Shown here: positions 1-64,000 of the stretch, in pieces
How the letters are laid out: each line of letters opens with the position of its first letter
Position numbering within the stretch: position 1 is the first letter of the stretch
Assembly: GCA_019509785.1 (NCBI GenBank)
Contig: JAEKLQ010000024.1
Location: 1-64,000, forward strand
Direction of reading: 5' to 3'
DNA from: Fibrobacterota bacterium
Lineage (GTDB): Bacteria > Fibrobacterota > Fibrobacteria > UBA11236
DNA length: 64,000 nucleotides
Made by a program: the position numbers and the translations under genes
The notes under the pieces: model-generated
Databases searched by the model: none
What the model was told of the DNA's origin: nothing
The model's input: only the letters and a program-made list of their open reading frames with translations

Positions 1-1151
1 CGGGATGTCTTGGACGCGATCGGCTCGATCCGGGGCAAATAGCGTTCCACCATGCATACGAGCACGACCATATATAACATCACGTTTTCGCGGATGAGGT
101 AACCGGAAGTGATGGAGACGAGGCAATGGTTTAGCAAGGTGATCAGTACCGCGAACCCGATGGTCGAGGGATAGCGGGCGCTCCGCAAGGCCAGGCGCAG
201 GGCTCTTCGCAACGTGGCCGCCAGGAACCAAACCAGAAGCCCCAGCCCGATGAAGCCATACTTGTGGAGGGTCTCGAAATATTCCGAATGGATCGACCAC
301 CAGTTAATGAATTTGCTCATTCCGAGTTGGGTGAAGAACAGGTAAAGACGGGCTCCCGAACCATGGCCGAACCAGGTCCGCTTTTGCCAAACCACCAGCG
401 ATTCGTGGATACGGTAGCCCAGCGAGGACCAGGGATTTACGAGTTCGTTGGCCGAATGCGCGGTCAGGCGATTGAGAATAAACCCTCCCAGGCCTGTGCC
501 CGAGGAGAGGCGGAGAATCGCTTCCGCGGACACCACTAGGAGGACGAGCGCAGGCAAAAGTTTGCGTAAGCCGTCGAAGCCGATAAAACCCGCTTTACGG
601 ATGCGGAGGGATGCGTAAACCAGGAAGGAGGCGGCGGCCGATATCCAAAGCCCGCGTGTTTCGCACGCCAAAAGCCCCATCAGACAGAGTACCAGGCTGG
701 CGAAAAGGAACCCCCTGATTCGCTTGGAAAGATCAAGGCCCAGCAAAATGGGGACGAGGAGCACGCCATCGGCGAAAAACACCTCGTTCCAGGTGATCAC
801 CCGTCCGCCGGCGATTAGGAATTCGGCATAGCCGCGGCGATTGAAGAGGAAAAGTCCGATGTAAGCAAGCACCAGGGAATCGGGTGTATTGAAGAAGAGG
901 AAGTTCGAGCCAGGCAGGTTGCCAGGGAAATAGAGGAGATATCCCGCGAAGGCCAGCAGCATGAATCTGAAATTGTCCATGCGCAGGAAAAGCATTGGCA
1001 ACGGGGCGAAAAAGAATCCGAACCAGGTTTGACGGGTGAAATGGGTGATAAGGCTTAGGATACCCAGATAGGCAAAGTACCCGCCGAAGGTCAAGGCATC
1101 GAGGGACGGGACTCGCCGGTCCGCTATGCGGTTCGCCGCGTGTATCGCCAT
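1..1151 (-). CDS. O-antigen ligase / polymerase-like membrane protein (3' end outside window)
   Basis: The reading frame stays open from an ATG at 1151 to the window edge, about 383 codons without a stop. The translation is a multi-pass membrane protein rich in Phe/Leu segments. A late periplasmic-loop motif, WWSIHSEYFETLHKYGF, resembles the conserved His-containing segment of the Wzy_C / WaaL family. Such proteins polymerise or ligate polysaccharide repeat units at the periplasmic face of the inner membrane. The ATG lies 28 bases inside the end of the preceding Wzz-like gene, so translation is probably coupled. Together with the Wza-like gene upstream this indicates an exopolysaccharide or O-antigen cluster continuing to the left. 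Polymerase and ligase cannot be told apart from sequence alone. Confidence 0.75.
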   Translation of the reverse strand, partial: MAIHAANRIADRRVPSLDALTFGGYFAYLGILSLITHFTRQTWFGFFFAPLPMLFLRMDNFRFMLLAFAGYLLYFPGNLPGSNFLFFNTPDSLVLAYIGLFLFNRRGYAEFLIAGGRVITWNEVFFADGVLLVPILLGLDLSKRIRGFLFASLVLCLMGLLACETRGLWISAAASFLVYASLRIRKAGFIGFDGLRKLLPALVLLVVSAEAILRLSSGTGLGGFILNRLTAHSANELVNPWSSLGYRIHESLVVWQKRTWFGHGSGARLYLFFTQLGMSKFINWWSIHSEYFETLHKYGFIGLGLLVWFLAATLRRALRLALRSARYPSTIGFAVLITLLNHCLVSITSGYLIRENVMLYMVVLVCMVERYLPRIEPIASKTS

Positions 1152-2350
1152 AGTCCCATCCTGATCTGCCGCAATTTGGCGTAGTCCTCCGGTCGCTCTT
1201 CCCGGAAACGCCGGAAGTATTCGATCACGGAAACGCATGCCATTCCCGCGAAGATGCTTAAGCAGAAGCAACCAGCCACTATTTTCATCCGCTTCGGGGA
1301 AACGCGCTTCTGCGGCGGGACGGCCAGGTCGAGAACCTGGACCGTGGGCGTGTTTTTGGCTTCCTCGAATTTCGCGGTTTCGTATTGGCTCATCATCATT
1401 TCGAACAAGGTTTCCTGGATCTTCAGATTGCGCTTAAGCCTAAGCAACTGAAGCCCGAGATCGGGAGCCATCTTATACGGGATCAGGAGTTCGGATTTAC
1501 GTTCTCGAAGCAGGCCGTCCCTCTGCCGCCTAAGCTCCGCCAACTCCAGCTCCGCTTCCTTTATCTTCGGGTTATCCGCGGAAAACACGCGCCGGTCGAT
1601 GTCCAGGTTCAGCTCCGCCGCCATGTATTTGGCCTCCATGGTCGTGCCCGCATCTATGGTCGCCTTCGATTGCTCGTCGATATCCATCATGTTATTCCGT
1701 TTCTGGAACCCGACGAACTCGTTTTCCGCCGAGTCCAGATCGGTTTTGATGAGGGCCAGCCTTTCTTCCAGGAAGACGCGCTGGTTATGTTCCGTTTCCA
1801 CGGAAAGCCGCTTATAGATGGCGTCCAACCGGGCAGCCATGAAATTGGCGATGCCTGCCGCCCTTTCCGGGCTCTCATCTTCCGCACGCAGCACGAAAGT
1901 CCCCTCGTCCGCCACTTCGAATCCGATGTGCTTACGGAATTCCTTTTCCAGATCTTCCATGAAGTACGTCTTCTTGCGGTCGAACTTATAGACATGGGCC
2001 AGCTTGAAGGAGTCGATGACCTCATGGTCGAGGGTGCGGCTTCCCAGGATCGCCAAGTACAGGTTTTCCAGGTTCTCGCCGCCCCCTTGCGACGAAAGCA
2101 GGCTTCCGGCGCCGGTCGCGAGCTTGGCTAGAGGGATGCCCTTCATGATTTTCGACAGCCCTTCGCCCGAACCCTTGGGCGGCATGAGCACCGTATGGGC
2201 TTCGTATTTCTTAGGCAAGAGGTACGCGGCGATCACGGCGGCGACAGTCCAGGCGACCGTGTGCGAAATCAGGAATCGCTTCCAGCCCGTTAGGACTAAA
2301 ACGAAAGCGAGTACGTCCAGCCTGGCTTCTTGGGGGGTCCTTACGATCAT
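1124..2350 (-). CDS. Wzz/GumC-like polysaccharide co-polymerase (chain-length determinant)
   Basis: 408 residues with the classic Wzz layout. An N-terminal membrane helix (about residues 26-46) is followed by a short periplasmic beta region containing YEAHTVLMPP. A long coiled-coil-rich periplasmic stretch (about 130-320) follows, then a second membrane helix near the C-terminus (about 355-378). No BY-kinase domain is fused, so this is the bare co-polymerase form, which sets the modal length of exported polysaccharide. It lies 57 bases downstream of the Wza-like gene and overlaps the ligase-like gene by 28 bases, which supports a single export operon. The ATG at 2350 is the natural start because the first helix follows shortly after it. 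Confidence 0.85.
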   Translation of the reverse strand: MIVRTPQEARLDVLAFVLVLTGWKRFLISHTVAWTVAAVIAAYLLPKKYEAHTVLMPPKGSGEGLSKIMKGIPLAKLATGAGSLLSSQGGGENLENLYLAILGSRTLDHEVIDSFKLAHVYKFDRKKTYFMEDLEKEFRKHIGFEVADEGTFVLRAEDESPERAAGIANFMAARLDAIYKRLSVETEHNQRVFLEERLALIKTDLDSAENEFVGFQKRNNMMDIDEQSKATIDAGTTMEAKYMAAELNLDIDRRVFSADNPKIKEAELELAELRRQRDGLLRERKSELLIPYKMAPDLGLQLLRLKRNLKIQETLFEMMMSQYETAKFEEAKNTPTVQVLDLAVPPQKRVSPKRMKIVAGCFCLSIFAGMACVSVIEYFRRFREERPEDYAKLRQIRMGLWRYTRRTA

Positions 2351-2407
2351 ACGAAGTTATCCGTCCTCATCCGGCCGCTCCGGGTTATTCATCCGGGCGT
2401 TCCGCCC

Positions 2408-3997
2408 TCAGCGCGCCCTCGTCACGGCGATATAGGTGAGCGCCAGGCTGGCGATGGTGGCCAAGGTTTGCACCAAAGGCAGATAGACCGTGGTTACGCG
2501 CTTATTCTCCACGGAAGCGGGCACCACGATAACGTCCCCTTCTTCGATGGACTCCGGGCTACGTAGCTGGGCTATGCCATTATAATATCGCATAACCACT
2601 ATATTTGGTTTATCCGCCAGGCTCGTATACCCCTTCGCCAGCGAGATATAGTGGAGAAGCGGCTCTCCGCCCTTGAATGGATAGGCGCCGGGGCTTCGTA
2701 CGTTGCCGCTGACGTAAACGAATTCTTCCTTGCGCGGGACGTGGATTTCGTCCCCGCCCTCCAGCTTGACCGCGGAAGGCGGATTGCTTTCCAGGCTGAT
2801 CACCGCGAAATCGCCGGTCCCGATCATGTCGTTCAGGGAAGCGTTGATCTCGGGCCTTACCGCGGCGCTGGAGGCCGAAGCCCAGCGCGGCGGCGCTAGG
2901 GCATTGGCCTTGGACGGAAGGTATGCCGTTCCCGGTGGCATAAGTTTATTCGAGCGGACGATGAAGACCCGGTTCATGCTGGCTTGGGGGGTGCCTTGCC
3001 CGGCGAAATCGAGGATATCCTGGGCGGTCGTCTTACCCCTTTCGATGGGATAGGTGCCCGGCCTTAAAGCTTCGCCGCTCACGAGAACGGTATCTTGGGA
3101 TCCGAAGTTGGCCAGAGACGGTATGGTGATTACATCGTTGTCGATCAAAACCAAGGAAGAAGCTTCATGCAGCGGAATTTTACGCGGCCCGCTTCCGGCG
3201 CTACGGTACATCACATAACCCGTATCGGCAGAATTTCTACGGGCCAGCAGAGGCAGCACATCGCCAAGGGTTTCGCCCGGGATCAAGGGAATGCGGCCTT
3301 GCACCAGGCCCGTCAATTCGCCCCCGATGCAAACACTGGAGCCCGTATTCGGGACCTCGATCCGGTCTCCCGTGTAGAGGTAAGGATTTTGCGAGGCATC
3401 CCCGCCCGATAGGGCCTTGAGCAGGTCGTAGACCTTCACCGAATCGCCGTTGCCGCAACGGACCTGGCGAAGGTTGGCTTCGCCGTAGGAAGGCAATTGG
3501 CCCTGGTTGCCTTGCATTACCGCATCCAGCAAGCGGCGCGTTCCGTCCAGCCTGTATGAGCCGGGATTCGAGAGGGCGCCCACCATGGTAACGACCGGGC
3601 GTTTGCATTTCTTCAGCATCACGTAGACATCGTATCTGCCCTTAAGCGAAGCCCGGAACGATTTCTTTATCCTCACGATGGCTTCCGTGAGCGGGATCTT
3701 GCCCAGGGTAATCAGGCCTACGTCCCCGATATACAGGTTTCCGTCCGGATCGACGGTCGCCCCGTACTCATGGCTCGGCAGGCCGATGATTCCTATCCGG
3801 AACGCGTCCCCGCCCCCGATCAGGTATTCCTTGGGTACGATGGAATTGTCCACGGACTCGTCAGCTATGCCGGAAGCGAGGTCGGGCTTGGGGCCGGACT
3901 CGGCGAGAAACTTCCGGGCCGTTATCGATGAGATGTCGAATGGCCCGGCCGCGGCGACCAGCGAGCAGAAAGGAATCAAAAGTTGGTCGATCCGCAT
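2408..3997 (-). CDS. Wza-like polysaccharide export protein with SLBB repeats
   Basis: 529 residues. After a short N-terminal hydrophobic leader comes a Poly_export domain (about residues 55-140, beginning EYLIGGGDAFRI). Several SLBB modules follow, recognisable by repeated GxVxxPGxY-type turns such as GALSNPGSYRLDG, GEALRPGTYPIERG and GNVRSPGAYPFKGG. A hydrophobic helix near residues 500-525 precedes the basic C-terminus TRAR. The family forms the outer-membrane channel for capsule or exopolysaccharide. No lipobox Cys is seen in the leader, unlike E. coli Wza, so anchoring may use the C-terminal helix. It is the first gene of the export cluster, about 230 bases downstream of nuoG on the same strand. 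No convincing promoter was found. Confidence 0.88.
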   Translation of the reverse strand: MRIDQLLIPFCSLVAAAGPFDISSITARKFLAESGPKPDLASGIADESVDNSIVPKEYLIGGGDAFRIGIIGLPSHEYGATVDPDGNLYIGDVGLITLGKIPLTEAIVRIKKSFRASLKGRYDVYVMLKKCKRPVVTMVGALSNPGSYRLDGTRRLLDAVMQGNQGQLPSYGEANLRQVRCGNGDSVKVYDLLKALSGGDASQNPYLYTGDRIEVPNTGSSVCIGGELTGLVQGRIPLIPGETLGDVLPLLARRNSADTGYVMYRSAGSGPRKIPLHEASSLVLIDNDVITIPSLANFGSQDTVLVSGEALRPGTYPIERGKTTAQDILDFAGQGTPQASMNRVFIVRSNKLMPPGTAYLPSKANALAPPRWASASSAAVRPEINASLNDMIGTGDFAVISLESNPPSAVKLEGGDEIHVPRKEEFVYVSGNVRSPGAYPFKGGEPLLHYISLAKGYTSLADKPNIVVMRYYNGIAQLRSPESIEEGDVIVVPASVENKRVTTVYLPLVQTLATIASLALTYIAVTRAR

Positions 3998-4088
3998 ACA
4001 GCCCCAAAATGCCCCAACCTTGATCGCTTAGGACTCTCTCCCGGATTTCACGAATGCAAAGCCCATGCCATGGTCGGCACCGCGATTA

Positions 4089-4138
4089 GGGCCCGATTAT
4101 GAAGGGCCCGGGGCCTATCGGGTCGGGTATTGCCCGAC
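4089..4138 (-). other. Two hairpins between nuoG and the Wza-like gene
   Basis: Two inverted repeats sit in the 231-base gap after nuoG. GGGCCC at 4089-4094 pairs with GGGCCC at 4104-4109 across a 9-base loop, and GTCGGG at 4122-4127 pairs with CCCGAC at 4133-4138 across a 5-base loop. Neither is followed by a T-run on the minus strand. They could end the nuo transcript in a factor-dependent way or protect its 3' end. Nothing else was recognised in the gap. Confidence 0.35.
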
Positions 4139-4228
4139 GGCATTCAAGAATTGACCGCTAAGTCGCGGGTCGGCGGGGAGGCTGGGGATGGGTCGGAGGC
4201 GGGTACGGCCGGGGGCCAAGGAGAGGAG

Positions 4229-5728
4229 CTAGACTCCCGACTTCACCTTGGCCGCGCCATTGCCTGCAGCCGGAAGGGCGGCCCCATGCTGCAGCTCGCG
4301 GGCGATGTCGTTGAAGATCTCCACCTCGTGGCGGCCGAAGTTCACCGGTTCGATCACCGGCAGGTACTTCTGGTGCACGCCGTCCTTGTTCACCAAGGTG
4401 CCGCTCTTCTCGAAGGTGGTCACGGTGGGCAGAGCCACCGACACGTTCCCGTACTTGAGCAGATCGGATTTGGCGAAGTCGAGCAGGACCACGTTCTCGC
4501 TGCGGTCCAGCACCGCCTTCAGCTCCGCGGTCGCTTGGTAGCCGGGGATATTATGGACGAGGACCAAGGTGGCGATCTTGGCCTTGTCCGCCGCGAGTTC
4601 CTTGAGGGAGGCGTCGGCGTCGATGCCGAGGGTTTCCTGCATTCCCTTGCGGTTGGGATTCTTGTCGCCCGAGATGGTGAAACCGGGGAAGACCTCGTCG
4701 GCGCGGCCGGGATTGGCGTAGCCGGCCACTTCGGATCCGGGTACGGCGGCGGCCAGGAGTTGCAGGGCGGCGAAGGCTTCGTTGGAATTCCAGGCGCTGA
4801 TCAGGAACACCGCCCGGCCTTTCTTGAGCAAGGCGGCGGCGGCCTGGCGGGCCTCCTTATAAGTCGCGTCCTTGCCGTCGAGGAGCGGCTTCATCAATCG
4901 GTTTTCCTGCACGTAAGGGAAGGAGAGGCGGCCGTAATCGCACATCCATTCCTTGTTCACCTGATCGTTCCGGCGCGGTACGATGCGCTTGATCTTCTCC
5001 TTGGCATCCAGATCGACGCGGGTGTTGCAGCCCACGGCGCAATCGGCGCACATCGAAGGGCGCGAATGCAGGTTCCAAACGCGGGTCTGGAACAGGAAAT
5101 CGGAGGAGACCAAGGCGCCTACCGGGCAGATGTCCACGGTGTTCAGGGAGAGGGGGTTATCCAGGGCCTTGCCCGGGAACAACGAGATCTCGGAGCGATC
5201 GCCGCGGTAGATGACGCCCAAGGTGCCCTGGCCGGAAATCTCCTCTTCGAAGCGCACGCAACGGGTGCATACGATGCAGCGCGATCCCCAGTACTTGACG
5301 TGGGGCCCCATGGTGGCCTTGGACTTGACAACCTTCTCTTCGTGGAAGCGGCCATGATCGCGGCCGTATTCGTAGGAATAATTCTGCAGCTTGCATTCGC
5401 CGGCCTGATCGCATTCGGGACAGTCCAGGGGATGGTTGATGAGCAGGAATTCCATCACCGACTTGCGGGCCTCTTCGACGTCCTTGCCCTTGGTGGTGAC
5501 CTCCATGCCTTCGGCCACGGGTTGGGCGCAAGCCACGACGGGGCGCGGCGCCCCTTTCAGGCCCACCATGCAAATACGGCAATTGCCGGCGATGGTCAGA
5601 TCCGGGTGATAGCAGTAATGCGGGATGTCGATTCCGTTTTCCTGCGCGGCGCGGATCACGGTCCAATTGGCAGGAACGGTGAGTTCCTTGTCGTCGATCT
5701 TGATCTTGACTTCTTTGGGGGCGCTCAT
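4229..5728 (-). CDS. nuoG: NADH-quinone oxidoreductase subunit G (short form)
   Basis: 499 residues; the iron-sulfur electron-wire subunit of complex I's peripheral arm. The visible ligand sets are 2Fe-2S Cys39/50/53/67, His99 with Cys103/106/112 (N5-type), 4Fe-4S Cys151/154/157/201, and an extra set Cys227/230/234/263 matching the N7-type CxxCxxxC...C pattern. The molybdopterin-like C-terminal region is much shorter than in E. coli NuoG (about 900 residues). It keeps a late TTFEKSGTLVNKDG segment typical of the family. The start ATG is 16 bases after the nuoF stop. It is the last gene of the local nuo operon. Confidence 0.95.
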   Translation of the reverse strand: MSAPKEVKIKIDDKELTVPANWTVIRAAQENGIDIPHYCYHPDLTIAGNCRICMVGLKGAPRPVVACAQPVAEGMEVTTKGKDVEEARKSVMEFLLINHPLDCPECDQAGECKLQNYSYEYGRDHGRFHEEKVVKSKATMGPHVKYWGSRCIVCTRCVRFEEEISGQGTLGVIYRGDRSEISLFPGKALDNPLSLNTVDICPVGALVSSDFLFQTRVWNLHSRPSMCADCAVGCNTRVDLDAKEKIKRIVPRRNDQVNKEWMCDYGRLSFPYVQENRLMKPLLDGKDATYKEARQAAAALLKKGRAVFLISAWNSNEAFAALQLLAAAVPGSEVAGYANPGRADEVFPGFTISGDKNPNRKGMQETLGIDADASLKELAADKAKIATLVLVHNIPGYQATAELKAVLDRSENVVLLDFAKSDLLKYGNVSVALPTVTTFEKSGTLVNKDGVHQKYLPVIEPVNFGRHEVEIFNDIARELQHGAALPAAGNGAAKVKSGV

Positions 5729-5744
5729 CGCGAATCCTTCCGCC

Positions 5745-7337
5745 TTACTTCTTTTCCTGCCGCGAACCGACGTCCATGGCGCTCGGCCCCGCGCCTGTGG
5801 CGGATAACCGCTTGGCCTCCGGCGAGATCTCGTCCCGGTAGTTGCGCTGCTTCTCTACGAAAGCCTTGTCCTTGATCTTGGCGAGGAAGTCGCCCTTGAA
5901 ATGCTGCAGGAAGCCTTGCATGGGCATGGCCGCCGCGTCGGCCAACACGCAGATGGTGCGTCCGCGCATGTTCTTGCAGACGTCGGCCAAGAGCTCCAGA
6001 TCGCCCTCGTGGCCTTCGGCATGATGCATGCGATGGGCCAATTTCTCCAGCCAGCCCGTGCCTTCGCGGCAAGGGGTACACTGGCCGCAAGACTCGTGAT
6101 GGTAGAAGCGCATAGTATTATAGATGGCGTCGACCATGTCCACGCTCTCGTCCAGCACGGTGATGCCGCCCGAACCGAGCATGGATCCCAGCGAGGCCAG
6201 GCTCTCGTAATCGAGGGTGCATTTGTCGACCATCTCGACGGTAAGCACCGGGGCAGACATTCCGCCGGGAATCACCGCTTTCAGCTTGGTCCCGTCCTTC
6301 ATGCCGCCGCCATACTTCTCGATCATCTCGCGCATGGGGATGCCGAGGGGAACTTCGTACACGCCCGGTTTCTTGACCGCGCCGGAAAGGCAGAAAATCT
6401 TGAAGCCCGGGCTCTTCTCCGTGCCCCATTGCTTATGCCAGGCGGCGCCGTTCTTGACGATATGCGTCACCGCGGAAATGGTCTCCACGTTGTTGACGAT
6501 GGTGGGGCACTTGAACAGCCCTGAGACCGCCGGGAAGGGCGGCTTGATCTTGGGATAGCCGCGGCCGCCCTCGATGGAGGAGAGCATGCCCGTCTCTTCG
6601 CCGCAAATGTAGGCTCCCGCCCCCCGCACCACGGTGATGATGAGGTCTACGGCGGTCTTGCCTTCGGCCGCGGTTCCGAAAATACCCTTGCCCACGAAGC
6701 CCTTGGCCTTGGCCTCATTCACCGCGGCGAGCAAGCGCTCATAACCGAGGATGAATTCGCCGCGCAGGTAGAGGAAGGCGTGCTTGGATCCGATGGCGTA
6801 GCAGGTGAGGATGACGCCCTCGACCAACTGGTGCGGATCCCTTTCCAGGATGTAACGATCCTTGAAGGTCCCCGGCTCGCTCTCGTCGCCGTTGACGGCC
6901 AGGTAGATGGGCTTGCCCGTGCCCTTGGCCAGGAAGCTCCACTTCTTGCCGGTGGGGAAGCCCGCGCCGCCGCGGCCGCGCAGGCCCGATTCGTCCACCA
7001 GCTTGATAAGGGCCGCCGGATCGGTGACGCCGACATGGGCGCGCGCGGTCTCATAGCCGCCGCGCTTCAGATAATGATCGAGGGTATGGGAGCCGGGCTC
7101 GTTGATGTACTTCAGCAGAATGGGGCTGAAGGGAACCACGGGCTTAGGAGCGGCGGGAGCGGCCGGGGCAGCGGGCGGAGCGCCAGCTCCAGGGGCCGGA
7201 GCGGCCGCCGCAGGGGCCGCGCCCGCGGGGGCCGGTTGGGGCGCGCCCACGTTCTTTTGGGCGGCGGACTCGTCGGCCTTTTGTTGGGGCGGCACGCCGG
7301 GGGCGCCGGCCGGATTGGGCTTGGTTTCGTCGGCCAT
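5745..7337 (-). CDS. nuoF: NADH-quinone oxidoreductase subunit F (NADH/FMN-binding)
   Basis: 530 residues from the ATG at 7337, one base after the nuoE stop, with an AAGGGGG ribosome-binding sequence inside the end of nuoE. The first ~70 residues are an Ala/Pro-rich low-complexity extension that is not part of the family core. The core has the glycine-rich NADH/FMN motif GRGGAGFPTG at residues 121-130. The N3 4Fe-4S motif SCGQCTPCREG lies in the C-terminal third. It takes hydride from NADH onto FMN and passes electrons to the iron-sulfur chain. A longer in-frame start exists upstream but would overlap nuoE and lacks a better ribosome site. Confidence 0.95.
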   Translation of the reverse strand: MADETKPNPAGAPGVPPQQKADESAAQKNVGAPQPAPAGAAPAAAAPAPGAGAPPAAPAAPAAPKPVVPFSPILLKYINEPGSHTLDHYLKRGGYETARAHVGVTDPAALIKLVDESGLRGRGGAGFPTGKKWSFLAKGTGKPIYLAVNGDESEPGTFKDRYILERDPHQLVEGVILTCYAIGSKHAFLYLRGEFILGYERLLAAVNEAKAKGFVGKGIFGTAAEGKTAVDLIITVVRGAGAYICGEETGMLSSIEGGRGYPKIKPPFPAVSGLFKCPTIVNNVETISAVTHIVKNGAAWHKQWGTEKSPGFKIFCLSGAVKKPGVYEVPLGIPMREMIEKYGGGMKDGTKLKAVIPGGMSAPVLTVEMVDKCTLDYESLASLGSMLGSGGITVLDESVDMVDAIYNTMRFYHHESCGQCTPCREGTGWLEKLAHRMHHAEGHEGDLELLADVCKNMRGRTICVLADAAAMPMQGFLQHFKGDFLAKIKDKAFVEKQRNYRDEISPEAKRLSATGAGPSAMDVGSRQEKK

Positions 7338-7338
7338 T

Positions 7339-8127
7339 TTAATGAGCCCCCTTCTTATGGCCGTTGGTCGAAGGCTTGGCCCCGCCATTAACGCCATCGG
7401 CGACGGGCACGGTGAGCGGGGTCGCCAAAGGTTTAGGGATCGCCGTGGTCAAGGGGCCTTGGCCCGCGGCCAGGTACGGATCCTTATCGTCGAAATGGCG
7501 CGCTCCCTCGTCGGTTTCGCCCGGGAAATTGTAATGCGCCGGCAGGTAAGGCACGCGCGTGTCCATGGCCTTGCCGGCTTTGCCCGCGTATTCGGAGGGC
7601 GACTTGCCTTCCTTCTTAAGCAGCGAATCGATGTACTCGTCCATCGTCTTCCCGCGCATGGAGCAGAAGTGCTCGTTGTCCTTCTGCACCACCGGAGGCT
7701 TATCGCAATCGGCCAGGCACTCCACCTTCTCGCAAGAGAAAAGGCCGTCGGCGGTGATCTCGCCGGCCTTGATGCCGAGCTTCGCGCGGATCCGGTCCAA
7801 GGCCGCGTCGGTATTGCCTTCCAGGGCGCACATCAAGGTGGCGCAGACCATGAAGCGATGCTTTCCGTGGAACGGGCGCTTGAAATGGGTGTAGAAGGTG
7901 ACCATGCCCTGCACGTGCGCCACCGGCATATTGCAGAGGTTGGCGACGATTTCCATGGCCTCGTCCGTGATGCAGCCGAATTCCTCTTCGGCCAGGCGCA
8001 GGGTCATCATCAGGGCCGAACGCTTGTTGGGGTACTCTTCGGCGTATTCGTGGAACTTGGCCATGCGTTCGGGCGAGAGTTCGGTTCGGCGGACGGCGGC
8101 CGCCCCCTTGGACGTGGTCGGGCTCAT
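7339..8127 (-). CDS. nuoE: NADH-quinone oxidoreductase subunit E
   Basis: 262 residues from the ATG at 8127, which overlaps the nuoD stop in an ATGA arrangement. The thioredoxin-like domain carries the four 2Fe-2S (N1a) ligands Cys95, Cys100, Cys137 and Cys141 (patterns C-x4-C and C-x3-C). The family core ends near residue 175. About 85 further residues form a Pro/Gly/His-rich C-terminal extension ending NGHKKGAH, absent from the compact E. coli protein (166 residues). NuoE pairs with NuoF in the NADH-oxidising tip of complex I. A longer frame upstream is only the shadow of nuoD. Confidence 0.94.
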   Translation of the reverse strand: MSPTTSKGAAAVRRTELSPERMAKFHEYAEEYPNKRSALMMTLRLAEEEFGCITDEAMEIVANLCNMPVAHVQGMVTFYTHFKRPFHGKHRFMVCATLMCALEGNTDAALDRIRAKLGIKAGEITADGLFSCEKVECLADCDKPPVVQKDNEHFCSMRGKTMDEYIDSLLKKEGKSPSEYAGKAGKAMDTRVPYLPAHYNFPGETDEGARHFDDKDPYLAAGQGPLTTAIPKPLATPLTVPVADGVNGGAKPSTNGHKKGAH

Positions 8128-9335
8128 CGATCGAGCTCCCCGGCGATGATGTTGAACGATCCCAGGATGGCCACCAGATCGGCCAGCATGGCCCCGTCCA
8201 AAAGCTTGGACAGGATGGGGTAGTTGATGAAGGAGCAGCCGCGGATACGCACCCGGTAGGGATTGGAGGAACCGTCCGAAACGATGTGCCAACCGAGTTC
8301 GCCGTTGGGCGCTTCGGTGGCCGAGTACTGGTCGGTCACGGGCGGATGGATGCCATGATCGTCGCCCGGCATCACCAATTTGAAGTGGTGGATGAGCGAT
8401 TCCATGTCCCCGTAGGTAGACGTCTTGTCCGGCAAGGTCCTCTTCTGATCCTGGAAATTGATGGGGCCGGGCTCCAGGAGTTTCATGGCCTGGCGCACCA
8501 GCTGGATGGACTGTTCCATCTCGTCCACGCGCACCTTGTAACGCGAAAGCGTGTCGCCTTCCTTGTATACGGGCACGTCGAACTTGAGTTCGTTATAGAT
8601 CAGGTACGGCCGGAATTTGCGGAGGTCGTAGTCCAGGCCCGAGGCGCGCCCCATGGGTCCCGTAATCCCGTAGGACATGGCCATGTCTTTCGAGATGCAG
8701 CCGATGCCTTCGACGCGATCCAGGAAGATGCGGTTCTGGTAGAAGCTCTTCCGCAGATTGTCGATGGTCTTTTCCATGCTATCGAGGATGGCGGTGACCC
8801 GCTTCTCGAAATCGGCGGGCAGGTCGAAGGCGAGGCCGCCCACGCGCGTGTAGCTGGTCGTCAGGCGCGTGCCGGTCACGGCCTCGAACACGTCGTATAG
8901 CTTCTCGCGCTCCACGAAGGTCCACAGGATGGAAGAGAAAGCGCCCAAATCCATGGTCATGGCGCCCAGGCATAGGGAATGGTCCGCCAGGCGGGACATC
9001 TCGGCCAGGATGGTGCGGATCACCTGGCAGCGGCGGGGCACGGTGATGCCGAGCAATTCCTCGCACGCCACGGCGAAGCCGATGTTGTTGGAAAGCGGCG
9101 AGAAGTAATTGAGGCGATCGGTCAAGGTGATGAACTGGTTGTAGCTGCGGAACTCGCCCAGCTTCTCGAAACCGGTATGCAGGAATCCGATCTCCTGTTC
9201 CGTCTTCACGATGCGCTCGCCCTTCACTTCCATCTTGACGCGCAAGGTCCCGTGCATGGCGGGATGCGACGGGCCCACGTTCATATGGACGGTGTTCTCG
9301 TCGCGCTCGACGATCTCCTGCTCGTAGGAATACAT
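8124..9335 (-). CDS. nuoD: NADH-quinone oxidoreductase subunit D
   Basis: 403 residues, close to the usual 49-kDa-subunit length. The family signature MNVGPSHPAMHGTLR begins at about residue 18. The conserved quinone-cavity and GxxxGGxxxD-like regions are present (for example RVGGLAFDLPADF), and the C-terminus DGAMLADLVAILGSFNII is typical. It forms the quinone-reduction site with NuoB at the foot of the peripheral arm. The ATG shares one base with the nuoC stop (TGATG), so the two are translationally coupled. NuoC and NuoD are separate proteins here, not fused as in E. coli. Confidence 0.96.
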   Translation of the reverse strand: MYSYEQEIVERDENTVHMNVGPSHPAMHGTLRVKMEVKGERIVKTEQEIGFLHTGFEKLGEFRSYNQFITLTDRLNYFSPLSNNIGFAVACEELLGITVPRRCQVIRTILAEMSRLADHSLCLGAMTMDLGAFSSILWTFVEREKLYDVFEAVTGTRLTTSYTRVGGLAFDLPADFEKRVTAILDSMEKTIDNLRKSFYQNRIFLDRVEGIGCISKDMAMSYGITGPMGRASGLDYDLRKFRPYLIYNELKFDVPVYKEGDTLSRYKVRVDEMEQSIQLVRQAMKLLEPGPINFQDQKRTLPDKTSTYGDMESLIHHFKLVMPGDDHGIHPPVTDQYSATEAPNGELGWHIVSDGSSNPYRVRIRGCSFINYPILSKLLDGAMLADLVAILGSFNIIAGELDR

Positions 9336-9883
9336 CAGCCTTCCCCTTTCGGCCGTTGGGTGCTGGCATGGTAGACGGGGAAATTGCCGCGCTCGCCGCG
9401 GCCCTTGAGGGGGTAATCCTTACGCAAGGGATGCCCTTCGTAATCGTCCGGCATGAGGATGCGCTTCAGATCCGGATGGCCCATGAATTCGATGCCGTAC
9501 AGGTCCCACACCTCGCGCTCGGTCCAATTGGCCCCGGCGAAGAGATCGGTGATGGATGGCAGGCGCGGATCCCCGTCCGGCACGAAAGCCTTCACCTGCG
9601 CCTTCACGCCGAGTTCGGGGGACAGCAGGGTGTAAACGACCGCGAAGCGTTCGGGCTGGGCGACGGGGTACTTCAGATAATCCACGGCCGTGATGTCGAT
9701 GAACATGGCGAAGCCGAGCGAGGGCTCATCGCGCAGGAAGCGGATCAGATCCTTGGCGTCCTGTCCCTTCACCTTGAACTGGTGGTAATGCGATTTCTCC
9801 TCGCGGCCCAACAGGCGGTCGCCCATGCGGGCTTCCACTTGCGCGATCACCTTGAGATGGTTTTCAGGAAGGTAAGTAATCAT
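9335..9883 (-). CDS. nuoC: NADH-quinone oxidoreductase subunit C
   Basis: 182 residues from the ATG at 9883, which overlaps the nuoB stop by four bases (ATGA). The 30-kDa-subunit signature is clear: [16 protein letters not shown] followed by the C-terminal [15 protein letters not shown]. NuoC is a structural partner of NuoD in the peripheral arm. A longer open frame continues upstream to 10516, but that part is the out-of-frame shadow of nuoB and was excluded. Confidence 0.95.
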
Positions 9884-10536
9884 GTCTTGGCCTGGGGAGC
9901 GGCATGGTCCGCGGCGGGATGGCGGGGAGGATTTCCCGCCGCCTCGGCGGCGACCGGGTGGTGGGCATGCTGCGGGGTGCTGCGATCCACGCCATGCCGG
10001 TAATGCGTATCCGGCGTGCGGAAGGCCACCGACTTGGCCGGATCGGAGGCCCCGTCCGAGGTGACGTATTCCTGAGACTTGGCCTGGCCCTTCTTGGCCT
10101 TCTCCTGCACCATCATCAAGGCGTCCAGGAAGGCTTCTGGCCGCGGCGGGCAGCCCGGCATGTACGCATCCACGGGGATGAATTGATCCACGCCCTGGAT
10201 GAGGGTATAGGTGTCGAAGACGCCGCCGGAGCTGGCGCAGGCGCCCATGGAGATGCACCATTTGGGCTCGGGCATCTGTTCCCAGATGCGTTGCAACACG
10301 GGCATCATCTTGAGGGAGATGCGCCCCGAGACGATGAGCAGGTCGCTCTGGCGCGGGCTGAACTTCATCACCTCCGAGCCGAAGCGGGAGGCGTCGTACT
10401 TGGCCATGAAGGTGGCCATCATCTCGATGCCGCAGCAGGCGGTGCCGAAGGGCATGGGCCACAGGCTGTTGGCGCGGGCCCAGTTGATGGCCGTGTTCAG
10501 GGTGGTCGTCGTCCAATCGTTGGTGGAGCCGGTCAT
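9880..10536 (-). CDS. nuoB: NADH-quinone oxidoreductase subunit B
   Basis: 218 residues. The PSST-subunit motifs are intact: the tandem Cys34-Cys35 in [11 protein letters not shown], Cys100 in the CISMGACA segment (Cys94 also present) and Cys129 in [10 protein letters not shown]. Together they coordinate cluster N2, the last iron-sulfur centre before quinone. After about residue 160 there is an unusual ~55-residue tail rich in His, Ala and Pro, ending [12 protein letters not shown]. It starts two bases after the nuoA stop (TGATATG) and overlaps nuoC by four. Confidence 0.95.
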
Positions 10537-10537
10537 A

Positions 10538-10900
10538 TCACTCCCATTCCAGGGCCCGGGTCTTGATAATGTAAAAGAGCCCCATCCCGAGGATAACCAG
10601 GAAGAAAAGCACCGCGGGCAGGGTCCCGGTGTGGAGGAGATGCTTGAAGCCCAATGCCCACGGCAGCAAGAAGATGGTCTCGATATCGAACAAGATGAAG
10701 AGCAAGGCGAAAGTGTAAAACTTCAGGGCGAATGGCCGATGCGGATTGTCGACCTGATCGACACCGCACTCATAGGGTTCAAACTTGACCTTACTGTAGG
10801 TCTTCTTGGGGCCGAGGAAAGACGAGGCGGCGATGGCGCCGACGCCGGTCAATACTACGAGAATTCCGTACAGGATGAAGGGGAGATATTCGCTGAGCAT
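10538..10900 (-). CDS. nuoA: NADH-quinone oxidoreductase subunit A
   Basis: 120 residues with three membrane helices. The family motif [12 protein letters not shown] lies between helix 1 and helix 2, and [19 protein letters not shown] begins helix 2. NuoA is part of the membrane-arm heel next to the quinone channel. It is the first gene of the operon. The 277 bases upstream, to the start of the small plus-strand gene at 11178, hold the presumed nuo promoter, but no convincing -35/-10 pair was identified. Only a weak ribosome site is visible before the ATG. Confidence 0.95.
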
Positions 10901-11177
10901 TCCAGGCTTTCGGGACCCCGTATCCGAGCCGTCCGACTAGGGTTCCCGGATGCGGAAAAGTGGGTTTTTCAGTCCGTTTTCAAAGGGAAAAGCTAGGAAA
11001 TGCCGATGGGATCGGCAACCGCGCCGCAGCCGCCTCCCCTTACGGCCAAAGGCCGCACGCAGTTTTTCCACCACCCCCATGGGACAACTTTATCTTCAGG
11101 ATCAGGGCGAACGCCCCTGCCGCGGACCGCGTAACTAATTGAGACGCCCGCTGGGCTACCAGCAGGGGAGGAGAATT

Positions 11178-11438
11178 ATGTCTGAAGGGAAAAGGCAGGA
11201 GCCCGAAGCTCTGGTGCTCGATAGGATGTTGTCGGGGCTGGCTTTCCCGGCCACTCTCGCCCAGGTCGCCAACCACCTGGCCATGACCGCGAACGCCAAG
11301 GGCGGCGGCCGCGCCGCCGAACTGCACGATTTGATCATCCAGCTGGATGTGCAAGAGTTCGCCAGCCGGGAGGCCTTGCATAAGGCCATCCGCGAGTACC
11401 ACGCTTGGGAGCGCGAGCATAGCCTATTAGTGGGGTGA
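11178..11438 (+). CDS. Small DUF2795-like protein
   Basis: 86 residues from the ATG at 11178, preceded by a strong GGGGAGGAG ribosome-binding site at 11165-11173. The pattern MLSGLAFPATLAQVANHLAM, then a short linker, then DVQEFASREALHKAI resembles the DUF2795 fold (a leucine-rich helix, an 'FPA' turn, then an 'F/Y-x-S-x-E/D' helix). The function of that family is unknown. It stands alone between the divergent nuo operon and a convergent secreted-protein gene. An upstream in-frame start at 11139 is possible but lacks a ribosome site. Confidence 0.6.
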   Translation: MSEGKRQEPEALVLDRMLSGLAFPATLAQVANHLAMTANAKGGGRAAELHDLIIQLDVQEFASREALHKAIREYHAWEREHSLLVG

Positions 11439-11459
11439 GATTATCGAGAGGGCCGGGAG

Positions 11460-13259
11460 TTATCGGTGCGATTCGGTTCGGGCCTGGGAAGAACCCCGGG
11501 TCGGCGCGAAGCGGGGACCGGCTCTGAACGCATCCCGCCGGAACCGTCCCTCGACATCATAGCCCGCCCGCTCGCCTTGGGCCAGCTTCCCGGCGCCGGA
11601 CGCGCCTAACGCCGAAGGCTCCGCCACCGTCACCGTCATGGACCCGCATTCGGCGGGACCGCCATTATCCAGGCATAAGGACACCTTCAAGTCGCCCTGG
11701 GCCTGGGGCGAAAAAAGCCATAAGCCCTCGTCCGCCCCCGAGGCCGTATCCACTTGGACTCCCTCCAGGGTCCAGACCGCGTGCAAGTCGGGAAAGGGAC
11801 TGGCCTGGATCAGGGACAGGTTGGTAATCACCGGGCGGATGAGCATGGAATCCCGGCCGTTCCAGGCCTTATCCGCAGGCATGGTGAAGAGCGGATCCGG
11901 CGCTACGTTCCGGATCGCGATGCGTACATCGCGGCTGCGCGCGCTATCGCGAAAGTGCGCGGAGAAACGCAGGACCATGGCCGTATCGGCCGTGACCCGG
12001 GGAAGCGCCAAGGAGAGGGATTTCACCTCCGGATCCAGAAGGCGCAACGGGAGACCGTCCACCCATGACCATTGGAATTGGTCGGCGCAATCGGCGGTCG
12101 CGGAAAGCCGCAGGGCCGATCCCTCGGGGAGGGAAGTATCCGCCGGGACGAGGAAACGGATGTCGCAAAGGACGGGCGGCGCGAAGGAGAGCAAGGTCTG
12201 GCCCGGCTGCTGGTTGGCGTAGGCCAGCTTGATCCAATCCGGGGTACGCGTCGCGGCGGAAACCTCCGGTTCATCCAACATCCCCTGGTAATACGCGTCG
12301 GCGGCCCAATTGCTCCGGCCCAGGAAATTGGAGCCCCGCGTCAAAGCGGGTATGGTATCGTCGAGGTCGCCCGCGGCGATTTCCGCGCCGTTGCGGTAAA
12401 TGCGGGCCGTCTTCCCCGAGACCGTGACGGCGAAAAGTTGCCATTCCCCCAGCACCAGGGTCCCGCCCGGGGTGGTCACGGAACTCGCATGGGAACCGTT
12501 CCAGATCTCGAAGTGGAGCGAGTCGCCGCCGTTGGATCGGCTTAAGTACACGTTGTCCTTGCCCGCGCCATTGCCGAAGTCCATGAACCGCGCCCCTGGG
12601 GCCGTCGAAGCGGGATTGGCCCAAACCGAAAACGTGAATTCCCGGGACACGCTGTCGAAGGGTTGCCAGGTCTGGAGGAAATCGCCCGGATTCCCGCCAT
12701 CCAGGCTGTCCGCGAAACCGATCACCCCGCGCGTCTGTTCATCGGCATCGTAGTTCCCCGCTACCGCCTCCATGCCGCCGGGCACGGCGTTCGGCCGCGC
12801 CGTCTGGTACCTGCCGCCCAGGTGCCACACCGCCGCGAAACCGTTGGAATGCGAGAACACCTTGCCGGGCTCGCTCGCGGCGGCCGCCGAGGGATTGCCC
12901 CAATGGAGCCGCAGCAGGGTCCCTTTGGAATTCCCCTTTACCGTGTCGGCCAAAACCCACAGGGCGGCCGTTCCGGCGGCGGAATCGTAGGTGTCGATCT
13001 CGAACGGCAAAGCCGTTCCGTCGGGCTTGCTGAAGCGGATGTCCTGCCCGCTGCCGCGGGCCTGGGCGAAAGGGAAATCGGCGGCGGTAAGCCGTACCAG
13101 GACGGGAAAGGAAACGACATCGGCGGAAACCCCGGCTCCGTCCGGCGAGGTATCGAAGTAGATATCCTTCTGATGGGCCCAAGCGGAATAGTCATCGGCG
13201 ATGGCGGGCACGGATGCGATCAAGACGGAGAGTAAGCAAAGACGACCGGTATGGAACAT
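11460..13259 (-). CDS. Secreted DUF2341 / LamG (concanavalin-like) domain protein
   Basis: 599 residues from the ATG at 13259, chosen because it begins a signal peptide (MFHTGRLCLLSVLIASVPAIA). Residues ~40-130 match the DUF2341 pattern (QDIRFSKPDGTALPFEID ... LWVLADT ... LHWGNPSA). Residues ~170-350 look like a LamG/jelly-roll domain (FTFSVWANPAS ... LGEWQLFAVTV ... ARIYRNGAEIAAG). The rest is Ig-like beta-sheet sequence. Such proteins bind polysaccharides or surfaces outside the cell. No catalytic motif was seen. A longer N-terminus (start at 13382) is open but would bury the signal peptide. Confidence 0.75.
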   Translation of the reverse strand: MFHTGRLCLLSVLIASVPAIADDYSAWAHQKDIYFDTSPDGAGVSADVVSFPVLVRLTAADFPFAQARGSGQDIRFSKPDGTALPFEIDTYDSAAGTAALWVLADTVKGNSKGTLLRLHWGNPSAAAASEPGKVFSHSNGFAAVWHLGGRYQTARPNAVPGGMEAVAGNYDADEQTRGVIGFADSLDGGNPGDFLQTWQPFDSVSREFTFSVWANPASTAPGARFMDFGNGAGKDNVYLSRSNGGDSLHFEIWNGSHASSVTTPGGTLVLGEWQLFAVTVSGKTARIYRNGAEIAAGDLDDTIPALTRGSNFLGRSNWAADAYYQGMLDEPEVSAATRTPDWIKLAYANQQPGQTLLSFAPPVLCDIRFLVPADTSLPEGSALRLSATADCADQFQWSWVDGLPLRLLDPEVKSLSLALPRVTADTAMVLRFSAHFRDSARSRDVRIAIRNVAPDPLFTMPADKAWNGRDSMLIRPVITNLSLIQASPFPDLHAVWTLEGVQVDTASGADEGLWLFSPQAQGDLKVSLCLDNGGPAECGSMTVTVAEPSALGASGAGKLAQGERAGYDVEGRFRRDAFRAGPRFAPTRGSSQARTESHR

Positions 13260-13490
13260 ACCCGAATCCCCGACCCTCGCGGGCCCTGGCAACCGAATCA
13301 TTGTAAACCTCAGGAAGAGCGCTATGCCGAAACTAGACTCCCCCGACATCAAATAATATCCCCTGCCTAGGGTCGAATCCACCGATGCTTATGTTATTTG
13401 CGGATAATCCGGAGAAAGGTCAAGATTAGGGAGCGGGAGCGCTGTCGGGCCGGCCTCGCTCTCAGGGCAGCCCAAATGCATTGGCTCGGT

Positions 13491-14492
13491 TCAGATCCCG
13501 ACCGTTAATGAAGTGCCGAGCATCCACCGCGTCCCGTCATTCAATTGGCCCGACCCGAACAGGAAATGCCCGAAGGGGGGACTGACCGGCGGCACGTACG
13601 CGGTATGGCCGAAATTGACTTCCAGCCTGAAATCAAGCCAACCCAGCGAGGCGGGCGGGAACAGGATGAATCCGATATCGGAAAGCGGCCCGAAGCGCGT
13701 ACGTTCGAATTTGAAGGCCAACCTCTGGAAGGGCCGCAACTCCACGTCCCAACCATTCATTCCCCACGAATCGTCCTGCGCCGAACCTTCCTTCGGATCG
13801 TGGGGCTCATTGAAGAACAATCCCATGCGGGCATGCACCAACCGGCCCGCCGAAGCCCATGCCAGCGAGGGCTCCATCCATCCGGGGATTTTGAAGGAGC
13901 CGACCTCGTCCGGCAAGCGGGCCTTGGGCGATATGAAATGGTGGTAGGCGAATCCAAGATCGAGGCGCCCGTGCGGGTTCGTATGGGCCGCGTCCAGCCC
14001 GATGTCCATGCCTACGCCGTGGGAATGCACGGCGTTGAACGCGTTATACCCGACGATGGCCAGGTCCATTCCCGCCGCGATCCGGTAAGGCGCATCGGGA
14101 TCGGCCGGATAAACGGCGGCGATGCCGGGAACGTATTCGCCTTCGTCATTCACAATATTGGTGGCATCGAGGCGCTTGATCCCTCCGAAGTACCCGAATC
14201 CCGCGGCGAGGCCGATGGGGAGGGAAAGCTTGTCCTGCGGCCACCCGAAAGCCAATTGCCCGAAGGTTTGCCGGTACTCCATGCTGGTCCATCCGGTATT
14301 TCCGACGGCAACCGATACGCGATGCACATCGGCCAGGGCGGCGGGATTGAAGCGCGCGGCGGCGGGCCCCTGGGAGGGCAGGCCTGTCTGCGCCTGGGAA
14401 ATGATGTTGTCTTCACGATAGGTGATTTGCGCGATGGCCGAGGCGGGGAACAAGGCGCCCAGGAGCGCGAGGAGCAAAGTTTTCACGGGCAT
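13491..14492 (-). CDS. Predicted outer-membrane beta-barrel protein
   Basis: 333 residues from the ATG at 14492, which starts a signal peptide ending ASAIAQ. After cleavage the sequence has alternating polar/aromatic strands and Gly-rich turns, with family-like openings such as AARFNPAAL as seen in PorV/PorQ/FadL-like barrels of the FCB group. It ends with an aliphatic strand, MLGTSLTVGI. No lipobox is present. It is 44 bases downstream of the DUF155-type gene on the same strand. The substrate is unknown; a barrel scaffold or small-molecule channel are both possible. Confidence 0.55.
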   Translation of the reverse strand: MPVKTLLLALLGALFPASAIAQITYREDNIISQAQTGLPSQGPAAARFNPAALADVHRVSVAVGNTGWTSMEYRQTFGQLAFGWPQDKLSLPIGLAAGFGYFGGIKRLDATNIVNDEGEYVPGIAAVYPADPDAPYRIAAGMDLAIVGYNAFNAVHSHGVGMDIGLDAAHTNPHGRLDLGFAYHHFISPKARLPDEVGSFKIPGWMEPSLAWASAGRLVHARMGLFFNEPHDPKEGSAQDDSWGMNGWDVELRPFQRLAFKFERTRFGPLSDIGFILFPPASLGWLDFRLEVNFGHTAYVPPVSPPFGHFLFGSGQLNDGTRWMLGTSLTVGI

Positions 14493-14536
14493 GCGGAAAG
14501 GATAATTAATTCCGCGGTGACGCCTTTGGCGTCCTG

Positions 14537-15355
14537 CTAATGCCAGAACAGATTCACCGTCTCGAGCAGGAACAGCGCGATGATGATCCATTCCAGCATA
14601 TTGCTTTGACGGAACTGGAGCATCTCAGCGAACAATTCGAGGTTCTCCTTGATCTCGCGCAGTTGGTAGTCGAGGGAACGGAAGCGCTCCACCACGTCGA
14701 AGGTCTTCTTCATGCCGCGATCGATCTTGTCCAGGTACTCGTTCTCCCAGGTGATGTCCGGCGCGTCCATGATGTACAGGTTGTCCACCATGCGGTTGCG
14801 CACGCCCAAGGTGCGGCCGATGTATTTCTGCACGTTGCGGCGCGAGGTCTTCAGGCGTCCGTAGCGTTCCAGTTCCAAGGCCACGCGTCCCGCATCGGCC
14901 AGGAGCCTGTCCACGATGGACTCGTTGTAGTCCAGCGCCGCAGAATGGCCCACGTACAGCATGATGATGCGCAGCACGTCGGCGTTGAAGGCGGGAAGAT
15001 GGATGTCGTTGAATCCGAAAGCCAGTTCCTGCGCGCCGGCATGCACGCGGAAGTCCTCGCTCATGCGGCGATCCAGGGGGATTTCGAAATACTGCGTAAG
15101 GCTCTCCAGCACCGAGTTCATTTCGGCTTCGCCATGCCCCGCGAAGGTGACCACGCCGTAATCCATGACGTAGACGTAGCCCTCTTCCCGCTCCCCCGTA
15201 CCTTCGGGGGAGGCCGCCTTGCGGCGGAAAAACAGCTCGCCCGGGGCGGCGGCCACCAACTCGCCGGCAAAACCAGCGCGGCAACGTTTGATGTCTATCC
15301 CTTCGGCCACTTGGAAGGCCCGGATGGTGAGGAGATGGCGCGTATCGAGTTCCAT
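14537..15355 (-). CDS. RMD1/YagE (DUF155) family membrane-anchored protein
   Basis: 272 residues from the ATG at 15355. The N-terminal half has DUF155 hallmarks (HLLTIRAFQVAEGIDIK, YVYVMDYGVVTFAGH). The C-terminal half is helical with SRRNVQKYIGRTLGVRNRMVDNLYI. A terminal hydrophobic helix, MLEWIIIALFLLETVNLFW, would anchor it in the membrane. The eukaryotic relative RMND1 acts in mitochondrial translation; the bacterial role is unknown. The start is uncertain: an ATG at 15427 adds 24 residues and has an AGGT sequence at fair spacing, whereas 15355 fits the family N-terminus better. Confidence 0.75.
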   Translation of the reverse strand: MELDTRHLLTIRAFQVAEGIDIKRCRAGFAGELVAAAPGELFFRRKAASPEGTGEREEGYVYVMDYGVVTFAGHGEAEMNSVLESLTQYFEIPLDRRMSEDFRVHAGAQELAFGFNDIHLPAFNADVLRIIMLYVGHSAALDYNESIVDRLLADAGRVALELERYGRLKTSRRNVQKYIGRTLGVRNRMVDNLYIMDAPDITWENEYLDKIDRGMKKTFDVVERFRSLDYQLREIKENLELFAEMLQFRQSNMLEWIIIALFLLETVNLFWH

Positions 15356-15482
15356 AAGGCAACGATACTCGTAGAACGGGCTGTCGGGCAAGTCGCATGA
15401 TGTCACTCGCGGGCGGAGGAGCACCATCAAGGTTACCTGATGAGACTCGGGCTGCCCAATTGACAGATCTGAGAGGGCGCCC

Positions 15483-16469
15483 TTAAATCGTGTCGCCCGC
15501 CTTGGCCTCGGCCACGCCGGACAGCGCCGTTTCGAAGAGAGGTCCGGTAAGGTAGCGTTCCCCGGAGTCGGGCAAGATCACGACGATGGTTTTGCCGGAA
15601 AACTCCGGCAATGCCGCCAGCCTTGCCGCCACCGCCACGGCGGCGCCGCTGCTTACCCCGGAGAGGATCCCCTCTTCGGCGGCCAGGCGCCGGGCGAATT
15701 CCAGCGAGTCGGCGGAATTGATCAGTTCGACCCGGTCTACGACGGATAGGTCCAAGGTCTTCGGGATAAAGCCGGCCCCGATCCCTTGGATCTTGTGCGG
15801 CGCGGGTTTGATTTCCTGCTTGGCCAGGAATTGCGAAATCACCGGGCTTTCGCTCGGCTCGACCGCCACGCTGAGGATGGCCTTGCCTTTTTGCTTCTTG
15901 ATGAAACGCGAGACGCCCGTAATGGTCCCGCCCGTCCCTACGCCCGAAACCAGGATGTCGATCTTGCCATCGGTGTCCTCCCATATTTCCGGGCCCGTGG
16001 TGGACTCGTGGATCGCCGGATTGGCCGGGTTCTCGAATTGCTGGGGCATGTAATAACGCTGAGGATCGGCGTCGCGTATTTCGGCGGCTTTCTTGATCGC
16101 GCCGTTCATCCCCTTGGGCCCTTCGGTCAATACGATGCGCGCGCCGAAAGCCTTCAGCACCTTGCGGCGCTCGACGCTCATCGTTTCCGGCATGACCAAG
16201 GTGATTTTGTATCCGCGCGCCGCGGCGACGAAGGCGAGGGCGATGCCGGTATTGCCGGAGGTCGGCTCCACGATCTCGACGCCGGGCTTCAACAGGCCCT
16301 TCTTCTCGGCGTCCCAGATCAATGCCGCTCCGAGCCGGCACTTGACGGAATAGGCCGGATTGCGCCCCTCTATTTTCGCGAAGACCTTGCCCCCTTGGGG
16401 CACGACGCGATTCAACCGGATGAGGGGGGTCCGCCCGATTGATAGCGAGTTGTCATTGAAGATGGCCAT
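15483..16469 (-). CDS. cysK: Cysteine synthase A (O-acetylserine sulfhydrylase)
   Basis: 328 residues, strikingly close to E. coli CysK. It makes cysteine from O-acetylserine and sulfide using PLP. The PLP lysine is Lys43 in [12 protein letters not shown]. The substrate loop TSGNTG is at 70-75, the phosphate-binding loop GVGTGGT is in the middle, and GISSG-like [10 protein letters not shown] is near the C-terminus. The ATG at 16469 has an AGAGGA ribosome site. It is monocistronic, between the esterase and DUF155 genes. No SerA/CysE partner is in the window. Confidence 0.95.
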
Positions 16470-16580
16470 CGTGTTCCTCTCGAGTCGCCGGAAGCGGGGA
16501 TTCGCGTATCCGTAGATATCGATAAAGGAAAGATGCAAAAAGCGGAACGTCCCACGGGGACGCGCGAACAGGCAGGACTG

Positions 16581-16606
16581 AAGGGATGCGCAACCGCGCA
16601 TCCCTT
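16581..16606 (-). terminator. Strong hairpin after the esterase gene, no U-tract
   Basis: A perfect 11-base-pair stem (AAGGGATGCGC at 16581-16591 with GCGCATCCCTT at 16596-16606) closes on an AACC loop, 8 bases beyond the stop codon of the minus-strand esterase. The downstream minus-strand sequence has no T-run, so it is not a canonical intrinsic terminator. It may act with Rho or as a 3'-end stabiliser. Confidence 0.5.
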
Positions 16607-16613
16607 AGCCCGC

Positions 16614-18056
16614 TCAGAACTGGCTGATGAACTTCCAGGTTTCCGCGGGGACCCAGGTTTTGCTGCCGCCGGGCGAAGGGGTATGGGGCCCTACGAAGAT
16701 ACAGGCCCTGGCGGGATAACCATCGGTGCAACCCTGGAAGTCGGCGCATTTCGGGTTCATCCCGCTGGCGTCGGTGGGAACCAGGGTACCCGGGATATCC
16801 ATGGCTTGGCAGCCGTCCAGCTTGGCGAACTCGTTGATCTGCGGCACGCCGTATGCGGGATAGGTGCAGGTCTGATCCTGGGTTCCATGGGTCATGAAAT
16901 AGGGGACGGGCTTGTTCTTCTTGTTGCATCCGCTCATGGGGCCGCCGGAGTGGACCGCGACCGCGCGGAACATATCGGGCGCTTCGCAGGCCAGGGCGTA
17001 GGACATGGAACCGCCCATGCTGAACCCTTCGGCGAAGATGCGGGAGTTATCGATGCAGAGTTCGCCCTTCAGCATGTCGACCAACGAGGTGATGAAGGGG
17101 ACTTGGCCGCTCGGCCAGCTGTTGCCCTGGCCTTGGGGGGCGACGAAAATGGTGGTCGACTTCCCCCCGGACGGATTGGCGAGTTCCGCCAGCCCGTAAT
17201 AGGGTTTGATGGTGGCGCTACCGTTACCGCCGTCGGTGACGTTATTGGCGGTTCCGTTCAGCCAATGGATCGATACGATCAAACGGTAGGCGGTATTATT
17301 GTCGTAGTCGGCGGGGACAAGGAGGTTATAGGTGCGGGCGCCTCCTCCTCCGGGAGGGGTGAAGGTCAAGGCCTTCCCGGTCTTGAGCGTCGAAGTCTTG
17401 CCGCATCCGGCGCTACGGCCGCCGGTAGAGGGGGCGCTCAGGGAAACGTCCAACGTCGCGTCCCAGGCGGTGACGGAAACCTGCTTGGTCGTGTAGCCGG
17501 TGGCGGTGACCTGAAGCATATCCAGGTCGGCGGCCGTTTTCGCGAGGAAGGCGGCGGCCGGGGTGAAACCCGCGGCAGGGATTTCCCCGGCGGCTTCGCC
17601 GTCGCCCATGGGCATATAGCGGAAGGTCCGTGTTTCTTTTCCCAGGGAGGCCTTGATGATCATCATTTGATCGGATAGGGAATGCATCCCGAAATCCCAC
17701 TGATATTGACCTGGGGAAGCGTTCGACACCCCTTCCATCCGTAAGAGGTTGCCTTTCATGTCGAAGACCTCGACTTTCACTTTCGCCGCGCGCGGCACGG
17801 CGATCCGCAAGACCCCCTGGTCCAACGACATGCCTTGGGCCGACGGGGCCTGCCGCGCCAAGGCGACGGTTCCCGTCAGGGTATAGGAGCCGTCCGCTCC
17901 GCTCGTCGTCTTTTTCCCCTGGTGCATCAGCAGCACCTCGGCATTGGCGACCGGCTGACCGGACGCGTTGGTCACTTTACCATGCAGGTTGATGGTCTGC
18001 GCATGGAGAGTCGATGCGAAGGCGGCGACGAAAGCGTAAGCGACTATCTTGCCCAT
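16614..18056 (-). CDS. Secreted esterase, PHB depolymerase / feruloyl-esterase-like, with N-terminal beta-sandwich modules
   Basis: 480 residues from the ATG at 18056, with a signal peptide ending LHAQ. Residues ~20-65 form a carboxypeptidase-regulatory-like module (GKVTNASGQPVANAEVLL ... GADGSYTL). Residues ~75-150 form an FN3-like domain with a 'VFDMKGNLL' strand as found on Fibrobacter-type secreted enzymes. The alpha/beta-hydrolase follows. The nucleophile is Ser in EGFSMGGSM, Asp is likely in THGTQDQTC, and His in VGPHTPSP. Family members deacylate polyester or feruloylated/acetylated plant polysaccharide outside the cell. The substrate cannot be decided here. Confidence 0.8.
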   Translation of the reverse strand: MGKIVAYAFVAAFASTLHAQTINLHGKVTNASGQPVANAEVLLMHQGKKTTSGADGSYTLTGTVALARQAPSAQGMSLDQGVLRIAVPRAAKVKVEVFDMKGNLLRMEGVSNASPGQYQWDFGMHSLSDQMMIIKASLGKETRTFRYMPMGDGEAAGEIPAAGFTPAAAFLAKTAADLDMLQVTATGYTTKQVSVTAWDATLDVSLSAPSTGGRSAGCGKTSTLKTGKALTFTPPGGGGARTYNLLVPADYDNNTAYRLIVSIHWLNGTANNVTDGGNGSATIKPYYGLAELANPSGGKSTTIFVAPQGQGNSWPSGQVPFITSLVDMLKGELCIDNSRIFAEGFSMGGSMSYALACEAPDMFRAVAVHSGGPMSGCNKKNKPVPYFMTHGTQDQTCTYPAYGVPQINEFAKLDGCQAMDIPGTLVPTDASGMNPKCADFQGCTDGYPARACIFVGPHTPSPGGSKTWVPAETWKFISQF

Positions 18057-18245
18057 TGAAGACCCCACGAGTAATAAGTTTTCCCGACCGAGCGTTAATC
18101 TACGCGGGCCCGGCCGGTTCCGCTTCCGATACCTTTCCTACAGGCTTGGCGAAGGGTGAATTAGTATCTTTAGGCCCCCGGAACCCCCGGAAAAAGCGGG
18201 CCCTAAGCCCGAAGTTTCGTCAGGTTCGTAACGAAAGGTAACGCG

Positions 18246-19022
18246 TTGTCGGCGCAAACCCTGCTTCTCGATTGGCTGAAAACGCGAATCCCCACCGACG
18301 GCTTGGCTTGGCTCGAAGAGAAAGCCGCCCTTATGGCTACCGGCGCTCCGGATAAAACCATTTTCGCCTCCTTCAGCGCCTGCGTGCGCCATGCCGGCAA
18401 GGCCCCCTTGTCCCTTTCCGCCGAAGACCTGCAAGCCGCCCGCGCCGCCGTGCCCGATTGGGATCCTTCCGATTTGTGGCAGACCGCCGACGTAGGGGAA
18501 GCCATCACCCTGCAAAAGGCCCTGGCGGTAGTGCCTTACCCGGAAGGCCACATGGCGCGGGCCCGCGAAGCCATCCGCTCCAACATCAAGGCGGTCTTCG
18601 AAGCCATCGCCATCCGCAATCCCTATCCCTCCTTGCACTTCGATACCGTGGGTTGGAACCAGATGGTGGTCAAGACCTTCTTCGTGGACGTGCCTCTCGC
18701 GCTCGTGGTGGGCGTGGATCGGCGCGCCAATCCTCCGCTCGCGCGCATGCTGGACGATCTGGCCCATGAACGCTGGGCCGCCAACCGACCCTTCCCTCCC
18801 GATCTCTGGCGTTGCGTCGGCCCCTGCGCGGATGCCAAAGCCCTGGCCGATCTCAAGAAGGTGCTGACGACGGGCTCGCCCGTCGAACGCCGCGCCGCCG
18901 CCCTCGCCCTGAAATCCTGTCCCGACCCGCAAGCCGCCGCCATCCTCGCATCCGACGCCGCCCTGGAAAAGGCCGCGCGTTCCGGAAGCCTCACCTGGGA
19001 GAACCTGAATGACTACGCCTAA
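18246..19022 (+). CDS. eboA: EboA-like protein
   Basis: 258 residues from a TTG at 18246, preceded by an AAAGG ribosome site (18234-18238). The all-helical sequence with RANPPLARMLDDLAHERWAA and a C-terminal HEAT-like stretch matches EboA, the first gene of the widespread ebo cluster. In cyanobacteria ebo genes are needed to move scytonemin precursors to the periplasm; EboA's molecular role is unknown. It overlaps the next gene (eboB) by 14 bases, as expected for this operon. The 189 bases upstream, divergent from the esterase, contain a small CGGGC/GCCCG hairpin but no clear promoter. Confidence 0.75.
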   Translation: MSAQTLLLDWLKTRIPTDGLAWLEEKAALMATGAPDKTIFASFSACVRHAGKAPLSLSAEDLQAARAAVPDWDPSDLWQTADVGEAITLQKALAVVPYPEGHMARAREAIRSNIKAVFEAIAIRNPYPSLHFDTVGWNQMVVKTFFVDVPLALVVGVDRRANPPLARMLDDLAHERWAANRPFPPDLWRCVGPCADAKALADLKKVLTTGSPVERRAAALALKSCPDPQAAAILASDAALEKAARSGSLTWENLNDYA

Positions 19023-19953
19023 GCTGCGCTACATCGATCCCCACGTCCACATGGTTTCGCGCACCACGGACGATTACGCGGCCATGGCCGCAGCGGGCGT
19101 GGTGGCGGTGATCGAGCCCGCTTTCTGGGTGGGGCAGCCGCGCACCGAAGTCGGCACCTTCAAGGACTACTTCGCTAGCCTGGTCGGGTTCGAACGCTTC
19201 CGCGCCTCCCAGTTCGGCATCAAGCATTACTGCACCATCGGCCTCAATTCCAAGGAAGCGAATAACGAAGCCCTGGCCGAGGAAGTCATCGAGCTTTTGC
19301 CCCGCTTCGCCGGCAAGGAAGGCGTGGTCGCCATCGGCGAGATCGGCTACGACGAGATGACCAAGGCTGAGGAGAAATTCTTCCGCGTGCAGTTGGAACT
19401 GGCCAAGGAGATGGATCTACCCGTCATGATCCACACCCCGCACCGCAACAAGAAGGTCGGGACCAGCCGCAGCATGGACGTCTGCATGGAGCATGGCATC
19501 CCTCCCGCGCGCGTGGTCATCGACCACAACAACGAAGAGACCTGCAAGGAAGTGCTGGATCGCGGCTTTTGGTGCGCCTTCACCATCTACCCCAAGACCA
19601 AGATGGGCAACATGCGCATGGTGGACCTCGCGCGGAAGTACGGCTCCGAACGCATCATCGTGGACTCCAGCGCGGACTGGGGCATAAGCGATCCGCTCGC
19701 CGTGCCTAAGACCGCGAACCTGATGTTGGAAAACGGCATCTCCGCCGCGGCGGTGGACGCCATGTGCTATCGCAACGCGCTCCTCGCCTACGGCCAGAGC
19801 GGCCAGATTTCCGAATCCGACTGGCTCGACGCCGCCACCATCGATCCCAAACGCGAGTTCGAAGGCAACAGCCTGCTGCGCGGCGGCGGGCCGGAGACAG
19901 GCGGCCCGGAGACGGCTGGCCAAGGGTCGGCCGACGTCCGCATCATCAAATAA
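19009..19953 (+). CDS. eboB: EboB-like TatD-family metal-dependent hydrolase
   Basis: 314 residues. The TatD-type TIM-barrel metal ligands are present in order: HxH in DPHVHM near the N-terminus, Glu in IGEIGYDE, His in MIHTPH, His in VIDHNNE, and Asp in VDSSADWG. This divergent TatD clade is encoded directly after eboA in ebo clusters. The C-terminal ~25 residues, beginning around RGGGPETGGPET, are a low-complexity tail. The next gene's homologous sequence seems to begin inside or just after this tail. None of the UbiA-like (EboC), dehydroquinate-synthase-like (EboD) or TIM-barrel isomerase-like (EboE) partners is nearby. Confidence 0.78.
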   Translation: MTTPKLRYIDPHVHMVSRTTDDYAAMAAAGVVAVIEPAFWVGQPRTEVGTFKDYFASLVGFERFRASQFGIKHYCTIGLNSKEANNEALAEEVIELLPRFAGKEGVVAIGEIGYDEMTKAEEKFFRVQLELAKEMDLPVMIHTPHRNKKVGTSRSMDVCMEHGIPPARVVIDHNNEETCKEVLDRGFWCAFTIYPKTKMGNMRMVDLARKYGSERIIVDSSADWGISDPLAVPKTANLMLENGISAAAVDAMCYRNALLAYGQSGQISESDWLDAATIDPKREFEGNSLLRGGGPETGGPETAGQGSADVRIIK

Positions 19954-20041
19954 AGGGAAGGCCCGCGCCGTCCGCAACGATTCCAATCCGCCCGCGGATA
20001 CCATCGCCCGCGCGGCTTCCCATGTCCGCGACATCCTCGCC

Positions 20042-21007
20042 ATGGCCCTCGGGCACCATGCCGCGCGTTCCGCCGCCGTGGTCGTCGCCGACTCCCGCAG
20101 TCCGCTCTCCCGGCTTTTGGCCGCCGCTTATCGCGAAGCCATCCCCTCGGCCCGCCATCTGGATTTCGATGCCTTGGCCCCCGCCGAGATCCTGGCCGCC
20201 TTCGCGCCCTTGGCCCCGGGCGATCTGGTGGTCCTGATCCAATCTTCCAACTTCCGCCTAGCCGAATTCCGCCTACGGGTGGAACTGTTCGCGCGCGGCC
20301 TGAAGGTGGTCGAGCATCCCCATCTGGAACGCATGGACGGGGCGGAAATCCCGCTTTACGTGGAAGCGCTCGCCTACGATCCTACCTACTATCGCGGTAC
20401 CGGCCAGGCCTTGCGGGCCCGCATCGACGCGGCCCGGAGCTGTTCCATCGAGACCGGGGCCGATGCGCCTTTGCTCTTCCAGGGCCCCTTCGAGACCGCC
20501 AAGCTGAACGTGGGGGACTATCGCGAGATGCGCAACGTGGGCGGACTGTATCCCATCGGCGAAGTCTTCACGGAAGCGGTGGATCTGGAAGGGTTGCACG
20601 GCCCGGCGCGGGTCGATATCTTCGCCGACCTGGATTTCCGTCCTCATCTTCCTGCGATCCCGGTCACGCTCGTTATCGAAAAAGGCCGCGTGGTCGATGC
20701 CCGCGACGCCACGCCGGAAGCTTGGCGCGTGCTGGAGAAAATCCGGGCCGATGAGGGCGAGATCTGGGTGCGCGAACTGGGATTCGGCCTGAACCGCGCC
20801 TTCGGGCCCGGACGGATCGTAAGCGACATCGGCACCTTGGAACGGATGTGCGGCGTCCATCTTTCCCTGGGGGCCAAGCATACCGTGTATAAGAAGCCCG
20901 CCTTCAGCCGCCGCACGGGCCGCCATCACGTAGACATCTTTCTCGCCGACCCGCGGGTACGCATCGATGAAGAGGTGGTCTTCCAGGCAGGTGCTTGGGT
21001 TATTTGA
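20042..21007 (+). CDS. M29-aminopeptidase-like / NicX-type metalloprotein, third gene of the ebo operon
   Basis: 321 residues from the ATG at 20042. The C-terminal half has the ligand pattern of M29 (thermophilic) aminopeptidases: Glu174 in IGEVFTEA, Glu245 in RELGFGLN, His273 in GVHLSLG and His295-His296-x-Asp298 in GRHHVDIF. The N-terminal half is the Rossmann-like domain that goes with it. Family members are peptidases or ring-cleaving dioxygenase relatives, so the reaction is open. It lies 88 bases after eboB. The reading frame continues upstream of the ATG with plausible protein sequence (DTIARAASHVRDIL), but no ATG/GTG/TTG exists there, so the true start is unresolved. Confidence 0.6.
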   Translation: MALGHHAARSAAVVVADSRSPLSRLLAAAYREAIPSARHLDFDALAPAEILAAFAPLAPGDLVVLIQSSNFRLAEFRLRVELFARGLKVVEHPHLERMDGAEIPLYVEALAYDPTYYRGTGQALRARIDAARSCSIETGADAPLLFQGPFETAKLNVGDYREMRNVGGLYPIGEVFTEAVDLEGLHGPARVDIFADLDFRPHLPAIPVTLVIEKGRVVDARDATPEAWRVLEKIRADEGEIWVRELGFGLNRAFGPGRIVSDIGTLERMCGVHLSLGAKHTVYKKPAFSRRTGRHHVDIFLADPRVRIDEEVVFQAGAWVI

Positions 21008-21051
21008 GCGGCGCCATCCCCGAGAACCCTTAAATTGCGCTAAAAAGGCCC

Positions 21052-21099
21052 TTGACGGATGAACTTTCTTGCTGTACTTTACCATTAAGTTAATTAACT
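21052..21099 (+). promoter_or_regulatory. arsR promoter with palindromic operator
   Basis: TTGACG (21052-21057) and TACTTT (21075-21080) are separated by exactly 17 bases, a good sigma-70-type pair. Just downstream, at the expected transcription start, is the perfect 12-base palindrome AGTTAATTAACT (21088-21099), ending two bases before the ArsR-family ATG. Its position fits an autorepressor operator. The pocket is markedly AT-rich compared with its surroundings. Confidence 0.65.
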
Positions 21100-21101
21100 A
21101 G

Positions 21102-21470
21102 ATGGTTTACAACAAAGCACATTCCGATCGGCTTAGCGCCACCTTCGCCGCCCTCGCGGATCCGACCCGTCGCGCCATCCTGGCCCGCCTGGTGGAAGGC
21201 CCCGCGAACGTGAAGGAATTGGCCGAGCCTTTCCGGATGAGCCTGCCCGCCATTTCCAAGCATCTAAAGGTGCTGGAGCACGCGGGCTTGATCAGCCGGG
21301 GCCGGGAGGCGCAATGGCGCCCGTGCAAGTTGGAGGCTTCGCCTTTGAAGGACGTGGCGGATTGGGCCGAGCAATACCGCCGCTTCTTCGAGGCCAGCTT
21401 CGACCGTCTGGACGCTTACCTCAAGGGACTGCAAACCAAGCAAAAGGAAAACCCGGAGAAGGAGAAATAA
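21102..21470 (+). CDS. ArsR-family winged-helix transcriptional regulator
   Basis: 122 residues. The winged-helix core LADPTRRAILARLVEG...VKELAEPFRMSLPAISKHLKVLEHAGLI is a textbook ArsR/SmtB DNA-binding domain (residues ~12-70). The alpha3/alpha5 metal-binding Cys/His clusters are absent, so it probably belongs to the non-metal subgroup that regularly sits in front of AHSA1 genes. It is the first gene of a three-gene unit and is followed after one base by the SRPBCC gene (TAAGATG). It probably represses its own operon through the palindrome over the start site. Confidence 0.88.
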   Translation: MVYNKAHSDRLSATFAALADPTRRAILARLVEGPANVKELAEPFRMSLPAISKHLKVLEHAGLISRGREAQWRPCKLEASPLKDVADWAEQYRRFFEASFDRLDAYLKGLQTKQKENPEKEK

Positions 21471-21471
21471 G

Positions 21472-22461
21472 ATGCCCGCAACCCGAACCGAACCCGCCGC
21501 TCTGAAGGGCGATCGCGAGATCGCGATAACCCGCACCTTCGAAGCGCCCCGCGAACTCGTATTCCGCGCCTGGACCGAGCAACAGCATCTGGCGCAATGG
21601 TGGGGGCCGGACGGCTTCACCATCACCACCAAAACCTTCGAGTTCAAGGAAGGGGGCGTTTGGCTTTTCACCATGCACGGGCCCGATGGGCGCGATTACC
21701 AGAACAAAATGGTATTCGAGACCATCCGGCGGCCCGAGCGCGTGGTCTACCTGCATCCCGGGGAAGAAGGCGAAGGCGTGGACTTCCGCTCGGTGGTCGA
21801 GTTCAAGGACGTGGGCGGCAAAACCGAACTCAGCATGTGCATGACCTTCGACTCTTTCCAGGCCCGCGAGCTTGTGCTTCGGGAGCACCACGCGGACCAA
21901 GGCCTGGGCCAAACCATGGCCCGCTTGGGCGAATACCTAAGTTCGATGAAGGGCAAGGTTTTCGAGGTGAGCCGCACCTTCGACGCCCCGCGCGAGCTGG
22001 TCTGGAAGGCCTATTCCGAGGCGGAGCGCCTAAAGGAATGGTGGGGGCCCAAGGGATTCGGAATGAAGATCGCCAAGCTGGACTTCCGGCCCGGAGGAAT
22101 ATTTCATTACTGCATGGTCGCTCCCGACGGGAAAGAGATGTGGGGGAAATTCCACTACCGCGAGATCGTTAAGCCCGAGCTGATGTCATACGTAGTTTCC
22201 TTCTCGGACGCGCAGGCCGGAATCACCCGCCATTACATGAGCGCGACCTGGCCCCTGGAAGTAATGAACATAACTACCTTCACGGAAAAGGACGGGAAGA
22301 CTACGGTGACGAACCGCGGCTGGCCCATCAACGAGACCGGGGAGGAACGGGCCACTTATGAGGCCGCCTTCGCGGGAATGGAAATGGGGTTCAAGGGAAC
22401 CCTCGATCAACTGGAAGCTTACCTGGCGAAAGCCAAGGTGTCGCAAGGAGGAAAAGCCTGA
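21472..22461 (+). CDS. Tandem AHSA1/SRPBCC-domain protein
   Basis: 329 residues made of two complete Activator-of-Hsp90-like SRPBCC domains (about residues 13-160 and 162-325). Each begins with the same signature: ITRTFEAPRELVFRAWTE ... WWGPDGF and VSRTFDAPRELVWKAYSE ... WWGPKGF. Most family members have a single domain, so this is an in-frame internal duplication or fusion. The fold has a deep hydrophobic cavity for small ligands; the ligand is unknown. It is coupled to arsR upstream and shares one base with the DoxX gene downstream. Confidence 0.88.
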   Translation: MPATRTEPAALKGDREIAITRTFEAPRELVFRAWTEQQHLAQWWGPDGFTITTKTFEFKEGGVWLFTMHGPDGRDYQNKMVFETIRRPERVVYLHPGEEGEGVDFRSVVEFKDVGGKTELSMCMTFDSFQARELVLREHHADQGLGQTMARLGEYLSSMKGKVFEVSRTFDAPRELVWKAYSEAERLKEWWGPKGFGMKIAKLDFRPGGIFHYCMVAPDGKEMWGKFHYREIVKPELMSYVVSFSDAQAGITRHYMSATWPLEVMNITTFTEKDGKTTVTNRGWPINETGEERATYEAAFAGMEMGFKGTLDQLEAYLAKAKVSQGGKA

Positions 22462-22871
22462 TGCGCTTTCTGCAACCTTTCGCCGAGCCGGCTTTTTTCA
22501 TCTTACGCGTAACGGCGGGCCTGATGTTCGCGTTCCACGGCCTCCAGAAAACCTTCGGGATCCTCTCGGATTTCCACGCCGCCTTCCCGAGCCAAGTGTG
22601 GTTCGCAGGCATCATCGAACTGGTAGCCGGCCTGTTGATCACGGCAGGGCTGTGGACCCGCTGCGCCGCCTTCGTGGCCAGCGGCGAGATGGCCGTCGCC
22701 TATACGCAATTCCACTGGAAGCTGGCCATGGGAAAAGCCTTTTTTCCGGCCATCAACAAAGGCGAAATGGCCTTGCTCTATTGCGTGCTATTCCTCTACA
22801 TCGCCTGCCGCGGCGCGGGGCCTTTCAGTTTGGATGCCATGGTGCGAGGCGAACGCGGAAGCAAGCGGTAA
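22461..22871 (+). CDS. DoxX-family integral membrane protein
   Basis: 136 residues with four predicted helices and the DoxX family pattern (LRVTAGLMFAFHGLQKTFG ... IIELVAGLLITAGLWTR ... GEMALLYCVLFLYIA). DoxX-type proteins are small quinone- or redox-associated membrane proteins of uncertain function. The ATG overlaps the stop of the AHSA1 gene (TGATG). Its last 76 bases overlap, tail to tail, with the M23 peptidase gene on the other strand. Confidence 0.85.
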   Translation: MRFLQPFAEPAFFILRVTAGLMFAFHGLQKTFGILSDFHAAFPSQVWFAGIIELVAGLLITAGLWTRCAAFVASGEMAVAYTQFHWKLAMGKAFFPAINKGEMALLYCVLFLYIACRGAGPFSLDAMVRGERGSKR

Positions 22872-23620
22872 TAATCGAAAGGCTCGGGAACCCCGTTCCC
22901 GACTTTCAAAACCATGAAATGCAAGTGCGTCGGGGACCGCGCGGGATAGGCGTTCGTCCCGGTGCGCCCGACCATTCCCAGCCTCCCGCCCGCCGCCACG
23001 GTGTCTCCCGGATTCGCGATCAGGCTATCCAGATGCGCGAAGTAGAGAAGTAGATCCGCGTCCACGGACAAGGCCCACAGGTATTTGCCTCCTCGCAATC
23101 CCGATCCGGGCCGCCACTCGTTTTCCGTGGAGAGCACGAGCAGGCGGGTCGGTGCCAGCACCGGGACTTTCGCGCCGGTGAGATCGTCCCGGCAATCCCG
23201 ATCCTTATCGCGGATGAAAATGTCGTAAGCCGGATGGCCGCCATGCCGATTCCCGTCGAAGAAGTCGTAACCCTGGATGGGTGAACCCCCGTACCGGATG
23301 GCGGGGCGGAAGCCGCCTTTGCCGACCGAGGCGAGGGAGTAGCCTTGCACGGGAAAGACCCAAGGCGAATCGCCGGCGGGACCCGGCGGGAACCCTCCCT
23401 CAATGTTCGGCGGGGAACTGCCTCGTAGGGCGCGATAGAGCGGTGGGAACAACGCGCGCAAGGAATCCTTGGGAAGGGTTTGATCCCGGACCGATTTCTC
23501 GAACCGGTCCCATTCCTTGAGCGGCGGCCCGGCCGCTATGACGGGGGAAGCCTCGGCGAAGAAAACTCCCACGAGGGAAGCCCCGAAGAAGGAAGCCCTG
23601 AGCAACGGCGGCATGCTCAT
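22796..23620 (-). CDS. Secreted M23-family (LytM-like) metallopeptidase
   Basis: 274 residues with an N-terminal signal sequence ending PVIAA. The peptidase core lies at about residues 115-255: the HxxxxxxxD-type motif in GGHPAYDIF, the strand YFAHLDSL, and the catalytic HLH in THLHFMVL. M23 enzymes cut peptide cross-bridges in peptidoglycan. The last ~25 residues are encoded opposite the DoxX C-terminus. Its ATG overlaps the stop of the DUF4846 gene (ATGA), so the two are co-translated. Confidence 0.85.
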   Translation of the reverse strand: MSMPPLLRASFFGASLVGVFFAEASPVIAAGPPLKEWDRFEKSVRDQTLPKDSLRALFPPLYRALRGSSPPNIEGGFPPGPAGDSPWVFPVQGYSLASVGKGGFRPAIRYGGSPIQGYDFFDGNRHGGHPAYDIFIRDKDRDCRDDLTGAKVPVLAPTRLLVLSTENEWRPGSGLRGGKYLWALSVDADLLLYFAHLDSLIANPGDTVAAGGRLGMVGRTGTNAYPARSPTHLHFMVLKVGNGVPEPFDYYRLLPRSPRTMASKLKGPAPRQAM

Positions 23621-24360
23621 GGGGCAAAGCGCCGCAAGACGGGCGGGCCGAAGGGAAGTATTTCCATCAGGAACCGCTGGTAGCCTTCCAAGGTGAACCA
23701 GCCCTCTTGGCCTTTATCGCCTTGCGCCTTTTCGATATGGAATTCCTGCGCGGGCATGAAACTGAAGCCAATCAGGTAGAGCTTGGGCTTGCCCTCCGCC
23801 TCGGCGACGTCCAGGATGACGGAAACATGCCCAATACCCCCGTCCTGGTTCTGGACCAGCATGTCCCCCGGGACCAATGCGGCGGCGGAAGGGACCGGAG
23901 CGCATCCGCGCTTGAGGGAGTAGGAGTTGGCGTTGGCGAAGCTGGTCCGCAAGAAATCCGGATAGCTTTTCCCGCTGGATTGGAAGGCCTTCCGCTTTCC
24001 GTTGTAATCGAACAAATAAAGATGGTCTAAGTTATGGGCACGCTGGTGGTACTCCGCCCACAAGCGCATGGCGAAGTCGGCGCATTGCTCCAGATCCTGA
24101 TGGAAGAGGAGCGGCAGATCCGCCACGGCGAAGACGTTGAAGTCATTGATGAGATTGCCGTTGAAGGCGAGGATGCGTTTATCCTTTTTGACGGACAGGG
24201 TCTGCAGGAAACGGCCGTAGCTGCCCGGTTCGGTCCGCACGCGCGTATAGCCCGCGGGCGTGGGAATGGCCGTGGCAAGGGTGCGGACGCTCTCCGCGCG
24301 GGAGACGATCGGCAGGGAGAAGCCGAGGCATATCAGAAAGACCGCTATCTTGACGGCCAT
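23617..24360 (-). CDS. DUF4846 family secreted protein
   Basis: 247 residues from the ATG at 24360, which begins a clear signal peptide (MAVKIAVFLICLGFSLPIVSRAE). The mature part carries the DUF4846 patterns IPTPAGYTRVRTEPGSYGRFLQ..., LQQCAD-like LEQCADFAMRLWAEY and late GDMLVQNQDGGIGHVSVILDV. The last segment, with Gly-His, looks like an NlpC/P60- or amidase-type His region, but no full catalytic set could be assigned. It overlaps the DUF2007 gene upstream by 16 bases and the M23 gene downstream by 4. Confidence 0.75.
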   Translation of the reverse strand: MAVKIAVFLICLGFSLPIVSRAESVRTLATAIPTPAGYTRVRTEPGSYGRFLQTLSVKKDKRILAFNGNLINDFNVFAVADLPLLFHQDLEQCADFAMRLWAEYHQRAHNLDHLYLFDYNGKRKAFQSSGKSYPDFLRTSFANANSYSLKRGCAPVPSAAALVPGDMLVQNQDGGIGHVSVILDVAEAEGKPKLYLIGFSFMPAQEFHIEKAQGDKGQEGWFTLEGYQRFLMEILPFGPPVLRRFAP

Positions 24361-24761
24361 GTCTTCTTGCAGTCCCGGCACTTGAAAACCTTGTTGAAAC
24401 CGAAAAGTTTTTTCCAGGCATCCACGGCGAAAAACGCGCTTCGTATGCGGATTATCTTCCGGGTACGGATGCGCTTCGAATGGCAATCAGGACAATATAC
24501 CGCGTCTCGCGATATTTCGTCCTTTTCCTCCACGGTTCCATCTTCGATTACTTCTTCGGATTCCAATATCCCTTTGGCGGCCTGGAAATCCGCCTCCCTA
24601 ACCATCAGGCTGATACCGCCAATGGCGGTCAAGTAATAACTATCGACGCTCCCGCCGAATATTTCCGAGGCTATGCCATTCCGATCAAGCCGGTACCTGC
24701 CGATCTCGGCCAGCGTCACCCTCGGATAATTCCAGACTTCGACGAGTTTGCCTTCCCGCAT
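24345..24761 (-). CDS. DUF2007-type signal-transducing-like domain fused to a zinc ribbon
   Basis: 138 residues from the ATG at 24761. Residues ~5-70 resemble DUF2007 (LVEVWNYPRVTLAEIGRYRLDRNGI ... GGISLMVREADFQAAKGIL), a PII-like small fold. The C-terminal part has two Cys pairs, CPDC and CRDC, about 40 residues apart with a basic stretch between them, suggesting a zinc ribbon. A TTG six codons upstream is an alternative start. It heads the operon with the DUF4846 and M23 genes. Its 5' end faces the large structured region at 24.8-25.3 kb. Confidence 0.65.
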   Translation of the reverse strand: MREGKLVEVWNYPRVTLAEIGRYRLDRNGIASEIFGGSVDSYYLTAIGGISLMVREADFQAAKGILESEEVIEDGTVEEKDEISRDAVYCPDCHSKRIRTRKIIRIRSAFFAVDAWKKLFGFNKVFKCRDCKKTWPSR

Positions 24762-24775
24762 CTTTCCAAGATACT
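24748..24775 (+). promoter_or_regulatory. Candidate plus-strand promoter for the structured RNA
   Basis: TTGCCT (24748-24753) and GATACT (24770-24775) lie 16 bases apart, each matching the sigma-70 consensus at four of six positions. Transcription from here would begin near 24782 and run straight into the foldback region. The elements overlap the first codons of the minus-strand DUF2007 gene. The match is modest. Confidence 0.3.
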
Positions 24776-24839
24776 CCAATCGACTATCGAAAAGTCCTCG
24801 ACCTCCCGACCCACCTCTCTCCCCCTCCGCCGCGCCCCA

Positions 24840-25268
24840 TCCGCCGCGACCCCGGGGCCGGGCTTCCCGAGGCCCCGGGAATCGTATCGCCCGCGCGACC
24901 GCGAAGCGCGGGCGGGACCGGGCGGGGATCGCGCCGGCGTCGGAAAGGGAGGCACCGGGGCTCCGGTTCGCCGAGTCGTGAGCGTCACGGCCTGGAGAAG
25001 GGTAGAGTCCGCAGAGGACGGGCAGCCCGCGGCAGCCGGTGAGAGACCAACAGTTTGGTTCCGCGGGCGTCCCCTTCTCCAGGCCGTGGAAGGACCGGTG
25101 GGAGCGCTAGCGAACGTCCGAGGCGAACCGGAGCCCCGGGGACTCCCGGGCCGAAACGACAGGCGCGCTCCCCGCCCGGACCCGCCCGCGGATCGCAACC
25201 CCGCGCGGACGCCCCAATCCGAAGCGCGATCGGAACGCCCTGCCCCGGGCCCGACGCGCCCGTTTAAT
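24840..25268 (+). ncRNA. Large rod-like structured RNA candidate, family not recognised
   Basis: This gap between divergent genes has no credible protein frame and is almost pure G/C. It folds on paper into one long rod. Outward from the apex the pairs are: GACCAA 25045-25050/25055-25060; GCCCGCGG 25025-25032/25061-25068; a perfect 17-mer 24986-25002/25072-25088; a perfect 18-mer 24955-24972/25122-25139; 24947-24951/25143-25147; 24939-24942/25157-25160; 24930-24935/25162-25167; 24907-24928/25169-25190 with one A-A mismatch; 24901-24904/25193-25196; 24891-24897/25202-25208. A separate 5' hairpin is 24851-24879. The internal loops are asymmetric, unlike a simple inverted duplication. Hallmark sequences of RNase P RNA, tmRNA and SRP RNA were not found. 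Strand choice rests on a terminator-like 3' hairpin; a 5' leader role for the gene at 25303 is the main alternative. Confidence 0.6.
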
Positions 25269-25269
25269 T
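25246..25269 (+). terminator. Terminator-like hairpin at the 3' end of the structured RNA
   Basis: CGGGC (25246-25250) pairs with GCCCG (25258-25262) over a 7-base loop, followed at once by TTTAATT. It is short but is the only T-rich stretch on either side of the rod. It supports transcription on the plus strand ending near 25268. The ribosome-binding site of the next gene begins 22 bases further on. Confidence 0.4.
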
Positions 25270-25302
25270 ACCTTTCGGCCTCCCCCATAAAGGAGGTTGC
25301 GC

Positions 25303-25938
25303 ATGCGCATCATCAAGAATATCATCATCGCCGTGATCGTTCTCGCCGTCGTGCTCGCGGGCATCGGCTTCATGCTTCCCAGCGCCTATAAGGTAGAGCG
25401 CTCGGTGACCATAACCGCGCCGGCGGACGTCGTGTTCGACCAAGTGAACGATCTGAAGAAGAACGAAGCCTGGTCGCCCTGGATGAAGAACGACCCGAGC
25501 CTGCAGATCACTTATAGCGGGCCGGAAGCGGGCAAGGGCGCGACCAGCACCTGGACCTCGAAGAAATCGGGGAACGGGTCCCAGACCATCACCGAAAGCG
25601 TGCCGGGCAAATCCATCAGCACCTACCTCGACTTCGGGCAGATGGGGAACGCGCAGGGCGCGTGGGCCTTCTCCGAGGAGGGGGGTAACACCAAGGTGAC
25701 CCAGACGATGGCCGGGGACGCGGGCAAGAACCCGTTCCGGCATCTGATGAACCTGGCGATGGATAAGATGATCGGGAAGTATTTCGAGCAGGGCCTGAAC
25801 TCGCTGAAGGACGTTTCCGAGAAGCGGGCGGCGGAAGTGCAGGCGGAGCAGGCGGCCACCCGCCAAGCGGCGGTAGCCCCGGCGGAAGAACCGGCTGCGA
25901 ACGCCGTGCCGCCTGCCCCGACGGCGAAGAAGCCCTGA
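25303..25938 (+). CDS. Membrane-anchored SRPBCC (polyketide-cyclase-like) protein
   Basis: 211 residues from the ATG at 25303, which has a strong GGAGG ribosome site six bases upstream. An N-terminal helix (IIIAVIVLAVVLAGIGFML) is followed by an SRPBCC fold beginning YKVERSVTITAPADVVFDQVNDLKKNEAWSPWMKND, the usual 'SRPBCC family protein' pattern. The last ~45 residues are an Ala/Glu/Pro-rich tail. The ligand and role are unknown. It lies directly downstream of the structured RNA and could share its transcript. Confidence 0.75.
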   Translation: MRIIKNIIIAVIVLAVVLAGIGFMLPSAYKVERSVTITAPADVVFDQVNDLKKNEAWSPWMKNDPSLQITYSGPEAGKGATSTWTSKKSGNGSQTITESVPGKSISTYLDFGQMGNAQGAWAFSEEGGNTKVTQTMAGDAGKNPFRHLMNLAMDKMIGKYFEQGLNSLKDVSEKRAAEVQAEQAATRQAAVAPAEEPAANAVPPAPTAKKP

Positions 25939-25971
25939 TTTCCTTTCCCGGTTAAATACCCTCTGGCTTTT

Positions 25972-25994
25972 CGAGGGCGGGTTTTCCGCCCTCG
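25972..25994 (+). terminator. Hairpin after the SRPBCC gene, no U-tract
   Basis: CGAGGGCGG (25972-25980) pairs perfectly with CCGCCCTCG (25986-25994) around GTTTT, 33 bases after the stop. No T-run follows. The rest of the 250-base gap up to 26188 shows only a small GGGCG/CGCCC hairpin. Confidence 0.45.
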
Positions 25995-26188
25995 CATACG
26001 CCATGTAGGCCGCTCCGGCCGTTTCGCCGGTATCGGTCCAAGACTCCATCCTCGCTTAGGGGTGGGCGGCGAACGCCCCCGCCCCGTCCCCCCACTAATC
26101 CCGCCGGCGGAGGCCGTTCCCGTCCGGGGACCGCAATTCCTATTTTCGCGTCGGACTATTAGGTTCGGGCCCGCCCGGAAGGACAAAC

Positions 26189-28657
26189 ATGCGCTGCGGA
26201 TATTTCGACGACGAACATCGCGAATACGTGATTACCACCCCCAAGACCCCGGTCAAGTGGATCAATTACCTGGGCACCCTGAAGTTCGGGGGCTTCGTCG
26301 ATCATACCGGCGGCTTGCTGCTCTGCAAGGGCGACCCCGCCCTCAACCGCATCACCAAATACCTCCCCCAATCGCCCGCCAGCCATTTCAAGGGGCAGAC
26401 CCTTTACCTGCGTTGGCGCGAGGATGGGCCGGCCGGCGCCGGGAACGGGCAGGGCGGCGAGCGCTACCATGTCTTTTCCCCTTTCTTCACACCGACCTTG
26501 AAGCCCTTGGAAAGCTTCGAATGCCGCGTGGGCATGGGCTATACGCGCTTCATCTCGCGTTACCGCGGCCTCAAGGTGGAGGCCGTGATGTTCGTGCCCG
26601 AAGGCGAAGCCCTGTACCTGGTGGACGTGACGGTGACCTGCGAGTCCGGCGCGCGCAAGGGCGTGTCCGCCATTCCCGTGTTCGAGTACACCCACTTCGA
26701 CGCCTTGAAGCAATTCACGAATGCGGATTGGGTACCGCAGACCATGCAGAGCCGCATCCGCACCGCCCCCGACGGCTGGCGACTTTTGTCCCAGTACGCC
26801 TTCATGAAGCGTGGCTCAGCGGAGAACTTCCTCACGGCCAGCTTGCCTTTCTCCAGTTTCGAGAGCGATCGCAAACGCTTCCTCGGCGATAACGAGTACG
26901 GCGATTTCTCCGCGCCCCTCTCCCTACAGCAGGATGAATTGTCGAATTACGAAGCCCATCGCGGCGACAACGTGGGCGCTCTGATGTTGAAGCTGGGCGA
27001 TCTCGCCGAAGGGCAGTCGATCCGCTTCACGGTCTTCCTGGGGCAGGAAGCGGATGCGACGGCCGCCTACGCCCGCATCAAGCCTTACTTCCAGCCGGGC
27101 GCCGTGGACGCGAAGCTCAAGACCATGTCCGCCTTCTGGGGGGATTACCTGGCGCAGATGCAGGTGAAGACCCCGGACGCCGCCTTCGACAGCATGGTGA
27201 ACGTGCATAACCCGCGGCAGTGCTTCATGACCAAGAACTGGTCGCGCGATTTGTCCCTCTATCAGCTCGGCTTCGGCGGGCGCGGTATCGGGTTCCGCGA
27301 CAGCTCGCAGGACACCATGGCGGTGATCGGCCATATGCCCGGGGACGCCAAGGATCTATTGCGTAAGCTGCTGGCGGTGCAATTGCCCGAGGGCAAGGCC
27401 ATGCATCAGTTCTACGCTTCGACCATGGAAGCCAACATGGGGGACGCCCGCGAGGGCGAGGATCGGCCCCAATACTACGGCGACGATCACCTGTGGATCG
27501 TGCTGGCGGTGGCCGCCTATCTCAAGGAGACGGGCGATTACGCCTTCCTGGACGAGGTGATTCCCTTCTACGATCTGGCCAAGGGCGGGCATGGCGCCAA
27601 GGGCGCCGCCGGCGCGGCCGGGTCCGCCTCGGTGCTGGAGCATCTGAAGCGCTCGGTGGCCTTCACCCGTACCGACGTGGGCCAACACGGCCTGCCCCAT
27701 CTGGGCTTCGCGGATTGGAACGATACCGTGAACCTGCGCAAGGGAGCGGAGTCCCTCTTCAACGCCAACCTGTACGGCAAGGCCTTGTTGGAACTGATCG
27801 ACCTTGCCAATTTCCAGAGCAACGCGGCGGAGGCGGAGACGTATCGCGCATGGTACGGGGAGATGAAGGATCGCGTGAACAAGCACGCCTGGGACGGGGC
27901 CTGGTGGATCCGCTGGTTCGATTCCGACGGCGCGCCCATCGGATCGGATAAGAACGAGAAGGGGAAGATCTGGACCAACGGCCAGAGTTGGCCGGTGCTT
28001 TCCGGCTTCGCCCCGGAGGACCGCGCCCATGCGGCCCTGGAGTCGGTCAACCGCCTGTTGAACACCGCCGCCGGCATCAAGCTGAGCGCGCCCGGCTACG
28101 ACGGCTTCGATCCCAAGAAGGGCGGCGTCACCACCTATCCGCCGGGAGCCAAAGAGAACAGCGGCATCTTCCTGCACGCCAATCCCTGGGTCATCATCGC
28201 CGAATGCATGATGGGCAACGGCGAGCGGGCCTGGCGCTATTACAACCAGATCAATCCCGCGGCCCGCAACGAGAGCATCGAGACCTTCGAATGCGAGCCC
28301 TACGTGTATCCGCAGAACATCTTGGGCGACGAGCATCCCCAATTCGGGCTGGCCCGCAACAGCTGGCTGTCGGGCACGGCCTCGTGGAGCTACCAGGCGG
28401 CCACCCAGTACATCGCCGGCATCCGCCCTGCGCATGCTGGGCTGATGATCGATCCGTGCATCCCGAAGGCCTGGAGCGGCTTTTCCGCCATGCGTCGCTG
28501 GCGCGGAGCCACCTATGCCATCACGGTGAAGAACCCGTCGGGCGTGAACAAGGGCGTGAAGTCCTTGAGCGTGGACGGGAAGGTCCTGCCCGCGGGGGCG
28601 GCGGTGCCTGCCTTCGGGGATGGGAAGACGCATACCGTCGAGGCGGTGATGGGGTAA
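26189..28657 (+). CDS. GH94 glycoside phosphorylase, cellobiose-phosphorylase type
   Basis: 822 residues, the size of characterised cellobiose phosphorylases. The N-terminus MRCGYFDDEHREYVITTPKT is nearly diagnostic for the cellobiose/chitobiose phosphorylase branch. The (alpha/alpha)6 catalytic part has RDSSQDTMAVIGHMP, GDDHLWIVLAVAAY and GLPHLGFADWNDTVNL with the catalytic Asp in ADWND (residues 508-512). The C-terminal SGTASWSYQAATQYIAGIRP is also typical. It has no signal peptide, so it acts in the cytosol, splitting imported cellobiose or a related disaccharide with phosphate to glucose-1-phosphate and a sugar. A GGAAGG ribosome site precedes the ATG. Disaccharide specificity cannot be fixed from sequence. 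Confidence 0.88.
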   Translation: MRCGYFDDEHREYVITTPKTPVKWINYLGTLKFGGFVDHTGGLLLCKGDPALNRITKYLPQSPASHFKGQTLYLRWREDGPAGAGNGQGGERYHVFSPFFTPTLKPLESFECRVGMGYTRFISRYRGLKVEAVMFVPEGEALYLVDVTVTCESGARKGVSAIPVFEYTHFDALKQFTNADWVPQTMQSRIRTAPDGWRLLSQYAFMKRGSAENFLTASLPFSSFESDRKRFLGDNEYGDFSAPLSLQQDELSNYEAHRGDNVGALMLKLGDLAEGQSIRFTVFLGQEADATAAYARIKPYFQPGAVDAKLKTMSAFWGDYLAQMQVKTPDAAFDSMVNVHNPRQCFMTKNWSRDLSLYQLGFGGRGIGFRDSSQDTMAVIGHMPGDAKDLLRKLLAVQLPEGKAMHQFYASTMEANMGDAREGEDRPQYYGDDHLWIVLAVAAYLKETGDYAFLDEVIPFYDLAKGGHGAKGAAGAAGSASVLEHLKRSVAFTRTDVGQHGLPHLGFADWNDTVNLRKGAESLFNANLYGKALLELIDLANFQSNAAEAETYRAWYGEMKDRVNKHAWDGAWWIRWFDSDGAPIGSDKNEKGKIWTNGQSWPVLSGFAPEDRAHAALESVNRLLNTAAGIKLSAPGYDGFDPKKGGVTTYPPGAKENSGIFLHANPWVIIAECMMGNGERAWRYYNQINPAARNESIETFECEPYVYPQNILGDEHPQFGLARNSWLSGTASWSYQAATQYIAGIRPAHAGLMIDPCIPKAWSGFSAMRRWRGATYAITVKNPSGVNKGVKSLSVDGKVLPAGAAVPAFGDGKTHTVEAVMG

Positions 28658-28686
28658 GGGACGCGCCCGCAGGGGTAGCGCCGGGG

Positions 28687-30711
28687 TTACGGGTGCGGAT
28701 TCGCGGCGGATGGCGCCTTGCCGAGCGAACGGCCGCGGGCGTCCCGGATGGCTTCCCCGGGGATCCCATTGAAACCGACGCTCCCGGACAAGAGCGTCCA
28801 CCGTGCCGGCCGCTTCCCCGTTTCCCGCGGGCGGGGAACGAATCCCGAGCCGGTGCTGTCCACGGGAATGCGCCATACGCCCGTATCCCTTGTCGCATAG
28901 AGAAATCCATCCTCGGCGGCAAGGGCGGTCACGATTTTGAGATCGAGCCCGTCCATCGTCCCGAATCCGTGGGCGGAAGGCAAGTCCGTTTCGAATCCTT
29001 GGTTCATCGCGCTCCAAGCCCCGTCGTTACGCGATACGGCCACGCCCGAATCGGTGGCCGCGAAGACGGATTGGCCCACCTCCAGCAAGGCGTGGATGCG
29101 CCCGAAGGCGGAGGAATCGGCCACCTTCAACCAGGTCGCCCCCGAATCTGCCGAGCGCCATATCGCCTTCCCCGCAGTCCCGATCAAAACGGCGGAGCCT
29201 TGCGATGCCAGGATAGCCAAGCCGGAAAACGGCCTGGAAGGCACGGGCATCCATACCCGGCCGCCAGCGTCGTAACGCAGGAGGGAATCACGGACGATGG
29301 CATAGGGGACGCCGGCGCAGAGGGCCATCCCGTTCGGTACCAACGGGGGCGGATCGGGGGGCGGCGGTTGACCCGCCCGCGGGGGCGACAGCAATTTCAG
29401 GAAGGTCCCGTCCGGCATCGAGCCGGTAAGAAACAGGTCCGGACCCAGTTTGACGAAACTCGTTCGGGAAACGGGAGAGCCCAATTCCGAGGCGGTATAA
29501 AGCCGTCGCCAGACCGTCCCTCCGTCGTCGGAACGGTATAGCGCGGGCTCGGTGGAGATGCAGAATAGGATTCCTCCGGCGCCCGCGATGGAACTCGGAT
29601 TCGGGGAGGGCAGGAGATGCCAATGGCGGCCCTGATCTCCGGAGCCATAGCTCCTATACGAGCAGATCGCGACCAGTCGGCCCGGGCCTGCGGCCGCCAG
29701 GTTGCGGGTACCGATGATGCCGATGCCGGCATTTTCGCCCGACCAGGTCCGCCCGAAATCGGAGGACCGATACACGCCGTCCGAGCTCCCCGCGAAGAGG
29801 TCATCCCCGATCCCCACCAGGCCTCCCTCCATAAGGTTTCCTTGGAGATCAGGAGAACCGGAATCACGGCTCCAGGATTCCCCCGCATCGGATGAAGAAA
29901 ACAAACCGCCCGGGTATCGTTCCGCGAAGAGCCGGGATCCGAAGCCGGCCAGGGAGGTGAAACCGCCGGAATCACCCGCTCCCGCCACCGATAGCCTCAC
30001 CCAGGAGGCGCCGCTGTCGCGGGAACGGTAGACCTCTAGCTCCGTCATGGCGAAAACCAAAGGAGGCTGGGCGAGGACGGCTAGTACGGAGGTGTCCTTC
30101 GGTTCCGGCCAGCTGGAGCTCCAAGTGCGGCCACGGTCCTTGGAAAGGCGGATGCCCGCGGCTCCCGCTATATAGGCGCAGTCCCCATCCATGGCCAATA
30201 CCGATCCACGCTGGCCCAAGCTGATCCACCCGGCCCTTTGCGCCGCGTTTCCCGAATCCATACGGGTCCAATGGCCGCCTTGATCGAGGGATTGGTACAC
30301 CTTAACCGAATCGGTTACGACCAGGAGGCCGCCCCAGCCGAAAGCGATGGCGCCGAGGCTGGTATCGGTCCCGAGGCCCGTATTCGCCCTGCGCCAAACC
30401 GATCCTTCGCCGGGATGGATGCTCACGCCGTGCCCATCCGCGTTGTACAGGGTGTCCCCCCGGGCGACCATGTCGCGGGCGAAATAGGTAGCGGGGGCAT
30501 CGGATCCCGTGTAGCGCCAGGTGGCGCCGCGATCCTTGGATTGGAGGATCGGGTATTCGCCGGTGGACGCGAACAGGGAGATCCCATCGGTGGCCAATCG
30601 GCGAACGGCGGGGCCCGCGGGCCCGTTGGTAGGGACCCATTGGGCGGCGGCAGCCAACGGCAGACCCAAGATCAACCACGCGAAAAATCGCTTAGGATGG
30701 GAAATGGCCAT
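28687..30711 (-). CDS. Secreted BNR-repeat (sortilin/YCF48-like) beta-propeller protein
   Basis: 674 residues with a signal peptide ending AAAQW. About ten S/T-x-D-x-G-x-x-W 'Asp-box' repeats are visible, including SKDRGATW, SLDQGGHW, SKDRGRTW, SRDSGASW, SSDAGESW, SSDFGRTW, GSGDQGRHW, SDDGGTVW and SADSGATW. They would form one or two beta-propellers. No sialidase active-site arginine triad was evident, so binding or assembly is likelier than catalysis. It starts three bases after the CapA-like gene stop, as the third gene of a minus-strand operon. Confidence 0.75.
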   Translation of the reverse strand: MAISHPKRFFAWLILGLPLAAAAQWVPTNGPAGPAVRRLATDGISLFASTGEYPILQSKDRGATWRYTGSDAPATYFARDMVARGDTLYNADGHGVSIHPGEGSVWRRANTGLGTDTSLGAIAFGWGGLLVVTDSVKVYQSLDQGGHWTRMDSGNAAQRAGWISLGQRGSVLAMDGDCAYIAGAAGIRLSKDRGRTWSSSWPEPKDTSVLAVLAQPPLVFAMTELEVYRSRDSGASWVRLSVAGAGDSGGFTSLAGFGSRLFAERYPGGLFSSSDAGESWSRDSGSPDLQGNLMEGGLVGIGDDLFAGSSDGVYRSSDFGRTWSGENAGIGIIGTRNLAAAGPGRLVAICSYRSYGSGDQGRHWHLLPSPNPSSIAGAGGILFCISTEPALYRSDDGGTVWRRLYTASELGSPVSRTSFVKLGPDLFLTGSMPDGTFLKLLSPPRAGQPPPPDPPPLVPNGMALCAGVPYAIVRDSLLRYDAGGRVWMPVPSRPFSGLAILASQGSAVLIGTAGKAIWRSADSGATWLKVADSSAFGRIHALLEVGQSVFAATDSGVAVSRNDGAWSAMNQGFETDLPSAHGFGTMDGLDLKIVTALAAEDGFLYATRDTGVWRIPVDSTGSGFVPRPRETGKRPARWTLLSGSVGFNGIPGEAIRDARGRSLGKAPSAANPHP

Positions 30712-30714
30712 TTA

Positions 30715-32247
30715 TCAGTCTCCGGAGGAGGGCGGTAGACTAGAATCTAATTGCCTCGCCGACTTTGCCGTCTCCTCTCCAGCAAACCCGCCGAGCTCCG
30801 CCCGGCACGCCTTCACCAGCGCCCCATCCGCCGCCAGGGAAAACCCGAAGCCGTTCCAGCGGTAGGCGGCCACCCGGGTCGTCCGCACGGTCGGATCCGG
30901 AACCAGAAACGAATCTCCCCGATGCAGGGCGCAAAGAACTCCCGGTTCCGAAGGCAAGGGCGTCGCATCCAGGAGCGGCCAGGCCAGTCCCGATCCGCGC
31001 CACTTGGCCACCGGTCCCGCAGGTCCCAATCGGTATACGTAGGGGCGGGGCGCCGTTTCCCGATCGAGGCTGGAGTAATGCCGCTCGAGCGCGAAAAGGT
31101 ATTCACCGGAATCGCCGCGCAATCGGAAGGGGCTGGCGCAAAGCAGTTCCGATGCCGGAGTGCTCCAGCGAACGCGACGGCCTTCCGCGCCCGGCCTTGA
31201 CCATTCCAAGTAGGCCGTGTCGTTGCGCCATATGCTCTCTACGATAGCCAGGGGATGCGGGCGGACGGGAACGGAATCGGCGCAATGCAGCAAGGAAGCC
31301 GCATTATCGGCCCCGTACGCATCGGGTGGCCGCGGGAAGAAGCCATCGGCCTCGGCTTCGGTCTTGCGGGACCGGCATACGAATCCCTTGGCTTCCAAGC
31401 GGCAGTCCGCCACTTCTCCATGCCGCGTATCCGGATACTTCTGATCGAATAGGTGGTTGCCGAGGGAATAGAAGACGGGAATCCCGGCCACGCAGGTATC
31501 GGGCTGGACCACGTGGGGATGCGCGCCCAGGATGAGGTCGGCGCCGCGGCTGGCGAGCCAACGCGCGCCCGCGATTTGATCCTCCCCCGGCCAATCCCGC
31601 AGCTCGCCGCCCCAATGCATGAACACGATCACGCGTTCGGCGAAGGCCCGGGCGAAACGCAGCTTGCGTCCCTCGGCCAGGCCCGGCAGGGTTTGCGCGC
31701 GGCCGTCCTTGCCGGGGATCAAGGTCATGGCCACGAAGGCGACGGCGCGCCCGTCGATCACGCGGAAGAGGGGCGAATCCTCGAAGCCCACGGGGAGCAT
31801 CCCGTGGGCCCGCAAGGCCCCCCGCGTGCGCGAGAATCCCGCGGGCCCCAAGTCGAAGGCATGGTTGTTGGCCATCGAGAGCGCGGTGAAACCCGCGTTC
31901 CGCATGTCTTCCAGCAGGCTATCCGGGATGGCGAAGCAGGGACCGGGCGCCGGGGAACACTCCGAGGCCGGGCCCACCGCGCCTTCCAGGTTCCCCATCA
32001 CCCAATCCGCGCCTTGCAAAAACGGCGTCCAATCCCGCCACGGGGAGATCCCGCGATCATTCCTTTCACGGATCACGCCACGGGCCAGCAGGACGTCCCC
32101 GACGAAGACGAACCGCGGGTTTTCCGGGGCGGCCTGCGCTGGCGCCTTGGTTCGCGAGGGAGCGGGAGGCGAAGCGGGCGCCAGATGGGCGAGCGCGACG
32201 GACAGCGCCATCAAGCCCCGCGTCAGAACGGCGCGCGCGGCGGGCAT
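30715..32247 (-). CDS. CapA-like (PgsA/CapA metallophosphatase-fold) secreted protein
   Basis: 510 residues from the ATG at 32247, beginning with a signal peptide. The CapA fold occupies about residues 45-290: FVFVGDVLLARGV, WVMGNLEGAV, ALSMANNHAFDLGPAGF, FMHWGGE and ILGAHPHVVQP, with FYSLGNHLFDQ near its end. These are the metal-binding motifs of the family associated with poly-gamma-glutamate capsule synthesis. The ~220-residue C-terminal part is unassigned and may be specific to this operon. It overlaps the DUF3160 gene by 25 bases. No capB/capC partners are present, so a different secreted substrate is likely. Confidence 0.82.
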   Translation of the reverse strand: MPAARAVLTRGLMALSVALAHLAPASPPAPSRTKAPAQAAPENPRFVFVGDVLLARGVIRERNDRGISPWRDWTPFLQGADWVMGNLEGAVGPASECSPAPGPCFAIPDSLLEDMRNAGFTALSMANNHAFDLGPAGFSRTRGALRAHGMLPVGFEDSPLFRVIDGRAVAFVAMTLIPGKDGRAQTLPGLAEGRKLRFARAFAERVIVFMHWGGELRDWPGEDQIAGARWLASRGADLILGAHPHVVQPDTCVAGIPVFYSLGNHLFDQKYPDTRHGEVADCRLEAKGFVCRSRKTEAEADGFFPRPPDAYGADNAASLLHCADSVPVRPHPLAIVESIWRNDTAYLEWSRPGAEGRRVRWSTPASELLCASPFRLRGDSGEYLFALERHYSSLDRETAPRPYVYRLGPAGPVAKWRGSGLAWPLLDATPLPSEPGVLCALHRGDSFLVPDPTVRTTRVAAYRWNGFGFSLAADGALVKACRAELGGFAGEETAKSARQLDSSLPPSSGD

Positions 32248-35030
32248 CTGAGAGATCGGTTCGTGATGAAGGGCCGGATCCAATCCGGTCGATTGCGTTT
32301 GACGAGCTCGGCCTGCCATTCCTTGTCGTCGTACAGATGCGGGCCCGCGAATTCGTAGTAGGAATAGACCGCGCCCTTCACCATCTCCCGCCTTCCGAAG
32401 TAAGGAACCATCTGATCCCATTCCAGCGGATGCCCTACCGCCGCGAACCGGTAGCCGTCGGGGCCCGAGGCTACGTCGATGATCTTGGGGATGGGGTCCG
32501 GATTGATCAATCCATCGTCTTCCGATCCGATCGATTTGTACAACAGAAAATGGTGCTCCGCCACGCGGCCGATGGTGAGGATGTCCTCGTATTCGGAGTC
32601 GTCCAGCGCTACCCCATGCAGTTCCTTATCCGCGATCTCCTGCATCCGCCGGGCCGCCAGTGCGGAAGCCAGCAAACGCTCGCGTAGCCCTTTTCCCAAC
32701 GCCCTGTCCGCTTCCGGAGCGCCCGGCCTCGCCGCCGGCACCTTGGCGGCCGTGGCTTCGAATAGGCCGGCCAAGGCGGCGAAGGTAAGCGGGTCGGGTT
32801 CCACGAACCCCCGCGGGGGCCGCTGGATCATCTCTTCATATCCGCCTTCCCCGCATTCGGCTCCGGTCCGCTCATTGACCAACACGGTGGCGTGGCGCAA
32901 GGTGGCCCAGGACGCCAGCCCGGTTTGTAAACGCTTGGCGGGCCAGGTCCGCCAGTCGGCCGCGCCCCCGGGAAGGGCCGGGGCATCGGCCCATTGCGTG
33001 CGCAGCGCGCCCATCCAACGGTCATACAGATTGGCCGAATCGTCTTCGGGCGGCCAAGGCCGGGTACGCAACTCCCGCAGCACCGCGTCGAGGTTGGGAT
33101 ACGCCGCCCTATCCTCCGCCAACACGGTGAGCGCGAGGGGATTCCCCAGGGCGGCCGGAAGGTCGACGCCGGCAGACAACACCCGCTGGCCTTTGGGCCC
33201 CATGATCTGCCTTTCCGGTGGCCAGCTTTTATGGTATACGGTGGAGTTGAGGATCTCATTGTCCATGCCCCAGGAAAGCGGGAACACGGCGGGACGGGGC
33301 GCGCCCCCGAAGGCGGGCCGGATCGCCATGCCCTCGTCCCAGACCAGGGGCGAGCGGGATGGGGCGATGAAGGATCGGTAAGGATGGATCCAGGCGAGCG
33401 CCTTCGCTTTCAAATCCGGGGGCGCGGACCGGAGTTCGGCGAGGCGAACGGTGTCGCTGGCCAAACGGGTCAGGTACATGAAGCCTTTGAAATAAGCCCG
33501 GAACTCGTCATCGGACGCGTAATGCCCGCGGGGTTTCAGTTCCCCGTAATCGACGCTCCCGCCCAGCAGCCTGGACGAGAAGGATCCCTGCGCCGCGAGA
33601 ATGCGGGGCGCTTCCCCGAAGGCGTCCGTGCGGCCGGCCTTAAAGGCCGCCAAGGCCCCGAATACGCCGTCCCAATAGGATCGCGGAGCCTGCCGCCGGT
33701 AATATTCCGAAGCGGCCGTTATGAAATCCCAGAACGCATGCAAAGTGCTCTTCCGCTCCGCCAAGGTAAACACGCCCTCATAGGCGGCGGCGTAGACCTC
33801 CCAGAAGATATCGGTGGTCACCAGGTAGGGACGCGTCGGGATTTCGCGATCATATCCATCCCCGCAACCGTAATTCTCGGTATCGTACAGGTTGTACATC
33901 TGCGCGAAGTCTGAATTCCGGAACAGGGCGCCGGCGGAGATCAGGCTTTTCTGGTCTTCCGGCGTTTCGGCGAACATCCAGGCATTGACGACGTCCGCCA
34001 GCGGGACCTTCACGGGGATGTAGGCCAAAACGTTTTCCGCGGCGAGCACCCCGAGCAGCCCTTTCCCGTCCGGAGTAGAAGAGGGCGTGAAGGCGAACGA
34101 GGACGCGGGCGCCAGCGTGCCCTGGGAGCGCCCGTCGCGGCCCAACAATTCCACTCCCGGCTTTCCAGGACGCCAATGCAAGAGTCCCATCCCGTTAGGG
34201 GTAGCGGTGAGGGTACCCCCGCAGGGCTTTCCGGGAACGGCATGGCTGTTCGCCCAGCCTTTGTAATACTCGGCGACCTCGAAGCATCCGGCGGAATCCT
34301 GCCAGAGCATAAGATGCCCGGCGGGATGGAAACCCAGGGGCAGGGCATAGGCGGCGATGAGCTGGCTGGGCGCCTCCTCATCCTTTATATTGCCGGTGAC
34401 GGTCAAGGCGCTGCCGATCGCCTGATAGGGCGACTTCCCGTACTCGGTGATGCTGCGGATGGCGTAACCCGCCGTTCCCTTGGCGCCGAAGAACAGACGG
34501 TAAGCGAGGGAGTCGCGGCCTTGCCCGGTGATGAAGGGCCGAGGACCCGCCACCAGGCGTCGCAGGGCGTTGCCCGTAGCATAAATGCATTCCGGCGGCT
34601 TCCCTGGCGCTGCCGGATCCCAGGCCAGGATGACGGAAACTGCCGCCTTCCCCACCTTTCGGCCCAACAGGAAAAGCCCTACCCCGAGAGGATGCCACGC
34701 CAACGATTGCAGGCGCACATCGGGAGGTACCGGCCAACCCGAGTCCGGTTTGGCGGCGGTGAAATCCCACATCCGGATCGTTTGCCTGCCGCCTGCCGAT
34801 TCGATCAGGACGGCCGCCCGGCCTCCGCGGGGATCTGCGTCCAGATCGACCACCTTGTCGCCCGGAGCCAAGGGTAAGCGCGTGGCGGAATCGGGCGAGG
34901 GGCTGACGCTGGGTTCGGGCAGACCCGAGAAATCGCCCCCGCGCGCGAAGGCGGGGAAGCATAGGGCCAGGACGCAAATCCAGAAGGGAATGCGCGAGGC
35001 CGGGCGCGCGAACGGCGGATGTTTTCCCAT
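32223..35030 (-). CDS. DUF3160 family secreted protein
   Basis: 935 residues from the ATG at 35030, which begins a signal peptide (ASRIPFWICVLALCFPAFARG). A beta-propeller-like N-terminal third is followed by the DUF3160 region from about residue 330. The family patterns are RPYLVTTDIFWEVYAAAYEGVF, NLYDRWMGALR and LQTGLASWATLRHATVLV. Near the C-terminus it has a VEPDPLTFAALAGLF segment as in the family. DUF3160 function is unknown. It heads the operon with the CapA-like and BNR genes. Open frame upstream of 35030 is opposite a lipoprotein gene and was excluded. Confidence 0.75.
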   Translation of the reverse strand: MGKHPPFARPASRIPFWICVLALCFPAFARGGDFSGLPEPSVSPSPDSATRLPLAPGDKVVDLDADPRGGRAAVLIESAGGRQTIRMWDFTAAKPDSGWPVPPDVRLQSLAWHPLGVGLFLLGRKVGKAAVSVILAWDPAAPGKPPECIYATGNALRRLVAGPRPFITGQGRDSLAYRLFFGAKGTAGYAIRSITEYGKSPYQAIGSALTVTGNIKDEEAPSQLIAAYALPLGFHPAGHLMLWQDSAGCFEVAEYYKGWANSHAVPGKPCGGTLTATPNGMGLLHWRPGKPGVELLGRDGRSQGTLAPASSFAFTPSSTPDGKGLLGVLAAENVLAYIPVKVPLADVVNAWMFAETPEDQKSLISAGALFRNSDFAQMYNLYDTENYGCGDGYDREIPTRPYLVTTDIFWEVYAAAYEGVFTLAERKSTLHAFWDFITAASEYYRRQAPRSYWDGVFGALAAFKAGRTDAFGEAPRILAAQGSFSSRLLGGSVDYGELKPRGHYASDDEFRAYFKGFMYLTRLASDTVRLAELRSAPPDLKAKALAWIHPYRSFIAPSRSPLVWDEGMAIRPAFGGAPRPAVFPLSWGMDNEILNSTVYHKSWPPERQIMGPKGQRVLSAGVDLPAALGNPLALTVLAEDRAAYPNLDAVLRELRTRPWPPEDDSANLYDRWMGALRTQWADAPALPGGAADWRTWPAKRLQTGLASWATLRHATVLVNERTGAECGEGGYEEMIQRPPRGFVEPDPLTFAALAGLFEATAAKVPAARPGAPEADRALGKGLRERLLASALAARRMQEIADKELHGVALDDSEYEDILTIGRVAEHHFLLYKSIGSEDDGLINPDPIPKIIDVASGPDGYRFAAVGHPLEWDQMVPYFGRREMVKGAVYSYYEFAGPHLYDDKEWQAELVKRNRPDWIRPFITNRSLRCPPRAPF

Positions 35031-35241
35031 GGGACTCCCGAATGCGATGAATGCGCCGTGAAAAGATAGATCGGATCCGTGCCTAAGGCGAACCCCTATC
35101 CCCCGACCCCAGAATGACATACGACGCCCCCCGGCGGAAATAAACTGCCGCCACCCCCTTACCTTTCGGGCGCGCCGGCCGATATCCTTGTGAAGCGAAT
35201 CACGGATCGACCCGCACACCCTATTCCTCGGAGACGCACGG

Positions 35242-36171
35242 ATGCCGAACCGCCGGAGACCTTTCCCATTTATTGTCCTGGACTTTCCCAGGGCGTTCTC
35301 CTTGGACCCCCAAGCCATCGGGGCCTGCATGCTCTTCGCCGGCCTCGTCGCCGCGCTGACCAGTTGCGGCACGGCCCCTGCCGAGCCCACGGTCGATGCC
35401 ACCAAGGTGCCGCAGGCCCAATGCAACACTACGGTCGTCCTCGGCAAGGTCGGCGCCCTCGCCAAGACCGACGCCATCTCCCTGTCCAAGCTCATCATCG
35501 TGGGCGTCTCGGCGGCCACCCCGCCCGACACCATCCGGGACACATCCACCGTTTCCGGGAACTCCCAGGTTACGGTAACCCGGACGTTTACCTTGAAGCC
35601 GCTGCGCAACTGGACGTTCACGGCCACCAGCAAGGATTCCAAGGACTCGGTGGTCCACCAGGGTTCCACCGCCGCTTTCTACGTCAAGCCCGCCGATACC
35701 GCGGTGGTGAGCCTTAGCCTGGTCTCCCGCTTCGCCATGTACCAGGCCAATTTCAACACCCTGCCCGACAGCATCGCCTCGGCGACGGCGGGCACGGGCA
35801 AGGACGTGGTGAAATTCAAGCGCCTGGTCATGAAACTGGACGGCGTCATCAAGGCGGACTCCTCCGCTTCCGCGTACTACCCGGCCCTGCAAACCGTCAG
35901 CCTGTACTTCGATTACGTGGGAATCGGCAGCCATGCGGTGGTGCTCGAAGCCTACGGGGACGTCAATACCGCCACCAACACCCTCCTCTACACGGGCACG
36001 ACCACCTTTACCGTCTCGGCGGGCACCGACGATACCAAATCGGTGACCCTGGGCTGGGTGGGCCCGACCACCGGGTCCAGCAAGATTTCCGTCACCTTGG
36101 GTAAGGTCGGGAAAATAAACGTCAATGGCACTTTGCCGGGCACCGTGCTGCTGAAAGGAGCCGCCCAATGA
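35242..36171 (+). CDS. Hypothetical lipoprotein, first of a coupled pair
   Basis: 309 residues. After an unusually long basic N-terminus, a hydrophobic stretch ends in the lipobox LTSCG, giving an N-terminal Cys near residue 42. The mature part is Thr/Ser/Val-rich beta-sheet sequence with no recognised domain. A start closer to the signal (ATG at 35329) is possible. The 211 bases upstream, shared with the divergent DUF3160 gene, showed no clear promoter. Its stop overlaps the ATG of the next lipoprotein (ATGA), implying co-expression and probably partnership at the outer membrane. Confidence 0.65.
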   Translation: MPNRRRPFPFIVLDFPRAFSLDPQAIGACMLFAGLVAALTSCGTAPAEPTVDATKVPQAQCNTTVVLGKVGALAKTDAISLSKLIIVGVSAATPPDTIRDTSTVSGNSQVTVTRTFTLKPLRNWTFTATSKDSKDSVVHQGSTAAFYVKPADTAVVSLSLVSRFAMYQANFNTLPDSIASATAGTGKDVVKFKRLVMKLDGVIKADSSASAYYPALQTVSLYFDYVGIGSHAVVLEAYGDVNTATNTLLYTGTTTFTVSAGTDDTKSVTLGWVGPTTGSSKISVTLGKVGKINVNGTLPGTVLLKGAAQ

Positions 36172-38423
36172 ACGCTCGCTCCGTCCTAATTGCCGCGGCC
36201 GCCCTGCTCGCCATCGTCATGGCCGGTTGCACCAAGAATCCTGCTTCTTCTGACGATGGATCGAAGCAACAGGAAAACGCCGCCAAGGCCCAGGCCGAAT
36301 CCGATAGCGCCGCCGCCGCCATGCTGCTGCCCGCTTACCAGGCCAATCGCGAAGCGTCCTCCCATGTGCGCCTGATGGCGTCCAAGGGCAGCGTCGCGCA
36401 ACCGGCGGCCCAGCCGGGAGCAGGCACGCCCGTCTTGGGGACCCCGGTCCCGATATCGGCCAAGGACTTATCGCCCAAGCGCCAGCCCGACATCGCCACG
36501 GCCCTGCTCAAGCGCGCCGTCTTAGGCAAAATCTCCGCTGCCGCCGCCGGCGGCGATTCCTCCTGGTTCGTCCTGGACGACTCCTCCCATGGGCATATCC
36601 TCTGGGTGCACGCCTTCCTCCAGACGGAAGCGGGCGCGGCGGTGGAGGCCCGCGACACCCTGGTGTACAAATGGCCGTACGGGCCCGACAATCGCACCGT
36701 GCTGGGCCATTCCGGCACGCGCGACTACGCCAACGGGGCGCGCCTGGCCTATGCCATTTCCGACGAGGACGGCGACGGGATGCTGAACGAAGCCACTCCG
36801 GGCACCAGGATCCGTCTCCGTAAGCAATGGATCACCGTCCATGCCGACACCGCCTGGAAATCCGTCCATCATACCGTGCATGGCTTCACCAACTTCTACG
36901 ATAGCATCGGTCCCGGCTCGGATACGGGATGGACGGACACGGTGTTCGTGGGCGGCAAAATGGTCTCGTGGGACCGGCTGTTGGATGGCGACGGGGACGG
37001 TTTCGTCCTGACCGCCGCCGCCGGGAAAAAGGTGCGGGTGAACCGCGATGCCTACGTACAGTTGGGGACGGGCGTGTTCCGGCTGGATCACGAAAGCTTC
37101 GGGCCCGGCGCCGACGGCGACTTCCTCGCCGCCGACGATAATGAGCGCTATCCCTACAACAGCCAGACCATCGATGTCACCGGGCATACCCTGGCGTTGA
37201 CGCGATACGGCGACGGCGATGGCGACGGGTTCTACTTCGATCCCGCGGCGGCCGCGGGCGGCAATCGCGCCTACATCGTGAACGAATATCCCGCCAACGA
37301 CAGCGTGAAGGCCTGGACCGACAGCTTGGCCCAGATCCTATCGGGACCGGGCGGTGCGGACGCGAAGGTGGCCGCTTACGCATCGGCGCGCGAATACCTC
37401 GACGGGCGCAAGCTAAAGGTCTTTTCCCGCGTTCCCGGCAAGGACGCGTTCGGCCCGGCGGATACGGCGCAAATCTGGGAGAAATGGGATTTGACGGGAC
37501 AGGCCGCCCGGGGCGATGCCGACTCCGCCCTCAGGGTAACCTGGATGATACCCGGGGAGCTGGGCGATCCTTCCGATGACAAGCTCACCCAAACCTATTC
37601 CCAGACCTGGAACCGGCCGGGCGTGGCCGCGATCTCCTCCTCCGAATTGCTGACCGCCACCGTCCCGTTCGCGCCCGGCCAGGCCGCATCGGCGGGAACC
37701 CTGACGCGCGAAGAACGGCGCAATCCCGTCTCTTCCAAGAGCCTTATCCGCACGGTTTGGTACCAGGAGTTCGGCGCCTCGGGTTCGGCGAGCGATTGGC
37801 GGCGCACCGATTACTTCGAAAGCGGCGACTCGGCGATTTCCACCGGCAGCGGCGCCTCGGGCGGATCGGGGAATTACACCCAGGTCCTGGGACCGGAAGC
37901 ACGCAATTCCGGCGCTTATGATGCCGCCTCGGGGATCTTCGCCGATACCACCGCCTTCCTGGGGCCGAAGGGCGAAACGCGGGCGCGGGAAATCTCCTGG
38001 GGCCAGGTGGATGCGGCCAAGGGAACCGGCGATTACCGCGTCAAGCGCGTGGGCGGGAAGGACACCAGTACCGCGCACGTTACTGCCGTGGCCGACGGCA
38101 AGGATCTGGTGCTGACGCGGATCGAAGGTTCGGACACCCTACTGATGCGCTTGGCGGGTGATTCGGCGGTTCTGGAAAGGACCGTGGGCGGGGTGAAGCG
38201 GACCTATACCTGGACGGCCGCCTCCGGTGCCTACCAGGTTTCCGAACGGGACGTAGACGGCAAGGGTTCGGCCTTGGCTACCGGCCTCTACTTCTTCGGG
38301 CAGGATATGTCCGGATCAGGCACCCTCACGAGGACCCCCGCGGGCAAGCCGGCCGCCGACTCCCACGTGCAGTTCCAATCCGACGGGTCGGCTTTCCTGG
38401 ACGGGATCCGCGTGTATCCCTAG
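36168..38423 (+). CDS. Large lipoprotein with calcium-binding-type DxDxDG motifs
   Basis: 751 residues with a lipoprotein signal ending VMAGC (Cys near residue 21). Three Asp-rich loops of the dockerin/EF-hand or thrombospondin-3 kind recur: SDEDGDGMLNEA, LLDGDGDGFVLT and YGDGDGDGFYFD. The first two are followed by a short beta segment (IRLRKQWITV, KVRVNRDAYV). The last third has repeated Thr/Gly beta-strands ending with a short 'VQFQSDGSAFLDGIRVY' strand. No enzyme motif was recognised. It is translated from an ATG overlapping the upstream lipoprotein stop. A calcium-stabilised surface protein is the likeliest reading. Confidence 0.65.
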   Translation: MNARSVLIAAAALLAIVMAGCTKNPASSDDGSKQQENAAKAQAESDSAAAAMLLPAYQANREASSHVRLMASKGSVAQPAAQPGAGTPVLGTPVPISAKDLSPKRQPDIATALLKRAVLGKISAAAAGGDSSWFVLDDSSHGHILWVHAFLQTEAGAAVEARDTLVYKWPYGPDNRTVLGHSGTRDYANGARLAYAISDEDGDGMLNEATPGTRIRLRKQWITVHADTAWKSVHHTVHGFTNFYDSIGPGSDTGWTDTVFVGGKMVSWDRLLDGDGDGFVLTAAAGKKVRVNRDAYVQLGTGVFRLDHESFGPGADGDFLAADDNERYPYNSQTIDVTGHTLALTRYGDGDGDGFYFDPAAAAGGNRAYIVNEYPANDSVKAWTDSLAQILSGPGGADAKVAAYASAREYLDGRKLKVFSRVPGKDAFGPADTAQIWEKWDLTGQAARGDADSALRVTWMIPGELGDPSDDKLTQTYSQTWNRPGVAAISSSELLTATVPFAPGQAASAGTLTREERRNPVSSKSLIRTVWYQEFGASGSASDWRRTDYFESGDSAISTGSGASGGSGNYTQVLGPEARNSGAYDAASGIFADTTAFLGPKGETRAREISWGQVDAAKGTGDYRVKRVGGKDTSTAHVTAVADGKDLVLTRIEGSDTLLMRLAGDSAVLERTVGGVKRTYTWTAASGAYQVSERDVDGKGSALATGLYFFGQDMSGSGTLTRTPAGKPAADSHVQFQSDGSAFLDGIRVYP

Positions 38424-38442
38424 CGGATGATGGCGCGGCTCG

Positions 38443-41094
38443 CTAACGGTAGTCTTCGGGCAGCAGGGCCACGTCGCCGCCGGCCTTCCGGAAGGCCTTG
38501 AAGAAATCCCGGGCCTCGTCGCGGTTGCCCGCCTTGTCCGAAGCGTAACCGGCCCAATAATAGGGCTCCGGTTCCTGCGGGCAAATGGAGATGGCCTTGT
38601 CGCTGCTGTGACGGCCGCCGGTATAATCCCCCGTCACCGATTGCGCCCGGGCCAGGCCGGCCAGCAGGTCGCAGGAGTTGGGGTTATCGATCAGAGCTTC
38701 CTGGTAATGCTTGAGGGCCTCGCGCTTCTTGCCTTGCGCCAACAAGGCCTCGCCCATCGCCACCACCGCCTTCGGTTCGGAATGGTCGAGGGCGTAAGCC
38801 TTTTGGGCCAACGGCACCCATTGCTCCGGCGCGCCCAGGCGGCGCTTGGACAAGGCCAGCAGGGCCTGGGCCTCGGCGCCCTCCACCGCCAGCAGCGATC
38901 GCGCGTAGAAGTTCTCGGCGGCTTCGGGCTTGCCTTGGGCGGCGAAGGAAAGGCCCACTCCCAAGAGGCCCTTGGCCTTCCATTCGGGCGAAGCGCGCTG
39001 GGCCAGCTCGTTGAAATATTCCCGCGCCGCCTCGGGGCGCCCGAGCTTCACCGCGCATAAGCCTGTGTAATACAACGCTTCCAGGTAATCCTGCCGATAC
39101 TTGAGGGCCTCGTCGAATTCGCCTTTGGCCTTGGACCAATTGCGATCCTCGTAATAGCAGAGCCCAAGATAATGATGGTAGTCGGCGTTGTTCTCTTCCT
39201 GCTTGGACAGGCTTTCCAGGATGGGCCGGGCCTGGTCGGAGCGATGGTTGCCGATCTGGGCGCGGGCCAAGGCGAAGCGCGCCTTGGGATGGGTAGGATC
39301 GGGGAAAGCGCGGACCACCGACAAGGCCTCGCCGGGCCGATTGGCGCGCAAGAGCGCCTCCACGTAGCGGGAGAGCAATTCCGGAGTCGGCTTGGCTTCG
39401 TAGAGGGGTTTGAATTCCTTGGCGGCATCCGCCGAGCGCCCGGCCTGGAGCAGGCATTCGGCCAAAGAGGCATGTCCCGAGGGCGTCAGGTAAGTACGCA
39501 ACGGCTCGAGCAGGGATAACGCGGATCCGAATTCGTCCTGGGCGATGCTCAAGCGGGCCAGGGCTTCGGCGTACTCGGGAGCCGGCGTCGCCTCCCAGGC
39601 CTTCTTGTAATGATCCAGGGCCACCCCCGGTTGGGTATCCGCCTCGGCGATGCGGCCCAGCCAATAGTGGGAGCGCGGATCGCCGGTTTGGGCGCGCTCT
39701 TGCAGTAGCTTTTCGATCTCGCCCCGATCGGTAAGCCTAAGCGAGATTTCCGCGAGCAGATCCATGGCTTCGGGGAAGGGCGACAGGCGCACGCTTTTCC
39801 AGAGGGCATTGGCGGCTTCGGAATGACGCCCTTCCTTCTCGGCCAGAACGGCGACGCCGTAGGAACCCTTCGCCTTCCAATAGGGATCCGGCGCTTCCCG
39901 CAAGGCCTGGAAGCGCCCGAGCGCTTCGGCTTCGCGTCCCAGGCGCATCAAGGCTTCGGCCTCCAGGTAGCGCGCCGAGGGATGGCCGCTCACCACCAGC
40001 TTGTTGGCCTGCTCCAAGGCATCGACGGCGCCGGAGAAATCGCCTTTGGCGAAGAGCCCCCGCCCTTTCAGGTACTGGACTTCGGCGTTCTGCGGTCGCG
40101 CCGTGGCGATGCGGCCCATCAAGGCGCTGGGCTTGAAGGAAGCCTCGTCGCCCTCGTCCCGGTAACCGGGCGCGTCCTTCCCCCAGGCTTTCTTCCAGCG
40201 CGCCAGGAAGCGATCTTTGGCTTTTTCCGGGAGGGCGGGATCGGCCAACAATTCCGATGCGATTTGCGAGACCAGTTCGACGGGAGCCTTGGTCTTACGG
40301 ACTTCCTTGGGGCCGGGAAGCTTACGAGGCTCGCGGACGGCGGCGCGCAAGGAGGCGGAGACTTCCCGCACCGTTTCCGGATCCACCTCGAGGTAACGTT
40401 TCATCCCCCCGAGCCGTCCCCAACCGAGGGAGTCGAGCAAGGGATACAGGGCGGAGGCCAGGTAATAGCGCGTTTCGATGGGGCGATCTTGCGAGAGGAA
40501 TTCCGCCCACAACAATTCGCACATCGCTCCGGTATAAGCGGTGGAGGTATCGCGCCCGTCGAAGAAGGCGGAAAGGTGGACCACCGAGTCCTCCGCGTTC
40601 TCCCGGAAGAAAGCTTCCTGGTGGACCAGGGTCAGGAAGCCCCGCGCCAGGCCCGGATAATATCCGGAGGCGGCCGCCTTGGCTTCGCGGGCATTGTCCG
40701 GCTTGCCGGACTTGGGCGCTTTGGCCGGCTTCTCATGGGGGGTCGCATCGACGTACACGTCCCGGGCGGAAGTATCGGAAGGGGAGAGATGATAGAAACG
40801 GAAGACTTGTTCGGGCCGCCAGTTCCGCGCGAGATAGACGACCTTGACGTTGGGGACGGCCACCTTGCGGATGCGATAGATGCCGCGCCCATTCGTTACC
40901 GCGGCGCCGATCTTCTTTTGCCCATCGTACACGGACACTTGCACCCCGCCGATGCCGCGCGCCGACCCGTCGGGCCGCATGGTGCCGCGATCGACCACGC
41001 GGCCATGCAAATCCCCCGCCCTGGGCCGCGCGGACAATGGCCCCAAGGCCGCCGCGGCCAAAAGGCCGAAACGCAAAGCGAAGCTCAAATGCAT
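38443..41094 (-). CDS. Large TPR protein with N-terminal carboxypeptidase-regulatory-like domain
   Basis: 883 residues from the ATG at 41094, with a signal peptide (LRFGLLAAAALGPLSARP). Residues ~25-110 form a CarboxypepD-reg/starch-binding-like beta-sandwich (LHGRVVDRG ... GGVQVSVYDGQKKIGAAVTNGRGIYRI). From about residue 330 to the end there are at least a dozen TPR units (for example AKGSYGVAVLAEKEGRHSEA, YHHYLGLCYYEDRNWSKAK, PEPYYWAGYASDKAGNRDEA). It is probably a periplasmic or outer-membrane-associated scaffold. It ends 19 bases from the convergent lipoprotein gene. Confidence 0.78.
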   Translation of the reverse strand: MHLSFALRFGLLAAAALGPLSARPRAGDLHGRVVDRGTMRPDGSARGIGGVQVSVYDGQKKIGAAVTNGRGIYRIRKVAVPNVKVVYLARNWRPEQVFRFYHLSPSDTSARDVYVDATPHEKPAKAPKSGKPDNAREAKAAASGYYPGLARGFLTLVHQEAFFRENAEDSVVHLSAFFDGRDTSTAYTGAMCELLWAEFLSQDRPIETRYYLASALYPLLDSLGWGRLGGMKRYLEVDPETVREVSASLRAAVREPRKLPGPKEVRKTKAPVELVSQIASELLADPALPEKAKDRFLARWKKAWGKDAPGYRDEGDEASFKPSALMGRIATARPQNAEVQYLKGRGLFAKGDFSGAVDALEQANKLVVSGHPSARYLEAEALMRLGREAEALGRFQALREAPDPYWKAKGSYGVAVLAEKEGRHSEAANALWKSVRLSPFPEAMDLLAEISLRLTDRGEIEKLLQERAQTGDPRSHYWLGRIAEADTQPGVALDHYKKAWEATPAPEYAEALARLSIAQDEFGSALSLLEPLRTYLTPSGHASLAECLLQAGRSADAAKEFKPLYEAKPTPELLSRYVEALLRANRPGEALSVVRAFPDPTHPKARFALARAQIGNHRSDQARPILESLSKQEENNADYHHYLGLCYYEDRNWSKAKGEFDEALKYRQDYLEALYYTGLCAVKLGRPEAAREYFNELAQRASPEWKAKGLLGVGLSFAAQGKPEAAENFYARSLLAVEGAEAQALLALSKRRLGAPEQWVPLAQKAYALDHSEPKAVVAMGEALLAQGKKREALKHYQEALIDNPNSCDLLAGLARAQSVTGDYTGGRHSSDKAISICPQEPEPYYWAGYASDKAGNRDEARDFFKAFRKAGGDVALLPEDYR

Positions 41095-41186
41095 AGGTCC
41101 GGTAAACCTAGGTCCTTTGAGGGAAGGCGGCTGCCGGAAAATGGGGAATGCAGGGGAGGAAGCCGGGTCGAAACAGCCCATTCCCC

Positions 41187-41924
41187 TTAATGGGCCAACA
41201 CCGATCTCGCGGTTTCACTCGCCCAGGTATTGCCGTCTTTAGCCAAATCGGTAAGCGTCTTTTTGGAGAAATCGTCTTTAGCGAGCGAGAGGGCGAAGAT
41301 GGCTTGGTTGCGCAGAGTCATCTTGAAGAATTCTTCGATAGGGATTTGGGTTTTGCTGGAGGGATCCATGGCCATGGTGCCCACATTGTGGAGAGGAATC
41401 ATCACCTTCCACTTGGCCATGTCCCGGCCCTGGGCGATTTCAGCCAAGGTTTTTTCGGCTGCTTCGTTCGTCCGGTTGCGCTTCTTTGCGATTTTCAAAA
41501 GAGATTGGGAGGCAAGGACCCGGAAGTTGACGCGTTCATCCTTGCGGCATTTTTCCAACAGGCGGATGAACCTGGGAACCAGTTCCTCGGCCAAGGGGAG
41601 ATTAGGGACTTCGGCGGCGGCTTCGAGCCTGACCCATTCATCCTCGTCCTTCTCGATCAAATCGGCGAAAAGGGTTTGCGTCGCCGCATCGAGGACGGAC
41701 TTATCCAATCCGGCCAGCCTGGCGACATAGAAGGAACGCATGGACTCGCCGCCGCGGTTCCGCATTTCCTTGTCGGGCCGTTTGATCTGGGCGATATACT
41801 GCTGGCGTTCCTGCAAGGCGGTGGGCTCGACGCCGGCTACGTCTCCCGAAATGATTTTCGGGGACAGGCAGAAACCGATCATGGCCAAGGCCGGTAGCCC
41901 AATCCGGATCGAACGATTCATCAT
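41187..41924 (-). CDS. Secreted HEAT-like helical repeat protein
   Basis: 245 residues with an N-terminal signal-like helix (IGLPALAMIGFCLSP). The remainder is helical with repeated L-x-x-L-A/E patterns (VRLEAAAEVPNLPLAEELVPRF, VNFRVLASQSLLKIAKKR), reminiscent of HEAT/PBS-lyase-type repeats but not a confident match. It lies 92 bases upstream of the TPR gene on the same strand and might be transcribed with it. Function unknown. Confidence 0.55.
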   Translation of the reverse strand: MMNRSIRIGLPALAMIGFCLSPKIISGDVAGVEPTALQERQQYIAQIKRPDKEMRNRGGESMRSFYVARLAGLDKSVLDAATQTLFADLIEKDEDEWVRLEAAAEVPNLPLAEELVPRFIRLLEKCRKDERVNFRVLASQSLLKIAKKRNRTNEAAEKTLAEIAQGRDMAKWKVMIPLHNVGTMAMDPSSKTQIPIEEFFKMTLRNQAIFALSLAKDDFSKKTLTDLAKDGNTWASETARSVLAH

Positions 41925-41998
41925 CCCTGAATTTTACAATTAATCCGGTTTACCATCGGTATTTTTAGGGGACAATTTTATTGGTTATCGAAGGAGCG

Positions 41999-42038
41999 GG
42001 CCGGGGAGTCCCCTTCTTGCGAAGGGGACTCCCCGGCC
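41999..42038 (-). terminator. 17-base-pair hairpin after the NmrA-type gene
   Basis: A perfect 17-base-pair stem (41999-42015 with 42022-42038; core CCGGGGAGTCCCCTT) around a 6-base loop lies 15 bases beyond the stop of the oxidoreductase. It is one of the strongest simple hairpins in the window. The minus-strand sequence after it (CCGCTCC) has no U-tract. Confidence 0.5.
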
Positions 42039-42053
42039 GCGGGAAGAAATCGT

Positions 42054-42938
42054 TCAGGACGCTTGGTAGACTTGCGCGAATTCCTTCGCGAACTGCTCGA
42101 CGGTGGTCGGCGTGGTGGCGGCGGGAGTGCGCTTCGGAATCGATATGGTCTTTTCGTTGAAGCCCTTGTTCATCTCGATGAAACTCTCGCCCACGCTCTG
42201 GGAAATGCCGGCTCCCATCATGCCCTTCAAGGCGTCCTCGTAGGGGAATTGCACGTACTTGAGATCGGGCTTGCCGATGGCCTTGCCCAAGGCGGCGGTC
42301 GCTTCGTTCATGGTCAAATCCTTGGGCCCCATGAGCGGGGCGATCTCCCGGCCCTTCCAATCCTTCTTCAGCATGCGGTTGGCGGCGTACTCGGCGATGT
42401 CGCGGGTGGCGATCTGCGGGAACGCGACATCCCCTTTCAAGGGCCCCCCGTTGATCCCCATGCCCTTGATCATGCCGATGCTGCCGTACTGGTTTTCCAT
42501 GAAATAACCGGGCCGCAGGATAAGGATATCCACGCCCGTCAAGGCGTTCAGTTTCTGCTCCAGGCGGTAGAGGCCCGCCACCGGCCCGTTGCCCTTGGGC
42601 ATATCGCCGCCGACGCTGCTCAAAACCACCGCCGACTTCACGCCCGATTCCTTGAGGCCCTTCACCAAGGCCTCGCCGAAGCGCTCGTAATGCGCCAGGA
42701 TGTCCTTGGAAGCCAAATCGGGGGGAACCATGAGGAAGACGCATTCCGCGCCCGCGAAGGTCTTGGCCAGGAAAACCGCGTCGGCGGAATCGCCCGCCGC
42801 CGTCTGCGCGCCCTGCTTGGCCAGCTTCGCCAGCTTGTCCTGGCTGCGCCCGATCGCCTTCACCTGCTTGCCTTCTTTGAGCAGCCGTTCCGCGATGCCG
42901 CCGCCCACTTTGCCCGTCGCTCCGGTGATTACGTACAT
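42054..42938 (-). CDS. NmrA-like NAD(P)-binding oxidoreductase
   Basis: 294 residues from the ATG at 42938, with an AAAGGA ribosome site. The N-terminus MYVITGATGKVGGGIAERLL is the atypical-SDR dinucleotide-binding motif (GATGxxG). Asp/Ser-type catalysis is not evident, as in NmrA/azoreductase-like members. VVLSSVGGD and LRPGYFMENQ are typical of the family. Such proteins act as quinone or azo reductases or as redox sensors. It appears monocistronic. Confidence 0.82.
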   Translation of the reverse strand: MYVITGATGKVGGGIAERLLKEGKQVKAIGRSQDKLAKLAKQGAQTAAGDSADAVFLAKTFAGAECVFLMVPPDLASKDILAHYERFGEALVKGLKESGVKSAVVLSSVGGDMPKGNGPVAGLYRLEQKLNALTGVDILILRPGYFMENQYGSIGMIKGMGINGGPLKGDVAFPQIATRDIAEYAANRMLKKDWKGREIAPLMGPKDLTMNEATAALGKAIGKPDLKYVQFPYEDALKGMMGAGISQSVGESFIEMNKGFNEKTISIPKRTPAATTPTTVEQFAKEFAQVYQAS

Positions 42939-43050
42939 AGCCCTATCCTTTGTTGAGGGTGGGGCGAAAATACCTTCGGGCGGAGCCAAGGGCAAGAAGG
43001 CACCGAAGCGTGACCGGGGCACGTGCCGGTGACCGGATGCGAAGCTGGCC

Positions 43051-43311
43051 TTAAATCTTATCCCAATCAGGCGCCTTTTTCTTGCCAACCTTTTTCATCA
43101 CCGCATCAAAATCACCCAAGATCTCCTTTTTGGTTTTGTCCTTCCAAATATCCTGGAAATAGCTCTGGGTTTCGGACTGGATGACTTCCTTGGTAAAAGC
43201 ATAAAGCGCGAATTGATTAAGCGAAACGCCTTGTTCGTCCGCCATGAGCTCAACCTTGTGTTTAAGTTCATTCGGAAGCCGGATGATTAAGGTACTCTGC
43301 TTACTTTTCAT
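43051..43311 (-). CDS. Ribbon-helix-helix antitoxin
   Basis: 86 residues. The N-terminus STLIIRLPNELKHKVELMADEQGVSLNQFALYAF is a typical MetJ/Arc ribbon-helix-helix domain as found in CopG/HicB-type antitoxins. The C-terminal half is acidic/basic and probably wraps the toxin. It overlaps the PIN toxin gene upstream by 11 bases. Toxin-first order is less common than antitoxin-first. The gene is AT-richer than its neighbours, suggesting acquisition. Confidence 0.78.
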   Translation of the reverse strand: MKSKQSTLIIRLPNELKHKVELMADEQGVSLNQFALYAFTKEVIQSETQSYFQDIWKDKTKKEILGDFDAVMKKVGKKKAPDWDKI

Positions 43312-43741
43312 TTCTTTTCCTCCACCCTTTCACGAAGCTGGATGGCGTCGCGACTAAAAAATCAGGAAAACGCAATTGCGAATGATGGGTAAAATCGCGA
43401 ACATTATTCGTAATCACGAATTGAGCCCCGCTTGCGACGGCAAGCTCCACAAAAATGTTGTCGCTTTCATCCCTCAGGTTGGGCCTGAAGTGGAAATGCG
43501 TATCGAATGGTCTTCCGATATAGGCGAGAAACGATAAGACATGCTCCACGTCCTCTACTCCCATGCCAAAATCCTTAAGGCTTTTTTTCCTTTTTAAAAC
43601 TTCTTCATATTCAGCGAAGACCTTGAGGGAGAGGGCCAGCTTAATCTTTTGATGCCGGATGAGGCCCAGAATGAAGTGAGATGCGCCCTCCGAACTGTAT
43701 AGGGATTGGAAAAGAACGTTAGTGTCTAACACGACAAGCAC
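43301..43741 (-). CDS. PIN-domain toxin (VapC-like, COG1569 type)
   Basis: 146 residues from a GTG at 43741. The PIN-domain acidic residues are visible: Asp in VVLDTNVLFQSL, Glu in FAEYEEVL, Asp in LRDESDNIFVELAVA and Asp in ITNNVRDF. Together they form the Mg-dependent RNase site. It belongs to the 'putative toxin component, PIN family' group rather than classic VapC. Paired with the RHH gene downstream, it forms a type II toxin-antitoxin module. Its promoter contains an inverted repeat. Confidence 0.82.
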   Translation of the reverse strand: MLVVLDTNVLFQSLYSSEGASHFILGLIRHQKIKLALSLKVFAEYEEVLKRKKSLKDFGMGVEDVEHVLSFLAYIGRPFDTHFHFRPNLRDESDNIFVELAVASGAQFVITNNVRDFTHHSQLRFPDFLVATPSSFVKGWRKRNEK

Positions 43742-43747
43742 GATTAC

Positions 43748-43776
43748 AAGATAGCGTATGCGCTATCACGAGTCAA
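43748..43776 (-). promoter_or_regulatory. Toxin-antitoxin promoter with operator in the spacer
   Basis: On the minus strand, TTGACT (43771-43776) and TATCTT (43748-43753) are separated by 17 bases. The spacer is largely filled by the inverted repeat GATAGCG (43750-43756) / CGCTATC (43761-43767). A dimeric RHH repressor bound there would block RNA polymerase, giving the usual autoregulation of such modules. Transcription would begin a few bases before the GTG start, giving a near-leaderless mRNA. Confidence 0.65.
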
Positions 43777-43857
43777 TAAATTGCTATGGTTTCCTGGGGT
43801 TTTTAGGTTTTCCCTACCAGAATAGCTGCTTCAACCAAGCTTCAATGGATGCTGGGC

Positions 43858-46068
43858 TTAGGGCTTCAACGTGAGGGCGCCGGGATCGGACCAATTGCCC
43901 GCCATGTCCTTTTCTTCCACTTGCAGGGTATAGCTTCCCGCCGGCAGGCCCGAGGGCACGTAGGCGACCGCTTGCGTTTCCGGGGACCAATCGGTCTGCG
44001 TGGACAACCGGTAGCGGAAGATCCGCGCGCCGTCCGAGCCGGATCCGGGGGACCAGTTCCATGCGGGCCCGGCCCCGTACGCGCCCGACACGGCGGGCGG
44101 CGGCGGCGGAAGCCGATCCACTTGTATCGACCGGCTCACGGGCGGCGATAGGTTGCCGGCCGAATCCGTTTCGCGGATTTCGAGGTAATAGGTCTGGTTC
44201 TGGGGCGCCGTAAGGATGAGGGTGGTTCCGGATTGACCCGCCGCCGTCGTCCCGTTCAGCGAGACCAGGAACCGATCGCCGGCATCGCCCGTCCGCGTCC
44301 AGGACCATTGCACCGGCCCGGAGTAAGATGCGTTGACGACCGTCGGCGAAGACGCCACGGTGAAGGCAGGGGCCGCGGGAGCGATCGTATCCCTAAGGAC
44401 GAAGGTCGTATCCGCGCCCCGGTTGCCCACGGAGTCCCGCGCCGATCGCACGATGGCGATGCGGCCTTGCTTGCCGGAGAGATCCTCGCCATCCGAATGT
44501 TGGATCAAGGTTCCGCCGAGGGCCTGCTCCGTCCAGATCACTTCGACGAAGGCGGCATTGGTCAGGGTTCCGCGGGATGGCGATTGGATGGCGACCTTGG
44601 GGCCGGCGGTGATGACCCGGATGGCGCGTTCTACGTTCGGCGAGGAGCTTCCGAACGCGTCCAGTTCGCGCAAGACCAGGGTATGCTCGCCATCGCGCAG
44701 GGAATCGGCGGTGAAGGTGGTCGCGCGCGTGTCGCGCTCCGGCCCGTTATCCAGGGAGATACGGAAGCGGCCCGTGCCTCCCGGAGCGCCGGTCCAGGCC
44801 CAGGTGGGCCGGGGATTGGCGGTCGGCGAGGCGGTCGTGCCCGCGCCGAAAGCGGGAGCGGCCACCCGCGATCCCGTTCCCACGTGCACCAATACGAAAG
44901 CCTGCGCCACGTTCCCTTCGCTATCGCGCACCGAGAAAATGGCCGTCACCACGCTGTCTTTCCCGTCATAGGCGCGCCGCGGCGCGGCCGTCCCTTGCCC
45001 GGTGGAATCGTCCCATCTCCCGTCCCCGTCCAGATCCCATTTCAATACCGCAACGGAACCATATTCCTGGGTCACCTTGATCGGGAACGATACGGTATCC
45101 CCCGGCCGAGCGCTGCGATCCGCGCCGACCTCGAGCACGGGAACGTCCCGCTTGACCACCACGTGGCAGGTCAGCGACAGGGACGGCTGGCTTTCGATAA
45201 AGCCCGTCACGTCGGCGGACCCTTCCGCGATGGCGGTGACCAAGCCGGTGGACGAGACTTGCGCCACCGCCACGTTAAGGCTCGCGAAGATGAGGTTCGC
45301 CTGGGAGCCTTCCGGGGTCGCCTGCGCATCCAATTGCAAGGACGGCCCGCCCACGAAGAGGACCGCTTGGGTAGGCGCCAGCGTGAGTCCGCGCGCCTTG
45401 ACGGTCGAGGAAACCTTCACGTGGAGAATGGCGGACAAGGCCGGATCGCGCCGCGAACGCGCAGTGACGTCCGCTTCCCCCGGGATTCCCGGGAACAGCA
45501 TCCCGCCCCCGTCCACGCGCACGACGGCGGAATCGGAGGAAGACCAGAGCAAGGCCGGATCGGCGCCTTTGGGCTGCACCTCGGCTTGCGCCGGCACGGC
45601 CTGGCTCTCCGAGGCCAGGAACATCGGGGAAGGGGTGAGCAGGGCCACCCGTAACGGCGGCGTTTCCCCCTGCCCATGGCTTCCGGTATCGTTCGCGGCC
45701 CCCCGCACCAGCACCTGGGGCGCTTCGGGGCCGTTCGGCCCCACCTTCACGGCGAAGACCAGGGCGCGGGCGGTGTCGCGGTAGGCGGTTATCAGGACCT
45801 GGTAAACGGAAGGCGCGTCGCTTCCCAGATCCAGATCGCGCAAGGCATGATCTTTCCCGGGGGCATAACGGCCGTGGAACACGCCGTCCTTGAAGGTTTT
45901 GCCGTTCGGGTAGAGGATATCCACCCGGATGCTGTCGTAGGTCGCCAGCGAGTCGTCCAGCCGCAGGGAAAGCAAGGTCGGCCTAGGGGCCTCGGAGAGA
46001 TTGCAGGCCCAGAGCAAGGCGCAAAACGCGGCGAGGCCGGCGCGAGCGGATAAGATCAGGTTTTTCAT
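43858..46068 (-). CDS. Surface lipoprotein with BIG2/PKD-like domains and three W-x-W modules
   Basis: 736 residues from the ATG at 46068, with lipobox LWAC (Cys near residue 22). The N-terminal part is beta-rich. Two bacterial Ig-like-2 domains occupy roughly residues 165-340 (LLWSSSDSAVVRVDGGG..., TGLVTAIAEGSADVTGF). A PKD-like segment has KWDLDGDGRWDDS. The C-terminal third contains three ~75-95-residue modules, each starting with W-x-W (WAW, WSW, WNW) and ending with an R/E-E-x-D-x-x-G-N/S motif. It is translated from an ATG overlapping the upstream TPR-like gene. Probably a cell-surface adhesin or scaffold. Confidence 0.72.
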   Translation of the reverse strand: MKNLILSARAGLAAFCALLWACNLSEAPRPTLLSLRLDDSLATYDSIRVDILYPNGKTFKDGVFHGRYAPGKDHALRDLDLGSDAPSVYQVLITAYRDTARALVFAVKVGPNGPEAPQVLVRGAANDTGSHGQGETPPLRVALLTPSPMFLASESQAVPAQAEVQPKGADPALLWSSSDSAVVRVDGGGMLFPGIPGEADVTARSRRDPALSAILHVKVSSTVKARGLTLAPTQAVLFVGGPSLQLDAQATPEGSQANLIFASLNVAVAQVSSTGLVTAIAEGSADVTGFIESQPSLSLTCHVVVKRDVPVLEVGADRSARPGDTVSFPIKVTQEYGSVAVLKWDLDGDGRWDDSTGQGTAAPRRAYDGKDSVVTAIFSVRDSEGNVAQAFVLVHVGTGSRVAAPAFGAGTTASPTANPRPTWAWTGAPGGTGRFRISLDNGPERDTRATTFTADSLRDGEHTLVLRELDAFGSSSPNVERAIRVITAGPKVAIQSPSRGTLTNAAFVEVIWTEQALGGTLIQHSDGEDLSGKQGRIAIVRSARDSVGNRGADTTFVLRDTIAPAAPAFTVASSPTVVNASYSGPVQWSWTRTGDAGDRFLVSLNGTTAAGQSGTTLILTAPQNQTYYLEIRETDSAGNLSPPVSRSIQVDRLPPPPPAVSGAYGAGPAWNWSPGSGSDGARIFRYRLSTQTDWSPETQAVAYVPSGLPAGSYTLQVEEKDMAGNWSDPGALTLKP

Positions 46069-46793
46069 TTCAGGGTGGCATCCACTTGGACGTGGCGGGG
46101 TTTGGGCTTGGCGTCCAACTCGACCCAGGTCAACGCGCCGGCTCCGGCCGCGGCCGCGCCCAAGGTCCACCACAGCCAACCCCTGGAAGGGGAGGCCGCC
46201 AGGGACGCATCCTGAGGCGAAGGCCCGGAGTCGGAACCTCGGGACCGATCCGGATCCGGGGGCCGGACGATCATAGGCGTATCGGGAACGGCCTCCTTTG
46301 GCAAGGCAGGCGGAGCTTGTCGGAGGGCCTTATCCGGAACGGGCGGGGCGGTCGGGGCGGGAGTTGCCGGCAAGGTGCCGGGCGTAGGGGAAGGATCCTG
46401 TTGGGCTTGGGACCGCAGGACATCGGCGCGCAAACGTTCGAACCAGGTTTTGGTCGCCGGCGGCAAATAGAGGTCGGCCGGATCGGAGTACGGATCGGCT
46501 TTGAGAGCCGCGCGGAAATGGGCCTCCGCCTTGGCGCGCCCGTCCTTCTCGCCCGCGTAGATGGCGCCCAGGTAGAGATGGGTGAACACCTTCTCTTGCG
46601 CCCCGACCTGGTGGGGATGGTTCTTGATGAAGCCTTCCAGGGCCGAACGCACGAACGGCATGTCCGCCCGCAAGTAGCCGTCGCGCACGGCGGCGGTATC
46701 GAGGTGCCCGTCGGGCAGCAGGCCGCCTTCGGCGCGCGGCATGCGCGCGCAGGCAAGGCAGAGGAAAAAGGCGATGCAAAGGCAGCGGGTCAC
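46065..46793 (-). CDS. Secreted TPR-like protein with C-terminal membrane helix
   Basis: About 242 residues from a GTG at 46793; an ATG at 46829 is the alternative. A signal peptide (CLCIAFFLCLACA) is followed by a helical region with a TPR-like unit (VFTHLYLGAIYAGEKDGRAKAEAHFRAALKADP). A long Pro-rich linker leads to a late hydrophobic segment, WLWWTLGAAAAGAGALTW. The architecture resembles envelope linker proteins. It overlaps the lipoprotein downstream by four bases (ATGA), so the two are likely partners. Confidence 0.6.
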   Translation of the reverse strand: MTRCLCIAFFLCLACARMPRAEGGLLPDGHLDTAAVRDGYLRADMPFVRSALEGFIKNHPHQVGAQEKVFTHLYLGAIYAGEKDGRAKAEAHFRAALKADPYSDPADLYLPPATKTWFERLRADVLRSQAQQDPSPTPGTLPATPAPTAPPVPDKALRQAPPALPKEAVPDTPMIVRPPDPDRSRGSDSGPSPQDASLAASPSRGWLWWTLGAAAAGAGALTWVELDAKPKPRHVQVDATLK

Positions 46794-46890
46794 GCGACCA
46801 GCATACCATGCCGGGAAGCCCGGAGCCATGGGTTCGGGGGCCGGAAACCTAAAGTAAAATCATAGAATCGGGATTAAGATCACAAATCGA

Positions 46891-47691
46891 TCAGCGCTCT
46901 TCCACCACGTCCCAGCGCGTCTCGGGCCCGGAGCGCAACGGTACTACGCGCCCGGCCACCGTGGTATCGACGCCGTGATCGGTCGATTCGCTTCGCGCGA
47001 AGCCGTTGATGTAGACCCGCCGGCTGCGCGCGCTGCGGTTAGGCTGCGATCCGTGGATGGTGAAGGGGTTCCAGATCATCACGTCGCCCGGGTCCATGAG
47101 GCCGAGCTCGGCGGGCGCGAGCCGCTCCAGCACCCGGCGATTGGCTTCGTTGGCTTCCCATCCCTCATAGCCGCCTTCCATCAGGGTCCGCTTTTCCCGA
47201 TGCGAGTACGGCACCATTTGCAGGCAACCGTTTTCTTCCGTGGCAGGATCGACGGCAATGGCCGTTTGCAGGAAACCCCCGTAGAGATCGCGGTAGGACG
47301 CGTCCGGTTTCCGGAAGGCGCTGTCCTGGTGCATCTGGAAGCTGACTTCGTCCCCGGGATTCTTGTAATGCATCTGGTTGGTGATGGAACGCAGATCGGG
47401 GCCTAAGAGTTGCATGACCAGCCCCAACAGGCGGGGCGAGGTGCGGAACTTGTTCAAGCCGGCATGGGAGGCCGCCGCCCATTTGGCGAATTTCAAGGTG
47501 GGTTTGCCCGCGATGGGCACGATGCGGAACTCGGTGAGGCCGCGTTTGGCGATGGCCTGCAACCCTTCCGCCTGCGCCAGGATATCCCCGAAATACCCGG
47601 CCAGCTCCGCGATTTCCCCCGGCGGGAACACGCCCGGGACGCGGACGAATCCACGGTCCCAATATTCGTCGATCCAGGGAGGGCGGGCCAT
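46891..47691 (-). CDS. Phytanoyl-CoA dioxygenase-like Fe(II)/2-oxoglutarate oxygenase
   Basis: 266 residues from the ATG at 47691. The double-stranded beta-helix carries the HxD iron motif in FQMHQDSAF. A distal His lies in FTIHGSQPNRS with Arg residues just after it (RSRRVYINGF) for 2-oxoglutarate. NGCLQMVPYSHRE is typical of the PhyH family. Substrates range widely, and nothing here narrows them. Open frame upstream of 47691 has no family similarity and was excluded. Confidence 0.82.
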   Translation of the reverse strand: MARPPWIDEYWDRGFVRVPGVFPPGEIAELAGYFGDILAQAEGLQAIAKRGLTEFRIVPIAGKPTLKFAKWAAASHAGLNKFRTSPRLLGLVMQLLGPDLRSITNQMHYKNPGDEVSFQMHQDSAFRKPDASYRDLYGGFLQTAIAVDPATEENGCLQMVPYSHREKRTLMEGGYEGWEANEANRRVLERLAPAELGLMDPGDVMIWNPFTIHGSQPNRSARSRRVYINGFARSESTDHGVDTTVAGRVVPLRSGPETRWDVVEER

Positions 47692-47777
47692 GGAGGGAGT
47701 ATATCCTTTACGGAGGGGATCGGACAAACAATTGCAAAGGCGTTTTCGCCGGAAGCCCACCTGCTGGGAAAGCGAGG

Positions 47778-48230
47778 CTAGAAGATTTCGATCTCCGCCT
47801 GCTCTTCCTTGAAGGCTTGGATGTCCTCGGCGATGCCGGCGGCCTCCTCGTCTTCGATGACGCGGCGGGCGTGAGGGAACAGCTCGTCCTCTTCCCGGGC
47901 GATATGCCCCTCGCATTCCGCCCGCAATTCGCGGCACTTGGCCGTCCATTCCGGGGTGCCCGCGTCCGTCGCTTCCAACATGGTCAGCAGCCGCTTCATA
48001 CCCTTATGATCGTCCAAGGACGCGAGGGTCGTCTCGCGGGTTTCGTCATTCGCCTTGAGCCGGCTATAGAAGTAACGCTCTTCGGCTTCGGAGTGGAGGT
48101 TAAGTTCGCGGAACAAGGTCGAGAAAAGCCGCTCGCGGCGATCCTGCTCGTCCTCCCCGGTGGCCTCCAATTGCGCGAGCAGGCTCTTGGCGTTCTCGTG
48201 GTCCTGGTGCAACAGCATGTAGAGGTTCAT
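47778..48230 (-). CDS. Hemerythrin HHE-domain protein
   Basis: 150 residues from the ATG at 48230, with an AAAGGA ribosome site. Helix-borne ligands of a diiron hemerythrin-like fold are visible: His in LLHQDHENA, HSEAEERYFY, DDHKGMKRL and the late HIAREEDELFPHAR. Such proteins bind oxygen or sense oxygen/iron. The leader carries a possible attenuator hairpin. It precedes the PhyH-like gene by 86 bases on the same strand and could be co-transcribed with it. Confidence 0.85.
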   Translation of the reverse strand: MNLYMLLHQDHENAKSLLAQLEATGEDEQDRRERLFSTLFRELNLHSEAEERYFYSRLKANDETRETTLASLDDHKGMKRLLTMLEATDAGTPEWTAKCRELRAECEGHIAREEDELFPHARRVIEDEEAAGIAEDIQAFKEEQAEIEIF

Positions 48231-48260
48231 GGGATTAGTCCTTTCTGGCCCCTGATCCAT

Positions 48261-48288
48261 AAAAAACAAATCGGACGGGGAAGCCGAT
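48261..48288 (-). promoter_or_regulatory. Possible attenuator in the hemerythrin leader
   Basis: On the minus strand, ATCGG (48284-48288) can pair with CCGAT (48270-48274), followed by TTGTTTTTT (48269-48261), the look of a short intrinsic terminator about 30 bases before the ATG. A stronger hairpin (GGCCGGG 48290-48296 with CCCGGCC 48304-48310) lies just upstream and abuts it. The 5-base-pair stem is weak, so a promoter-related T-run is a fair alternative. Confidence 0.3.
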
Positions 48289-48400
48289 AGGCCGGGCGTA
48301 AGTCCCGGCCGGACAAGGTGGGACGATTCTAGAGGGGGAAACCGACGGAAGACCCGACGGTCGCGGCGGACATGGATGTATTTCGGGGCGCGCGGCAAGG

Positions 48401-48406
48401 TATAAT
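48401..48406 (+). promoter_or_regulatory. -10 element of the GT39-methyltransferase operon
   Basis: A perfect TATAAT at 48401-48406 lies 10 bases before the ATG at 48417, within GC-rich sequence. The -35 region is weak (GTATTT at 17-base spacing). If used, the transcript would start only about 5 bases before the ATG, nearly leaderless, which fits the lack of a ribosome-binding site there. Confidence 0.45.
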
Positions 48407-48416
48407 GTGGCACCCC

Positions 48417-50120
48417 ATGACTTCAAGCATCCCCCCTGCGGAAGGACGCCCTGCCCGTTTTGGCCTCCTGGAGATCGCGGCGTCGGCGATCGCGCTCGCG
48501 GTCGGCTTCCACTGCCTGGCCTTGCGCATCCGCGCCGGCGGGCTACCCTCGGGCGACGAGGGATCGTGGATGTCGGTGGCCGCCGAGTTGGCCCATGGAC
48601 ATGGCTTCACGACGCGCTGGCTGGAGGCCCATTTCCTGGTCCCCTACGCCCTGCCCCGTCCGGACGATTTCCGTTATCCGGCCCTGGTTTCCCTGCTGGC
48701 CCTATGCTTCCGCCTCTTCGGATTTTCCATCGAAACCGCCCGCTGGGCCGTCGCCGGCGTCTTCCTGGCTTTCGCGACGGCCGTATGGGGGGTGTCGCGG
48801 GCCGCCTTCGGCCGTTGGGCCGCGCAGGCGGCGCTTTGGGCCACGGTAACATCCCTGTTACAGTTGGAATGGAATTCCGCCGTCTATACGGAAGGCCTGT
48901 TCGGCCTGGGCGCCGCGGGCCTGGCGGCCTGGTGCCTGCGGGGAGAGCGCACCCGCGGATCGACCGCGCCCTTCGCTTTCGGGACGCATGCCTGGTGGGC
49001 GGGCTTGGGGGCGATGATCGGCCTGCTGTACCTTGTGCGCGTGAACGCCGTCCTCTTCCTGCCGGGGGTGCTATGGCTGTGGTTCATGCGGCGCGGTGAG
49101 CCCTTGCGTTGGACGCACCCGGCCCTGGCCGTGCTGGCTTTCTTCCTGATCTCTGCGCCCTGGCTGCTGCGAAGCGCATCCGCCTTCGGCAACCCTTTCC
49201 ATTTCGCGGGCTCGGGCGGTTTGTTGCGCGATCCCGGCTCGGCCCTGACGCAATCGCATACCCTCACGGCCGCCGAATATTTCCGCCGCCACGACCTTTT
49301 CTTCCTCCCGCGCCGCTTGATCATCGGGGCCGCGCATGGGCTGCGGGATCTGCATCGCTTCGAACATGGCCTCGAAGCCGCGCCTTTGCTGCTGGCCCTT
49401 TGGGGGCTCTTCCGGCGCCGCGCCTTTTTCGGCCCCGCCTTCGCCGCGGGTTTCCTCCTTACGGGCCTGGCCTGCGCCTATGCGGCCTACAATTCCTGGG
49501 CCGGGGTCCGGTACTTCAGCGGGATAGCTCCGCTGCTCTATGCCTACGGGTTCTCGCAGATACCCATACTCTTCGCGGAGATTCCGCCACGTATGTTTCC
49601 CCAACGGCGGTTTCCGCAAGGGCGGTTTCCGCCACGGCTTCGCTTCGCGGCGGGGGCGGCCGGCATCGCCTTGGCCATCACCCCAATCCTCTATCCGCAC
49701 CGTTACTACGAGCGCGTGTTATCCGGCGCATTGGCCGCTTCCGGGCCCTACGCTTACCGTCCCGCCGTGGCCGAGCACCTGGCCAAGCTTGCGCGCGACG
49801 TGCCGCCCGGCGGCGGCTATTACGCCGCTTCGCTCTGCGACCTCAATTTCCTCGCTCCCGATCGGTTTTGCGTGGGGCTGCAAGAGCTGTACGATCCTTC
49901 CTGGTTCCCCCGCAGCATAGCCGCCTTCCATCCGGGCTTAGTGGCGTTGACCCGATCCGAAACGGGGGACTCGGCCCTGAAGGCCGCCCTGGGCCGCATG
50001 CGCGACGGGGGTTACCTGCCTGTTACGGTCGATTCCGGGGCCATCGCGTTGTATCTCGCCCTGCGCCCCGGCGCGGTTCCCTTATCCCCCGGTACCGCCC
50101 CTCCCGGGAAATCGCCATGA
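48417..50120 (+). CDS. GT39-type (PMT/ArnT-like) membrane glycosyltransferase
   Basis: 567 residues from the ATG at 48417, with about ten membrane helices. The first periplasmic loop has the acidic pair Asp47-Glu48 in PSGDEGSW, the catalytic D/E motif of the polyprenyl-phosphate-sugar-using GT-C fold. WNSAVYTEGLFGLG and VRVNAVLFLPGVLW are typical later segments. A curious Arg/Phe/Pro tandem repeat occurs around 49600-49640 (RRFPQGRFPPRLRF). It transfers a lipid-linked sugar to an unknown acceptor at the periplasmic face. Its stop overlaps the ATG of the methyltransferase. Confidence 0.78.
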   Translation: MTSSIPPAEGRPARFGLLEIAASAIALAVGFHCLALRIRAGGLPSGDEGSWMSVAAELAHGHGFTTRWLEAHFLVPYALPRPDDFRYPALVSLLALCFRLFGFSIETARWAVAGVFLAFATAVWGVSRAAFGRWAAQAALWATVTSLLQLEWNSAVYTEGLFGLGAAGLAAWCLRGERTRGSTAPFAFGTHAWWAGLGAMIGLLYLVRVNAVLFLPGVLWLWFMRRGEPLRWTHPALAVLAFFLISAPWLLRSASAFGNPFHFAGSGGLLRDPGSALTQSHTLTAAEYFRRHDLFFLPRRLIIGAAHGLRDLHRFEHGLEAAPLLLALWGLFRRRAFFGPAFAAGFLLTGLACAYAAYNSWAGVRYFSGIAPLLYAYGFSQIPILFAEIPPRMFPQRRFPQGRFPPRLRFAAGAAGIALAITPILYPHRYYERVLSGALAASGPYAYRPAVAEHLAKLARDVPPGGGYYAASLCDLNFLAPDRFCVGLQELYDPSWFPRSIAAFHPGLVALTRSETGDSALKAALGRMRDGGYLPVTVDSGAIALYLALRPGAVPLSPGTAPPGKSP

Positions 50121-51100
50121 AGGGCGCGCCTTCCGGTTCCGGGGAGAGGGATCGCCTCATCCTGGCCCTCAACGAAATCTGGCATGATCTCGAGAACCGC
50201 GCCTACGACGCCAAGCATCCGGATATCCTGGAAGCGGAGATCCCGCGTTGGGAACGCGTGCTGGGCCAAGCGTTGGCGGGCCCGCGCGGGACGATAGCAG
50301 CGCTCGATCTGGGTTCGGGAACCGGCTTCGTACCCATGCGGCTCAAAGGTTTCCTCGCCGAAGGCGATCGGCTGATCTGCTCGGACTTATCGTCGGGCAT
50401 GTTGTCGGTTTGCCGGGACGCCGTGGCGGCGGGAGGCTGCCGCTTCGCCCTGGAAACCCTGAAGTTGGACGGAAAGATCATCGATTTACCCGATGCCTGC
50501 TTGGATCTGGTGACCGCCAATGCGGTCATGCACCACCTGCCGCGGCCCGAAGAAGCCTGCCGCGAGATCGATCGCATCCTCAAGCCCGGCGGGCTGGTCT
50601 TGATCGGCCATGAACCGACCCGCGCCTACGGCGAAAGCCTTTTCCTGGCTGCCAGCTATTGGCTGCTTTCCCCCCTCGCCGACTTCAAGCAGTTCATTTA
50701 CGAGATCATCCTGCGGCTGGGCTGGTTCGAAGCCTTGCGCGGACCGCTGGGCCGTTACCTTCCCGAACTCGAGGCCCATAACCGATTGATCGCCGACGTG
50801 AACGCGCGCCTTAAGGAAAAGGGATTGATCGAAAAGCCGCTGGCGGCCGATACGATCTCTTCTCTCCTGGACGCGCAATCGCCCAATGCCGGCGGCCCCC
50901 AGGCGGGCCGCGGCTTCGCCTTTTCCGATTTCGAGGGGTACTTCCCCGGTTACCGTCCTGAGTTCCGGGAAACCTATACCCACCTGGGGAAAATCCACCC
51001 GCGGGCGCGATGGATGCGGGCATACTCGCGCTGGCTGGCCCGGCGCTTTCCCGAATCCGGCGGGAATCTGTTCTGCGGGCTGCGCAAAAGGCCATCTTGA
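50117..51100 (+). CDS. SAM-dependent class I methyltransferase
   Basis: 327 residues from the ATG at 50117, overlapping the GT39 stop (ATGA). Motif I is AALDLGSGTGFVP, and the acidic end of strand 2 follows in LICSDLSSGML. LDLVTANAVMHHLPRPEEA and ILKPGGLVLIGHEP are the usual type-11 motifs. A C-terminal ~120-residue extension contains long helices. Coupling to GT39 suggests methylation of a polyprenol, sugar or surface glycan. The open frame that extends far upstream is only a shadow of the GT39 gene. Confidence 0.82.
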   Translation: MKGAPSGSGERDRLILALNEIWHDLENRAYDAKHPDILEAEIPRWERVLGQALAGPRGTIAALDLGSGTGFVPMRLKGFLAEGDRLICSDLSSGMLSVCRDAVAAGGCRFALETLKLDGKIIDLPDACLDLVTANAVMHHLPRPEEACREIDRILKPGGLVLIGHEPTRAYGESLFLAASYWLLSPLADFKQFIYEIILRLGWFEALRGPLGRYLPELEAHNRLIADVNARLKEKGLIEKPLAADTISSLLDAQSPNAGGPQAGRGFAFSDFEGYFPGYRPEFRETYTHLGKIHPRARWMRAYSRWLARRFPESGGNLFCGLRKRPS

Positions 51101-51124
51101 AAACGGAGCCATCCTAAAGATGGG

Positions 51125-51141
51125 CCTATCCTCAGGATAGG
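51125..51141. terminator. Inverted repeat between convergent genes
   Basis: CCTATCC (51125-51131) pairs with GGATAGG (51135-51141) over a TCA loop, in the 43-base gap between the convergent methyltransferase and TonB-receptor genes. It could end both transcripts, but no T-run follows on either side. Confidence 0.35.
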
Positions 51142-51143
51142 TG

Positions 51144-53693
51144 TCACCAGCGCCCGGAAATCCCGACGAAGAGGATGGGGATGGGATAGTTCAGGTCCAC
51201 GAACTTCCAGTTCTCCGTGCCGGAGTCCCGGAGCAGGAAGTTGGGCGTATTGAAAACGTTCCAGATCTCGAAATAGCTCTCGACGAAGTGGCGCTTCAGC
51301 GCCCACTCCCGCGACAGCCGGATGTCCCAGCGACTATAGGGAGAATAGCGGGCGCCGTTGCGCGGGCCCGCATGGAACAGGGTGTCATAGGTCTGGGTGG
51401 CGGGCTCGGTGTTGAAGCCACCGCCGAGGTCCCCGCCGGTTTCGGTGCTATAAGAGACGTAGTCGGTATAGGGAAGGCCGGCGGCCCAGCGCCCGCGCAC
51501 GGAGAGGCCGTAGCGGTTCGGCAGCTTGAAGTGGTTGACCCAGTTGAAGGCCCAGGGACGCCCGTAACGGAAGTCGTAGACGCGTTCGCCGGGGGCGTCC
51601 TGCCGTTTGGAGTAGCCGACCTCGGCGGTGAGCCATCCGCCCCAGGTGCGATTGGGATCGTAGTTGAAGGAGACTTCCGCGCCGGCCGCTTTCCCCGTTC
51701 CCCCGTTACGGTAGGCTAAAGTCCTATCCCCGAACCGCTCCACCACGCTGTCGTATTGGGCCTTCGGCAGGGACTGGATGGCGGTGCTATCCTGGTGTTT
51801 GAACAAGTCCGAGTTCCAATCCAGGTGGCCCGTGTTGACCAGGAAGGGGACCACCAGATCGAAGTAGTTCTTTTGGTAGAGCTGGCATTCCAAGCGGTAG
51901 CGCGGCGAGAAGGTATGGGTCCATTCCAGGTTGAAGTGGAAGGCCTTCTCGGGCCTTAAGGCGGGATTCAAGGTGCGGATTTGGAAAGGGAAGTCGTCTT
52001 GGGAATAGAGTCCCGAGGCCAAGGACAATTCATCCGATTTCCCCATGGTCTGGAAATAGGCGATGCGCGGGCTGAGGTAGAAATCGTCGGCGTAAGAGTC
52101 GGTTTCGGCGCGTAGCCCTAAGAGCAACCGATGCGCGGAATCGAATCCGTATTCCGCCGAAGCGTAGGCGGCGCTGAAAAGGCCCGATAGATTCCCGTTC
52201 GCATCGAAGCGGATCAGCCGCGGGAGCTGGTTCAGGTAATCGACGTTGGGATCGGCGCCGGGATCGTTCCGCTTGATCGTAAAGCCGTTCGGATCGAAAT
52301 AGGCCAGGGCGTCCAGGGCATCGGTGTTCCCGTTGACGATGGCTTCGAAGAGCGGACGGGGCAATTTGGATTCGAAAGAGTTGGTACGCAGGGACTGGCT
52401 CGCCCCGAACCGCAGCAGCAAGGCGTCGGTCGCGAAATCCTTGGCGTCCAGGCGCCAATCATAGGTGCGATTACGGATATCCAGCAGGTTATCGCTGTTG
52501 TTATTGATGCGGTGCCCATAGTAACGATCATCGGTTCCGATGGAATCGAACCACTTTTGGTCCCCGAAGAATCCCACGCCCCAAGTCTGGGATTGGAAGG
52601 CGAAAGTCTGATCGAACTGCCAGGCCGAGGTCGGTTTCCAATGGAAGGCCAAACCGTGGAAGCCGTTGTCCACGGAGACGGACGCGAGGGTATCCGGCAG
52701 GGTCCGGATTTCGCGTACATCGAGGGCCTGGCGATAGAACAGATCCCAGTCGTAAAAATCGGGGGACACTTCCTTCCCGTTCACGAAATGGCGCAGGTTC
52801 TGATCCCGGACCGTGAAAATATCCTTGGAAATAAGCCCCGTGTATTCGCCCGTCCAGGCGTCGGAAAAGCGCCAGGATAGCCCCAACTGCAGGTCCTTGA
52901 AATTCGGGAGCATGATATCGCCTTGGAATTGCCGCTTGGCGCGTTCGAAATCCTTTTCGTCATCGATGAGATCGACGGCGTCCCAGCCGCGGTTAAGCAC
53001 CCAGTCGTACCAAAAAGCCTGGTAGGAAAAGGAGATCCCCAGCCGGTTCTTGATGATGGGGACCCCCGCATAGGCGTTGCCGCGCAAAAGGGAAAGGTCC
53101 GCAGAGACCGCCAGGGTATCCATGGGCGCCGGCCGGGCCCGCATGAACAAGGCGCCGGAAAGCGCGTTACCGTCTTCGACGGGAAAGCCGCCGCTGTAGA
53201 AGGTGAGATCCTTCAGGGACTCGATGTTGAATACGGAATAGACGCTGCCGAAATGGTAAGGCTGCAAAAGCGGAATGCCTTCCCAAATCACCTGGGTCTC
53301 TTCCGCCTTGCCCCCGCGCACGTTGGGACGCACGCTCAAGTCGTTCTGGTTGGAGACGCCGGGCAAGGTCCCGAGGGCCTTCAAGGGATCTCCTTGGGCC
53401 GCCGTGATATTCTTCAAGTCCTCCCGGGTCAGGCGGATGCGGCTCACCTCCTTTTCCCGATGGCTGCGCGTGCCCTGCGTTTGCGTTTTCTTTTCCTGGA
53501 GTTCCAGGCTGGAATCCTGGGCGGCAGAATCCTTTGCCAACGCGGAGCCGGTCGCAGGAACGGAATCACGCGCCGCGTAGGGGGAAGACAGGGAGGTATC
53601 GGCCGGGTCTTCCGCCCGCGCGGGAGTCGAAGCGATGCCGATCAGGATCGCCGCGAAGGCGGACCAGGCGGGGAGGAAACCAGCCCGGTTCAT
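51144..53693 (-). CDS. TonB-dependent receptor
   Basis: 849 residues from the ATG at 53693, with a signal peptide (LPAWSAFAAILIGIASTPARA). A plug domain at about residues 85-190 has LTREDLKNI ... LGTLPGVSNQNDLSVRPNVRGG ... VIWEGIPLLQPYHF. The rest is a long TonB-receptor barrel with Tyr/Trp-rich strands, ending in NYPIPILFVGISGRW with the terminal aromatic expected for BamA recognition. The ligand is unknown. The ATG overlaps the stop of the lipoprotein upstream (ATGA); an in-frame ATG 12 bases earlier is also possible. No TonB/ExbBD genes are in the window. Confidence 0.87.
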   Translation of the reverse strand: MNRAGFLPAWSAFAAILIGIASTPARAEDPADTSLSSPYAARDSVPATGSALAKDSAAQDSSLELQEKKTQTQGTRSHREKEVSRIRLTREDLKNITAAQGDPLKALGTLPGVSNQNDLSVRPNVRGGKAEETQVIWEGIPLLQPYHFGSVYSVFNIESLKDLTFYSGGFPVEDGNALSGALFMRARPAPMDTLAVSADLSLLRGNAYAGVPIIKNRLGISFSYQAFWYDWVLNRGWDAVDLIDDEKDFERAKRQFQGDIMLPNFKDLQLGLSWRFSDAWTGEYTGLISKDIFTVRDQNLRHFVNGKEVSPDFYDWDLFYRQALDVREIRTLPDTLASVSVDNGFHGLAFHWKPTSAWQFDQTFAFQSQTWGVGFFGDQKWFDSIGTDDRYYGHRINNNSDNLLDIRNRTYDWRLDAKDFATDALLLRFGASQSLRTNSFESKLPRPLFEAIVNGNTDALDALAYFDPNGFTIKRNDPGADPNVDYLNQLPRLIRFDANGNLSGLFSAAYASAEYGFDSAHRLLLGLRAETDSYADDFYLSPRIAYFQTMGKSDELSLASGLYSQDDFPFQIRTLNPALRPEKAFHFNLEWTHTFSPRYRLECQLYQKNYFDLVVPFLVNTGHLDWNSDLFKHQDSTAIQSLPKAQYDSVVERFGDRTLAYRNGGTGKAAGAEVSFNYDPNRTWGGWLTAEVGYSKRQDAPGERVYDFRYGRPWAFNWVNHFKLPNRYGLSVRGRWAAGLPYTDYVSYSTETGGDLGGGFNTEPATQTYDTLFHAGPRNGARYSPYSRWDIRLSREWALKRHFVESYFEIWNVFNTPNFLLRDSGTENWKFVDLNYPIPILFVGISGRW

Positions 53694-54559
53694 TTGAAGG
53701 TCCATCCCATGCCCACGCTGAAATCAAAGACATGATCGTCCAGAAGGTACTCCGGCGGCGGAGTATCGGTCCCCATCGGGGCCAGCGGATAGGTCAAGAC
53801 CGCCAAGGGAACGATGTAGTCGGGAAGCACGGGGATGTCAGGCAAGGTCCACATGAAGCCCAGCGAGGCCTGATGGATCAGGCGCCGCCGCGATTGGAAA
53901 TGCCGGAGCGACTCGGAGCCCGAGATATCGGAAAGCTGGCTGGCGAGATAGGTGGCGCGGTAATTGACGAACAGGTCGCTCGCGCCGAAGGCCCGCGACA
54001 GCGCATACTCCCCGAAATAAGAGTTGTCCGCCCAGGCGCCGATGCCCAAGCCGCCGGAAAGGGAATGGTGGAAAGGAAGTTCCTTGGGCACGGGCAACCC
54101 CAGCTTTAGATCGAATTCGGCGCTGGCGGGATTGGTCGGCCCTTCCAGATGCAATCCGATTTCGGCGCCCGCGAAAGGGCCGAAGGGTCCATGCACCCCT
54201 AAGCGATATCCCAGGCTTCCCTTGAGGGTCGAATTCCAGGAATGGACGTGCGGGACGGAATCGTCCTGGGAGCTGCCGTTTCCGGACCCATCGCGGGTAT
54301 ACTGGTAGTGCCTACAATGGGTTCCCGTAGAATCCTTGATTTCATAGATGCTTTCCGTGTAGTCCCCTTGCGGGAGTTCCGGGCATCCGTAGCTGAGCGA
54401 ACGGAAGGGGCCCGCGCCCACGGTCAAGGTACTCGTTCCCGGTTCAAGCAGGCGGCCGGTGTTGAAATGATGGGTGGTATACAGGCAACCGTTGAAAAGG
54501 AGCGCGCAGGCGGCCAAGGTCGGCCGCGAACCGGCGCACCAATAAAATTGTTTCCGCAA
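53690..54559 (-). CDS. Lipoprotein coupled to the TonB-dependent receptor
   Basis: About 289 residues. The start is uncertain: a TTG at 54559 follows a GGAAAG ribosome-like sequence, with another TTG at 54589. The signal ends in the lipobox FNGC. The mature chain has alternating hydrophobic strands and Gly-rich turns, and ends in an aromatic strand (FDFSVGMGWTFK), which would suit a small outer-membrane barrel despite the lipobox. It overlaps the receptor gene by four bases, suggesting joint function, for example as a surface partner in uptake. Confidence 0.6.
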   Translation of the reverse strand: MRKQFYWCAGSRPTLAACALLFNGCLYTTHHFNTGRLLEPGTSTLTVGAGPFRSLSYGCPELPQGDYTESIYEIKDSTGTHCRHYQYTRDGSGNGSSQDDSVPHVHSWNSTLKGSLGYRLGVHGPFGPFAGAEIGLHLEGPTNPASAEFDLKLGLPVPKELPFHHSLSGGLGIGAWADNSYFGEYALSRAFGASDLFVNYRATYLASQLSDISGSESLRHFQSRRRLIHQASLGFMWTLPDIPVLPDYIVPLAVLTYPLAPMGTDTPPPEYLLDDHVFDFSVGMGWTFK

Positions 54560-54657
54560 CCAACTTTCCTTTCCGACTCGCGCAGGCAATCAAATAGTAA
54601 ATTCCTCCCGTGGAAATCCCGTCCCTAATGAAGAAAATCCTAGGCCTCGGTGAAGGC

Positions 54658-56013
54658 ATGATGCGGATACCAATCGGATTGGTCCTAGTTTGCCTGCTAT
54701 CCGCTTGCAATACCGGCAGCGAGAACCAGTACGACATCCCGGCAGGACAGGCGATCCTGCAGGCGAATTTGGAAATCGAACCCGATGGCACGCCCCTCAT
54801 TTTCGCCGAAGTAGGCATGGACTATGCGACCGCCGCCCCCCTCCAGGAATGGGAGCCGCGGATTCTACAGCGGAACTCCCAGGCTATCGCATATACCCCG
54901 GGAACGGGAGGCTGGGCATCCCATTCATTCCGCAACATGGAGGGCGAATCCGGAGGGCCGTCCTACTTTCTTCGCAACTTCGGAGGCGGGATCCAAGCCC
55001 TTCTTCAGGGTTTGCATCGCCGAATCCTGTATGCGCAGAAGGGAACGGAATGGGAGGTGAAAAAATCCATTCCGGATAAAGTCGGAAGCGACGCGGAACC
55101 TAATTTCAACATGTGGCACGGGGATCCCATAGTCCTGGCCGGCGATACCGCCTGGGAGATGCCGGAAGAATTATCTACCAATAATACTGGTGATACCCGT
55201 TTCTATATCCGGCTGAGCAACGGGACCCATTTCGAACTGGATACGGCGTTCCAATACGGAGAGACCCTTCTCCTACCCGGAAAAGAATCCAATTACCTGA
55301 TCCTTTCCTATCAGCCCAATAACAATTCCTATCCGCCGGGGAACGGCGATCCGAGCCGGCCGGAGAATACCGATCCGACGATCGGCCAGAAGCTGATATG
55401 CTACCGGTGGAGCCTGGACCCTAGCAAGCCGAACCCGCGCAAACAGGTCTTGCAGTTGGATCATCCGGCCACCTACGGCAGCTTTTCCTACGCCCAAGTG
55501 CTGGGGGAAACTCGGGTCTATTACCAACTGGGGCCGGATTCCCTCGCGGAATTCGGATTGCGAAACGATACCCTGGCGCTCTTGGGATACCGGGTTTTCC
55601 CGGGGACGATAGATTCGACAGGAGGATATCCCTTCAAGCGTTATCAAGGGGGGAACTTCAACGTGGATCCGATCGGATGCATCCATTCCATGGTCGCCGG
55701 CCGCCCCATCGATACAACCGAGGCGGATTCCGCATATTTCCTGAACCGGTATTCGGTCCTCGTCCACGCATCCTCGTGCGAAGGCACGCCGGATACGATT
55801 CCCGTTCCCCGTCCGGCTTCGGGAATATTCCAGTTCCAAATCTCCGAATTGCGTTTCGACCCGGAGGGGAACCCAATGGTGGCCCTGATGCTGCAAACAT
55901 CGGTTAACGCTAATGACTACGGATCCCAGCAGGGAATCCCGCCCAGTTGGCTCTACTTCGCGCGGAGAAGCGCCGGGCGCAAATGGACTTGGGAGAAAGT
56001 GGCCCAATATTAA
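54658..56013 (+). CDS. Hypothetical lipoprotein
   Basis: About 451 residues from the ATG at 54658 (a second ATG follows at once; GTG at 54610 and ATG at 54628 are alternatives). A lipoprotein signal ends in LLSAC. The mature part is beta-rich with no recognised domain; Tyr/Asn/Pro-rich stretches (QPNNNSYPPGNGD) suggest an extracellular protein. It is divergent from the receptor/lipoprotein operon, and the ~100-base gap presumably holds both promoters. Codon usage looks slightly less GC-biased than its neighbours. Function unknown. Confidence 0.55.
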   Translation: MMRIPIGLVLVCLLSACNTGSENQYDIPAGQAILQANLEIEPDGTPLIFAEVGMDYATAAPLQEWEPRILQRNSQAIAYTPGTGGWASHSFRNMEGESGGPSYFLRNFGGGIQALLQGLHRRILYAQKGTEWEVKKSIPDKVGSDAEPNFNMWHGDPIVLAGDTAWEMPEELSTNNTGDTRFYIRLSNGTHFELDTAFQYGETLLLPGKESNYLILSYQPNNNSYPPGNGDPSRPENTDPTIGQKLICYRWSLDPSKPNPRKQVLQLDHPATYGSFSYAQVLGETRVYYQLGPDSLAEFGLRNDTLALLGYRVFPGTIDSTGGYPFKRYQGGNFNVDPIGCIHSMVAGRPIDTTEADSAYFLNRYSVLVHASSCEGTPDTIPVPRPASGIFQFQISELRFDPEGNPMVALMLQTSVNANDYGSQQGIPPSWLYFARRSAGRKWTWEKVAQY

Positions 56014-56070
56014 TCCGGAGTTCCGCCCTCCGCCAGGCGGCATTCGTCCGCCAAGCAGGTAACACCCCGG

Positions 56071-57258
56071 TTAACCCGGGAGCGTTCTGATCGCTTCCAG
56101 GAACAGATCCGCCGTCCGCTCCGCGGACAATTTTCCCGCCGCCTTCCGCGCTCCTTCTCCCAACCGATCCCGCAAACCCTCCTCTTCCATCAGGCGCAAG
56201 AGAGCGCGCCCGCAAGCCTCCGCGTCGTCGCGGGCGAAAAGGAGCCCGGTCGCCCCGTCCTCGATCTCCTCGTTGACGCCCAAGGTATCGGGCCCGGCCG
56301 CCGGGACCCCATGCATGGCGGCCTCCAGGACGGTAAGAGGAAAGCCTTCCACCACGGAGGTAAGCACCAAGGCGAAGGCGCCGGCATACAGGGCCGCCAT
56401 GGCTTCCCCCGGCACCGGCGGCTCCAGGGCGACGATGGCGGACAAGCCTTCGGCCAGGATGCGGCGGCGCACGGGAGCGTACAGCGAGCCGCCGCCCACG
56501 ATGCGAAAGCGCGTATCGGCGGGCAAACGGCCAGAGGTCCGCAGCCATGCGATGGCGGAAAGAAAGAGGAAGGGATCCTTCACGGCCTCCAAGCGGCCGG
56601 TGAACAGGAAGGTGCGGACCGGGGCCCCGGCGGGCGGGGTGGGCGGGACCGACGTGGCCGGAACAGGTGCGATGGGATGGCCAGCGGTTGCCTCGGCGCG
56701 CGGCGGATCCCCGAAAAGCGGCAGCACCATGCGCGCCCCACGCATGCCGCCATAGCCTTCGGCCATTGCCAGCAACCCGCGCGAAACGAAGCCATGCATG
56801 TCCGTGCGCGACCAGGCGGCCTTGAGGGCGAGGCGGTAAAGGGGCCCCGCGCCGGTCCGGCGATTTTCGTGTACGTCGGCGCCGTGGTACCAGATGGCAT
56901 GGGGCACGCGATGGAACCGGGCCAGCAGGGCGCCCAAGGCCCCGGTGGGGATGCCGGTGTTGGAGAAGATGAGATCGGGCCGGCGTTTCCCCAGCCAGAG
57001 TCCGCTCCATAGGGCCCGCGCGCAGAACAGCAGAATGGTGGCCGGGCTGGTCTGGAACTGGAGGGAACGGCCGGTGGCGAAGAAGCGCACGCGGAAGGGG
57101 TAACCTGTAGGGTACGGGGCGGGAGGGCGCTGGGTCCAAACCTCCACCGCTATCCCGCGGGCGGCCAGGCGGGAGCACAGTTGCGACATCGCGCGGCCGG
57201 CGCCTCCGCCCAGGGGCGGCAGCTCGTGGGTGAGGACCAGGATGGAACGCGGGAGCAT
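56071..57258 (-). CDS. Glycosyltransferase family 4 protein
   Basis: 395 residues with the GT-B layout. The N-terminal glycine-rich loop is LPPLGGGAGRAMSQL. The second Rossmann domain begins FLFTGRLEAVKDPFLFLSAI. The conserved E-x7-E motif is in VEGFPLTVLEAAMHGVP, which binds the nucleotide-sugar donor. It is a retaining transferase acting in the cytosol on a lipid- or glycan-linked acceptor. It follows the GT2 gene after three bases, so the two form an operon. Confidence 0.88.
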   Translation of the reverse strand: MLPRSILVLTHELPPLGGGAGRAMSQLCSRLAARGIAVEVWTQRPPAPYPTGYPFRVRFFATGRSLQFQTSPATILLFCARALWSGLWLGKRRPDLIFSNTGIPTGALGALLARFHRVPHAIWYHGADVHENRRTGAGPLYRLALKAAWSRTDMHGFVSRGLLAMAEGYGGMRGARMVLPLFGDPPRAEATAGHPIAPVPATSVPPTPPAGAPVRTFLFTGRLEAVKDPFLFLSAIAWLRTSGRLPADTRFRIVGGGSLYAPVRRRILAEGLSAIVALEPPVPGEAMAALYAGAFALVLTSVVEGFPLTVLEAAMHGVPAAGPDTLGVNEEIEDGATGLLFARDDAEACGRALLRLMEEEGLRDRLGEGARKAAGKLSAERTADLFLEAIRTLPG

Positions 57259-57261
57259 GCC

Positions 57262-58413
57262 TCAAGGCCCGCGCGCGATGCTGGGCAGGCGGAGCAGGCT
57301 GATGAAGAAGGCGGAGAACATGGTCTGCAAGCCCATTATCATCAGCACCACGCAAAACAGGCTTTGCTTGGGCATCAGGAAATAGCCCACGAAATGGATC
57401 TTCACCCACAGGCCCACGATATAGGCGCTGCCCGCCAAGCCGGCCAGGAACATGAGCCCGCCCCAGGTCAGCGCGCGCTCGAGATAGAAGATCCGGAAGA
57501 ATGTTTCCAAGAGCCGGCTGGGCGCGGCGAAGCCTTCGCGAGCGGCGAAGGCCTTGGCGAATAGGCCCGTGGTAAGGATCTGGAAGCCGGCCAGGGTGAA
57601 CATCGCGAAGAAGATCATGGCGTGGATATCGAAGACGTGGCCGAACAAGATCAGCCATCCCAAGGCAGTATTCAGGAACAGCATCAGGCCGCCAAGGAAG
57701 AGTAAGAGGCCGGGGGCCAGGAACAACCAGTTGGGGCTGAACAACAGCATGAAGCGCATGTGGCGCCACGCGTCGGAAAGCGACTCCAGCTTGGATTCGC
57801 CCTTGCGCGGGTGATAGGTGATGGGCACCTCGACGATGCGGAGCCGGTTGCGCAAGGCCGATACGATCATCTCCGAAGCGAATTCCATCCCCAGGGTGGA
57901 CAGGCGCAGCCGATGGGCGGCTTCGCGGGTGAAGGCGCGGAAGCCGGAATGGCAATCGGAGATGCGCGAACCGAAGAAAAGATTGAGGATGCCCGAGAGG
58001 ATGGGATTGCCGATGTAACGATGCGAAAAGGACATGGCCCCGGGCAGAATGGTCCCCTTGAAGCGGGAGCCCAGCACCATATCCGCGCCGGCGTCCAACT
58101 CCTTCACGAGTTTCGGCATATCCAGGAAATCGTAGGTGTCGTCGGAATCGCCCATGACGATGTAATCGCCCTGCGCCGCCTCCAGGCCCTTGAGGTAAGC
58201 TGCGCCGTAGCCCTTAACCGGCTGGTCCACCACCTTCGCCCCCAGCCGCAAGGCCAGTTCCCGCGATCCGTCGGTGCTGCCGTTGTCGGCCACGATGACC
58301 TCCCCCTGGAGGCCCATTCCCTCCAGGGCCCGGCGCGCCTTTTCCACGCACACGCCGATGGTCTCGGCCTCGTTCAGGCAAGGCAGGATGATGGACAGGG
58401 TTTTCCCGGGCAT
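57262..58413 (-). CDS. GT2 polyprenyl-phosphate glycosyltransferase (DPM1-like) with membrane domain
   Basis: 383 residues from the ATG at 58413, with a GGAG ribosome-site core. The N-terminal GT-A domain (1-235) has SIILPCLNEAETIG, VIVADNGSTDGS, the metal-binding acidic cluster MGDSDDTYDF and SDCHSGFRAF. Four hydrophobic segments follow (about 240-370). This is the dolichol/undecaprenyl-phosphate mannose or glucose synthase type. It loads a sugar onto a lipid carrier that a GT-C enzyme, such as the GT39 gene at 48.4 kb, could use. Confidence 0.88.
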   Translation of the reverse strand: MPGKTLSIILPCLNEAETIGVCVEKARRALEGMGLQGEVIVADNGSTDGSRELALRLGAKVVDQPVKGYGAAYLKGLEAAQGDYIVMGDSDDTYDFLDMPKLVKELDAGADMVLGSRFKGTILPGAMSFSHRYIGNPILSGILNLFFGSRISDCHSGFRAFTREAAHRLRLSTLGMEFASEMIVSALRNRLRIVEVPITYHPRKGESKLESLSDAWRHMRFMLLFSPNWLFLAPGLLLFLGGLMLFLNTALGWLILFGHVFDIHAMIFFAMFTLAGFQILTTGLFAKAFAAREGFAAPSRLLETFFRIFYLERALTWGGLMFLAGLAGSAYIVGLWVKIHFVGYFLMPKQSLFCVVLMIMGLQTMFSAFFISLLRLPSIARGP

Positions 58414-58521
58414 GGCGATGGCTCCGGAGGACCGGATTTCCGGTCCATTATAAGATGGGCGGATGCGGCGGTTCAATCCGCGCGATGCGATCGGCCTTCC
58501 CCCTGACAGGATGTTGAATAA

Positions 58522-59370
58522 GGCCCCGCGAACTCCTTCCTCGACTTCGTGGTTTCCTCCTTCAACGTCTACGCCGTGCGCAGCTCGGGAAGGCCCAGCG
58601 ATCCGTCCTACAATTACGGGCGGGGGAAGATCGAAGGGGTGGCCGCCTTCACCGAGGGCGTATTCATCATGGCTTCGGCCCTGTACATCCTGCGCCAGGC
58701 GGTGCTCAAGTTCATCGTGCCCGGCAGCCTGGGCCTGCACTGGCAATTGCCCCGGCCGATCCCCGCCACCTCGCTGGACTGGGCCATGGCGGCCATGGCC
58801 TTATCCCTGGCGATCACCGCCGTGCTGGTCTGGTACCTCAAGCGGAAAGCGGAGGAATCGACCAGCCTCATCTTGCGCGCCGATACCGTCCACTACCAGA
58901 CCGATTTGCTCAGCAATGCGGGCATCCTTTTGACCCTGGGGGTGGTGCGCCTGAGCGGTTGGGCCTGGCTCGACCCCGTCATCGCCGTCGGCGTCGCCGC
59001 CTACGTGGCCCATGCCGCCGTGCCGCTCATCCGCAAAGGCCTGGCCATGCTGCTCGATCATGCCCTGGAGGATCCCCTGGTGGATTCCATCCGCGCCATC
59101 GCGGAATCGACCAGCCCTCGGGTGAACGGGGTGCATGAGCTGAAAACCCGCCGCTCCGGGGATACCAACCTGGTGGAATTCCACCTGGTTTTCGACGAGG
59201 GCATCGCCCTGCGCGAGGCCCACCAGATCGCCGACGAAATCGAGGCCAAGGTGCGGGCCCTGGCGGATACGCGCTGGATCGTCAATATCCACCTGGACCC
59301 GGTGGACGATTCCTTCCGGGACGAGAAGATAGCCCGGCGGGGCCGGGAAGAGTACGGAGACGGCCGGTAA
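58522..59370 (+). pseudogene. 5'-truncated cation diffusion facilitator (FieF/YiiP-like)
   Basis: From 58522 the frame reads ANSFLDFVVSSFNVYAVR and continues collinear with YiiP-type CDF proteins. It has the YNYGRGKIEG turn, the TM5 site HYQTDLLSN (His and Asp ligands) and the cytoplasmic domain with VHELKTRRSG and VNIHLDP. However, a TAA stands at 58519-58521, and no TM1 or first half of TM2 is encoded upstream in any frame. The first usable start (GTG 58549) would yield a 273-residue protein missing about 60 residues, including part of the metal site. It is most simply a decayed or rearranged gene. A functional short form cannot be excluded. Confidence 0.6.
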
Positions 59371-59405
59371 GGGCTTCCGGGGTCCGCATAACCAAGTTCC
59401 CTTGT

Positions 59406-59411
59406 TATACT
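59406..59411 (+). promoter_or_regulatory. -10 element upstream of the DUF1161 gene
   Basis: TATACT at 59406-59411 matches the sigma-70 -10 box at five of six positions, about 31 bases before the ATG. The gene also has an AAGGAG ribosome-binding site at 59431-59436. The -35 region is poor. Confidence 0.35.
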
Positions 59412-59441
59412 TCCTTGCGAAACCCGTCCCAAGGAGACCCC

Positions 59442-59792
59442 ATGCCCGCCCTACGATTGACCATCGCGTTCGCCTTCGTTTCCACCCTGCTCGCCGCGGG
59501 CGCCCGCGCCGCCGAGAATGCCCCGGCCCATCCGGCGGCTTCTCCCGCCGTCGCCTCCGCCCAGCCCCCCAAAGCCGCCGCGGAAGGCGTGGCCGTGATG
59601 CCGGTCCCGGCCGACTCGTCCAAGGGAAAGAAATCCTGCGAGGACGTGAAGGCATCCATCGATGCCAAACTGAAAGCCAAAGGCGTGAAGACGTTCACCC
59701 TCGACATCGTGGGCAAGGACGAAACCAAGGATGCCAAGGTGGTCGGAAGCTGCGAAGGCGGCAAGAAGAAGATCACCTACAAGCGGGGCTGA
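59442..59792 (+). CDS. DUF1161 family small secreted protein
   Basis: 116 residues from the ATG at 59442, with a signal peptide (LTIAFAFVSTLLAAGARAAE), an Ala/Pro-rich linker and a C-terminal DUF1161 unit: SCEDVKASIDAKLKAKGVK ... VVGSCEGGKKKITYKR. The two Cys residues of that unit probably form a disulfide. The function of the family is unknown. It is monocistronic with its own promoter-like -10 box, and converges on the DUF4197 gene. Confidence 0.78.
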   Translation: MPALRLTIAFAFVSTLLAAGARAAENAPAHPAASPAVASAQPPKAAAEGVAVMPVPADSSKGKKSCEDVKASIDAKLKAKGVKTFTLDIVGKDETKDAKVVGSCEGGKKKITYKRG

Positions 59793-59802
59793 TTTGGCAG
59801 CT

Positions 59803-59820
59803 CGCGGACGCGGGTCCGCG
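59803..59820. terminator. Hairpin between convergent DUF1161 and DUF4197 genes
   Basis: CGCGGAC (59803-59809) pairs with GTCCGCG (59814-59820) over a GCGG loop in the 42-base convergent gap. No U-tract is present on either strand. Its placement suits a bidirectional 3' end. Confidence 0.4.
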
Positions 59821-59834
59821 TCGCGCCCCCTCGT

Positions 59835-60842
59835 TCAAGGGCCCGGGTTCGTCGCTCCCGGGTTCGTACCCATCTGCATGATTTCGCCGAACACCTGTTT
59901 CAGGATATCGGCGGCCTCGAAGGCCAGGTTTTTCACGTAGCCGAACGGATCGCGGCGGATGTCCTTCTCCTGATTCCCCACCAGCAAGAACAACCCCGTC
60001 AGCGCATTCTTGGTGGTCCAAGCCCCGAGGCTTTCGGTTTGGATGGTCTTGTTGCTGACGGGCTGGAGGGAGTTGATTTGGTACGAGGTTAGGCCTACCT
60101 CCGCCGCATCGGCATTCCATGTAGTCTGGAAAGCGAGCAGGGTCTGGTAATCGCCGAGCAGGGTATTGTAGGCGGTGCGGAAGGTCCCCCAATATTGCGT
60201 GAGGGGGACCAAGGCCAAAGTCGAGTCTACCAAGGGCGCGTAGGCGTTGGTGAGAGGTTCGAAGGTATGCCCGCGCAGGAAGAGCGTGGCCGCCGTGCTA
60301 TCCGGGCTATCCAGCAAGGATAAACCATCGGAAATGGTCAAAGAGGTTATGGCGGATTTGAAGATGGGGACCGAGCGGGGGGCGGCCTTCTCGGCCGCGC
60401 GGTTCATGTACTTGACGACCGAATCGCCCAAGGTTTGCAGGGAAGCGGCCGCTCCCGCCAGCGCGGAGGCGCGCGACAGGTTGGTGGCGATGGAACCGTT
60501 GTCCAGCCCGATCAGGCTGGCCGCGCTCTGGACCGACTGCAGTTGCCGCGCGAAGGGGCTGACGTAGGCGCCGATGGATCGGGCCGAGGCCAGGGCCTGC
60601 GCGGCCTCCTCGGGCAGGAGGATTTTGATGGCGGCGTTGGCCAGGTAGCCGTCGACCTTGCCGGCCAGGTTGGCGCTGGAATCGATGCCGACGGATAGGG
60701 CAGTGCGCAGGCCGTTTACCACCTGGCCCTCGGTATAACCGTTTCCTTGCCCCCCGGTGTCCAGGACGTCTTGCAGGTTGCATGCGGCCAAAAGGGCGGC
60801 GGAAAACGCGAGAGCGATTCGGGCGGGATTTCGCATGCCCAT
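59835..60842 (-). CDS. DUF4197 family lipoprotein
   Basis: 335 residues from the ATG at 60842 (AGGGA ribosome site; ATG 60836 also possible). The lipobox is LLAAC. The DUF4197 pattern starts at about residue 35: EGQVVNGLRTALSVGIDSSANLAGKVDGYLANAAIKILLPEEA. The chain is mostly helical, and a ~100-residue C-terminal part exceeds the usual DUF4197 length (about 220). Function unknown; relatives are exported. It is divergent from the acyl-CoA synthetase gene. Confidence 0.72.
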   Translation of the reverse strand: MGMRNPARIALAFSAALLAACNLQDVLDTGGQGNGYTEGQVVNGLRTALSVGIDSSANLAGKVDGYLANAAIKILLPEEAAQALASARSIGAYVSPFARQLQSVQSAASLIGLDNGSIATNLSRASALAGAAASLQTLGDSVVKYMNRAAEKAAPRSVPIFKSAITSLTISDGLSLLDSPDSTAATLFLRGHTFEPLTNAYAPLVDSTLALVPLTQYWGTFRTAYNTLLGDYQTLLAFQTTWNADAAEVGLTSYQINSLQPVSNKTIQTESLGAWTTKNALTGLFLLVGNQEKDIRRDPFGYVKNLAFEAADILKQVFGEIMQMGTNPGATNPGP

Positions 60843-60946
60843 AAGATAATCCCTGGGCGCCGCGCCCGGCCGTTGCAAACGCCCCGGGATCGGGGGGCGG
60901 CATACCGTTGCGGAAACGGGCCCGGCCAGGTGGTATATTACAAGGG

Positions 60947-63004
60947 ATGGCTGATTCCCCGGCATCCGGCGGGCGGGCGGCCTGGCGGCCCGATGGGGCC
61001 ACGCGCTCCCGCGCGCGCTTAAGCCGCTTCATGACGGAAACCGGGCGTCCGTCCTTTGAAGACTTATACCGGCATTCCATCGACGACATCGAAGGCTTCA
61101 CGGCCGAGGTCCTCCGCTTCCTGGACATCCGCTTCGATCGGTTTCCCGACCGTATCCTGGATGTTACGGCCGATCCGGCCCATCCCGTCTGGTGCCCGGG
61201 CGGCGGACTCAACATTTCCCGGACCTGCCTGGATAAGCATTTGGAAGCCGGCGCCGGGGGTCGCCTCGCGCTGATTTGGGAAGGGGAGGAGGGACCCGCT
61301 TCCGTCCGAACCCTCGGTTATGCCGAACTCGCCGCCCTGGTGGGGCATTGCGCCGCGGGCCTGCGCGCATGCGGATTGGGCCGGGGCGATGCCGTCGGCT
61401 TGTACCTGCCCATGCTTCCGGAGACGGTCATTTCCTTGTTGGCCCTGGCCCGCATCGGCGCCGTGGCGGTGCCTCTCTTTTCCGGTTACGGCCCAGCGGC
61501 CCTGATCGCGCGCCTTCGGGACGTGGAGGCCAAGGCGGTGATTACCTGCGACGCCTTCCCGCGGCGCGGCAAGCCGGTGAACGCGCGGGCCGCCCTGGAT
61601 GAGGCCGCGGCGGCTTGCCCGACGTTGCGATTGATCATCGTGGCGGCCCGTCCGAGTACCGAAGCGGCTCGTTCCGGAATCCCCGAGTCCCAACCCGGCG
61701 ACATCCCGCCGTCTACAGCCCGCCGTCTCTCCTGGAACGATCTGCTCGACCTGGGCCAAGCGCCCGGGGCCGACGCCTCGCCCGCCCCTACCGCGGCCGA
61801 AGATCCCCTCATCGTTCTTTACACCTCCGGCACCACGGGCAAACCCAAGGGCATCCTGCATACCCATTGCGGCTTTCCCGTGAAGGCGGCCCAGGACATG
61901 GCTTTCGGCACCGACGTGGGCCCGGGGGACCGTATCACCTGGGTTACCGACATCGGCTGGATGATGGGGCCATGGCTGATTTACGGCGCGACCATCCTGG
62001 GGGCGACCTTGGTCCTGTACGATGGTGCGCCCGACTTCCCGGGCCCGGATCGATTGTGGGAGTTCTGCGCCCGGCATCGGGTCGGCATCCTCGGGATATC
62101 CCCCTCCCTGATCCGCGCCTGCATGCATCGCGGCGGCGATTTACCCTCGCGCCACGACCTATCGGCCCTGCGCATCCTGGCTTCCACCGGCGAGCCCTGG
62201 GATCCGGAGTCCTGGCAATGGTTTTTCGATAAGGTGGGCGGGAGCAAGCTCCCCATCATCAATTATTCCGGGGGGACGGAGATTTCCGGAGGCATCCTGA
62301 TGGGCAATCCCCTGTTGCCCATCGCGCCCTGCGCTTTCTCCGCGCCCTGTCCCGGCATGGCCGCCGAGGTGTGGGGCGAGGCGGGAAAGCCGGTGGACTC
62401 AGGGATGGTGGGCGAGCTGGTCATCCGCAAGCCCTGGATAGGCATGGCCCGGGGCTTTTGGCGCGATCCGGACCGTTACCTCGCGACCTATTGGTCCCGC
62501 TGGCCGGGCACGTGGGTGCATGGGGATTGGGCCCGGCGCGATGTGGACGGGCAATGGTATATCCTGGGCCGCAGCGACGATACCTTGAAGGTGGCCGGCA
62601 AGCGCGTGGGGCCCGCCGAGGTGGAATCCATCCTATGCGCCGATCCCCGCGTGGCCGAAGCGGCCGTGATCGGCGTGCCGGACCCGAAGAAGGGGCAGGC
62701 CATGATCGCCTTCTGCGTGGGGGTAACGCCCGAGATACCCACGTCGTTGGAAGGGGAATTGCTGGAAAAGGTGGCCGCCGCCTTGGGGCGGCCCTTGCGG
62801 CCCGAGCGGGCGCATTTCGTGCCGGCCCTGCCGCGCACCCGCAACGCCAAGGTGATGCGGCGCGTCCTGCGGGCCGCCTATCTCGGGGAAGATCCGGGCG
62901 ACGTGAGCGCCCTGGAAAATCCGGGGGCCCTCGCGGCCATCGCCCGCGCGCGCGGGGATGGGACCGGGGAAAGGGCCCGCGCGGAAGGGGGAAAGCATGG
63001 CTGA
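60947..63004 (+). CDS. Acetyl-CoA-synthetase-like AMP-forming acyl-CoA synthetase
   Basis: 685 residues. The ANL-superfamily motifs are in order: P-loop [13 protein letters not shown], then the aromatic/Glu motif [23 protein letters not shown], hinge [21 protein letters not shown] and the acetylatable Lys in [10 protein letters not shown]. The N-terminal ACS-type region ([25 protein letters not shown]) points to the acetyl-/acetoacetyl-CoA synthetase branch. It overlaps the HPPD gene by eight bases. Tyrosine breakdown through homogentisate releases acetoacetate, so an acetoacetate-activating role is attractive but unproven. Confidence 0.82.
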
Positions 63005-64000
63005 CGACATCCGCATCAAACGCGTCCATCACGTGGAGTTCTGGGTCGGCAACGCCAAGCAGGCCGAATACTTCTACCGGAACGCCTTCGGCTTTTCGCG
63101 GTCCGCCTACTCGGGCCTGGAAACGGGCGCGCGCGATCGCGCCGCCTACGCCTTGCGCGCGGGCCAAGCCGCCTTCGTGGTGGCCTGCCCCTACGGCGAC
63201 GAAGGCGAGGCCGGACGCATGGGGGAGCATCTCAAGAAGCACGGGGACGGCGTGCGCGATATCGCCCTGGAAGTGGAGGACGCCGCCCAGGCATTCGCGG
63301 CCGCGGTCGCCCGCGGCGCCGAGCCCGCCTTCCCGCCCATGACCTTGACCGATGAACATGGGACCGCCGTGCGCGCGGGCATCAAGGCCTATGGCGACAT
63401 CGTCCATTCCTTCATTTCGCTGAAGGATTACCGGGGCCCTTTCCTGCCGGGCTTCCAGGCCGCGCCTATGTCGGGGCCGGATGCGGCCCGGGCGAACGGG
63501 CGGGACGCCGGTCTCGTCGCCCTCGATCATTACGTGGCCAACGTGCGCCTGGGGGAAATGGCGAAGTGGGAGGCGTGGTACGAACGCGTCCTGGGCCTCC
63601 AGCGCTTCATGACTTTCGACGACAAGGACATCAGCACCGAATTCACGGCCTTGAACAGCGTGGTGATGGCCAACGCCTCCCGCAGCCTCAAGTTCCCCAT
63701 CAACGAGCCCGCGCCGGGCCGCAAAAAAAGCCAGGTGGAGGAATACAACGATTTCCATCACGGCCCCGGCGTGCAGCATATCGCCTTGCTCACCGCGGAT
63801 ATCCTGAAGACCGTCTCCGCGCTGCGCGCGAACGGCGTGGGCTTCCTGGCGGTGCCCGAATCCTATTACCAGGCCTTGCCCGGCCGGGTCGGCCCCATCG
63901 ACGAAGCCATTCCCGCCTTAAGGGAATTGGGCATTCTCGTCGATCGCGACGATCAGGGCTATCTGCTGCAGATCTTCACCCAGCCCTTGGAGGACAGGCC
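62997..64000 (+). CDS. hpd: 4-hydroxyphenylpyruvate dioxygenase (3' end outside window)
   Basis: The first 334 residues from the ATG at 62997 are in the window. Two VOC-fold halves are visible. The catalytic half has metal-binding His178 in LDHYVANV and His261 in [24 protein letters not shown] and [14 protein letters not shown] are diagnostic for HPPD. The third ligand (Glu in the FFEIIQR region) would lie just past the right edge. The enzyme converts 4-hydroxyphenylpyruvate to homogentisate in tyrosine catabolism. An AAGGGGG ribosome site precedes the start, within the end of the acyl-CoA synthetase gene. Confidence 0.92.

Follow-up and report, generated by a model that had tools for sequence, protein, structure and literature searches.

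The rod-shaped structure at positions 24840-25268 of the window (the whole stretch of 64,000 nucleotides of Fibrobacterota DNA that was analysed) is probably a member of an old, genus-restricted and positionally conserved family of giant extragenic DNA foldback elements. An earlier note on this DNA had presented it as a giant RNA, with a DNA foldback as the alternative. The rod is not a lone RNA gene, since at least 80 copies of it make up a dispersed family, and the foldback turned out to be the better half of that note's title.

The fold itself is present and lies far above chance. Minimum free energies of -286 kcal/mol (plus strand) and -294 kcal/mol (minus strand) were calculated for 24840-25268, corresponding to z-scores of -9.0 and -9.5, respectively, against 100 shuffles, none of which (0/100) was equally stable. 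The helices initially described were recovered: the 17-bp helix 24986-25002/25072-25088 proved perfect when its complementarity was computed, and reading off the sequence gave a perfect 18-bp helix at 24955-24972/25122-25139 and a 22-position helix with a single A-A mismatch. The region had also been called almost pure G/C, which is wrong: the GC content is 72-78% in the gap and about 50-65% in the flanking DNA. The flanking genes, 24345-24779 (minus strand) and 25297-25938 (plus strand), are divergent as proposed, and the gap between them is the sole long gene-free one of the window, a second predicted gap (43312-43857) containing a PIN-domain gene. This second gap had been left empty by the codon-usage gene caller; positions 43051-43741 (minus strand) hold a HicB-like antitoxin gene followed by the PIN_3-domain toxin-like gene. 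The claim that the rod belongs to no known RNA family agrees with an Rfam covariance-model scan of the window, which returned 0 matches at gathering score, and with a permissive scan of the locus (E up to 10), in which the best local E values, 2.2 and 3.2, were at chance level. No tRNA or tmRNA was found.

When the genome that holds the window (5.4 Mb, 106 contigs) was searched at the DNA level, further copies emerged with 69-82% identity over long stretches. A first covariance model, R1, built from 6 aligned copies, recovered 39 copies from this genome and another 19 from four of the five sister species, and almost all of them matched end-to-end. A second model, R2, built from 58 copies, raised the total to at least 80 genuine copies, of which 48 belong to this genome and 32 to the four sister species (48, 20, 5, 5 and 2 copies by genome). 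These counts are lower bounds, a limited number of candidates being scored per search, and the set is biased toward the geometry described below because the copies were detected and aligned with a structural model. A model search of the 162 other genomes of the phylum found the family in none of them (absent from 162/162), and scanning about 85,000 species with 17-mers, and viral contigs twice, yielded only chance matches, none fitting the model. The hairpin family is found only in one bacterial genus. Many copies are located at contig ends (G005 C45, C108 and C241; G000 C59); the elements probably fragment assemblies made from short reads and are hence under-counted.

The core of the element is 153-220 nt long (median about 180 nt), extending to about 430 nt with the arms. 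It is ordered as follows: a helix H1 of about 16 bp, an internal loop, a left bulge, then helix H4 (16 bp), a right bulge located on the opposite strand, stem H5 (8 bp) and a variable apex. The internal loop has the consensus TC-R-GA opposite A-Y-TC, in which the R-Y pair covaries between G-C and A-T. The left bulge has a median length of 22 nt (IQR 21-22) with 1 nt opposite and carries a GGTC conserved at 81-91%; the right bulge has a median length of 22 nt (IQR 21-23) with 4 nt opposite and contains an unpaired C conserved at 99%. The asymmetric bulges that had been pointed out in the window copy are thus conserved to about 1 nt in 80 copies. H4 measures 16 bp in almost every copy (IQR 16-16) and 16 of its 16 pairs are changed on both sides, while 97.5% of the H5 cells are paired. 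The helix letters vary freely, and the shape is kept at a mean pairwise identity of about 52%. We also considered that the two bulges could be copies of one motif, their GGGTC and GGGATC being alike, but do not claim this (permutation p 0.04-0.25). No covariation supporting a pseudoknot between the two bulges was found. Apparent G-U pairs in the internal loop were traced to mis-set columns, the true pair, 20-381, being G-C/A-T.

The family's 5'-to-3' sense corresponds to the minus strand of the window, on which all parts of the window copy are given. This copy belongs to a long subtype, which starts with GGGCGCGTCGGGCC and comprises three other copies; these are 82-84% identical to each other and 75-78% identical to the window copy. 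The whole element spans 24842-25261 and reads 5'-GGGCGCGTCGGGCC... from 25261 to about 24842. Positions 24892-25261 resemble copies on contigs C57, C54 and C73, and the arms pair out to 24842/25258. The 5' side of the outer arm (25162-25205) pairs with its 3' side (24892-24935) over 44 nt with 82% complementarity, the 3' side being delimited from the arm complementarity and the minus-strand fold of the rod. The two strands of H1, 25122-25139 (5') and 24955-24972 (3'), form the perfect 18-bp helix mentioned above, and in the family alignment each of the 15 H1 pairs that were modelled is changed on both sides. The conserved internal-loop motif follows, with a 5' side at 25110-25121, of the CTCGGA..GCTCGC type, and a 3' side at 24973-24985, of the GCTCGCAACTC type. 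Among the 80 copies, unpaired T, C and A are conserved on the 5' side, where columns 20-381 covary, and an unpaired A (99%) and an unpaired C (96%) on the 3' side. The left bulge (25089-25109) is 21 nt long here, for 22 nt in the family, and carries GGTC. H4, of 16-17 bp, is made of 25072-25088 (5' strand) and 24986-25002 (3' strand) and is perfect over 17 bp here. The right bulge (25002-25024) has 22 nt, typically CTTTCGATNCCCTGGATCGATTC. H5, with its GCCCGCG the most conserved stem, is made of 25061-25068 (5' strand) and 25025-25032 (3' strand) and encloses the apex (25033-25060), variable in sequence and in length (4-67 nt across the family). The apical hairpin GACCAA-cagt-TTGGTT that had been noted is not a helix conserved family-wide.

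Just outside the element, TTACCTTT at 25268-25275 (plus strand) is a -10-like box of the neighbouring gene, and the same box precedes the orthologs in sister species that have no element at that locus. The element ends directly upstream of this box. The neighbouring gene encodes an SRPBCC domain, and the box before it is conserved in the sister species (L203-L208; TTACCTTT in most) and looks like the TAnnTTTG promoter type. One sister locus (L203) has no element; its gene order differs and its intergenic DNA is too diverged for a footprint. Beyond the element's 3' end, GAGGTGGGTCGGG (24805-24817, minus strand) repeats, in direct orientation, the motif with which the short subtype has its 5' end. 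Many copies start with AGGTGGGTCTGG, about 20 nt ahead of the core, and AGGTGGGTC is located 19-28 nt before the core in about one quarter of the copies; it lies at both outward ends of some pairs only.

Covariation within the family is overwhelming. Of the 51 pairs, 49 carry changes on both sides, and 1012 cells are doubly changed. Pairing held in 91.6% of the cells compared to 65.0% in shuffles, and none of the 500 shuffles reached the observed value for any measure. Sliding the partner by one column made the pairing collapse to 40-45%. The earlier note had deduced a selected nucleic-acid structure, different from a recent inverted duplication, and both statements stand; its reading of that structure as RNA is not supported. 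Covariation normally counts as proof of a functional RNA. However, an RNA helix tolerates the change from G-C to G-U and not the mirror change to A-C, and this asymmetry reveals the direction in which the RNA is read, following the logic of RNAstrand (PMC1892782). Selection on an RNA of one strand should therefore give an excess of G-U, and none was seen: among the 3598 cells of the 46 well-supported pairs, 61 were G-U and 60 were A-C, both being equally rare, with 964 cells in a Watson-Crick pair other than the commonest one. The G-U and A-C counts were 15 and 16 in the 42 best-fitting rows and 53 and 46 in the 63 rows less than 70% identical. The control, RNase P RNA sequences from 27 genomes of this class scored against a predicted consensus structure, gave 56 G-U and 5 A-C (Fisher p = 1e-8 for the contrast with the family). 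As a second, DNA-level control we looked for attC sites in the sister integrons and found none by the criteria used.

With G-U and A-C equal and both low, either the complementarity is kept as such in the DNA, or pairing is maintained to the same degree on both strands; the RNA reading is not supported. A family of large structured non-coding RNAs, read off the sense strand of the element and present in many genomic copies, would account for the extreme covariation, the conserved strand-specific unpaired motifs and the rigid bulge geometry; we consider it unlikely given the missing G-U excess, the lack of an Rfam match and a placement of the copies that follows no consistent relation to transcription of their neighbours. 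Equal G-U and A-C counts alone leave transcription possible, and the same statistics are expected from hairpins needed in the RNA of both strands or from template switching matching the arms.

In the latter case the elements would be passive, functionless quasi-palindromes, i.e. copies of an old repeat in which the complementarity of the arms is due to template switching during replication, a process that can make and maintain perfect stems and produces Watson-Crick double changes without G-U intermediates (PMC8794818). But template switching should also erase asymmetric bulges and mismatches and invert loops, whereas the bulges keep their 22/1 and 22/4 nt, the right bulge is inverted in 0 of 80 copies and mismatches remain conserved. 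That several species retain copies at the same gene would moreover be unexpected without selection, and passive quasi-palindromes appear quite improbable.

All 80 copies are intergenic (80/80) according to the codon-usage gene caller. Their orientation is independent of the strand of the neighbouring gene, with 33 divergent starts and 24 sense stops on the 5' side. Close pairs are convergent in 16 of 16 cases, for which the probability under random orientation is (1/4)^16. The neighbours, which we take from their sequences to be unrelated housekeeping genes, are guaA, uvrB, pcrA/uvrD, argG, ftsY, gpmI and others. Hairpins needed in the RNA of both strands, as bidirectional transcription insulators or terminators between genes, would fit the intergenic placement, with the 5' end near the neighbouring gene, as well as the convergent pairs; since a G-U pair on one strand corresponds to A-C on its complement, both would be disfavoured, in keeping with their equal and low counts. 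This explanation is improbable in our opinion, as 13 of 58 copies are flanked by divergent genes, a setting that receives little transcription, the motifs conserved in the bulges are specific to one strand and no consistent T run follows the hairpin in the sequences inspected.

Of the 32 copies in the sister species, 22 have a counterpart next to the same gene in another species, matching in side and strand, and paired copies are still paired in three species. These same-gene copies are only 44-72% identical although the neighbouring proteins are mostly 74-96% identical, and orthologous copies are no closer in sequence than unrelated or random copies. Between same-gene copies we counted 207 Watson-Crick-to-Watson-Crick double changes, versus 92 cells in a non-Watson-Crick state. 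The simplest interpretation is that the copies were inherited vertically while selection acted on their shape; insertion at one gene border several times over is a less simple alternative.

Among known systems, REP, REPIN and BIME elements are extragenic, imperfectly palindromic and multi-copy, often form inverted pairs, show compensatory hairpin changes and persist for long within lineages (PMC3116915). The family resembles them by its extragenic location (80/80), its inverted, i.e. convergent, close pairs (16/16) and its compensatory changes, and it behaves most like a giant REPIN or BIME. In contrast, REP units of about 20-60 bp are conserved in sequence, whereas the core of about 180 nt (430 nt with arms) is conserved in shape at about 52% identity and has two 22-nt bulges, and most sister-species copies lie at the same gene as in another species. 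REP and REPIN elements are also mobilised by RAYT, a Y1 transposase, and this genome has none. Membership of the REP group was thus rejected on size, sequence conservation and the Y1 transposase. MITEs have terminal inverted repeats and measure about 100-400 bp (PMC3116915). Like ERIC-type palindromes they are short, non-coding, dispersed intergenic repeats with inverted-repeat character, but both are conserved in sequence, which the family is not. No target duplication or empty site could be made out in the family. The large non-coding RNAs HEARO/omegaRNA, OLE, GOLLD, ROOL, 6S and RNase P are similar in size, rod shape and covariation; unlike them, the family exhibits neither a credible Rfam match nor G-U asymmetry and consists of many copies with no linked gene.

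The integron attC sites act in recombination as folded single-stranded DNA; these hairpins keep their structure rather than their sequence and are shorter than the core of the family. The family shares with them this conservation and a variable apex, and would share a folded single-stranded DNA substrate; full-length integron integrases above the curated cut-off are encoded in four sister species (G001 C17, G002 C53, G003 C17 and G004 C13; L231-L234). That the copies are scattered attC sites is nevertheless extremely unlikely. The RYYYAAC...GTTRRRY box pair (R and L boxes) flanks 0 of 80 copies, for 0.4 expected by chance; no cassettes are present, and the copies are dispersed singly or in convergent pairs, adjoin housekeeping genes and have their conserved part in the middle of the element, not at its base. 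No family member was found in the integron loci examined, and no integrase above cut-off in the two hairpin-richest genomes. The attC identity was refuted as stated.

We similarly searched for transposases. The Y1 transposase (PF01797) is absent from the two copy-rich genomes, this one included, and present only in G001, a genome without a detected element; a Y2 transposase (IS91-like) was not found in this genome. An HUH-transposed element (IS200/605, IS91) was rejected, neither the Y1 nor the Y2 transposase being encoded in this genome.

Returning to a DNA foldback element, its working form would be a folded DNA strand, either a hairpin formed by the single strands that a replication fork exposes or one arm of a cruciform. 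A protein could recognise one strand by its two 22-nt bulges, its conserved internal loop and its GCCCGCG stem, the helix sequence being free in that recognition. The copy number and the recent copies 82-84% identical to each other suggest past mobility; the family may have spread as a non-autonomous REPIN- or MITE-like element by means of a recombinase or transposase and would now be mostly inherited vertically. It might be retained at many sites because the folded site serves the chromosome, by protein docking or by insulation between neighbouring genes. The searches for Y1 and Y2 transposases and for an integron integrase in copy-rich genomes did not provide a protein partner. We tentatively suggest a new chromosomal element, a near-constant folded-DNA site selected on DNA shape at the same gene borders genus-wide and read by a host protein. 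The geometry of such a site, put forward with similar reserve, would be a 16-bp duplex with two 22-nt single-stranded flaps, opposed to each other, at its sides. If a host protein does read the folded DNA, the family would define a new class of sites for chromosome organisation or recombination. That the family covaries as strongly as a structured RNA, yet has a mismatch pattern that says DNA, is a warning for the discovery of non-coding RNAs, and the comparison of G-U with A-C is a simple test separating RNA from DNA hairpins.

The copies at one locus (L091, L094, L095 and L057) carry subtypes resembling other copies of the same species group, and a GCGCGAA/TGTAATGCGCC subtype is shared in G002 and G004. 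Such species-group subtypes may reflect concerted change or a species-specific binding partner. Finally, a second, unrelated repeat (CTTATGGCTG...CGCGGGGCTCC...GGACGGGGTCCTCAATAGCCGCGCTCGGAGGG) is located inside or just after hairpin elements on several contigs, after position 2499 of L062, at about 1615-1700 of L008 and at about 1730-1860 of L006.
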